Shown here: positions 1 to 34,027 of the stretch, in pieces
How positions within the stretch are numbered: position 1 is the first letter of the stretch
Layout: every line of letters begins with the position of its first letter
From: a virus
IMG/VR virus record: IMGVR_UViG_3300044620_001538
Coordinates: 1 to 34,027 of that record
Strand: one strand, 5' to 3'
DNA length: 34,027 nt
Position numbers and translations under genes: made by a program
Notes under the pieces: generated by a model
What the model was told of the DNA's origin: nothing
The model's database searches: none
Seen by the model: only the letters and a program-made list of their open reading frames with translations

Positions 1-25
1 ATAACAGTTAGTGAAATACTTGTTT

Positions 26-74
26 AATCCCAGCACTAGGTTTGCTTCCATATTCCTACGATGCTGGGATTTTT
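26..74 (+). terminator. Intrinsic terminator at window start
   Basis: A perfect 10-bp stem (AATCCCAGCA at 26-35 with TGCTGGGATT at 62-71) is followed by a short T run. An inner TAGG/CCTA helix (37-40 with 55-58) can extend it. It would end a rightward transcript entering from outside the window. The ATG at 61 lies inside its 3' arm, which argues against that ATG as a gene start. Confidence 0.7.
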
Positions 75-96
75 GGTTAAAACGCAGATATTTATA

Positions 97-843
97 ATGA
101 AAGTATGTAGTAAATGTAATATTGATAAAGAAGATAAAGAATTTCAAACGTATTGGCACTCAACGCAGCAGAAATTTAGAATCAGAAAAGAATGCAGATT
201 TTGCCACAATACTCAACATAACGAAAGAAGACGTTTAAAACGATTAGAATCCAAATTGATACAAGTATCCATTAAACCAGAGATAGTTCAACCAGTCCAA
301 CTAGAATCACAACCAGACCTATCTACTGATAAGAACTACCAACAGTGCAGAACCTGTAAACAATTTAAATTAAAAACAGAATATTATAGATATAATAATT
401 CAGGTAAAAAAAGTTATTTAGATTGTAGAATTTGTATTAATAAAAAGGAAGTTGAAAGATCAAGAATTGATAGAATAAAAGAACTTGAAGAAAATGGTGG
501 CAGTTTTCAACATAAAATAAATCCTGGCGAATGGATTGATGAATATCAAAAGGAAGCAACATACAATATTCTCAAAGCAATTGGATGGAAACTCAACAAA
601 GATAATGGAATATGGTGGAAAGAAGGAATAAAGACCAGTGACGGAGTATTTATAAATGTTAAATCAAGTAAACGATTATCATTTGAAAATTACCCAAGTG
701 TAATTAGTACACCTCAAAAAAAGGAAAGTTTTGATACTGCTGTTGCAATGAGGAATAAAGGTAAAACATATAGAGAAATTAGCAATAAACTAAATCTATC
801 TGAAACCACAATACATAAATGGTTAAACTATGAAAAATATTAA
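97..843 (+). CDS. Double zinc-ribbon protein with C-terminal helix-turn-helix
   Basis: This 248-residue protein is a putative DNA-binding regulator. The N-terminus carries CxxC pairs (CSKC then CRFC), and a second set follows (CRTC then CRIC). The spacing resembles the small zinc ribbons at the start of many phage HNH-type proteins, but I see no HNH motif here. The last ~40 residues (from TAVAMRNKGKTYREISNKL) look like a helix-turn-helix of the resolvase/sigma-region-4 kind. I chose the ATG at 97 because the in-frame ATG at 61 lies inside a terminator hairpin and the family pattern begins directly with M-x-x-C-S-K-C. The next gene starts 14 bases before this one ends, so they are likely co-transcribed. 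The regulatory role is inference from domains and position. Confidence 0.7.
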   Translation: MKVCSKCNIDKEDKEFQTYWHSTQQKFRIRKECRFCHNTQHNERRRLKRLESKLIQVSIKPEIVQPVQLESQPDLSTDKNYQQCRTCKQFKLKTEYYRYNNSGKKSYLDCRICINKKEVERSRIDRIKELEENGGSFQHKINPGEWIDEYQKEATYNILKAIGWKLNKDNGIWWKEGIKTSDGVFINVKSSKRLSFENYPSVISTPQKKESFDTAVAMRNKGKTYREISNKLNLSETTIHKWLNYEKY

Positions 844-1087
844 AGTAGGAGAGTTAGAGGTACCATCAGATTATTTTTCTTTACCACAAGAAGATAAGGA
901 TGTAATATGTAATTCAATATTGGAATCAATTATGTATCTTTTAGAGAAACACGTTGACAGTGAATATTTTAACAGAAAGATGGTATTGGAAAGAATTATA
1001 GAATCCAGTATAATAACTAATGAGATGGAAGAAAACTATGAAGTGGCTGGCGTCTTGTTTGATGTACAAAAACTTATAAATGCGTAA
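830..1087 (+). CDS. Small hypothetical protein
   Basis: An 85-residue acidic protein I do not recognise. It has no cysteines suggesting metal binding beyond a single Cys, no membrane segment and no signal peptide. It is predicted to be mostly helical, with alternating hydrophobic and charged residues. It overlaps the preceding zinc-ribbon gene by 14 bases and the following sigma-like gene by 8 bases. It is therefore almost certainly translated from the same mRNA and may work with those regulators; that link is inference from position only. Confidence 0.75.
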   Translation: MKNIKVGELEVPSDYFSLPQEDKDVICNSILESIMYLLEKHVDSEYFNRKMVLERIIESSIITNEMEENYEVAGVLFDVQKLINA

Positions 1088-1601
1088 AGAAATTGAGAGT
1101 TACATTACCAAAGATTATTACAATCTATTAAGCATTTCAAAGAAAATGACGAGGGGTGACCAACTCTCACAAGATTTACTACACGAGGTTATTTTACAAT
1201 TATATGACAAAGACGATATTGTTTTAAAATCATACGATGACAACTCAATCAAATACTATATCGTAGCCATAATGAGAATTAACTACTTCTCAAAAACATC
1301 CCCATTTTTTTATAGGATTAAACGTGAACGTATATTAATGAATGTTGATATAACAACCTGTTGGGATATGTCTTACGAACAAGAGGAGTTTGAATCTGAG
1401 GAGTTGTATCAACTATTAGAACAGGAGTATTGTGAATTGAATTGGTTTAAAAAGTCTTTATTGGATATGTACCTATCCTTAAACTCCTCAATGAAAGCGG
1501 TGTCAAGAAAAACAAATATACCCATTCAAAGTATTTCGCGTTATATTAAAGAAACTAGACAAGAGGTAAAAACAAACATTATTAATAAATTAAACAATTA
1601 A
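1080..1601 (+). CDS. Sigma-70-like (ECF-type) factor, putative
   Basis: This 173-residue protein has the two-part outline of an ECF sigma factor. Near residues 30-45 is a region-2-like helix (DLLHEVILQLYDKDD) like the conserved DLxQExFLxLY segment of ECF factors. Near residues 135-163 is a region-4-like helix-turn-helix (SMKAVSRKTNIPIQSISRYI). The length is typical of ECF proteins. It sits at the head of the structural cluster, two bases before the methyltransferase gene. A phage-encoded sigma factor here would suit switching on late genes; which promoters it reads is not known. The sequence is divergent, so it could instead be a degenerate sigma-like regulator with another role. Confidence 0.55.
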   Translation: MRKEIESYITKDYYNLLSISKKMTRGDQLSQDLLHEVILQLYDKDDIVLKSYDDNSIKYYIVAIMRINYFSKTSPFFYRIKRERILMNVDITTCWDMSYEQEEFESEELYQLLEQEYCELNWFKKSLLDMYLSLNSSMKAVSRKTNIPIQSISRYIKETRQEVKTNIINKLNN

Positions 1602-1603
1602 AT

Positions 1604-2149
1604 ATGGATAGATTAATTAAAGGAACAATTGCAACAGAACACCCTCAAGAACATTGGGGATTTTTAAATGTAGAAGGTAAATCAGTATTAGACCTTGGTT
1701 GTGGTATTAACAGCGAGTTTACACCAACACCTTGGTACTTCCTACAAGAACGTAAAGCAAAGAATGTGGTGGGTATTGATAGTGATAAACAATCTTATGA
1801 TTGGTTCAAACAGAACTATGTTGTAAAAAACTTCCTACCAATAATGGATATGGTAGATAGGATTGAGAAGTTTGAACTATACTTAGGGTATTATAAACCC
1901 GATATAGTGAAGATGGATATTGAGGGTAGTGAGATACTCATCAACGCACTGAACGTGTCTTATTTGGAATCTGTGCAACAAATAGGTGTAGAATATCATA
2001 ACTTATCTTGTCTAATATCTTGTGAACATAAATTAAGGGAAGCAGGTTTCAAGTTGGAGTACTTTAAGTTTGACCATTTGGATATTGATTATCAAGGAGT
2101 ACTTCACGGATACAAACCATTTGAACCTTTAAAATTAAATAAGATTTAA
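1604..2149 (+). CDS. FkbM-family SAM-dependent methyltransferase
   Basis: This 181-residue protein has the class I methyltransferase glycine motif DLGCG (residues 30-34), an acidic residue ending the second strand (GIDSD), and the FkbM signature DIEGSE (105-110) followed by an EYH segment. Members of this family O-methylate sugars, lipids or other small acceptors; the acceptor here cannot be read from sequence. It is shorter than many host FkbM enzymes but keeps the core. It follows the sigma-like gene with a TAA-AT-ATG junction, so it belongs to the same transcript. In a phage such an enzyme could modify a host surface glycan or a virion component; that is inference. Confidence 0.75.
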   Translation: MDRLIKGTIATEHPQEHWGFLNVEGKSVLDLGCGINSEFTPTPWYFLQERKAKNVVGIDSDKQSYDWFKQNYVVKNFLPIMDMVDRIEKFELYLGYYKPDIVKMDIEGSEILINALNVSYLESVQQIGVEYHNLSCLISCEHKLREAGFKLEYFKFDHLDIDYQGVLHGYKPFEPLKLNKI

Positions 2150-2150
2150 G

Positions 2151-2330
2151 ATGGGATGCAATTGCGGTAAAAGACAACAAGTAGTACTAAACCCAAAACC
2201 AATAATAGAAGAATTTGATACAGAGGAAATAGATGGTAATATCTTGGTACCAACACCAACTGATATGACATACGATTGGTATAATAACATAGATACTATA
2301 GAACCAATAAGTGGACAAACTCGGAACTAA
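2151..2330 (+). CDS. Small protein with N-terminal CxC motif
   Basis: A 59-residue protein of unknown function starting MGCNCGKRQQ, with a Cys-x-Cys pair and basic residues at the N-terminus followed by an acidic, proline-containing tail. Small phage proteins beginning MGCxC occur in Bacteroidota phages, but I know no function for them. It starts one base after the methyltransferase stop codon, which supports it being a real gene. The stop codon lies four bases beyond one copy of a 13-base direct repeat. Confidence 0.6.
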   Translation: MGCNCGKRQQVVLNPKPIIEEFDTEEIDGNILVPTPTDMTYDWYNNIDTIEPISGQTRN

Positions 2331-2349
2331 AACATAGACAAACTCGGAA
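2314..2349. repeat. 13-bp direct repeat pair at a gene junction
   Basis: GACAAACTCGGAA occurs at 2314-2326 and again at 2337-2349, 23 bases apart. The copies span the end of the CxC gene and the leader of the next gene. The second copy ends three bases before the next ATG. The repeat may be a recent small duplication or a protein-binding site. Confidence 0.7.
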
Positions 2350-2351
2350 GT

Positions 2352-2582
2352 ATGAATAGAAGACAAAAAAGATATTACGAACGTAAACAAGATAAGATTG
2401 TGTCAAAGAAAAGGGATGAGATAATTAAATTCTTAGAAAAGAAGTTCCCAACAGATGAAGATAAGATAGCATATATCAAGAAACTACAAGATGAATTAAA
2501 AGAAATGGAAAGTAATAAAGAAGAGAAAATTTCATTCGTTAATGTATTTCAACCCATAGGTCTTGATGATTTAATCTTATAG
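2352..2582 (+). CDS. Small charged hypothetical protein
   Basis: A 76-residue, strongly charged and probably helical protein beginning MNRRQKRYYERKQ. The Lys/Arg-rich N-terminus and a Glu/Lys coiled-coil-like middle end in a short hydrophobic tail (GLDDLIL). I do not recognise the family. The position just ahead of the terminase genes and the basic N-terminus fit a nucleic-acid-associated accessory role, but that is weak inference. Confidence 0.65.
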   Translation: MNRRQKRYYERKQDKIVSKKRDEIIKFLEKKFPTDEDKIAYIKKLQDELKEMESNKEEKISFVNVFQPIGLDDLIL

Positions 2583-2593
2583 TTTAACAAATT

Positions 2594-2610
2594 TAATATT
2601 TAGTAGTATG
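2594..2610 (+). promoter_or_regulatory. Recurrent AT-rich start motif (copy 1)
   Basis: ATATTTAGTAGTATG (2596-2610) leads directly into the ATG of the next gene. It matches 13 of 15 positions of the motif at 20523 and 24635. Its core TAATATTTA resembles the Bacteroidota -7 element with the final G changed to A. No -33 element is clear. It could be a phage promoter or a translation-start signal. Confidence 0.35.
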
Positions 2611-2835
2611 GCAGTAAGCAAAAAGAAAGAAGAAGTAATAAACGGTGTGTCCAACGAGGATATATTATTTACCCTTGAAGCATTAAGAGTTTCAGGTATG
2701 ACTGATGAGGTTAAAGAAAAGGTAAATCATATATATAGAACTATCTTCAACGAAGAAATTAAACATAGTTGTTGCAAGAATAGAGCATACAATAGAATGG
2801 ACCACTATGTAAGAAATGTATTAAAATTATTATAA
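2608..2835 (+). CDS. Small hypothetical protein with CCKNR motif, upstream of terminase
   Basis: A 75-residue protein with a C-terminal HSCCKNRAYNRMDHYVRN segment (about residues 52-70). Comparable short proteins ending in a Cys-x-N-R motif are seen near packaging genes of Bacteroidota phages, but I know no established function. Its stop codon overlaps the start of the terminase small-subunit candidate (TAATG), implying coupled translation. A role connected to packaging is inferred from position only. Confidence 0.65.
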   Translation: MAVSKKKEEVINGVSNEDILFTLEALRVSGMTDEVKEKVNHIYRTIFNEEIKHSCCKNRAYNRMDHYVRNVLKLL

Positions 2836-3230
2836 TGGCTAAGGAAACTAAAGTAAACGAGTTGGAGTACGAGGAGAGAATGAATCGTGCATTTGAACTT
2901 ATGTTATATGAGAAAAAATCATATGATGAGTTTAAGACTCAGTTCGCAAAGGAAATGAACATAACAGTTAGGATGGCAGAGAACTATTGGAAGGACGTTA
3001 GAACCCGTTTAAAGGAACGATACGCACAGAACCAAGAGGAAATACTATCCGAACAATTAAATCGTATGTATGACCTTTTAAATCGTTGTAGACTATCAGG
3101 TAACAGAAGGGTTGAATCAGAAGTTCTCAGGGACATAACAAAGATATTAGGAATGGATGCACCAAAGAAGATAGATTTAACTTCAGGTGGACAACCCATC
3201 TCAATTAATATTAATATAACAGAGGACTAA
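2835..3230 (+). CDS. terS: Terminase small subunit, putative
   Basis: This 131-residue protein precedes the large terminase and probably recognises the phage DNA to start packaging. The N-terminal half can form a helix-turn-helix (around MNITVRMAENYWKDVRTR, residues ~37-55). The middle is helical (QEEILSEQLNRMYDLLNRCR), as in the oligomerisation region of small terminases. The C-terminus (KILGMDAPKKIDLTSGGQPI then alternating Ile/Asn) closely resembles the usual end of phage small terminases. Length and position both fit. It starts by a TAATG overlap with the gene before. Confidence 0.75.
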   Translation: MAKETKVNELEYEERMNRAFELMLYEKKSYDEFKTQFAKEMNITVRMAENYWKDVRTRLKERYAQNQEEILSEQLNRMYDLLNRCRLSGNRRVESEVLRDITKILGMDAPKKIDLTSGGQPISININITED

Positions 3231-3271
3231 AAAAATTTACTAAGAATGTTAGTAATGTTTCGTTTTTGACT

Positions 3272-4600
3272 ATGGAGATAGATATTAATCTAACAAAGAA
3301 ACAATCTCAAGCGTGGAAACTCTTGATGGATGATAAAACGAATATTGTTTTATACGGAGGTTCAGCTGGTGCAGGAAAGAGTTGGTTAGGTTGTCTATGG
3401 GTTACAACACTTTGTTTAAAGTATAATGGTATTAGATGTTTAATTGGTAGAACAGTATTACAACAATTAAAACTAACAACCCTTAATACTTTGTTTGAGG
3501 TTCTACAACAGATGGGATTAAAATCAGGGGAACACTATGTTTACAATGGACAATCCAATGTAATAACATTTAACAATAAGTCTGAGATTATATTAAAGGA
3601 CCTACAATTCCAACCATCAGACCCCAACTTTGATTCATTAGGTGGTATTGAAATTACAGCTTGTTTCATTGATGAAGCAGCACAGATTAGTTACTTAGCA
3701 TACAACATACTTAAATCACGTATAAGATTTAAACTAACGGAGTATAATCTACAACCAAAGATGTTAATGACTTGTAACCCTGGTCAAGTATGGTTGAAGA
3801 AAGAGTTTTACATTCCGTATATACAAGAAACATTAGACCCAACCAAAGCATTTGTACCAGCATTACCAATGGACAACCCACACTTACCAGCATCATATAT
3901 TGAGATGTTAAAGTCATTACCTCCATCACAAAGACGTAGACTACTTGAAGGAGATTGGAACTATATGGAAGAGGACGATAGTCTGTTTAACTTTGACCAC
4001 ATATCATCATCAGTATTTAAATTTATTCCACAACCAACAGACAAGAAGTATTTGTCAGTTGACGTAGCAAGGTTCGGTAGTGATAGGTCCGTAGTGATTG
4101 TTTGGAGTGGACTGGTTGTCTTAGAAGTTAAAGTCTATACCAAACTATCAACCACAGAATTATCTACCGAAATAACGGATATAATGAGGATGTACGGAAT
4201 CCATCCTACGAATGTGATTGTGGATTCTGACGGTGTTGGGGGAGGAGTTGCTGATATTATCAGGGGATCAAACTTTGTCAACAACTCTAAAGCATTACAC
4301 GAACAGAACTTCATCAATCTAAAATCCCAATGTTATGTTAAACTATCAGAACTATTTAAAGAAGGTAAGATTAGTATTAATGTAATGGAACCATCCGTGA
4401 TTGATGAACTAACACAAGAACTATTAGCAGTTAAGCTAAAAGACATAGATAAAGATAATAAGGTTGCAGTAATGTCCAAAGATGAGATGAAGAAGATACT
4501 CGGTAAATCACCCGATTTATCTGATGCATTTATGATGAGGATGTACTTTGAGGTTAAGAACCTTAAATCAACAGGAAAATATTCAATTAGTTTCATATGA
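3272..4600 (+). CDS. terL: Terminase large subunit (ATPase/nuclease)
   Basis: This 442-residue protein is the DNA-packaging motor and headful or site-specific nuclease. The Walker A motif GGSAGAGKS is at residues 29-37 and Walker B with catalytic Glu is FIDEA (D134, E135). The RNase-H-like nuclease domain shows SVDVARFGSD (D264), VDSDGVGGG (D318/D320) and a late acidic residue in PDLSDAFMM (D418), so the acidic nuclease set looks complete. I took the ATG at 3272; a TTG six bases earlier is less likely. The gene ends by a 4-base ATGA overlap with the following gene. Unlike most phages, the portal gene is not next to it but about 25 kb downstream. Confidence 0.95.
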   Translation: MEIDINLTKKQSQAWKLLMDDKTNIVLYGGSAGAGKSWLGCLWVTTLCLKYNGIRCLIGRTVLQQLKLTTLNTLFEVLQQMGLKSGEHYVYNGQSNVITFNNKSEIILKDLQFQPSDPNFDSLGGIEITACFIDEAAQISYLAYNILKSRIRFKLTEYNLQPKMLMTCNPGQVWLKKEFYIPYIQETLDPTKAFVPALPMDNPHLPASYIEMLKSLPPSQRRRLLEGDWNYMEEDDSLFNFDHISSSVFKFIPQPTDKKYLSVDVARFGSDRSVVIVWSGLVVLEVKVYTKLSTTELSTEITDIMRMYGIHPTNVIVDSDGVGGGVADIIRGSNFVNNSKALHEQNFINLKSQCYVKLSELFKEGKISINVMEPSVIDELTQELLAVKLKDIDKDNKVAVMSKDEMKKILGKSPDLSDAFMMRMYFEVKNLKSTGKYSISFI

Positions 4601-5328
4601 TAAAATTTAAATTAGAAGAAAAGGAGTACACGTTACCCGATATAATAAACATAGATAGTTATGTAAAGATTTTTAAGGTCAAAGACTTTTTTGAAGAGGA
4701 TTATTTTGCAGCAAAACTAATTAGTATTGTATGTGAATGTCCAATGGAGGACCTATTACAGTCAGATTATGATAAGGTAAACTACCTTGCATCACATATA
4801 ATGACATTAATCCCTATAGGTAAACCTAAATTTGTGGATAAATTTGAGATTGATGGGGTAACTTATGGGTTTTTTCCTAAGTGGCAAGACCTAACCTTTG
4901 CAGAATATGTGGATATGGATACCATCTCAACCAAAAAAGAGAGTGAACTATTGGATTTACTACACATATTAATGTCAATTATGTACAGACCAATAGTTAA
5001 TATTAGGTCAGAACACGACTTTGACATAGAAAAATATGATATAGATAGTATGAAAGTCAGGGCGGAACTGTTCAAAAAGAAGTTAGATATTAAGATTGTT
5101 CTTGGAGCACAGTTTTTTTTTATCAACTACGCAAAGAGATATTTAAATTATTTCCAGCTGTCTTCGATCAAGACCTTATCAATTTGGACGAAGATAAAGC
5201 TAGGTTGGCGTTTGAGGAAGATGATATGGGCAATAGTTTTCAAAAAGTCTATGGGTGGTTCATTGTCGTCAACAAACTTGCAGGAAATGATTTTACAAAG
5301 CACGAGTACATCTACAAGAAAAACATAA
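4597..5328 (+). CDS. Tail assembly chaperone-like protein, 0-frame product
   Basis: In the starting frame this encodes 243 residues. Residues 1-175 look like a normal folded protein (for example FEIDGVTYGFFPKWQDLTFAEYVDMD and a long helical stretch ending VLGAQFFF). After the T9 run at 5113-5121 the remaining ~67 residues look less protein-like (KLGWRLRKMIWAIVFKKS, then a Ser/Thr-rich end), while the -1 frame becomes strongly protein-like. This is the layout of tail-chaperone genes such as lambda G/GT, where ribosomes slip to make a longer product. The N-terminal region also resembles proteins I associate with this position in Bacteroidota phages. The chaperone role is inferred from architecture. 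A homopolymer sequencing error would give the same picture. Confidence 0.6.
   Translation: MIKFKLEEKEYTLPDIINIDSYVKIFKVKDFFEEDYFAAKLISIVCECPMEDLLQSDYDKVNYLASHIMTLIPIGKPKFVDKFEIDGVTYGFFPKWQDLTFAEYVDMDTISTKKESELLDLLHILMSIMYRPIVNIRSEHDFDIEKYDIDSMKVRAELFKKKLDIKIVLGAQFFFINYAKRYLNYFQLSSIKTLSIWTKIKLGWRLRKMIWAIVFKKSMGGSLSSTNLQEMILQSTSTSTRKT
5113..5121 (+). other. Candidate -1 ribosomal frameshift site (T9)
   Basis: Nine consecutive T are read in the starting frame as CAG TTT TTT TTT ATC, giving the slippery pattern T-TTT-TTT. A -1 shift moves ribosomes into the frame that is open from 5094 to 5411, giving a fusion of about 270 residues. The two frames overlap without stops from 5094 to 5328. Confidence 0.55.
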
Positions 5329-5411
5329 TGGAAGTTCTTAATCAGTTGTCCTATCTAATCAATTATGACCAAGAACAGGAAAGGTTACAGAAAAAAATGA
5401 ATAATTCATAA
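5184..5411 (+). CDS. Tail assembly chaperone-like protein, -1 frame extension
   Basis: This is the C-terminal part reached by a -1 shift at the T9 run. The frame is open from 5094, so the portion used after slippage runs from about 5122 to 5411; 5184 is only its first ATG. The encoded segment reads YQLRKEIFKLFPAVFDQDLI, then an acidic stretch and a helical end (VYGWFIVVNKLAGNDFTKH, then IMEVLNQLSYLINYDQEQE). Its composition matches real phage proteins much better than the competing frame. It could be an independent 75-residue protein from the ATG at 5184. The open frame reaching back through the slippery run favours a fused product. Confidence 0.55.
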   Translation: MDEDKARLAFEEDDMGNSFQKVYGWFIVVNKLAGNDFTKHEYIYKKNIMEVLNQLSYLINYDQEQERLQKKMNNS

Positions 5412-5426
5412 TACATCCTTCATAAT

Positions 5427-5439
5427 TTTATATTTACTA
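5427..5439 (+). promoter_or_regulatory. Recurrent AT-rich start motif (copy 2)
   Basis: TTTATATTTACTA lies three bases before the ATG at 5443, after a 31-base gap. It shares the TATATTTA core with the copies near 20520, 24635 and 29407. If it acts as a -7 promoter element, transcription would begin almost at the start codon. There is no visible -33 element. Confidence 0.35.
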
Positions 5440-5442
5440 TTA

Positions 5443-6444
5443 ATGGTCAACTATAAACAAATAATACAAGATTTAAGTGGTATTGCTTATAATCACCAAC
5501 AAATCAATTCCTTTGGGTACGGTGATATAACTCAAATCACTATGGACATAGAAACACAACAGGAACCTGTATATACAAAAATGTATGTGGTACCTGGCGA
5601 AGTTGTTCTTGCACAAAATAGATTGGACTATAACTTTTCAATTATTATATTAGACCAAGTTAATAGTGACTTGTCAAACCAACAGGATGTAATGTCGGAT
5701 ACTTTGGAAATTACCAAAGACATATTCACCATTTTATATCAATCATACACAGCAACATTTGGTGGATTCAGTATAGACTACGAACCACTATGGGGACCTA
5801 ACGCCACACCCTTCTTAGAACGATTTGAAACGGTATTAGGTGGGTGGACATTGAACATTACCATAGAACAACCATTTGATTATAACACTTGTGTACTTCC
5901 AATATCAGGATTAACGTTACCAACATCAGTAAATGAAGTTACATACAAACAAATCATATCAGACTTTGATGAGATTGCTAGAGCACACGAACAAATTAAT
6001 TCGTTTGGTTTTGGTGATATAGAACAGTTGACAAATGATATTAAGACAGAGGTTGAACCTATATATACAAAAATGTATATGGTTCCAAGTCAGGTACAAT
6101 TAGCACAAAACGAGTTGATATACAACTTCCAAATAATAATAACGGACCAAATAAACAATGATTATTCCGATCAAAGAGATGTAATGAGTGACACACTTGA
6201 GATATGTAAAGACGTATTTACAGTGTTGTATTTATCAGAGTACGAATGTGAATGGAATATTGTTTGTACTCCATTCTTAGAAAACTATGAAACAGTTTTA
6301 GGTGGATGGACAATGAACTTAATTATCACACAACCATTTGATTATAACAGATGTGTTCTTCCTGAACTTCCATTCAATAATAAAAAATGGTATGAATTGG
6401 CTGAGTTATGGAACACAATATCAACAAGTTGGAAAAATACATAA
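5443..6444 (+). CDS. Tandem-duplicated structural protein (tail terminator/neck-like?)
   Basis: This 333-residue protein consists of two copies of one ~140-residue domain. Copy 1 covers residues ~3-153 and copy 2 ~168-307. Both contain YKQII, QINSFG(Y/F)GDI, YTKMY, a D-Q-x-N-x-D segment, QxDVMSDTLEI, an E-T-V-L-G-G-W-T stretch and QPFDYN-x-C-V-L-P. The alternating strand/helix pattern and the position after the packaging and chaperone genes suggest a head-tail joining or tail-terminator-like virion protein. I have no catalytic or binding residues to support that, so the role is a guess. The duplication itself is plain in the sequence. A short tail follows copy 2. Confidence 0.7.
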   Translation: MVNYKQIIQDLSGIAYNHQQINSFGYGDITQITMDIETQQEPVYTKMYVVPGEVVLAQNRLDYNFSIIILDQVNSDLSNQQDVMSDTLEITKDIFTILYQSYTATFGGFSIDYEPLWGPNATPFLERFETVLGGWTLNITIEQPFDYNTCVLPISGLTLPTSVNEVTYKQIISDFDEIARAHEQINSFGFGDIEQLTNDIKTEVEPIYTKMYMVPSQVQLAQNELIYNFQIIITDQINNDYSDQRDVMSDTLEICKDVFTVLYLSEYECEWNIVCTPFLENYETVLGGWTMNLIITQPFDYNRCVLPELPFNNKKWYELAELWNTISTSWKNT

Positions 6445-6468
6445 AATGAAAAAAAATATTAATATATA

Positions 6469-9400
6469 ATGGGACAATTAACCAATCTATATGTTTCGGA
6501 ATCCTATCAAGGGTTAATTAAACTTGCAAACTCAACAACTGGTGTAACTGGAACATTACAATACACACAGGACGGTTTAGGAAATAACTTACCTATCCAA
6601 ATATCAACATCATCTGTTAATATTACAGGTTCCTTATTTGGAACCGCTTCTTATGCAACACAAGCATTGTCAGCAAGTTGGGCACCAGATAATACCGATA
6701 CAGGTTCTTATGTAACCACATCATCGTTTAATGCCTACACATCTTCAAACGATAGTAAGGTTAATTCATTGATTAGTGCAACAGGAAGTTATGCAACAAC
6801 AAGTTCACTAACATCTTTATCAAGTTCAATAGCAACAACCGACCTAAGTCAGAATAATAGATTAACTTCAATTGAGAGTATCACTGGTTCACTTGCAACC
6901 ACATCATCTTTAACAAGTTTATCTCAATCAATTGCAGTAACTGACTTAGGTCAGGATAATAGATTAGGTAGTTTAGAAACTGCAACAGGTTCTTTACAAA
7001 ACCAAATAAATCAGAAACTAGATACAGGTAGTTTCAATTCTTATACGTCTTCAAATGATAGTAAAGTTAATTCACTTATCGCTAGCACTGGTTCTTATGC
7101 TACTACTTCATCGCTTACTTCGCTATCGCAAAGCATAGCATTAACTGATTTAAATCAGAACAATACAATTGCAGGACTTGCAACAACAAGTTCAGTTAAT
7201 ACGAAATTAGACACAGGTTCATTCAATTCATATACAAGTAGTAATGATGGTAAGGTTAATTCGTTAATTAGTGCAACAGGTAGTTATGCAACAACAGGTT
7301 CTAATAACTTCGTTGGTCAACAAAATATAAATAGTAGTGTTAATATAACAGGAAGTTTAAATGTTACAGGAGAAATTACAGCACTATCAGCATCAATTAC
7401 TTACTTAGAAACAATATATCAAACATCATCAGTTATATTCTCATCAGGTTCAAACATATTGGGAGATGAAGCAGGTGATACACAAACACTTTGGGGTACA
7501 GTTAACTTACCATCAGGACCATTAGTTGTAACAGGTTCAGTTATTGCAACTAACTTCACAGGGTCATTACAAGGTACAGCATCATATGCAACACAAGCGT
7601 TATCAGCATCATACGCACCTGATACAACAAATACAGGAAGTTTAGTTTCAGATGTATCATTATTATTACCAACAGAAGATACTATAGTAGTTAGTAAAGG
7701 TGATGGAACAACTAGTACATTTACAATTGATAATGTTCAATCAGCATCATTTGCACAGAATGCAACATCAGCATCATTCTCACAAAATACAATAAGTGGT
7801 TCGTTCAGTAACTTTGCTGTAAGTAGTTCATTTAGTCAATTTGCAATAAGTTCATCTCAAGCACAGAATGCTGATACAGCATCATATGTTTTACAAGCGG
7901 TATCTGCATCTTATGCAACCAATGCACTATCAGCATCATATTCTGTAAACTCAGATATATCAATATCATCAAGTTTTGCACAGAATGCATTATCATCAAG
8001 TCAAGCACAGAATGCTGTAAGTTCATCACATTCTATTAATACTGACAACTCAATAAGTTCATCATTTGCACAAAACGCAATTAGTAGTTCACATTCTGTA
8101 AACTCAGATACTTCTATTTCGTCAAGTTACTCATTGAATAGTATTTCATCATCATTCTCACAAAATACAATAAGTGCTTCATTCAGTAACTTTGCTGTAA
8201 GTGCATCTCAAGCACAGAATGCAGTATCAGCAAGTTACGCACCATCAGTTGCGGCAGTTGGAGTAATTACCACAGGTTCAATATCAACAACTCAATCAAT
8301 CACAGGTAGTTTAATTGTAAGTGGTACATTAACAGGAACAGGTTCAGTTGTTTTAAATAACTTAACTTACCCAATTGTTGATGGTTTAGTAGGACAAGTG
8401 ATAGGAACAGATGGTACTGGTAATTTAAGTTTTAACGATGTTCATGCAATATTAGAAGATGTTTTTTCAGGTGAAGCAATAACAAAAGGTGACCCATTAT
8501 ATATTTCAGGTTCACAAGGTGCTAAACCAATAGTATATAGAGCGGATGCAAGTAATGCGGCTAAGATGCCTGTTACATATGTTGCTTTAGATACTGTCGG
8601 TTCAAATACAGATACAAGAGGTATTGTATTAGGATTAATTGAAGGAATGAATTTAACTGGTTATAATGCTGGTGACGCTGTATATGTTGCTGAAGGTGGA
8701 GGATGGTCAACATCTCGTCCATCAGGAAGTGCATCAATTACACAATTATTAGGTGTGGTTACAAAAGGTGGGACAGGTGGAAAAGGATTGGTATTAAATC
8801 CTGGTCCTGCAACTTTACCAACTTTACAAACAGGAAAATTATGGATTGGTAATTCAACAAATCAACCAATATCTCAATCAATATCAGAAATTGGACTTGC
8901 AACAACAGGTTCAAATACATTTATAGGTAACCAAACAATCACAGGTGCATTATTCATATCAAGTTCTGCTGTTAATGATATTGTACTAACAGGTTCTATG
9001 GTTATAACAAGACCTGTTGGTTCAACTGCACAATCACAATTATTAGTCACATCTTCTGTTGGTGGTACAACAATTTCACCATCAAGTATAATAGCAAGGG
9101 CGGGTAGTGTATCAACAGGAACAATTGGTCAAGTTGGTGGTGGTTTTATGTATAATAAATCAAATGCAACATCCGATGAATTTGGATTTACAATAGACCC
9201 ATCAGGATTTGGTGTAAGTGGTGGAACAGGAAACTCAATATGGGTAAACGACCCAACTGACAGTTTTCCAGCGATGATTAACTTCCAAAACAAAGCCAAT
9301 TGGACTGATGGAAGAATAACATTAAAAAGAAGTACAGATATATCAGGGTCATTAATTGTAACAGCAGGTATTACAGGTTCATTAGAAGGTACATCATCAT

Positions 9401-10449
9401 TTGCTACCAATGCATTATCTGCATCTTATGCACCTGGTGTATCAATACCAGCGGGAACTGTATCAGGTTCAGCACAAATCGTTGAATTAGGATTTGCAGA
9501 AACAAGTTCTTTATCAAGTTATGTGTTAGTATCTCAAACAGGTTCAATGTCAGTTGCAACTGCATCATATGTATTACAAGCTGTTTCAGCATCTTATGCA
9601 ACCGACGCACTTACAGCATCATTCGCATTGAATGCAGTATCAACAGATACAGGTTCATTGATGAAGACAGGTAGTGTGGCAAGTAACGTTTTAACTTTTA
9701 CAAAGGGTGACGGTAGTACATTTAATTTAACAGTAGCTACAGGTTCAGCAGGTTCAACATTCCCTTTCACGGGTAGTGCAATCATATCAGGTTCATTAAC
9801 TGTAACAGGTTCAATATTAGTAAGTAATGGTACAAACTCAGGTAGTGTAATTACTAACCAAACAGATGACCAAAGTTTACCAAGAGTAAACAATATAGTT
9901 ACTTTAACATCAGCTGAGTACAATACTTTAGCAACTGCTTCAGCGTTGGATGCAAATACATTGTATGTGGTTAGTGGTTCAGCAGCAGTATCACCATTCC
10001 CTTTCACAGGTTCAGCAGTAATTACAGGTTCATTACAAGTAATTGGTGATTCAATAATGACAGGTTCACTTATATTAAGTGGTTCAGCAAATCCTGAATT
10101 AACTGTAATTGGTAATACTATATTAACAGGTTCAGTTCAAGGTAACGTGTTACCATTGACTGTAGCTTCAAGTACAGCTTCATTAGATTTAAATAATGGT
10201 AACTTCTTTGAATTGGCTTTGACTGGTTCACAAAATATTTTTATTAACCCATCAAACATAAAGCCAGGTCAAACTGTAAACATAAAATTAAATACAACAG
10301 GTTCAGGTACAGTATCTTTCCCAACATCGGTTAAACAACCATCAGGGTCAGCATACACACCAACAACAGCAGTTGGAACAGATATAATAACAATGGTAAG
10401 TTTTGATACAACAAACTTATTCGTTGCGAATGTAAAGAACTTAATATAA
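6469..10449 (+). CDS. Large repetitive tail fibre protein
   Basis: This 1326-residue Ser/Thr/Ala/Gly-rich protein is built almost wholly of repeats and is very likely a trimeric virion fibre. Residues ~85-280 hold repeats containing SSNDSKVNSLI and GSYATTSSLTSLS. Residues 425-592 hold a nine-residue repeat. Throughout are short units of the form ITGSLxVTG and ASYATQALSASYAP. A less repetitive globular stretch (about 660-800) includes KGDPLYISGS and YNAGDAVYVAEGGG, a type seen in phage fibre and baseplate proteins. The C-terminal ~110 residues form a non-repetitive beta-rich tip. No peptidase S74 chaperone motif or enzyme active site is visible. It precedes the LamG adhesin genes, consistent with a host-binding module. 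Confidence 0.85.
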   Translation: MGQLTNLYVSESYQGLIKLANSTTGVTGTLQYTQDGLGNNLPIQISTSSVNITGSLFGTASYATQALSASWAPDNTDTGSYVTTSSFNAYTSSNDSKVNSLISATGSYATTSSLTSLSSSIATTDLSQNNRLTSIESITGSLATTSSLTSLSQSIAVTDLGQDNRLGSLETATGSLQNQINQKLDTGSFNSYTSSNDSKVNSLIASTGSYATTSSLTSLSQSIALTDLNQNNTIAGLATTSSVNTKLDTGSFNSYTSSNDGKVNSLISATGSYATTGSNNFVGQQNINSSVNITGSLNVTGEITALSASITYLETIYQTSSVIFSSGSNILGDEAGDTQTLWGTVNLPSGPLVVTGSVIATNFTGSLQGTASYATQALSASYAPDTTNTGSLVSDVSLLLPTEDTIVVSKGDGTTSTFTIDNVQSASFAQNATSASFSQNTISGSFSNFAVSSSFSQFAISSSQAQNADTASYVLQAVSASYATNALSASYSVNSDISISSSFAQNALSSSQAQNAVSSSHSINTDNSISSSFAQNAISSSHSVNSDTSISSSYSLNSISSSFSQNTISASFSNFAVSASQAQNAVSASYAPSVAAVGVITTGSISTTQSITGSLIVSGTLTGTGSVVLNNLTYPIVDGLVGQVIGTDGTGNLSFNDVHAILEDVFSGEAITKGDPLYISGSQGAKPIVYRADASNAAKMPVTYVALDTVGSNTDTRGIVLGLIEGMNLTGYNAGDAVYVAEGGGWSTSRPSGSASITQLLGVVTKGGTGGKGLVLNPGPATLPTLQTGKLWIGNSTNQPISQSISEIGLATTGSNTFIGNQTITGALFISSSAVNDIVLTGSMVITRPVGSTAQSQLLVTSSVGGTTISPSSIIARAGSVSTGTIGQVGGGFMYNKSNATSDEFGFTIDPSGFGVSGGTGNSIWVNDPTDSFPAMINFQNKANWTDGRITLKRSTDISGSLIVTAGITGSLEGTSSFATNALSASYAPGVSIPAGTVSGSAQIVELGFAETSSLSSYVLVSQTGSMSVATASYVLQAVSASYATDALTASFALNAVSTDTGSLMKTGSVASNVLTFTKGDGSTFNLTVATGSAGSTFPFTGSAIISGSLTVTGSILVSNGTNSGSVITNQTDDQSLPRVNNIVTLTSAEYNTLATASALDANTLYVVSGSAAVSPFPFTGSAVITGSLQVIGDSIMTGSLILSGSANPELTVIGNTILTGSVQGNVLPLTVASSTASLDLNNGNFFELALTGSQNIFINPSNIKPGQTVNIKLNTTGSGTVSFPTSVKQPSGSAYTPTTAVGTDIITMVSFDTTNLFVANVKNLI
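6727..7302 (+). repeat. Fibre repeat block A
   Basis: Within the fibre gene, a unit beginning FNxYTSSNDxKVNSLI and followed by TGSYATT recurs about three times, with extra copies of TSSLTSLSxSIA in between. The copies match at protein level but use different synonymous codons. The one near 7081-7140 uses GCT, ACT and TCG where neighbours use GCA, ACA and TCA. Confidence 0.75.
7741..8244 (+). repeat. Nine-residue tandem repeat in the fibre
   Basis: About eighteen units follow the pattern S-x-S-[FYHQ]-x-x-N-x-[AILV], for example SASFAQNAT, SSSFAQNAL and SSSQAQNAV. A few units are twelve residues long through a three-residue insertion (for example SSSHSVNSDTSI). The block spans residues 425-592 of the fibre. 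Confidence 0.8.
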
Positions 10450-10450
10450 T

Positions 10451-12010
10451 ATGATATTTGCACCCTTTGCATATAGACAACAAGCGGTAAGTGTAGCACC
10501 TGCAGCATTCAATCCAAATGATTTAAGTGACTTAACATTTTGGGTTGATATGAGTGATAGTTCATTTTACACAACAAGTGGAACAGATATTACAGCAATC
10601 TATTCTAAAGTTGCTGGTTCAACAAATAGTACCTTGACTAGAGTTAATGGTAGTAATGCTTACTATACATTAGCAACATCATTATCAAATGGTGCTTTGA
10701 ACAGTGCAAAGGTAACGGCAAGACCAACAACATATAGAAGTGATAAATGGAATAATGGTGTTGCAACAGATGCAACATTCGGACCTAAAACAAATACAAC
10801 AAGTTTTCCTGATGGTTCAATGTTTGTTGTAACAAATAGAGGTACAATATCAAGTGCTGGTTATATAATATCAAGATATAATGGTTCAACGGATAGAGGT
10901 GTAATATATGATTTAGATACAGGTAGTCCTAATACAGATATAATTGGTTATGACTTTAACTCGCCAGCATATCAGTATTATAATACAACAGCAACCGCAA
11001 ACAATATATTAACAAGAATTAATAATGGTGCAACATCAACCATATATAGAAATGGTGTTCTCCAAATTAGTGGAAGTAAAAACGATACACAGAATTTATT
11101 ATCAAGACAATTTCACAATATAGGTATGTTCGGTTCTCCAACAGGAGTTGGTGATACAACACCAGTAAATACACAATATTGTGAAATAATAATATATAAT
11201 AGGGTATTAACAGAAAGTGAGATAAATCAAGTAACAACATATCTTTCAAACAAATGGTCAATAACATTACCGACACCTGATTTTGTTAGAACTGATTTAG
11301 TATTAAGTTATGATGCTGGTAATAAAAATTCTTATTTAGGAACAGGAACAGCTTGGACTAACTTACAACCAACAACATTAACATCAACACTTACAAACGG
11401 TCCAACCTTTAGCACAAATAATGGTGGTACAATTGTATTTGATGGTACAAATGACTTTACAACAGGACCTGATAATGCAATATTAGATTTTGGAACTGAC
11501 CCTTGGACAATTGAATGTTGGGTTAGAATTAATGCTAATTCATCTGCAAATAATGATGGTAATAAAAGTGCTACGATTGTAAACGCATTAAATAAGTCAG
11601 GTACATTAAATGGATGGAATTTTGTTGTTAGAGGTGATGCAACCAATACAGGACAAGCATTAATCTTTGAAAGACAAATTAGTAACACTGGTACTTACCC
11701 AAGATATACATTACCAGCACCTGGTGGTGTTCAAACTTATTTAAATAAAAATCAATTATATCAAATTGGTATATCACACTCAGCAGCAGATGGAACTAAA
11801 TTCTTTATCGATGGTGTCTATTACGATGCGGATATTGATTTAACAGGTGTTGTTAATGGTACAAATGCATTAGAAGTTGGTAGATTAGGTATAACTGGTT
11901 ACCAACAATACTTAAATGGAACTGTTGGTATAGTAAGAATATATAAAGGTAAACAATTAAGTGCCGCAGAATTATTACAAAATTATAACGCAAATAGCAA
12001 TAGAATATGA
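10451..12010 (+). CDS. Tandem LamG/concanavalin-A-like adhesin 1
   Basis: This 519-residue virion protein has two jelly-roll lectin-type domains. The first covers roughly residues 24-260 (starts DLTFWVDMSDSS, ends near YCEIIIYNRVLTESEINQV). The second covers ~272-515 and has the hallmark FDGTNDF (330-336), WTIECWVRI, a KFFIDGVYYD strand and a VGIVRIYKGKQLS end. Such domains bind glycans or fold as laminin-G lectins in many phage receptor-binding proteins. There are no obvious hydrolase residues. It follows the fibre gene by one base and overlaps the next small gene by four (ATGA). The second domain is clearly related to the protein at 12480-13256. Confidence 0.8.
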   Translation: MIFAPFAYRQQAVSVAPAAFNPNDLSDLTFWVDMSDSSFYTTSGTDITAIYSKVAGSTNSTLTRVNGSNAYYTLATSLSNGALNSAKVTARPTTYRSDKWNNGVATDATFGPKTNTTSFPDGSMFVVTNRGTISSAGYIISRYNGSTDRGVIYDLDTGSPNTDIIGYDFNSPAYQYYNTTATANNILTRINNGATSTIYRNGVLQISGSKNDTQNLLSRQFHNIGMFGSPTGVGDTTPVNTQYCEIIIYNRVLTESEINQVTTYLSNKWSITLPTPDFVRTDLVLSYDAGNKNSYLGTGTAWTNLQPTTLTSTLTNGPTFSTNNGGTIVFDGTNDFTTGPDNAILDFGTDPWTIECWVRINANSSANNDGNKSATIVNALNKSGTLNGWNFVVRGDATNTGQALIFERQISNTGTYPRYTLPAPGGVQTYLNKNQLYQIGISHSAADGTKFFIDGVYYDADIDLTGVVNGTNALEVGRLGITGYQQYLNGTVGIVRIYKGKQLSAAELLQNYNANSNRI

Positions 12011-12276
12011 CAAACGAACAATTAAGATATGTAATTTTTAATTACGCTGAGGTAGATAAAATAGACTTTAATCAAGTATTTGAAACGTCAATTGAGACAT
12101 TAAGACTCACACAAGATGGTTTAAGAACATTTGTTAAATGGATTGGTGATGAACCAGAATGCGTTTCAAATCTAACTTCCAAAAGTATTATATATAATAA
12201 TGAAGAAATGCTTGAAATTCTTGACCAGCCTGAATGGGTTGGTGATATACCAATAAGCGGAACAACTGAAAATTAA
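12007..12276 (+). CDS. Small adhesin-linked protein, copy 1
   Basis: An 89-residue protein of unknown function. Key stretches are FNYAEVDKIDF, ETLRLTQDGLRTFVKWIGDE, SKSIIYNNEEMLEIL and QPEWV, ending ISGTTEN. It is paralogous to the gene at 13246-13506, and both directly follow, and overlap, a LamG-type adhesin gene. Phage tail fibres are often followed by a small dedicated assembly chaperone (T4 gp38, lambda Tfa), so a fibre chaperone or a small fibre-tip cap is a reasonable idea. No known chaperone motif is visible, so this is inference from layout. Confidence 0.75.
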   Translation: MTNEQLRYVIFNYAEVDKIDFNQVFETSIETLRLTQDGLRTFVKWIGDEPECVSNLTSKSIIYNNEEMLEILDQPEWVGDIPISGTTEN

Positions 12277-12278
12277 AT

Positions 12279-12476
12279 ATGACAAATAAAGAAAAAATAG
12301 AACAATTCTTAACAGACAATCCATTGTTTACAAATTGGTATTATGTTTCAACAATAGATGTTAATCTATTCATATACTATATGGATTTTATTGATGATGC
12401 AGAGTATGATGGGATATATGATTGTTCGGTAAATACGGATGACACAATAAACTATGTTAGACACATAATGCAATAA
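12279..12476 (+). CDS. Small acidic hypothetical protein
   Basis: A 65-residue acidic, aromatic-rich protein (FTNWYYVSTIDVNLFIYYMD, then several Asp-Asp pairs). I do not recognise it. It sits between the two LamG/small-gene pairs with junctions of two or three bases on each side, so it is part of the same transcript. It has no counterpart after the second pair. Confidence 0.65.
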   Translation: MTNKEKIEQFLTDNPLFTNWYYVSTIDVNLFIYYMDFIDDAEYDGIYDCSVNTDDTINYVRHIMQ

Positions 12477-12479
12477 TAT

Positions 12480-13256
12480 ATGCCAGAACAACAATTATAT
12501 TTAGGAACATCACAATTAGCAGCATCTTATTTAGGTACTATCGCTAGTACAATATATGATAAAGCACCAACACCAGCATTAACTAGTGGGTATAAGATAT
12601 TTGTAGATGCAAATAATCCTACTTCATATCCTGGTACGGGTACAATTTGGTATGATTTATCGGTAAATTTAAATGATGCTACATTAATAAATGGACCAAC
12701 TTTTAATAGTGGAACACCAGATTATTTTTCATTTGATGGAACAAATGATTATGGTATTTTTCCATATGCTTCATCTGGTTCAGATTTAGATGATTTTACT
12801 TTTGGTGGTTGGATTAATTTTAATACAAGTTTATATAAAGCTATGGTGTTTAGAGGGCAAGATGATGGAAGTGGTGGATGGAGTGCAGCAATAGGTGTTA
12901 GTACTGCAGCTAATGGTACAAAAATAGAAGCAAATGTTGTTACAATTGTTCCAGGTGCAATACAATCAACAATATTAGGTTCAACAACTTTATCAAATAA
13001 TACGTGGTACCATATATATGCAGTATGGAAAAATGGAGTTAGTTTAAAGGTATATTTAAACGGTGTGTTAGATGGTACTTTTAATACATCAAGGAATCAA
13101 TTACGAAATAATTCAGCAACTGGATGGGTTTTAAATAAAATCGGTTCAAGTTATTTTCCTGTAAAAATTGGTGAGTTTGATTTATATTTTAAGGAATTAA
13201 ATAGTACTGAAATATTAAATAACTTTAATGCAACAAAAACAAATTATGGATATTAA
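12480..13256 (+). CDS. LamG/concanavalin-A-like adhesin 2
   Basis: This 258-residue protein has one jelly-roll lectin-type domain. After a short N-terminus (MPEQQLYLGTSQLAASYLGT), probably used for attachment, the domain runs ~40-255. It has YPGTGTIWYDLS, FDGTNDYG (85-92), FTFGGWINF, WYHIYAVWKNG, KVYLNGVLDG and an IGEFDLYFKELNSTEI end. It is homologous to the second half of the 10451-12010 protein (both have GTGTxW and INGPTF/TNGPTF followed by FDGTND). It likely decorates the virion as an alternative or additional receptor-binding protein. Confidence 0.8.
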   Translation: MPEQQLYLGTSQLAASYLGTIASTIYDKAPTPALTSGYKIFVDANNPTSYPGTGTIWYDLSVNLNDATLINGPTFNSGTPDYFSFDGTNDYGIFPYASSGSDLDDFTFGGWINFNTSLYKAMVFRGQDDGSGGWSAAIGVSTAANGTKIEANVVTIVPGAIQSTILGSTTLSNNTWYHIYAVWKNGVSLKVYLNGVLDGTFNTSRNQLRNNSATGWVLNKIGSSYFPVKIGEFDLYFKELNSTEILNNFNATKTNYGY

Positions 13257-13506
13257 TTATATAATCTTAGATTATTCAGAAATAAACAAGGTAAATTTTG
13301 ATGAGATATTAATTACATCAATTGATACTTTAAGATTAAACAATGATGGTACTAAAACATTCATAAAATGGATTGGAGAAGAACCAATATTCGTTTCAGA
13401 ATTGGTTTCTAAATCTATTATATATAATAATGAGGAAATATTAGAAATATTAAACCAACCTGAATGGGTAGCAATACCACCAATTTCAGGAACAACTGAA
13501 AACTAA
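13246..13506 (+). CDS. Small adhesin-linked protein, copy 2
   Basis: An 86-residue paralogue of the gene at 12007-12276, sharing DYSEINKVNF/NYAEVDKIDF, DTLRLNNDGTKTFIKWIGEE, SKSIIYNNEEILEIL, NQPEWV and the C-terminal SGTTEN. I chose the ATG at 13246 because it aligns with the paralogue's N-terminus; an in-frame ATG at 13228 would add six residues. It overlaps the end of LamG adhesin 2 by 11 bases and the next gene by one (TAATG). Function is unknown; see the paralogue for the chaperone idea. Confidence 0.75.
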   Translation: MDINYIILDYSEINKVNFDEILITSIDTLRLNNDGTKTFIKWIGEEPIFVSELVSKSIIYNNEEILEILNQPEWVAIPPISGTTEN

Positions 13507-14141
13507 TGATAAACGCACAACAGATAGCTGAACTTATTGACAATATGTTAAAGGATTTATTGGAACAACCAATTTATCCTTATGGCAATACCAAATTTGG
13601 TATGGGTAATAAGGTAGCATCTGGTAGTTTAAGAGATAGTATTGAGGTTAAAGTAGTTAGAAAGAACACAGATATTGCAATTGAATTGTTTGCCAATGAT
13701 TATTTTCAATGGGTACAATCAGGTAGAGCACCAGGTAAGAAGGGTGTACCTATCTCAGCAATTATGCAATGGATGGGATATAGAGGTATTACAGCCACAG
13801 ATTCAAACAACCAAAAATACGGTGCACTACAATCTCAAGTTGCAACTGCGTATATTATAAACAAAGGTAGAATAAAGAAAAATAAGAAACCTTTACCAAT
13901 GGATGTTTTAATCAAATGGGTAAAGGATAAAAATATAAGATTCAATATTGATTTACAAAAGGGGATGGCATTTGCAATCCAAAGTAATATCAAAAAATTT
14001 GGTATTAGACCAGCTAATATTGAAGATAAACTATTTGAACAAATTGCAACAAATGATGACATTGTAATGTTATTAGGTGACTTAGCATTTGAAGATTTAG
14101 TGGATAGAATTGAATATAATTTAACAGCAAATATAAAATAA
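13506..14141 (+). CDS. HK97 gp10-like neck / tail completion protein, putative
   Basis: This 211-residue protein probably sits at the head-tail junction. It contains the pattern common to gp10-like neck proteins of Bacteroidota phages: SGSLRDSIEV, FANDYFQWVQSGRAPGKKG, then PISAIMQWMGYRGI (about residues 70-97), and further on MDVLIKWVKDKNI and MAFAIQSNIKKFG. These match the helical core and the SGR-x-P-x-x-PP-x-x-I-x-x-W signature I associate with this family. The assignment is by motif and position, with no catalytic residues expected. Confidence 0.6.
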   Translation: MINAQQIAELIDNMLKDLLEQPIYPYGNTKFGMGNKVASGSLRDSIEVKVVRKNTDIAIELFANDYFQWVQSGRAPGKKGVPISAIMQWMGYRGITATDSNNQKYGALQSQVATAYIINKGRIKKNKKPLPMDVLIKWVKDKNIRFNIDLQKGMAFAIQSNIKKFGIRPANIEDKLFEQIATNDDIVMLLGDLAFEDLVDRIEYNLTANIK

Positions 14142-14146
14142 TTAAT

Positions 14147-15733
14147 ATGGGTTTCGGATATACAACATTACCATCAGGCGGAACAATAAATAGTCCTTCT
14201 CAAGTTAGAAGAAGTACTGATATGATATACCAAAGAGGTAATTCATTTGAAGTAATTTTAACTGGCGACACATATCAATCATCAATGGAATTGGTTGTTG
14301 ATTTATATTCTGACGATAGTCAGGTAGGAAGTATGGCACTTGTTCCCTTTAGTACAACACAATCAGGTTCAACATACACATACAAATTTAATATTCGTCC
14401 ATATGAGTATTATCAAAACTTTGTTGAAACAGAACATTATAGATATTATTATTTAAATGATTGGGTTTCTACAACCGAAGCAATCAATTGGAATAATCCA
14501 TATACAAATAGCATCAAAGCTAATATCAAATATATGTATAGGTTTTTGAGTGGTTCAACTATTGTAAATGAGTTTTCAGGTGGTACCGCAAATAATGATT
14601 TTAATCACTATACTGCAACACCAAGCACATCAATAAGTTATGCATCATTATCAGGATTTACTAATACAGGAAAATACTTTGATTATGTTGGAGGACAATT
14701 CCAATTGGATGAGAAGTACATAATGCCAAACTATGATCAAACAGTAGGTAGTGTATATGGTTTAAATAATAATACATTACAAACATTAAACACAGAATTT
14801 GATAGTTCACCAATCAATCAGTTCTATATGGATGGTCCATCATTACCTGAACCATCAGATACAGGTAGATTCTTAACTGATGCACCACGTGTCCAATATG
14901 TACAATCTGATGATAATTACGTACTTTATTATCTAAACGGACAAACAGGAGATAGACAATTAATGGAAGCAGATTTTGCGGTGTTTGAATTTTACGATGT
15001 TAATAATACTTTGGTTACATCATTTAATCAACAATTAAATTTTAGTGGAACAACTTGGGCATCACCAACAGGATTTACAGATACATTACAAGTCTTTTCA
15101 CTTCCTTGTGGACCAGCAGACATAACAAACATCTTTGCTAACATAGACTACTCAACAGTAGCGTACTATAGAGTACAATTATACTACGCTTGGTGGACAT
15201 ATAGTGAATTAAGAGAAAGTGTAGGACCATTAGGACCTAGTTCTGAATCGTTTTACTTCTATCTATATGATAATTGTAAACCTCAAAATACAAGATTAGC
15301 GTTTTTAAACGCACGTGGTGGATTTGATTATTATACATTTACAGCATTTAGACAGGATTCAAAGAAAATATCAAGACAAACATATGATAATAGATACTAT
15401 CAAACAAACTTGCAATCACCTGATAGGGATATGGCAAGAACTGTTAAGACATTTGCAACAGATGTTGAAGAAGAAATAATATTAGAATCTGATTTTATAT
15501 CTGTACCTGTGGGTAATTGGTTAGAACAATTGTTCATATCACCACAAGTTTACATTATGAAACCTGATTATATATCACCAATTGATAGACAAGATAAAGT
15601 ATATAAGGATTTAACTCCTGTACAAATCTTATCGACTAGCGTTGAAACTATCACAAAGAAACACCAAAAATTAAATAAGTATAGAATTACAATGAAGGTA
15701 GCAAATACATTCTTTGTCAATAAAGGATTTTAA
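14147..15733 (+). CDS. Large tail structural protein (distal-tail-like), hypothetical
   Basis: This 528-residue, beta-rich, Tyr-rich protein has no signal peptide. The C-terminal third contains KPQNTRLAFLNARGGFDYY, a stretch like that seen in tail structural proteins of Bacteroidota phages, followed by an ordered domain ending MKVANTFFVNKGF. It lies between the neck protein and the giant tail-tip protein, which suits a distal-tail or baseplate hub component. The exact role cannot be read from sequence. No enzymatic motif was seen. The junction to the next gene is TAATATATG. Confidence 0.6.
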   Translation: MGFGYTTLPSGGTINSPSQVRRSTDMIYQRGNSFEVILTGDTYQSSMELVVDLYSDDSQVGSMALVPFSTTQSGSTYTYKFNIRPYEYYQNFVETEHYRYYYLNDWVSTTEAINWNNPYTNSIKANIKYMYRFLSGSTIVNEFSGGTANNDFNHYTATPSTSISYASLSGFTNTGKYFDYVGGQFQLDEKYIMPNYDQTVGSVYGLNNNTLQTLNTEFDSSPINQFYMDGPSLPEPSDTGRFLTDAPRVQYVQSDDNYVLYYLNGQTGDRQLMEADFAVFEFYDVNNTLVTSFNQQLNFSGTTWASPTGFTDTLQVFSLPCGPADITNIFANIDYSTVAYYRVQLYYAWWTYSELRESVGPLGPSSESFYFYLYDNCKPQNTRLAFLNARGGFDYYTFTAFRQDSKKISRQTYDNRYYQTNLQSPDRDMARTVKTFATDVEEEIILESDFISVPVGNWLEQLFISPQVYIMKPDYISPIDRQDKVYKDLTPVQILSTSVETITKKHQKLNKYRITMKVANTFFVNKGF

Positions 15734-15736
15734 TAT

Positions 15737-18700
15737 ATGAGTTTACAACAAACTGTATTACGCGTTCAAACAAATAAACCTAGTGCTATAACTGTAACAG
15801 GAACTACAGGTTTGAATTTCTATGATTCAATTGGTTCGGTAACTTACGCAGGTACTGGTACATCAGATGACCCATATACAGGTTCATTTGGTACAAATGG
15901 TAGTAGTTTTTGGGTTCAGGCTGTTTGTCCTGGCACAATTTATTTTGACACAATATTATATTCTGTTGGTATTGGAGCAAATTACTTTTCGTTATTTATA
16001 AGACGACCTGAAGATGCATTTTTAAAAAATGTATTTAATAGTTTTAATTCAGTTAATGCTGATTATTTTAACATTAATACAGGTGATGTAATTGTATTTG
16101 AACAAAATTCAACAGGTTCTTCAGCTGGTTTGTTTGAAGTTTACTTTATACCAAACGAACAAGAGGTAAATTATACTGTACCTGAATATGATTTTTTAGA
16201 CTTATACGGTGATATTCCAATTACAATTAATAAATCATTTGCAGAGATTGAAGATATTTCCAAAAGAAATTCAGATTATTCTGTAGGTGTTAAAATACCT
16301 GGTTCAAAAAAGAACAATAAGTTCTTTGAAAACTTCTTTGAAGTTGACCAAACATCTTTATACTTTGATGTAACAAAAAAAGTACCTTGTAATGTATTAG
16401 TAGATGACGAAAGTTACTTTACAGGATATTTGAAATTAAATAGTACATCTGTACTTAATAGTAAAATAGAATATGATGTTACATTATATTCAACAGTAGG
16501 AGATTTATATGGTTCAATCGGTAACAACCTTTTAAAAGACTTAAACTTTAGGGACCCTGATTATTTTATGAATCATTATTTCAACAGAGATAATGTCTTA
16601 CAATTTTGGAGATATGAAACATTAAAATCAGATAAAGAAGTACCATCAAATTATTTTTATCCTGTTGTACACAATGGTTACAATTACCAAGTATCAGGTA
16701 ACACAACATTTGTATTATACACAGGTGTAACAGGTACATCATTATATACTACAACTACATTAGGTAGTTGGGCAAACACCGCTGCTGCTTATGCTGCAGG
16801 TGTTGATAGATATAGAATCAATTCACCTCAAGATGGTGTTAGAGATAATCAATTAAAACCAACATTAAACGTTTATTCGTTATTACAATTGATTTTTAGA
16901 CAATACGGTTATTCAATCAAATCAGATTTTATGACCAGTCCGTGGATGAAGTTACTTTATATGTATGGTTACTTTAGTGATGACAATACAAAACTAACAT
17001 ATAAAACACCTCAAGTTCAAATATTTGGATTAGAAGGTGTAGAAGTTATTTTAGTTGACGATATAGTTGCAGAATCTGAGTTTAATTGTTCAACTATATA
17101 TCCACGTACAATTCATAATTGGACATTGTATGTGGTTAAAAAAGGTACAGGAACACCAGTGTTATGTAACACAGATATTAATCTATATTGGAATTTTGAA
17201 TTACAACCTTGTTATGGTGGTGGGTATCAATATTATGACCAACCTATAAACATACCAGCAAACACAACTGGTACAACATTTAGTTACACATCAGAACAAT
17301 ATGTTGATTGTGGATTTGGTTGTCCATTCCAACCTGAATATATAAACAATATTAATTTTGATTCAACAATTTCAAATGTTGGATTATCAAACAAAGCATT
17401 ATCTTATTTACCAAGACCTTCAAATCAGGTTGTACAAATTAATGATGGTGATTATGTTGACTTTGGTTTAATCATAGACCAAAACATCAAACAGATAGAT
17501 GTATTATCGTCTATAGCTAAGAAATTTGGACTTTTATTTATTCCTGACCCTGATGTACCAAATCAAATTATAATTGAACCTTATGACTATTACGTGGGTA
17601 CTGGTGACATTTATGATTGGACCGATAAAATATCAAGGGATAAAGGATTTACCGTTCAACCAGCAAGAAACTTTATTGAATCTGAATTAGTTTTAACTGA
17701 TATGGAAGATGGTGATGATGGTAATAAACAATTTAAAGATAGTAATGCAAGAATATATGGGGAAAATAAAGTATATAATCCAACAGAATTTAAATCTTCT
17801 ACAAAGAAAATTGAAACAACTTTTTCGTCTGAAGTAATAAGAAAATGGAATCCAAATAATAATCCCGAGTTTGCACCAAATGATGTAGGTATCCCATTGG
17901 GAATTAACTACACAGAAAGTTCACAAGAAGTTGGAACGGTGGTAGATTGGATTTACAAGGGTGTAAAAACAAAACCTAAACTATTTTTTAATTTAGGTAA
18001 CTTTTCTCCATTCTTAAATGACCCAACAGACCAATTTGGTTTAACGGGAGTTACTACAGGATATTTTAGAATAACTGATGATGATGGAACAAATTCATCA
18101 GGTGCATTAATTTCACCAGTAATATCTCACACAATGCCGATGGGTAACCCTGACAGCAATAAAATTAATAACGATAGTATATGTGTATTATTTAACTCAG
18201 AAGAACCAACAACAATTGCTGGTGATAGTGTAAGTTTATTTAATGCATTTACAAATCAAGATATGTACAATTTATTCTATGAAAATAGAGTAACAAACGC
18301 ATTTGATAAGAACACAAGATATTTGGATGGTTTCTTTGATTTAAAATTACCAGATGTTAAGAATCTTAAAGCAAATGATTTAATTAAGATTAACAATCAA
18401 TATTTTACTTGGAATAGTATTACTGATTTTAATCTAACAAATAGAGAATTAACAAAAGTTCAATTGGTTCAATATAATCAAGGAGTTAAATCTTATCCAA
18501 CAAGATATTTCCAATATTACTATTGTGATGCACCATCTACTGTGTATAAATTCAAGACAGAATTTACAGGAACAGAAAGTATCTATGATAGTTTATATTA
18601 TTGGAGTATCCTTTATGACTATTTTGTAGGAGTATTAGGTGGCGGTGTTAGTGGTTATACCAGTTCAATTAGATTTGGAAGTGGTGCTTCATCACCATAT

Positions 18701-20497
18701 ATTCCTTATAATATATATGAAACGACTGAAAGTCAGTATGAAAATGGTACTGCAATAGACTATAACTACGACCCACAGAGATATTACTTCTTATTACAAT
18801 TAGAAGAAGAACCTGTTGACACAATTTATGACCAACAAAATGACGTTTTCTTAATTAATAGTGGTCAAACACTTGCAAGGATTAACGTATTTACAGGATG
18901 TACAGCATTTACAACAACAGCATCAAGTATGGGTGCAATAGTCGGTACATCAACAGCACCATCTGTACCAACCCCTACTCCAACACCAACACCTTCAGCA
19001 ACTCCATCTGTTTCAAGTAGCAGAGTTAGAGGTTCTTTCTTGGTTACATTTGAAGAAGAGATAAATAATTTAGGAATAGATTTAGTTGAGGTTTATGTAA
19101 ACGGATTTAAACGAGATTTTTTCAGTTTAGATATTGAGGAAAAATATTCATATCAAATATATAGTGGAGATACCGTAACCATATCAATTACATCAAATGG
19201 TCCAACACCAACATTTAATGCGGTTAGATATGACTTTTCAATTGATGAGGTTGCAGGAAATAGAGGTATATTACCAATTGTGGTAACAGGTACAACAAGT
19301 AATGTTGGAAATGTTTATTCAACAACTTATTCAATAACACATAATCCAAATGATTATAATTTTGAATATTTGGTTAATGCTGAAAGTTTTACACCAGTAA
19401 CACCAACACCTACACCAACAATAACAAATACACCAAGTGTTACACCAACTAATACACCTACACCATCAATTACACCATCAATTACTCCAACTATGACATT
19501 AACACCAACAAATACGCCTACACCAACAAAAACACCAACCCCAACTCCAACTCCAGGACTTGTTAATTATAAACTTTATCATCAAGACGGAGGTTTTGGA
19601 TATACGGGTTATACATCATCATCTATTGATGCTATAAATTGGACAGGAAATACTGCATTAGGAATATCTGCAGGTACACTTTATAATTTTAATGGAGTTG
19701 CTGTATCACAAACAACACAATATCAAGTTGTATGTGAAGCTGGTGCTGTTGGATATTATAAATATTCTTCTGATAGTGGTACAACTTGGACTAATGAAAC
19801 AATATCTAGTGGAACCACTTATGGTCAACCAATGATAAGTGATGATGGTAGTTTTATGGCAATGATTGTTACCGTGAGTGGTTCTCAACGTATTTGGGTA
19901 TCATCAAATTATGGGTCTACTTGGACAGAAACAGTAGGAAGAAATGGTAATTGTATATGGGATATGTCAAATACTGGACAACATATGATTGCTGGTACCA
20001 ATTTAGACCTTTATTATTCACACGATTTTGGTGCAAATTGGACTATTGGTTCATTAACAGGAAATTTTTCATCTGTTTCTATTTCAGATGATGGTGATAC
20101 AATGATAGCAACTAAATCTACTGATACATTTACATATACATCACAAGATGGTGGTGCAAATTGGGCAGAACCTACTTTTTCACCGACTGGAAATACAACT
20201 GGTGTGGTTAGTATGTCAGCAAGTGGACAATATGTTTTTATACAAAGTGATTATATTTGGCGTTCAACTGATTATGGTGTAACATTTACAAGATTAAATT
20301 CAACAAGTGGTTATGTTGGTAGAGCGATGGTTTATCTCGGTAATACTAATACAGCATTTATCGCTAGATATGCATCAGGTGACCCTTATAATACACAAAT
20401 TTGGCAAAGTTCAGATTATGGTGCAACTTGGACATATAAATCTACTAGAACTGATGGTGGAACACCTAGAAATGGATTTAAGGGTATCTACACTTAA
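15737..20497 (+). CDS. Giant tail-tip protein with Pro-Thr linkers and C-terminal Asp-box beta-propeller
   Basis: This 1586-residue modular protein probably forms the tail tip/baseplate and carries a receptor-binding head. Residues ~152-260 (DFLDLYGDIPITINKSFAEI, YSVGVKIPGSKKNN) look like the attachment domain of tail-associated proteins. The large middle is beta-rich. Pro-Thr linkers lie at ~1078-1091 and 1219-1273, separated by a small beta domain. Residues ~1285-1586 form a propeller with six Asp-box motifs: SSDSGTTW (1344), SSNYGSTW, SHDFGANW, SQDGGANW, STDYGVTF and SSDYGATW (from 1558). Asp boxes mark sialidase- and Vps10-type propellers. No sialidase catalytic Arg triad is evident, so glycan binding is likelier than hydrolysis. 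Confidence 0.8.
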   Translation: MSLQQTVLRVQTNKPSAITVTGTTGLNFYDSIGSVTYAGTGTSDDPYTGSFGTNGSSFWVQAVCPGTIYFDTILYSVGIGANYFSLFIRRPEDAFLKNVFNSFNSVNADYFNINTGDVIVFEQNSTGSSAGLFEVYFIPNEQEVNYTVPEYDFLDLYGDIPITINKSFAEIEDISKRNSDYSVGVKIPGSKKNNKFFENFFEVDQTSLYFDVTKKVPCNVLVDDESYFTGYLKLNSTSVLNSKIEYDVTLYSTVGDLYGSIGNNLLKDLNFRDPDYFMNHYFNRDNVLQFWRYETLKSDKEVPSNYFYPVVHNGYNYQVSGNTTFVLYTGVTGTSLYTTTTLGSWANTAAAYAAGVDRYRINSPQDGVRDNQLKPTLNVYSLLQLIFRQYGYSIKSDFMTSPWMKLLYMYGYFSDDNTKLTYKTPQVQIFGLEGVEVILVDDIVAESEFNCSTIYPRTIHNWTLYVVKKGTGTPVLCNTDINLYWNFELQPCYGGGYQYYDQPINIPANTTGTTFSYTSEQYVDCGFGCPFQPEYINNINFDSTISNVGLSNKALSYLPRPSNQVVQINDGDYVDFGLIIDQNIKQIDVLSSIAKKFGLLFIPDPDVPNQIIIEPYDYYVGTGDIYDWTDKISRDKGFTVQPARNFIESELVLTDMEDGDDGNKQFKDSNARIYGENKVYNPTEFKSSTKKIETTFSSEVIRKWNPNNNPEFAPNDVGIPLGINYTESSQEVGTVVDWIYKGVKTKPKLFFNLGNFSPFLNDPTDQFGLTGVTTGYFRITDDDGTNSSGALISPVISHTMPMGNPDSNKINNDSICVLFNSEEPTTIAGDSVSLFNAFTNQDMYNLFYENRVTNAFDKNTRYLDGFFDLKLPDVKNLKANDLIKINNQYFTWNSITDFNLTNRELTKVQLVQYNQGVKSYPTRYFQYYYCDAPSTVYKFKTEFTGTESIYDSLYYWSILYDYFVGVLGGGVSGYTSSIRFGSGASSPYIPYNIYETTESQYENGTAIDYNYDPQRYYFLLQLEEEPVDTIYDQQNDVFLINSGQTLARINVFTGCTAFTTTASSMGAIVGTSTAPSVPTPTPTPTPSATPSVSSSRVRGSFLVTFEEEINNLGIDLVEVYVNGFKRDFFSLDIEEKYSYQIYSGDTVTISITSNGPTPTFNAVRYDFSIDEVAGNRGILPIVVTGTTSNVGNVYSTTYSITHNPNDYNFEYLVNAESFTPVTPTPTPTITNTPSVTPTNTPTPSITPSITPTMTLTPTNTPTPTKTPTPTPTPGLVNYKLYHQDGGFGYTGYTSSSIDAINWTGNTALGISAGTLYNFNGVAVSQTTQYQVVCEAGAVGYYKYSSDSGTTWTNETISSGTTYGQPMISDDGSFMAMIVTVSGSQRIWVSSNYGSTWTETVGRNGNCIWDMSNTGQHMIAGTNLDLYYSHDFGANWTIGSLTGNFSSVSISDDGDTMIATKSTDTFTYTSQDGGANWAEPTFSPTGNTTGVVSMSASGQYVFIQSDYIWRSTDYGVTFTRLNSTSGYVGRAMVYLGNTNTAFIARYASGDPYNTQIWQSSDYGATWTYKSTRTDGGTPRNGFKGIYT
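18968..19009 (+). repeat. Pro-Thr linker 1 (tail-tip protein)
   Basis: Tandem CCA/ACA-type codons encode a (PT)n-rich segment ending PSATPS. Low-complexity DNA here encodes an extended flexible linker between domains. Confidence 0.8.
19391..19555 (+). repeat. Pro-Thr linker 2 (tail-tip protein)
   Basis: A 55-residue run of TPTP, NTPS, TPSI and TPTN units links the small beta domain to the Asp-box propeller. The repeated units make this stretch prone to length change by slippage. Confidence 0.85.
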
Positions 20498-20519
20498 TTC
20501 AAAACATAAAAACAAATAA

Positions 20520-20537
20520 TTTATATTTAATAATATG
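20520..20537 (+). promoter_or_regulatory. Recurrent AT-rich start motif (copy 3)
   Basis: TTATATTTAATAATATG leads into the ATG at 20535 after a 37-base gap. Its last 15 bases (ATATTTAATAATATG, 20523-20537) are identical to those at 24635-24649. Confidence 0.4.
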
Positions 20538-21446
20538 GGAAGAAAATACATAGGGGAAATAACGGATTATAATTTTGTTTACCCAAACAATAATCCAAAG
20601 GTATATGATACGGAAATAATACACGATATTAACAATAATTGTGTATCTGGAACTACTTCAGGGTTTACCGCAACATTAACATCCTCAACAACAATGCAAT
20701 TATCTTATACCGTAACTTGGATTAGAAATGGTGCGCAACCATTTATTCAGGCAGACGGTGATATATCATTATGGTCATTACATTTTACGAGCCCAATATA
20801 TGGGTATTATGTACAACCTTGGCAGGTAATTCAATCAGCATATGATACCGTAACCACTGGTTCAACATATACAGAAACAGTTACACATAGTATTGTTGCA
20901 CCAGGAGGATTCCCAACAGGTAACTATTATTTCCAATTTAGAATGATTGGTCATAATTGTGTGTTTCCTATCAATCATACTGCATCAATAACTGCAATAG
21001 CACCTACCCCTACTCCTACATCAACATTAACACCAACACCAACCCCAAGTTCAACAGGAGGATTAACGCCTACTCCAACACCTACTCCAAGTGCAACACC
21101 TGGTGGAGGTGGTTCAAAAAGTTTACAAATCTATGGTAGAGATGTAAGTGGAATTAGACAGACATTAACATTTTTCTATAGTGTAAATGGAGGAGGTAAT
21201 ATAAATGTACCAGGTTATACAGGTAACCAATTACCAAGTGGTTGTTCAGCACTATATACAATAACAGGTTTAGACACAGGTGATAATGTTACATTTGGAA
21301 CAAGTACTAGTTGTGTAATGAATGGTAATGGTTCATCATCGACTTGTCCATTTTCATCAGGAAGTGCGGTAGATTTTACATATGTAATGGATATTGGAAC
21401 AACACAACAAGTAGCAATAACAATAGATAGTGGTACTATCCCTTAA
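20535..21446 (+). CDS. Virion protein with Pro-Thr linker joining two beta domains
   Basis: This 303-residue protein has three parts. Residues ~1-155 form a beta-rich domain (includes LQ/YTVTW strands and GNYYFQFRMIGHNC). A Pro-Thr linker follows at 157-189. The C-terminal beta domain has a Gly-rich hinge (GGGGSKSLQIYGRD) and four cysteines that could pair. The linker type is the same as in the tail-tip protein just upstream. It is probably a surface-exposed tail appendage or accessory adhesin; the ligand is unknown. The gene begins a new unit after a gap carrying the AT-rich start motif. Confidence 0.7.
   Translation: MGRKYIGEITDYNFVYPNNNPKVYDTEIIHDINNNCVSGTTSGFTATLTSSTTMQLSYTVTWIRNGAQPFIQADGDISLWSLHFTSPIYGYYVQPWQVIQSAYDTVTTGSTYTETVTHSIVAPGGFPTGNYYFQFRMIGHNCVFPINHTASITAIAPTPTPTSTLTPTPTPSSTGGLTPTPTPTPSATPGGGGSKSLQIYGRDVSGIRQTLTFFYSVNGGGNINVPGYTGNQLPSGCSALYTITGLDTGDNVTFGTSTSCVMNGNGSSSTCPFSSGSAVDFTYVMDIGTTQQVAITIDSGTIP
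21003..21101 (+). repeat. Pro-Thr linker 3
   Basis: A 33-residue PTPT/LTPT-rich linker with a short SSTGG interruption separates the two domains of the 303-residue protein. Confidence 0.85.
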
Positions 21447-21456
21447 AATATAGAAT

Positions 21457-21657
21457 ATGAAATTAGAAATTTATAAAAACGAAGAATTAATTAATATAGA
21501 AAATCTTGCAGTGACAGATTTTGGTGATTTTATTCAATCTCAAGTAAACAATCGTAAGAATGTTGTTATTGATTTTAGTAGTATCAACGTATTAAAAGGT
21601 GAGAAGAACATAATTGAACAAGTCTTCCAAGACGAGAAAAAAGAAACTTTAGTATAA
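21457..21657 (+). CDS. Small hypothetical protein upstream of tape measure
   Basis: A 66-residue mixed alpha/beta protein (MKLEIYKNEELINIENLAV, then NRKNVVIDFSSINVLKG). I do not recognise it. It sits one base before the tape measure gene, the position where phages often encode tail assembly chaperones. It is much smaller than those and shows no frameshift site. Any chaperone role is speculation from position. Confidence 0.65.
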   Translation: MKLEIYKNEELINIENLAVTDFGDFIQSQVNNRKNVVIDFSSINVLKGEKNIIEQVFQDEKKETLV

Positions 21658-21658
21658 T

Positions 21659-24496
21659 ATGGCTAAGAAACAGTTAGACATTGTTGTTGGTGTTGATAGT
21701 TCACAGATAGATAATGCGGTAGCAAAGACTGGTGAATTAAAGAAACTGAGTGAAAATATATCAATTCAATATGATATTGATGGTAAACCTATTGATGTTG
21801 TTATTAACAAATCCCTCAACTTACAAAAACAAGTTAGGGTTTTAACGGCAGAATTACGTAAAACCAAAGAAGGTACCGCAGAATTTAAGTTATTATCAAC
21901 AGCATTAGGTGATGCAAATGACCAATTAGCTAAGAGTAATGCAAAATCAAAAGACTTATTTGGTTCATTATCTTTATTACCAGGTCCTATTGGACAATTT
22001 GCTAGTCAAATCGGTGGAGCAATTGATTTATTAAAGGTATTTTCTTCATTTAGTTTAAAGGACTTACAGTTCCAATTAAAGGAAACAGGTAATGATATTG
22101 TTGATATTGCTAAAGGATTTTTGGGATTAAACAGTACCACTAATGAGGTTACAAATGTTACAAATCAAGCAGCAAACGCAACTGAAAATCTTAGTGATAA
22201 TTTAATTGATGTTTCAAGTAATGCTGCGGCAACATCAGGAGCAATTAGTAATACAGCAAAACAAACTCAATTATTAACAATTGAAACTGATGCTTTAGGT
22301 AATAAAACCATTCAGGCAGTCAAACCTATTAAGGATATGACCGCTGCTGAAGTACAATTATTTCAAGCACAAAGAAATGGTGTCATACATACAGGTGAAC
22401 TTGCTGTTGCAACACAAGGTTTAACCGCAGCTGAAAAGACAGCAACATTTTGGACTACTACATTAGGTAATACAATTAAAGGTGTTTTAATTGGTACAGG
22501 TATTGGTATTGCAATTGTTGTAATTGGTGAATTAATTAGATTAATTTATGATTGGGTTAATAGTACAGAAGATGCCGATAATGCAAACAAGGCGTTGACT
22601 GAAACAATAAAAGAACAACAAAGGGTTCTTGAAAATGACCAACAAGCAATTGAACTATCAATAAGATTAAACGTTGCTAGAGCTAAGGCTGCGGGTAAAA
22701 CAGAACAAGAGATATTTGAAATTACTAAACAAGGTGGTAAAGATAAGTTGGCATTACTTCGTGAATTTGACAAACAATTGTACGATGACCAAAAGAAAAT
22801 AAGTGAAGATAGAAAATTAACAGAAGAAGATAGAGCAAAATTATCAGAAGAAATTAACGCAAAAATCCTTAAAAACGGTCAAGATATTACAAAACAGATT
22901 ATCGAAAACGGAATTATGGAATATGATAATCAAGCATTATTATTAGGTAAGAGGAAAGAATTGCTTAAGAAATTTGGTGAAGATGAATATAATAGAAGAT
23001 TAAAAGAATTAGATGCACTTATCCAATTAGAGATAGATAAAGATGCAACAGATAAAAAAGTATTACAAGGATATTTGGATGAAAAAAGACGTATCCAAAC
23101 TAAACACGATAAGCTAACATTTGCTGAAGCAGAGTTAATGCGTCAACAGAATGCTAAAAAAGTTAAAGATGCTTTAGATGAAGATACTAAACGTGTTGAA
23201 GCATACAATTCAAAAATTGCTGACATTGAAATTGCAGCAATTGAGGATGAACAAAGAAGACAAGAGGAAGCAAGACTTAAGAAATTAAATGACGATAAAA
23301 CGGCATTACAATACGATTATGAGTTTCAAAAACGTACCAAAGAAGAACAAATGAAAGTCTTCAAAGATATGGAAACTCAATATGCAATGGATATTCTTAA
23401 GATTAAGGATTCATTCTATATCAAACAATTCCAATTAATACAGGAAGCTGCATTAAGAGAAAAGGAATTAGCAACAAGTGTAAAAGAACAGGAATTAGAT
23501 AATAATAGAATTAGATTAGAACAACAAAATGATTTTAACACTGTTTATGGTGATTTTATCTTTGGTAACAAAGGTTTAAAAGCACAGTGGGAAAAGTATT
23601 TTGTTGATTTAAGAGAAATATATAACAATGAGTATGTTGCAACTGAGGAACAATTAGTTAAAGAAAAGGAACAACTTCAAGTTGATTTAGATGGTAAGAA
23701 AATTACTCGTGAATCTTATGCAGCACAAATCAAAATTATTGAGGATAAATTAATCCAAAATAGACAACAAAATACTCAAAGACAATTAGAATTAGATAGA
23801 TTAGAATTAGATTCTAAACGTGCAAACGCAGATATGACCATTCAAGTAGGTGAAAGACTTGCTTCAGCATTATCTGCAATTGCTGGTAAAAATAAACAAA
23901 TTCAAAAGGCGGCAGCACTTGTTGAAGCTACAATTGCAATTGCACGTATCATTACAGATACATCAAGAGCTATTGTTGCATTCTCAGCATCAGTTGCACC
24001 ATTAGGACCAGCAGGTATCCCAATTGCTGCAGCCTACGCTGTTAAAGCAAAGATTAGTGCAGGATTAGGAATTGCAACAATTATAGCACAAGGTATTGGT
24101 AAACTTAAATCAATTGATGAAAGTGATAGTGGTGGAACATCAGGAACCGCAAGTTCACAACAATCAAATAATTTAGGTAGAGGATATGCAAGAGGTGGAT
24201 ATATAGATGGTCCACGTCACGCACAAGGTGGAACAATGATTGAAGCTGAAGGTGGTGAAGCTGTAATGACAAGAGGTGCTGTAACGATGTTTGCACCTTT
24301 ATTATCAACTCTAAACCAAATGGGTGGTGGAACATCATTTGCACCAAACTTGATGGTTACAAGACCTGATAGTCCAATTGTAAGTAACCCTGCACAAGAA
24401 CAATCACCATTAATAATGAAAACTTATGTTGTATCTAAAGATATGACAAACGAACAAGAAAAACAGGCTAGACTGAAAAATCTAAGCACTTTATAA
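21659..24496 (+). CDS. Tape measure protein
   Basis: This 945-residue protein probably sets tail length and spans the tail lumen. The N-terminus is soluble and helical (ending around SLLPGPIGQFASQIG). A strong hydrophobic segment follows at ~276-297 (GVLIGTGIGIAIVVIGELI). Long charged coiled coils run from ~310 to 740. A second hydrophobic, Ala/Ile-rich region lies at ~760-815. The C-terminus carries the Gly-rich GYARGGYIDGPRHAQGG segment and an EAEGGEAVMTRGA stretch typical of phage tape measures. By the common 1.5 angstrom per residue rule it implies a tail near 140 nm. No lysozyme or peptidase motif is obvious. Confidence 0.88.
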   Translation: MAKKQLDIVVGVDSSQIDNAVAKTGELKKLSENISIQYDIDGKPIDVVINKSLNLQKQVRVLTAELRKTKEGTAEFKLLSTALGDANDQLAKSNAKSKDLFGSLSLLPGPIGQFASQIGGAIDLLKVFSSFSLKDLQFQLKETGNDIVDIAKGFLGLNSTTNEVTNVTNQAANATENLSDNLIDVSSNAAATSGAISNTAKQTQLLTIETDALGNKTIQAVKPIKDMTAAEVQLFQAQRNGVIHTGELAVATQGLTAAEKTATFWTTTLGNTIKGVLIGTGIGIAIVVIGELIRLIYDWVNSTEDADNANKALTETIKEQQRVLENDQQAIELSIRLNVARAKAAGKTEQEIFEITKQGGKDKLALLREFDKQLYDDQKKISEDRKLTEEDRAKLSEEINAKILKNGQDITKQIIENGIMEYDNQALLLGKRKELLKKFGEDEYNRRLKELDALIQLEIDKDATDKKVLQGYLDEKRRIQTKHDKLTFAEAELMRQQNAKKVKDALDEDTKRVEAYNSKIADIEIAAIEDEQRRQEEARLKKLNDDKTALQYDYEFQKRTKEEQMKVFKDMETQYAMDILKIKDSFYIKQFQLIQEAALREKELATSVKEQELDNNRIRLEQQNDFNTVYGDFIFGNKGLKAQWEKYFVDLREIYNNEYVATEEQLVKEKEQLQVDLDGKKITRESYAAQIKIIEDKLIQNRQQNTQRQLELDRLELDSKRANADMTIQVGERLASALSAIAGKNKQIQKAAALVEATIAIARIITDTSRAIVAFSASVAPLGPAGIPIAAAYAVKAKISAGLGIATIIAQGIGKLKSIDESDSGGTSGTASSQQSNNLGRGYARGGYIDGPRHAQGGTMIEAEGGEAVMTRGAVTMFAPLLSTLNQMGGGTSFAPNLMVTRPDSPIVSNPAQEQSPLIMKTYVVSKDMTNEQEKQARLKNLSTL

Positions 24497-24497
24497 T

Positions 24498-24626
24498 ATG
24501 GCTAAAGGAAAGTCACAATCAAGTAACAAAATATCTTTTGGTAAGAAAAAATCTCAACCAAATGGTAAAAAGTCCTATGGACCTAAATCACAAAAACCTA
24601 AGTCTTACCGTGGACAAGGTAGATAA
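24498..24626 (+). CDS. Tiny basic Lys/Ser/Gly-rich protein
   Basis: A 42-residue protein rich in Lys, Ser, Gly and Gln with no hydrophobic core (MAKGKSQSSN at the start, KSYRGQGR at the end). It is expected to be disordered and to bind nucleic acid or an acidic partner. It follows the tape measure stop by one base (TAATATG), the same junction used by certain genes nearby, which supports translation. I do not know the family. Candidates are a DNA-condensing or head-internal protein; both are guesses. Confidence 0.6.
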   Translation: MAKGKSQSSNKISFGKKKSQPNGKKSYGPKSQKPKSYRGQGR

Positions 24627-24630
24627 AAAT

Positions 24631-24649
24631 ATATATATTTAATAATATG
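24631..24649 (+). promoter_or_regulatory. Recurrent AT-rich start motif (copy 4)
   Basis: ATATATATTTAATAATATG runs into the ATG at 24647 after a 20-base gap. It shares an exact 15-mer with the motif at 20523-20537. Confidence 0.4.
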
Positions 24650-26851
24650 ATTAAGAAAGATAAAGTTTATGAATTAAAAATAGAAGAAGATGATGATTTA
24701 TCAGGTATTGATTCTATTTCCCTTGTTGATGAACCAGCAATTGAAGTTAATTGGATGTTTTTTAATAAAGTTAAACAAGAAGATTTTCACATTCCTGACG
24801 GAGAAGATGAATTGTATCTTGAAAAATTAATGAAATATGGTCAATCTGAGGAAGAATTTCTTGCTGAGGGATGGGAATTTGTAAAAGTAATTGAAAATGA
24901 AAAGGATCAATTTTATTCAACAAACCCAAATGATGATTCAAGATTAGATACTGATTATTATAGAGTTAGATTTAAATATGATTTATCACCAAACATATCA
25001 CAAAGTGCAATTATTCCAACCACAAGAAATTTCTGTAAAACTTTAATTCAACAAAATAGAGTTTGGAGAAATGAAGATATTGAAGCAATTACCAACGATT
25101 TTGGTGATAGTGCAAGAATGTGGAGAGGTGGATTTAATTGCAGACATAGATGGTTTCAAATTTTATATAAAAGAACAGGGGATATAATTAATAAATCTTC
25201 TGTAAATAAAGATAAAATAACAGGTCCATTAGGTGTTCCACTTCCTGGCACGCCAGATTTTGTACAACCAAATACTGTTACCAATAAAACTTTGGGTAAC
25301 CCATCACCTTCAACAATTAGGAATTTGGGTTTATCTAAGGAAAACTTTGCTAAAATATCAATTGACTACGATGACACATTATCTACTCAAAGAGGTAAGG
25401 ACTTAGCAAGAAGACTAATTAACGAAGGTAATGACCTTTATATTGTTACTAAAAGACGTAAAACAGAAAGTAATGATGTATATAGAGTAGCTAGAGAAAT
25501 TGGTATCCCACAGGATAAAGTGTTTTTTACACAAGGTCTACCTAAATGGAGAATATTAAAAGAGTTAAGAATCCAAAGACATATAGATAATAACCCTGAT
25601 GAAATTGCAGATATTAAAGAAAATGCACCATTAATCAGAGCGGATAAGTTTGAAATTGTTGCACCAAATGTTAATGTATATGGTTACCATACAAGATTTT
25701 TCCAAATCTGTCCTGGCGCACAAGCAACCTTTGAACATCTAATATCTATGGACAATGATGAGGATACTATCGGAATGATTAGAAGTGCGGCACAAGTTGC
25801 AGATAATGTATTTAGAATTGAGGATGAAGTAATTAAATCTGAATCTGCAACACAACATCAATATGAAGAAGCGGTAGTTTTGGTTGATGATTTTAAAGAT
25901 ATTATAAATGAAATAGATAAGATTAGTGGTATGGTACACGATGTATCATATATGGATGGTCATATTGAGAAAATTAGAGAATATCTAAAAGAGGATATGG
26001 GATATGACGTTGGTACAATTGGTGGTTTTGAAGACCCTAATATTAGAAAGAAGAAGAAAAAACAGAATATGGAAAGTTATTCTGACTATCCTGATTCAGT
26101 TAAGAACAATGCTAAGGCGGTACTTAAGTGGGTTGATGAGAATGGTTGGGGTGACTGTGGAACTGATGTGGGTAAACAACGTGCTAATCAACTTGCTAAT
26201 GGTGAACCAATATCAGAGGAAACAATCCAACGTATGTACTCATACCTATCACGTCACAAAGTAGATTTAGAATCTTCAAAGAGTTATGACGATGGTTGTG
26301 GTAAATTGATGTATGATAGTTGGGGTGGATTATCAGCACTTAGTTGGGCTGAATCAAAAGTTAATTCATTTGGAAAGAATAATATGTCACTTCAAAAGTT
26401 TGCAATTGATTCGGAAGAAAAAAGGGTGGTGATTGGACCAGCGATGGTTCCTGATTTAAAGATATATAGAAAAGACAAAGAGGGAAACCCATATCACGTT
26501 TATTTCAGTGCTGATACAATCAAGATGATTGCTGAGAAGTATATGAGAAACAAATATCTTGACAATAATGACGAGAATCACGATGGTACAGCTGTAAAGG
26601 ATGTATATGTGATAGAATCTTGGATTAAGGAAGATATGGAAGATAAATCAACCAAATATGGTTATGGTGAACTTCCAATAGGTACTTGGTTTGTATCAAT
26701 GAAAGTAAAAAATGACGATGTTTGGAACAAAGTAAAACAGGGTGAATTGAACGGATTTAGTGTTTCAGGTTACTTTGAAGAGGTTGCTGCATTCTGTAGA
26801 GAAGAGATGTTCCTTAAAAAAGTAGCTGAAATTATAAAAAATATAAAATAA
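24647..26851 (+). CDS. Multidomain head protein: HAD-like phosphatase domain plus XkdF-like capsid protease
   Basis: This 734-residue protein seems to merge several head functions. The N-terminus SISLVDEPAIEVNWMFF resembles XkdF-type head proteins. RMWRGGFNCRHRWF (about 158-171) resembles the end of a minor-head/morphogenesis domain. Residues 239-345 look like a HAD hydrolase: DYDDT (D240, D242, T244) fits the DxDxT catalytic loop, LYIVTKRR fits motif II, and HIDNNPDE fits the acidic motif IV. Residues ~481-572 (YPDSVKNNAKAVLKW ... WGGLSALSWAESKV) are a domain also seen in other phage head proteins. Residues 586-720 match the XkdF-like putative serine protease domain, with H645 and GFSVSG (703-708). 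It precedes scaffold and capsid genes, fitting prohead maturation. Confidence 0.7.
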   Translation: MIKKDKVYELKIEEDDDLSGIDSISLVDEPAIEVNWMFFNKVKQEDFHIPDGEDELYLEKLMKYGQSEEEFLAEGWEFVKVIENEKDQFYSTNPNDDSRLDTDYYRVRFKYDLSPNISQSAIIPTTRNFCKTLIQQNRVWRNEDIEAITNDFGDSARMWRGGFNCRHRWFQILYKRTGDIINKSSVNKDKITGPLGVPLPGTPDFVQPNTVTNKTLGNPSPSTIRNLGLSKENFAKISIDYDDTLSTQRGKDLARRLINEGNDLYIVTKRRKTESNDVYRVAREIGIPQDKVFFTQGLPKWRILKELRIQRHIDNNPDEIADIKENAPLIRADKFEIVAPNVNVYGYHTRFFQICPGAQATFEHLISMDNDEDTIGMIRSAAQVADNVFRIEDEVIKSESATQHQYEEAVVLVDDFKDIINEIDKISGMVHDVSYMDGHIEKIREYLKEDMGYDVGTIGGFEDPNIRKKKKKQNMESYSDYPDSVKNNAKAVLKWVDENGWGDCGTDVGKQRANQLANGEPISEETIQRMYSYLSRHKVDLESSKSYDDGCGKLMYDSWGGLSALSWAESKVNSFGKNNMSLQKFAIDSEEKRVVIGPAMVPDLKIYRKDKEGNPYHVYFSADTIKMIAEKYMRNKYLDNNDENHDGTAVKDVYVIESWIKEDMEDKSTKYGYGELPIGTWFVSMKVKNDDVWNKVKQGELNGFSVSGYFEEVAAFCREEMFLKKVAEIIKNIK

Positions 26852-26881
26852 TTTGGGAATATATATAAATTTCCATATTTA
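26852..26881 (+). promoter_or_regulatory. Candidate promoter for the scaffold-capsid unit
   Basis: TTTG (26852-26855) lies 18 bases before CATATTTA (26874-26881), close to the Bacteroidota TTTG/TAnnTTTG arrangement with two -7 mismatches. The gap of 69 bases ahead of the scaffold gene holds an A-rich leader, expected upstream of strongly expressed genes in this host group. Confidence 0.4.
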
Positions 26882-26920
26882 GAAGTAGAACAATAAATTA
26901 AAACAAAATAAAAACAGATT

Positions 26921-27673
26921 ATGTCTAATCCAAAAACAGCAATTAACGAAATTAAAAAGTTGATGGTGCAGTTTGGTTTTATAGCTGATGAACCTGTTTT
27001 AGCGTCTTTCAAACTTGAAGATAATACAATTATCCAAACTCCTAAATTAGAAGTTGGTAATAAGATTGTAAAAATCAATGAGTTATTTGAACAAGTGGCG
27101 TTAGAAGATGGTGAATATAGATTGCAGGAAAACTTTGCAATTACAGTTACTGGAAGCCAAATAGTTACAGTTAAAGAAATTTTCGTTAGTGCAAAATTAG
27201 AAGACGGTACAGAAGTAAAGGTTGAAGGTGACGCATTAGCAGAAGGTGCTAAGGTTGTTGTTATTACACCTGATGCTGAAATACCTGCACCAGATGGTGT
27301 TCACAAATTGGAAGATGGTACTGAAATTGAAACTAAAGATGGTATGATTGCATCAATCAAAGAAGCTATTTCTGATGAAATGGGTGAAGGTGAAGAAGAT
27401 GAAATGCCAGAAGGAGTTGACAGTGGAGCGCCAATTCAAATTGAATTAATGGATATGTTGAAAGAGTTTGTAAAGAAAATCTCTGAGAAAATGTATCAAA
27501 TGGAAGAAAAGATGGAAGCAATGAACAATGAGTTTAGTGCTTTCAAATCACAACCAGCAGGTAAGAAAATATCTGACGGTAAAACAGATTTTAATAAAGA
27601 ATTGTCAAATGCTGATTCTGCAGAAGAAAAAATTGCAGCAATTATGGCTATGAGAGAATCTAATAAAAAATAA
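26921..27673 (+). CDS. Scaffold-like protein with LEDG repeats
   Basis: This 250-residue acidic protein lies directly before the major capsid gene. The N-terminal half contains repeated beta-hairpin-like LED-G units (FKLEDNTII, VALEDGEYRL, AKLEDGTEV, HKLEDGTEI). The C-terminal part is a long Glu/Met/Lys helix (about 170-215), the usual coiled-coil pattern of scaffolding proteins, followed by a charged tail. Proteins with this build and position are common before the capsid gene in Bacteroidota phages. It likely guides prohead assembly and may be removed by the XkdF-like protease upstream. The role is inferred from context and composition. Confidence 0.65.
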   Translation: MSNPKTAINEIKKLMVQFGFIADEPVLASFKLEDNTIIQTPKLEVGNKIVKINELFEQVALEDGEYRLQENFAITVTGSQIVTVKEIFVSAKLEDGTEVKVEGDALAEGAKVVVITPDAEIPAPDGVHKLEDGTEIETKDGMIASIKEAISDEMGEGEEDEMPEGVDSGAPIQIELMDMLKEFVKKISEKMYQMEEKMEAMNNEFSAFKSQPAGKKISDGKTDFNKELSNADSAEEKIAAIMAMRESNKK

Positions 27674-27700
27674 TTAAAAAAAATAAAATTTAAACGAATT

Positions 27701-28666
27701 ATGAAAGTTTATTCAAAAGACGAATTTAGTTACGTAGTATCCAGCATTACTGGTTTTACTGACCAAAGTTCACAAGAAATTGTAGCAAAAGCGTTAATCG
27801 GAGCTACAACCCCCGCAAATACCACAGTTAAATTAGGTATCCGTGGTACACAACAAGTACAATTGTTAAACTCAGCACCATCTTTCCAATCAGGAGCTTG
27901 TGGATGGGATGCAAGTGGTACAACAACATTTACTCAAGTATCTTTATCTTCTCAACACGAGAAAGTAAACGAAGAATTATGTTTCCAACAACTTTGGGAT
28001 ACATACCAATCATTATTGTTACCTCCAGGTCAAGATCCTGAAACAGTACCTTTCTTAAATCAAATCATTGATTTAAAAGTTAAGCAAATTCAACAAAGAA
28101 TTGAAACTAAATTATGGACAGCAACTACAGCAGGTGGTGATGCATTCAATGGTTTCAACACTTTAATTGCAACAGGTCAAACTTCAGTTGCTAACTCAAG
28201 TGGTACTACATTCTCATCTACAGCAGCTTATGGTGTATCTGGTAACCCAATCACAGAAGTAGACAAATTAATCTCTTCATTATCTGATGATGCTTTAGCA
28301 TTTGACGATTTAGTAGTGTTTATGTCTTACTCTAACTTCCGTCTTTACAATCAAGCATTAGTTAGAGCTAACTTCTTCCAAAACTACATTGGTACAACTA
28401 ACGTTACAAACAATATGAGTGCAGTGCACCCATCTACTAACGTTAAAGTATTACCAACATTAGGATTGGCAGGTAGTGGTAAAGTTGTTATTGGACCTGC
28501 CTCTTATATGTTCTGCGGATTTGACTTAATGTCAGACCACGAGAAGATGGATGCATTCTGGTCAAGAGATTTTGATGTGTTGAAAATCAGAGCTAACTAC
28601 TCTTACTCAGCAGCTATCGCAGCATTCTCAGGAACTAACTACTTCGCAACTAACAACGTAGCATAG
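27701..28666 (+). CDS. Major capsid protein (HK97-like fold)
   Basis: This 321-residue protein is the likely shell subunit. It has an N-terminal arm, then a long helix rich in Lys/Gln (IDLKVKQIQQRIETKLW, the HK97 spine helix). An Asp/Phe-rich stretch (LAFDDLVVFMSYSNFRLYNQ) and a C-terminal segment FDVLKIRANYSYSAAIAAF of the A-domain type complete the fold. Length fits small HK97-type capsid proteins. It follows the scaffold gene after an A-rich 27-base leader and is followed at once by a terminator, as expected for a very abundant product. Codon use also looks more optimised (more C-ending codons such as TTC and AAC) than in neighbouring genes. Confidence 0.85.
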   Translation: MKVYSKDEFSYVVSSITGFTDQSSQEIVAKALIGATTPANTTVKLGIRGTQQVQLLNSAPSFQSGACGWDASGTTTFTQVSLSSQHEKVNEELCFQQLWDTYQSLLLPPGQDPETVPFLNQIIDLKVKQIQQRIETKLWTATTAGGDAFNGFNTLIATGQTSVANSSGTTFSSTAAYGVSGNPITEVDKLISSLSDDALAFDDLVVFMSYSNFRLYNQALVRANFFQNYIGTTNVTNNMSAVHPSTNVKVLPTLGLAGSGKVVIGPASYMFCGFDLMSDHEKMDAFWSRDFDVLKIRANYSYSAAIAAFSGTNYFATNNVA

Positions 28667-28683
28667 TAAAATTATAAAAAAAC

Positions 28684-28710
28684 TGAGGGGTGAAAGTCCC
28701 CTCATATTTA
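28684..28710 (+). terminator. Terminator after the major capsid gene
   Basis: A 7-bp stem (TGAGGGG at 28684-28690 with CCCCTCA at 28698-28704) closes a 7-base loop and is followed by ATTT. The downstream U tract is short, so termination may be partial, which would lower expression of the next gene relative to capsid. Confidence 0.65.
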
Positions 28711-28743
28711 AAAAATAAACTAAAAAAATTAATTTAATACAAT

Positions 28744-29313
28744 ATGAGTTGTTTTATATCCACAGGAGCCGCATTAGGATGTTCTGATTCAATCGGTGGT
28801 GTGAAAAAAATATACGTAGCAGGACAATCAGGTTTTACATCTGGTTACACTTACAATTCTGATAGTGCTATCACAGGTGCTACAGATAGTGGTGACGTTA
28901 CTTACTATGGTTTTGAATTGAAGAGAAACACAAGTTCACTTGTACAAAATACTACTAAGTCATATGAAAATGGCACCGTGTATTGGGAACAAGTTTTAAC
29001 TGCAGTTTTATTCAAGTATGACCAAGAAAAGAGAAACCAATTGAAAGTATTGGGACAAAACGATAATTTACAGATTTTAGTAATTGACCAAAATGACGTA
29101 GTTTACGTAATTGGTCAAGTAAACTATTCTTACTTATCAGGAGGTTCAGCTGGAACTGGTTTAGCTTTAGGTGACAGAAACGGATTTGAGATGATTTTTA
29201 CGGCACAAGAAAATGAGCCAGCAAGAGTGTTAGAAGCTCCAGCAGGTTACACAGGTACAACACCAGAAGCATTGATTGCGGCTGTATTTACACAATCTAC
29301 AATCGTAGGATAA
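28744..29313 (+). CDS. Major tail tube protein, putative
   Basis: This 189-residue protein starts MSCFISTGAALGCSDSIGGVKKIY, a form I associate with tail-tube-like structural proteins of Bacteroidota phages. The middle has alternating strands and the segment KYDQEKRNQLKVLGQND. The C-terminal LALGDRNGFEMIFTAQENEPA is typical of this set. It is located between terminators right after the capsid gene, which fits a very abundant virion protein; the tube is the expected second most abundant. The assignment is from pattern and position, not a proven fold. Confidence 0.6.
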   Translation: MSCFISTGAALGCSDSIGGVKKIYVAGQSGFTSGYTYNSDSAITGATDSGDVTYYGFELKRNTSSLVQNTTKSYENGTVYWEQVLTAVLFKYDQEKRNQLKVLGQNDNLQILVIDQNDVVYVIGQVNYSYLSGGSAGTGLALGDRNGFEMIFTAQENEPARVLEAPAGYTGTTPEALIAAVFTQSTIVG

Positions 29314-29351
29314 TATTCGGTTTTAGGACCATTTCTATATTCTCTAAAAGG

Positions 29352-29379
29352 AAAAGGGGACTTATGTCCCTTTTTTTTT
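29352..29379 (+). terminator. Strong intrinsic terminator after tail-tube gene
   Basis: The stem AAAAGGGGAC (29352-29361) pairs with GTCCCTTTTT (29366-29375), with one G-U pair and a TTAT loop. It runs straight into nine T (29371-29379). This is the clearest rho-independent terminator in the window. Confidence 0.85.
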
Positions 29380-29406
29380 ATGCAATACCCTTTCGCTTAA
29401 GTTTTT

Positions 29407-29419
29407 TTTATATTTAGTA
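29407..29419 (+). promoter_or_regulatory. Recurrent AT-rich motif (copy 5)
   Basis: TTTATATTTAGTA lies 16 bases before the ATG at 29436 and just downstream of the strong terminator. This is the place where a promoter restarting transcription of the portal unit would be needed. Confidence 0.4.
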
Positions 29420-29435
29420 TATATAGACCCATCAT

Positions 29436-29807
29436 ATGATTATAATGAATAAAGGACAGGTGAATGAATTGGTGTTAAACATCAATAACAATTCACGTAC
29501 CGATTTTAGTGGATATACACTTACATTCTTACATATTCTATCTCAAGAAGAAAAATCATATACGATTAGTATCTCTAATCCAGCACAATTTGGTGAGAAT
29601 ATTAGATATTGTGAGATTGTATTAGACCTAACAACTAATGATTTAAATTATGAAGGACAATACCAATTAAAAATATATGGTAATGGTACTCAATTGGTTT
29701 ATACAGGGATGGTACGTTTAAATGGTACAACCGAACAGGGTAACGACTTTGTTACTTATGTATCACCTGACGAGGATAATAGTAATTACATATATATACA
29801 AGAATAA
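29436..29807 (+). CDS. Small beta-sandwich-like structural protein, hypothetical
   Basis: This 123-residue protein has a repeated strand pattern (MNKGQVNELVLNINNNSR, SGYTLTFLHILSQEEKSYTI, GQYQLKIYGNGTQLVYTGMV). It is like small Bacteroidota phage proteins that begin M-I-x-x-N-K-G-Q and precede portal or neck genes. The ATG at 29445 is an alternative start. It leads the unit containing portal and connector, two bases before the portal gene. A head decoration or fibre-anchor role is possible but unproven. Confidence 0.65.
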   Translation: MIIMNKGQVNELVLNINNNSRTDFSGYTLTFLHILSQEEKSYTISISNPAQFGENIRYCEIVLDLTTNDLNYEGQYQLKIYGNGTQLVYTGMVRLNGTTEQGNDFVTYVSPDEDNSNYIYIQE

Positions 29808-29809
29808 TT

Positions 29810-30973
29810 ATGAGTGAACAAAAACAAAAATACCAATTAGGTAGAGTAAATTTTACACAAGAACCATTATTACCAATCTTTTCGGAGGTTTTTAATAACA
29901 AGGACTTTGTATTTTACGGAGAAAATAACCTAATGCCACAATATCTTATTTCAAGATATAATAACTGTGCAATACACAAAGCAATTGTAACCTCAAAGAA
30001 GGAACAGATTATGGGTGATGGTATTGTATCATTAAACAACCCAATGGCTACAGTTAATTTTATTAACGAAAGTGAAAATGTTTCAGAGGTTATGGCCAAA
30101 TGTGCATTGGACTTAGTATTATTCGGTGGGTTTTCATTAAATGTTATTTGGTCAAAAGATAAAAAATCAATTGCTGAAATATATCATTTAGATTTTAGTA
30201 GAATCCGTTCAGGTAAAATTAATCCTGAGAAAGATAAAGTAGAGAAATATTACTATTCAGCCGATTGGTCAAATATTAAGAAATTCCCTGTAACATCATA
30301 TGCTTCTTTTTCAACTGAAGAATCAGACCCATCTCAAATATTCTATTATAAATCATATTCACCATCTCAGTCATACTATCCACATCCTGATTATTCAGGT
30401 GGTTTGGCATCAATTGAGATTGATGTAAACATTAAAGAGTTTCACGCAAACAATCTAAAGAATGGTATGTTACCATCACTTTGGATTAATATGAATAATG
30501 GTATCCCTGGCGATGAAGAACAACGTTTGGTTACACGTGCATTGGAATCACAGTTTACATCTGTAAACAACGCAGGTCGTCCAATCATTTCATTCAACGA
30601 AAGTAAGGAATTATCACCTGAAATTACACAGATTCAAACATCAGGTAATGACCAATATTATCAAGCAATTTATGACGATATAATCCGTTCAATTTTGTCA
30701 GCACATAGAATATCATCAGGTGAACTATTTGGTATCAGTACAGCAAACAAATTGGGGTCTAAAGACGAGATTAATACTCACATTGAGTACGTTCGTAAAA
30801 CGGTTATTATGCCATATCAAAAACAATTACTATCAGTATTTGATAAATTGGTAAGTATGAAATTCCAAAGACCTACATCGTTTGAAATTAAACCTCTATC
30901 TATATATGAAGCTGGTGATATTGTAGAACAACCATTAGTAGAGAATAAACCAGAAACCCCAACACAAGTATAA
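29810..30973 (+). CDS. Portal protein
   Basis: This 387-residue protein forms the dodecameric portal through which DNA enters and leaves the head. The N-terminal LPIFSEVFNNKDFVFYG and ENNLMPQYLISRYNN, followed by CAIHKAIVTSKKEQIMGDGI, match the usual portal wing start (core helix and I-x-x-K-x-x-x-x-x-G). Later, FHANNLKNGMLPSLWI, a PII-type strand before the clip, and QAIYDDIIRSILSAHRISSGELFGI form the stem/crown region found in HK97- and Bacteroidota-type portals. Length is typical. It is followed one base later by the connector gene. Its placement after the capsid and far from terminase is unusual. Confidence 0.85.
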   Translation: MSEQKQKYQLGRVNFTQEPLLPIFSEVFNNKDFVFYGENNLMPQYLISRYNNCAIHKAIVTSKKEQIMGDGIVSLNNPMATVNFINESENVSEVMAKCALDLVLFGGFSLNVIWSKDKKSIAEIYHLDFSRIRSGKINPEKDKVEKYYYSADWSNIKKFPVTSYASFSTEESDPSQIFYYKSYSPSQSYYPHPDYSGGLASIEIDVNIKEFHANNLKNGMLPSLWINMNNGIPGDEEQRLVTRALESQFTSVNNAGRPIISFNESKELSPEITQIQTSGNDQYYQAIYDDIIRSILSAHRISSGELFGISTANKLGSKDEINTHIEYVRKTVIMPYQKQLLSVFDKLVSMKFQRPTSFEIKPLSIYEAGDIVEQPLVENKPETPTQV

Positions 30974-30974
30974 T

Positions 30975-31604
30975 ATGGCTAATAAATTATTAATATCAGA
31001 AAATAAATTAAAGGCGTTTACCAATATTAACAAGAATGTTGATATGGATACAATTCGTGCAGAAATAGGTATTGCACAGGATTTGCACTTACAGCCACTA
31101 TTAGGAACTTTATTTTATGACCATTTGTTAGACCAAATATCTGCAACGGGTAATACTTTTAACGCACAAGAATTAATCTTGGTTAATGATTATATTGCTG
31201 ACTATTTGATTCAAACTGCATATTACGAGATGATACCACATCTTCACGTGAGAACAATGAACGTAGGATTAGTTAAACCAGGTGCGGTTGATGGCGGTAG
31301 AGATGGTGTGGATATTGAAACAATGAAGTATTTACGTACTATTCAAAAACAACGTGCTGATTTTTATATGATGAGATTGCAAGATTATCTTATCACAGGA
31401 CGTGGTCAAAATCAATTCCCTCAATATAATTCACAATCAACAATTGATGGTATGATTGCAAATCGCAGCGAAAAATACAACTCACCAATTTACTTAAACC
31501 ACACATCAAGATATGGTTATAGTTTAGCACAGACAATGAGAAACCTACAAGTTTACTCAGATCAAGCACACTATAATCCACCTTGTATGGATTGTGGATA
31601 CTAA
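30975..31604 (+). CDS. Head-tail connector protein (DUF6712-like)
   Basis: This 209-residue mostly helical protein directly follows the portal. Segments MDTIRAEIGIAQDLHLQPLLGTLFYDHL, QELILVNDYIADYLIQTAYYEMIPHLHVRTMNVGL and MKYLRTIQKQRADFYMMRLQ (each broken here only by normal variation) follow the pattern of the DUF6712 connector/adaptor family of Bacteroidota phages, where a helical bundle extends the portal ring. The C-terminus ends with a Cys-x-x-Cys (CMDC), which is unusual but may be incidental. It would dock the tail to the head with the gp10-like neck protein encoded at 13506-14141. Confidence 0.7.
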   Translation: MANKLLISENKLKAFTNINKNVDMDTIRAEIGIAQDLHLQPLLGTLFYDHLLDQISATGNTFNAQELILVNDYIADYLIQTAYYEMIPHLHVRTMNVGLVKPGAVDGGRDGVDIETMKYLRTIQKQRADFYMMRLQDYLITGRGQNQFPQYNSQSTIDGMIANRSEKYNSPIYLNHTSRYGYSLAQTMRNLQVYSDQAHYNPPCMDCGY

Positions 31605-31616
31605 AATAAAATATAT

Positions 31617-31679
31617 ATGTATATAAAAACAACAGCAACAATACCTTCTTACGAATTTACTTGTTGGGAAAAGAAATAG
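31617..31679 (+). CDS. Possible 20-residue peptide
   Basis: A short frame (MYIKTTATIPSYEFTCWEKK) fills the gap between the connector and the next gene. The ATG follows AAATATAT as elsewhere in this window, and the stop is one base before the next ATG, the spacing used by real neighbours. It has no known family and may be just a spacer. Confidence 0.35.
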   Translation: MYIKTTATIPSYEFTCWEKK

Positions 31680-31680
31680 A

Positions 31681-31941
31681 ATGAACACAGAACTATTATT
31701 AGTTATATCAAATGCATTAACAGGTATTGCAGCATTCTTCGTTGGTAAAAGACGTAGTGATGCTGAAACTGATAATCAAGTACTTAGAAATTTAGAATTA
31801 AGTATTGGTATATACGTAAAGATAATTGAAGACCTTAAGACGGAAATACAATCTTTAAATCTAAAAGTTCAAGACCTTGAAACAAAGGTTGAGAATTTAA
31901 TGAATGAGAATAAAAAACTTAAAAAATACAACGGACTATGA
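31681..31941 (+). CDS. Membrane-anchored coiled-coil protein (holin/spanin-like candidate)
   Basis: This 86-residue protein has an N-terminal hydrophobic segment (about residues 4-21, LLLVISNALTGIAAFFVG), then a charged KRR stop-transfer stretch. A long heptad-patterned coiled coil fills the rest (LKTEIQSLNLKVQDLETKVENL). This layout is common in small phage membrane proteins encoded between structural and lysis genes. A role in lysis or envelope attachment is inference; no endolysin is visible here. It overlaps the next gene by four bases (ATGA). Confidence 0.6.
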   Translation: MNTELLLVISNALTGIAAFFVGKRRSDAETDNQVLRNLELSIGIYVKIIEDLKTEIQSLNLKVQDLETKVENLMNENKKLKKYNGL

Positions 31942-32258
31942 ATTTAGAAAACATTATAAAACTCAGATTTAAACTATCTGATGTTAAGAAACCAAAAAAG
32001 ATGGCAGAAGATGAAGGTCTTGAAGGTGCGTGTTGGGAAGGATATGAACCAATTGGAATGAAAGAATTAGATGGTCGTATGGTACCAAATTGTGTTCCCA
32101 TTGAAGCAAATAAAGTTAAAGAAGGTTTTCCAATTCCATCACCATCAGATGAAGATGAGGACAAATATATCGGTAGATGTATTAGTGCAATTGTTGGTGA
32201 ATATCCTGAGGAAGGACAAGCATACGCTGTATGTAAATCTAAATGGGATGAGAAGTAG
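31938..32258 (+). CDS. Small Cys-containing phage protein with PNCVP and CxxxxxxEYP motifs
   Basis: This 106-residue acidic protein contains two familiar short motifs. EGACWEGYEPIGMKELDGR leads into VPNCVP (about residues 30-53), and CISAIVGEYPEEGQAYAVCK (about 81-100) follows. The second form (Cys, ~6 residues, E-G/E-Y-P-E-E-Q-A-x-A-x-C) is seen as a short domain in many phage head or protease proteins. I know no established function for either motif. It is the last gene of the rightward block, closed by the bidirectional terminator that follows. Confidence 0.6.
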   Translation: MNLENIIKLRFKLSDVKKPKKMAEDEGLEGACWEGYEPIGMKELDGRMVPNCVPIEANKVKEGFPIPSPSDEDEDKYIGRCISAIVGEYPEEGQAYAVCKSKWDEK

Positions 32259-32279
32259 TTTCAAAATATCTTAAATAAA

Positions 32280-32316
32280 AAAACCCTGAGGACATAATCT
32301 TCAGGGTTTTATCTTT
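32280..32316. terminator. Bidirectional terminator between convergent units
   Basis: A 12-bp stem (AAACCCTGAGGA at 32281-32292 with TCTTCAGGGTTT at 32298-32309, one G-U) has a CATAA loop. T-rich DNA follows on the + strand and an A run precedes it, giving a U tract on the minus strand too. It separates the rightward structural block from the leftward operon. Confidence 0.8.
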
Positions 32317-32329
32317 TTAAAAAATCTCA

Positions 32330-32456
32330 CTTCTATAAAAAAGAACGTGGGGTTCGTCAGAGATGGCAATCAATAGAATATACAGAATATTAAAGACTCC
32401 CCCCACTTTTATAATTATACAAAAAATTATTTAAAAATCAAAATGTTTTATAAAAA
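32330..32456. other. Structured non-coding stretch between terminators
   Basis: GTGGGG (32347-32352) can pair with CCCCAC (32401-32406) across a 48-base loop, followed by TTTTAT. A small local hairpin GAAC/GTTC (32343-32355) competes with it. The only open frame I see is a weak 23-codon one from ATG at 32363. It may be a small RNA or an extra terminator. Confidence 0.3.
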
Positions 32457-32482
32457 AAAAGGGAACCAACACCAAGGTTCCC
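32452..32482 (-). terminator. Terminator of the leftward operon
   Basis: GGGAACC (32461-32467) pairs with GGTTCCC (32476-32482). On the minus strand the hairpin is followed by nine U (the A run at 32452-32460). It lies seven bases beyond the stop codon of the last leftward gene. Confidence 0.8.
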
Positions 32483-32488
32483 AATTTT

Positions 32489-32629
32489 CTACTTACCAGT
32501 TTTTAAATGTTCGTGATACATCTTTAGACAAAAGTTCTCAAATGTAATACTATCATCGTGAACTTGAGTTACGTATATCTCGTATAGACCTTCATAGTTG
32601 TCGGTCATATATTTCATAAATTCTTCCAT
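32489..32629 (-). CDS. Small acidic hypothetical protein of leftward operon
   Basis: This 46-residue protein (start MEEFMKYMTDNYEGLYEIYV) is read leftward. Its ATG overlaps the stop of the gene before it in a TAATG arrangement, and it ends just before the operon terminator, which strongly suggests it is translated. It is acidic, helical and of unknown family. Confidence 0.6.
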   Translation of the reverse strand: MEEFMKYMTDNYEGLYEIYVTQVHDDSITFENFCLKMYHEHLKTGK

Positions 32630-32850
32630 TATTCTTGTTCTTGAAATAAAGATATTATGTGTTCATCAATCTTTGATAATCTTTCACCCATTTCTTTGGA
32701 ATAACCATTTTCACAATAATCGGTTAATACGTTGGTAATTCCCACTATCTCCTTCATTTTCAAAGGAGTACCAATTAATCTACAATACTCTACTACTAGT
32801 TTCAAGGTTGATTGTCTAACAATGCTAGACTGTGTGTTGTTGTTTGCCAT
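32629..32850 (-). CDS. Small hypothetical protein of leftward operon
   Basis: This 73-residue helical protein begins MANNNTQSSIVRQSTLKLVV and contains MKEIVGITNVLTDYCENGYS. I do not recognise a function. The gene is the middle member of the leftward three-gene operon, translationally coupled to the last gene. Its start is preceded by an A-rich leader (on the minus strand ACAATTAAACAAAATAAAAG) typical of well-translated genes in this window. Confidence 0.7.
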   Translation of the reverse strand: MANNNTQSSIVRQSTLKLVVEYCRLIGTPLKMKEIVGITNVLTDYCENGYSKEMGERLSKIDEHIISLFQEQE

Positions 32851-32857
32851 CTTTTAT

Positions 32858-32871
32858 TTTGTTTAATTGTT
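32858..32871. repeat. 14-bp repeat before leftward gene 2
   Basis: TTTGTTTAATTGTT is identical to 33311-33324. Each copy lies just upstream (on the minus strand) of a leftward start codon, so it may be a translation leader or a regulator site. Here it also overlaps the end of the first leftward gene. Confidence 0.6.
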
Positions 32872-33303
32872 AAATAAATTATCATAATGTGCCATCTTAG
32901 ATATAAATTCATCAGACATTCCCTCCATATCTAATGTAATTTTACCATCAATATCAATAAATTTCATTTCCACACAAATTTTTTTTGGAATTGTAATTGG
33001 ATTAATTGGTGGATTTTCATTAACTTGATAAATAACATTGTATGCACCCTTATCACTTCTAATCTTTTCACCAGTGTGTGTTAAATATCCTTGTGCTACC
33101 AATGTACTTAATGCCCTGCTAGCCACTGCATCTAACATCCTTTCACCGAAGAATTGTTCATAAAGTTCAATTAGTTTCCATCTCCATAGAGTTTTAACCT
33201 CCTTTGCTAACTCATATACTTTCATATTTTGAGAGTTGCATTTTTCCATACGTAGACGAAGTTCCTCGCCATTAATCTCTGTTGTATTGTAATAAATTGC
33301 CAT
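32863..33303 (-). CDS. Winged-helix-like regulatory protein, leftward operon
   Basis: This 146-residue protein contains ASRALSTLVAQGYLTHTGEK followed by RSDKGAYNVIYQV (about residues 63-98). That is a recognition helix plus wing pattern seen in winged-helix DNA-binding proteins. The N-terminal helices (MKVYELAKEVKTLWRWKLIELY) would complete the fold, and the C-terminal ~45 residues are acidic. It leads the only leftward operon in the window and is thus a candidate regulator or replication accessory protein. The promoter is a TATATTTG element at 33328-33335. A direct target is not evident. Confidence 0.65.
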   Translation of the reverse strand: MAIYYNTTEINGEELRLRMEKCNSQNMKVYELAKEVKTLWRWKLIELYEQFFGERMLDAVASRALSTLVAQGYLTHTGEKIRSDKGAYNVIYQVNENPPINPITIPKKICVEMKFIDIDGKITLDMEGMSDEFISKMAHYDNLFNN

Positions 33304-33310
33304 ATCTGTA

Positions 33311-33324
33311 TTTGTTTAATTGTT
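33311..33324. repeat. 14-bp repeat before leftward gene 1
   Basis: This is an identical copy of the 32858-32871 repeat, located between the -7 promoter element and the ATG of the winged-helix gene, within its 5' leader. Confidence 0.6.
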
Positions 33325-33327
33325 TTA

Positions 33328-33335
33328 CAAATATA
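33328..33335 (-). promoter_or_regulatory. Promoter of the leftward operon
   Basis: On the minus strand this reads TATATTTG, an exact TAnnTTTG Bacteroidota -7 element, 24 bases before the ATG at 33303. A clear -33 TTTG is missing; the region upstream is T-rich. Confidence 0.6.
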
Positions 33336-33339
33336 AATA

Positions 33340-33659
33340 CTTTAATTTAGAAAAAAAAATATTTGACGAGATTTTTATCTTTTGGGAAAAATGTGTATAA
33401 TTATAAATGTAGGTCATCTGACAGAAAAAGGATGACTATCGCCCCGAGGGTAGCCAGATAGAATTGTTAGTAATTATTCCAATCATCAGTACGGGTCTTA
33501 CAGGTGGATAAAACTCAAATAGAGATAATAGACATACCTGCTACAAAAAAGGTCATCAATTCGTAACTTAAATATGGGGCAATTGTTGAGGGTCACAAAT
33601 TCAACATAGACTGGTTTAAGGAAGTTTGGTGGGTGTGGAGAAAAAACAGGGAGGACGAA
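33340..33659. other. Unexplained divergent intergenic region, possible structured RNA or origin
   Basis: About 320 bases hold no convincing gene. GC content is higher (around 40% in 33421-33660) than the ~30% of nearby coding DNA. GTCATC (33413-33418) pairs with GATGAC (33431-33436), and CTATC (33436-33440) with GATAG (33457-33461). AGGTCATC recurs at 33550-33557 and could compete for GATGAC. GGGGCAATT (33576 on) can pair with AATTGTGCCC near 33658-33667 with a small bulge. Short frames in all three + frames look protein-like but are interrupted. It may be a structured RNA, a replication origin or a decayed gene. Confidence 0.35.
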
Positions 33660-33690
33660 TTGTGCCCAATCAACAAAAGTACTATATTTG
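33660..33690 (+). promoter_or_regulatory. Bacteroidota-type promoter of the next rightward operon
   Basis: TTG (33660-33662) is followed after 20 bases by TATATTTG (33683-33690), an exact TAnnTTTG -7 element with consensus spacing. Predicted transcription start is near 33697, giving an A/T-only leader of about 11 bases before the ATG at 33708. Confidence 0.75.
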
Positions 33691-33707
33691 TAAAAAAATA
33701 TATATAA

Positions 33708-33938
33708 ATGAAAAGACAACATACACAGCACACAAAAAAGTTTATAAATGAACTTAATTCCGTTACCAGTATTAAACCATTTACTCCATTTAGAATTTCA
33801 GATGAAATATGGCTAGTTGGAAAATATAAAGGTATTAAACTAGATAATATTCCAAAATCTTATATTGGATGGGTATTGAATAATTTTAATTTAACTAGTA
33901 CAGCATTATCAATATTAAAAACAAAATATGGAAAATAA
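33708..33938 (+). CDS. Small DUF3820 / exonuclease X C-terminal-like protein
   Basis: This 76-residue protein has WLVGKYKGIKLDNIPKSYI followed by GWVLNNFNL (about 35-63). It is like the short DUF3820 domain found alone in phages and at the end of exodeoxyribonuclease X-type proteins (pattern GKYKGxxLxxIPxxYLxWLL). The function of the stand-alone form is not established; a nucleic-acid role is often assumed. It is the first gene after a strong promoter and overlaps the next by 11 bases. It likely starts the early or replication operon. Confidence 0.7.
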   Translation: MKRQHTQHTKKFINELNSVTSIKPFTPFRISDEIWLVGKYKGIKLDNIPKSYIGWVLNNFNLTSTALSILKTKYGK

Positions 33939-34027
33939 TCTATTAAAAACTGGCAACTGGTACTGGAGAACAGGTGAAATATCATTGAAAGATTATTATA
34001 CTTTACCTAGTGCATCTAGAAAGCAGC
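33928..34027 (+). CDS. Partial gene running off the right edge
   Basis: A frame opens at ATG 33928 (MENNLLKTGNWYWRTGEISL) and stays open to the end of the window, giving 33 residues so far. It overlaps the DUF3820-like gene by 11 bases. Too little is present to assign a function. Confidence 0.5.
   Translation, partial: MENNLLKTGNWYWRTGEISLKDYYTLPSASRKQ

Follow-up and report, generated by a model that had tools for sequence, protein, structure and literature searches.

What is a phosphatase of the HAD type doing inside a phage protein that matures the head? The question arises from a 34,027-nucleotide stretch of viral DNA (IMG/VR record IMGVR_UViG_3300044620_001538), referred to here as the window, in which an open reading frame on the + strand (positions 24647 to 26851 including the stop codon, 734 amino acids) encodes a modular XkdF-type capsid-maturation protease. 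The preliminary description of this DNA had placed a HAD domain within the protein, together with XkdF-like protease and head-morphogenesis-like segments. The domain within a capsid protease is borne out by PHROG matches, homologues, the predicted fold and the Pfam family PF14550, whereas the head-morphogenesis-like segment did not stand: Pfam finds no MuF domain there, and residues 92–179 are portal-like instead.

The XkdF-type protein and its phosphatase module

The family PF14550 (Peptidase_S78_2, XkdF) matches residues 585–710 with an E-value of 1.5e-19 and 70.6 bits, above the gathering cut-off of 24, and a full-length homologue, L001, is 95% identical. The protease core extends over residues 585–732 (26399–26842; this and all other features are on the + strand), with H645 and S705, neither of which varies in alignment A4. 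At the other end of the protein, the N module (residues 1–216, 24647–25294) joins the XkdF N-terminal segment to a piece that resembles the C-terminus of portal proteins and carries GGFNCRHRW. The portal-like piece, residues 92–179, corresponds to the C-terminus of the portal family phrog_33693 (E 2e-5), and the portal of Nonlabens phage P12024L bears the same piece at its C-terminus. In two relatives (L024 and L104) the N module is shortened to residues 1–45. A reading of this module as MuF was dropped, as neither residues 1–228 (E 0.1) nor the whole protein (E 10) gave a match to PF04233 or PF06152.

In the full-length model the protein looks like beads on a string. A linker predicted as disordered (residues 178–233, 25178–25345, pLDDT below 50) leads into the HAD module (residues 236–335, 25352–25651), which is followed by M2, a module that is helical in the model (residues 345–448, 25679–25990). 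M2 is optional, being present or missing irrespective of the HAD. Then come a disordered lysine-rich linker, GYDVGTIGG...KKKKK (residues 449–475, 25991–26071), also recognised in relatives, the PHROG 2859 module (residues 476–575, 26072–26371; phrog_2859, E 3e-18, aligned at residues 481–578 in the PHROG search) and the protease. The linker of the form GYDV..GGY.D..I.KKKKK stands before the PHROG 2859 module in some relatives and after it in others (compare the window, L004, L023 and L027), and this difference in position indicates that the linkers are mobile as well. Many modules, both in the window (26060–26400) and in relatives, open with an internal methionine (NMESYSDYPD, NMSLQKFA), which is suggestive of fused genes or internal starts. 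Searched as a whole, the protein gave chance matches only against the PDB (phmmer) and no relative among genome contigs.

The motifs DYDDT, LYIVTKRR and HIDNNPDE had been reported in this order, and they lie at residues 240, 264 and 312, inside the region 25330–25690 assigned to the domain. Motif I comprises residues 240–244 (25364–25378) with D240 and D242, motif II residues 264–271 (25436–25459) with T268 and R270, and motif IV residues 312–319 (25580–25603) with D314 and N315, while K300 (25544–25546) is the lysine of motif III. Two small phage protein families, PHROG 4919 (E 4e-8) and PHROG 4256 (E 7e-6), match residues 235–321, and the catalytic columns are kept in 20 homologous domains 47–80% identical to that of the window. 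The structure prediction that had been proposed as a check, done with AlphaFold2 on residues 236–335 and a homologue alignment, returned the Rossmannoid core (pLDDT 90.5, pTM 0.84): a capless fold of five strands alternating with helices. Foldseek ranked the class B acid phosphatase AphA as the top PDB match (E 1e-4), and the VIA-align Z scores were 11.8 for the T4 Pnkp phosphatase, 11.1 for phosphoserine phosphatase, 11.0 for Pnkp1 and 10.3 for MDP-1. A universal stress protein reached 12.0, level with the true HADs, so the fold alone gives no function; fold and active-site motifs together settle the HAD assignment. HADs of jumbo phages involved in RNA repair and the Pnkp 3′-phosphatase of T4 were already known (PMC7824862). 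The module of the window shares with the T4 enzyme the HAD core and a T-x-R motif II, and counts it among its best HAD fold matches, but the two are only 12–13% identical and the kinase domain is absent from the window module.

Among 91 distinct homologous HAD domains, D240, K300 and H312 are present in all, and D242, T268 and R270 in 90 each, with L297 as the sole exception; position 268 is a serine in the one domain without threonine. Since residue 244 is T or V in all 91, the catalytic DxDxT is intact, as originally described, and the two aspartates D240 and D242, whose variability would have spoken against the assignment, are constant or nearly so. D314 occurs in 90 domains, the exception being L160, a distant huge-phage homologue perhaps misaligned at that column; the following asparagine, N315, occurs in 89, at a place where the superfamily pattern for motif IV is an acidic pair (DD, GDxxxD or GDxxxxD), and D318 is variable. 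Because the strings of motifs I and IV served as search patterns for collecting the domains, it is T268, R270 and K300 that give an unbiased count. The domains differ at about half their positions, yet the catalytic residues hold constant in some 90 of 91. The copy of L297 (3501–5969) has the changes D242N and R270L, adjoins a histidine phosphatase module and is probably a decayed HAD. Taken together, alignment and model describe a capless mini-phosphatase with an intact predicted active site, apparently active.

As for its substrate, NCBIfam gave nothing more than scattered weak HAD-type and Rossmann matches. Weak similarity to the cytosolic 5′-nucleotidase family PF06189 appears in 9 of 20 HAD members (best E 1.2e-6), and there is likewise a weak match to a phage nucleotidase PHROG. 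Membership of the window HAD in PF06189 was dropped, as its score of 21.5 bits falls below the gathering cut-off of 28.2.

A variable slot in front of the protease core

The survey took in 78 viral contigs with relatives of the window's protein and was extended by further searches. Both ends, the XkdF N-terminus and protease core, are retained in the relatives, and the intervening stretch behaves as a variable slot, filled by about a dozen kinds of modules in dozens of combinations. Some 70 module orders occur among 187 distinct ORFs with a protease domain, some of them incomplete, and the commonest architecture (31 of the 187) is a plain one with no other recognised module. The cultured Nonlabens phage P12024L is of this plain kind: its protein P12024L_01 has the same PF14550 core with the conserved histidine and serine and the same N-terminal segment, but there the N-terminus directly joins the protease, whereas about 540 residues, the HAD among them, lie between the two in the window.

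The search for other XkdF-type proteins with the same insertion, suggested in the preliminary description, yielded 36 fusions of the HAD to the XkdF protease. The HAD was present in 8 of 60 complete relatives retrieved through the N module and in none of 65 retrieved through the protease. On these comparisons, it is an optional, exchangeable cassette and no fixed part of the XkdF head protein. Four UniProt entries from uncultured Caudovirales phages (A0A6J7WLI9, A0A6J7WEB6, A0A6J5NSI2 and A0A6J5N6Z6) carry the same HAD module at 36–58% identity, despite being annotated as 'Phage-like element PBSX protein, XkdF' and nothing else. The fusion is thus present in UniProt but unremarked, and we found no discussion of it in the open-access literature. 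HADs in phages, XkdF proteases, domain mosaicism and toxin-bearing MuF proteins are, each on its own, already known. Mosaicism of protein domains is general in phages, with HAD-related domains among those giving a signal (PMC10684548); in a term search of that paper, protease, portal and MuF did not come up. More broadly, XkdF, protease, portal and capsid are single annotation names that cover many unrelated domains, and are misleading to that extent.

Other occupants of the slot include a second phosphatase superfamily, as L104 holds a histidine phosphatase (His_Phos_1, PF00300, E 4e-19), which adjoins the HAD within the same slot in L104, L297 and L103. L184 (2160–3899) presents at residues 47–345 a slot insert of 299 amino acids with cysteine- and histidine-bearing stretches (YCFQVAQFLFYAVGG, HWYIQH).

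The protease tree calls for 15 changes in HAD presence, of which at least four are forced by well-supported branches, and HAD presence is no more clustered than with shuffled labels. Exchange is also visible between close relatives. Between the window and L001, the HAD block forms a patch of 79% identity in an otherwise 95% identical pair, with a dS of 0.55, where the immediate flanks on either side have about 0.1, and a dN/dS of about 0.28. The raised dS together with this ratio suggests that a HAD allele has been exchanged and maintained under purifying selection, and for the same reason positive selection as a cause of the patch was dropped. In the protease core of this pair dS is also raised (0.45), with dN at just 0.03, so exchange was not limited to the HAD. 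Close relatives with the HAD (window and L001) and without it (L003) amount to a natural swap experiment.

Comparison of L016 with L021 delimits a cassette bounded by two KF sites (NKEKF and VEAIKF), directly before the GYDVG linker. The dipeptide [KQ]F is enriched at module junctions with an odds ratio of 6.9, a figure to be read with the non-independence of the sequences in mind and with KF also ending the last strand of the HAD. That the enrichment marks cleavage sites is a hypothesis; it could instead mark recombination or the ends of domains.

Other homes of the phosphatase

In total, 103 ORFs bearing the HAD were collected, and besides the 36 fusions there are 67 without an XkdF protease domain. 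Of the latter, 44 have a terL-like gene no more than 2.5 kb away, and in 41 of these cases the HAD gene is the upstream one (Pfam confirmed five of these terL genes). A further 13–14 HADs follow an SRC..AIC..W module in a late gene. The HAD thus has three homes: the fusion to the capsid protease, the late-gene module protein and a position immediately preceding the large terminase gene. Exactly one copy was found in each of 35 HAD-positive records tested, and none of 14 records with a HAD-less protease slot had a HAD elsewhere, counts that refer to the sequence present, as IMG/VR records may be fragments. Five changes of home suffice on the HAD tree, which indicates that switching homes is rare, though presence in the slot is often gained or lost. 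HADs of this family also occur as standalone genes in huge phages, Flavobacterium elemo phages and one Elizabethkingia phage.

A second type of protease also bears the HAD. In L155 (4830–6347), a segment MPVEQC-HAD-PHROG2859 is joined to an HK97-type prohead protease (PF04586, Peptidase_S78, E 3e-19), and the fusion gene stands between the portal and HK97 capsid genes; by its sequence, this protease belongs to a family unrelated to XkdF. The neighbouring module PHROG 2859 is found in a portal protein (L152) and in a haloarchaeal portal-MuF fusion (HRTV-28), as well as at the N-terminus of protease-MCP fusions of Roseobacter and Synechococcus phages. Going by these gene comparisons, the company common to the HAD and its neighbour modules is that of head proteins.

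The window itself has a second module-carrier gene (31938–32258), in synteny with the site where phages of the L055/L068 type carry the SRC module plus HAD. This small ORF contains a CWEG module (CWEGYEPIGMK..PNCVP) and an SRC/GRC..AVC..W module, both of them mobile and Cys-containing.

Possible roles in head assembly

Sequence and prediction establish the fold, the conserved active site, the organisation in cassettes, their exchange and the fusion to two head-protease families, and from there we favour, at a probability of roughly one half, the reading that the capless mini-phosphatase is a slot module of the XkdF protease, carried into the procapsid and maybe freed for ejection with the DNA. 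Small modules from a shared set, connected by disordered linkers, fill the slot ahead of the protease core, and the HAD would enter the procapsid along with the protease, an entry that we infer from its carrier being a prohead protease. The protease may then cut the linkers, leaving a freed HAD that would stay in the virion and exit with the DNA. Its likeliest substrate would be a phosphate on a nucleotide or a polynucleotide end, a leaning that comes from the sub-threshold PF06189 matches, the phage nucleotidase PHROG and the Pnkp-type fold. There are points against this reading: HAD genes beside the terminase need not encode virion proteins, the low counts among complete relatives make the HAD dispensable, and the L297 copy has lost D242 and R270. 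The arrangement suggests, short of proof, that accessory enzymes are incorporated by phages into their head-maturation protein, and a role of the HAD in packaging or in the virion is plausible from its gene contexts.

The main rival is a packaging role beside the terminase, in which the HAD would trim phosphates of DNA ends or nucleotides near the terminase and portal during head filling, and would never reach the host. Protease fusion and a gene next to the terminase would then be two routes to the same packaging machine, as would fit with the standalone copies adjoining the terminase, the fusions to two prohead protease families and the single copy per genome in alternative homes. The terminase already leaves ligatable DNA ends, however, so it is not obvious why a phosphatase would be needed; most relatives do without the HAD, and with just five changes of home on the HAD tree the association with terL may track lineage. 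All considered, we regard this packaging role as possible but doubtful. Rather unlikely, in our opinion, is a free-riding nucleotidase or phosphatase gene that recombined into a tolerant slot and acts in the cytoplasm with no role in the virion. The separate genes of the same family in huge, Flavobacterium elemo and Elizabethkingia phages, and a slot that accepts many inserts, would agree with it, but against it stand the repeated combination of the HAD, in these phages, with modules that elsewhere belong to portal, protease and MCP proteins, and its fusion to two unrelated capsid proteases. A non-enzymatic use of the fold, serving the prohead core as structural spacer or for binding, could appeal to the degenerate copy of L297 and to the lack of a recognisable enzyme family in most other slot modules. 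The invariant active site, conserved in about 90 of 91 divergent domains and including T268 and K300, which lay outside the search patterns, makes such a use highly improbable.

A broader extension of the favoured reading, which we put forward tentatively and do not expect to hold in full, would see the whole slot as a payload bay: the protease would take exchangeable enzymes into the head and free them by cutting at linker sites, for ejection with the DNA and action in the opening minutes of infection. The cargo would include the HAD phosphatase, the histidine phosphatase and metal-binding modules. If the slot does deliver enzymes, searches for virion-borne effectors of aquatic phages would gain a new target. 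A similar case is offered by the MuF polymorphic toxins of temperate phages, where a head protein bears additional, variable domains, which the virion may carry along (PMC5576092). The carrier in the window differs in being a protease with internal modules, whereas those of MuF proteins are C-terminal.

The host would presumably be an aquatic member of the Bacteroidota, by analogy with cultured relatives that infect Nonlabens, Flavobacterium and Elizabethkingia. Along positions 24647–31604, the protease is followed by a small acidic protein, a capsid-like protein and then, downstream, the portal, an order that departs from the usual portal-protease-capsid. Just upstream of the terminase genes, the region 1604–2149 encodes a sequence that, judged by eye, is methyltransferase-like (VLDLGCG...DIVKMDIEGSE).
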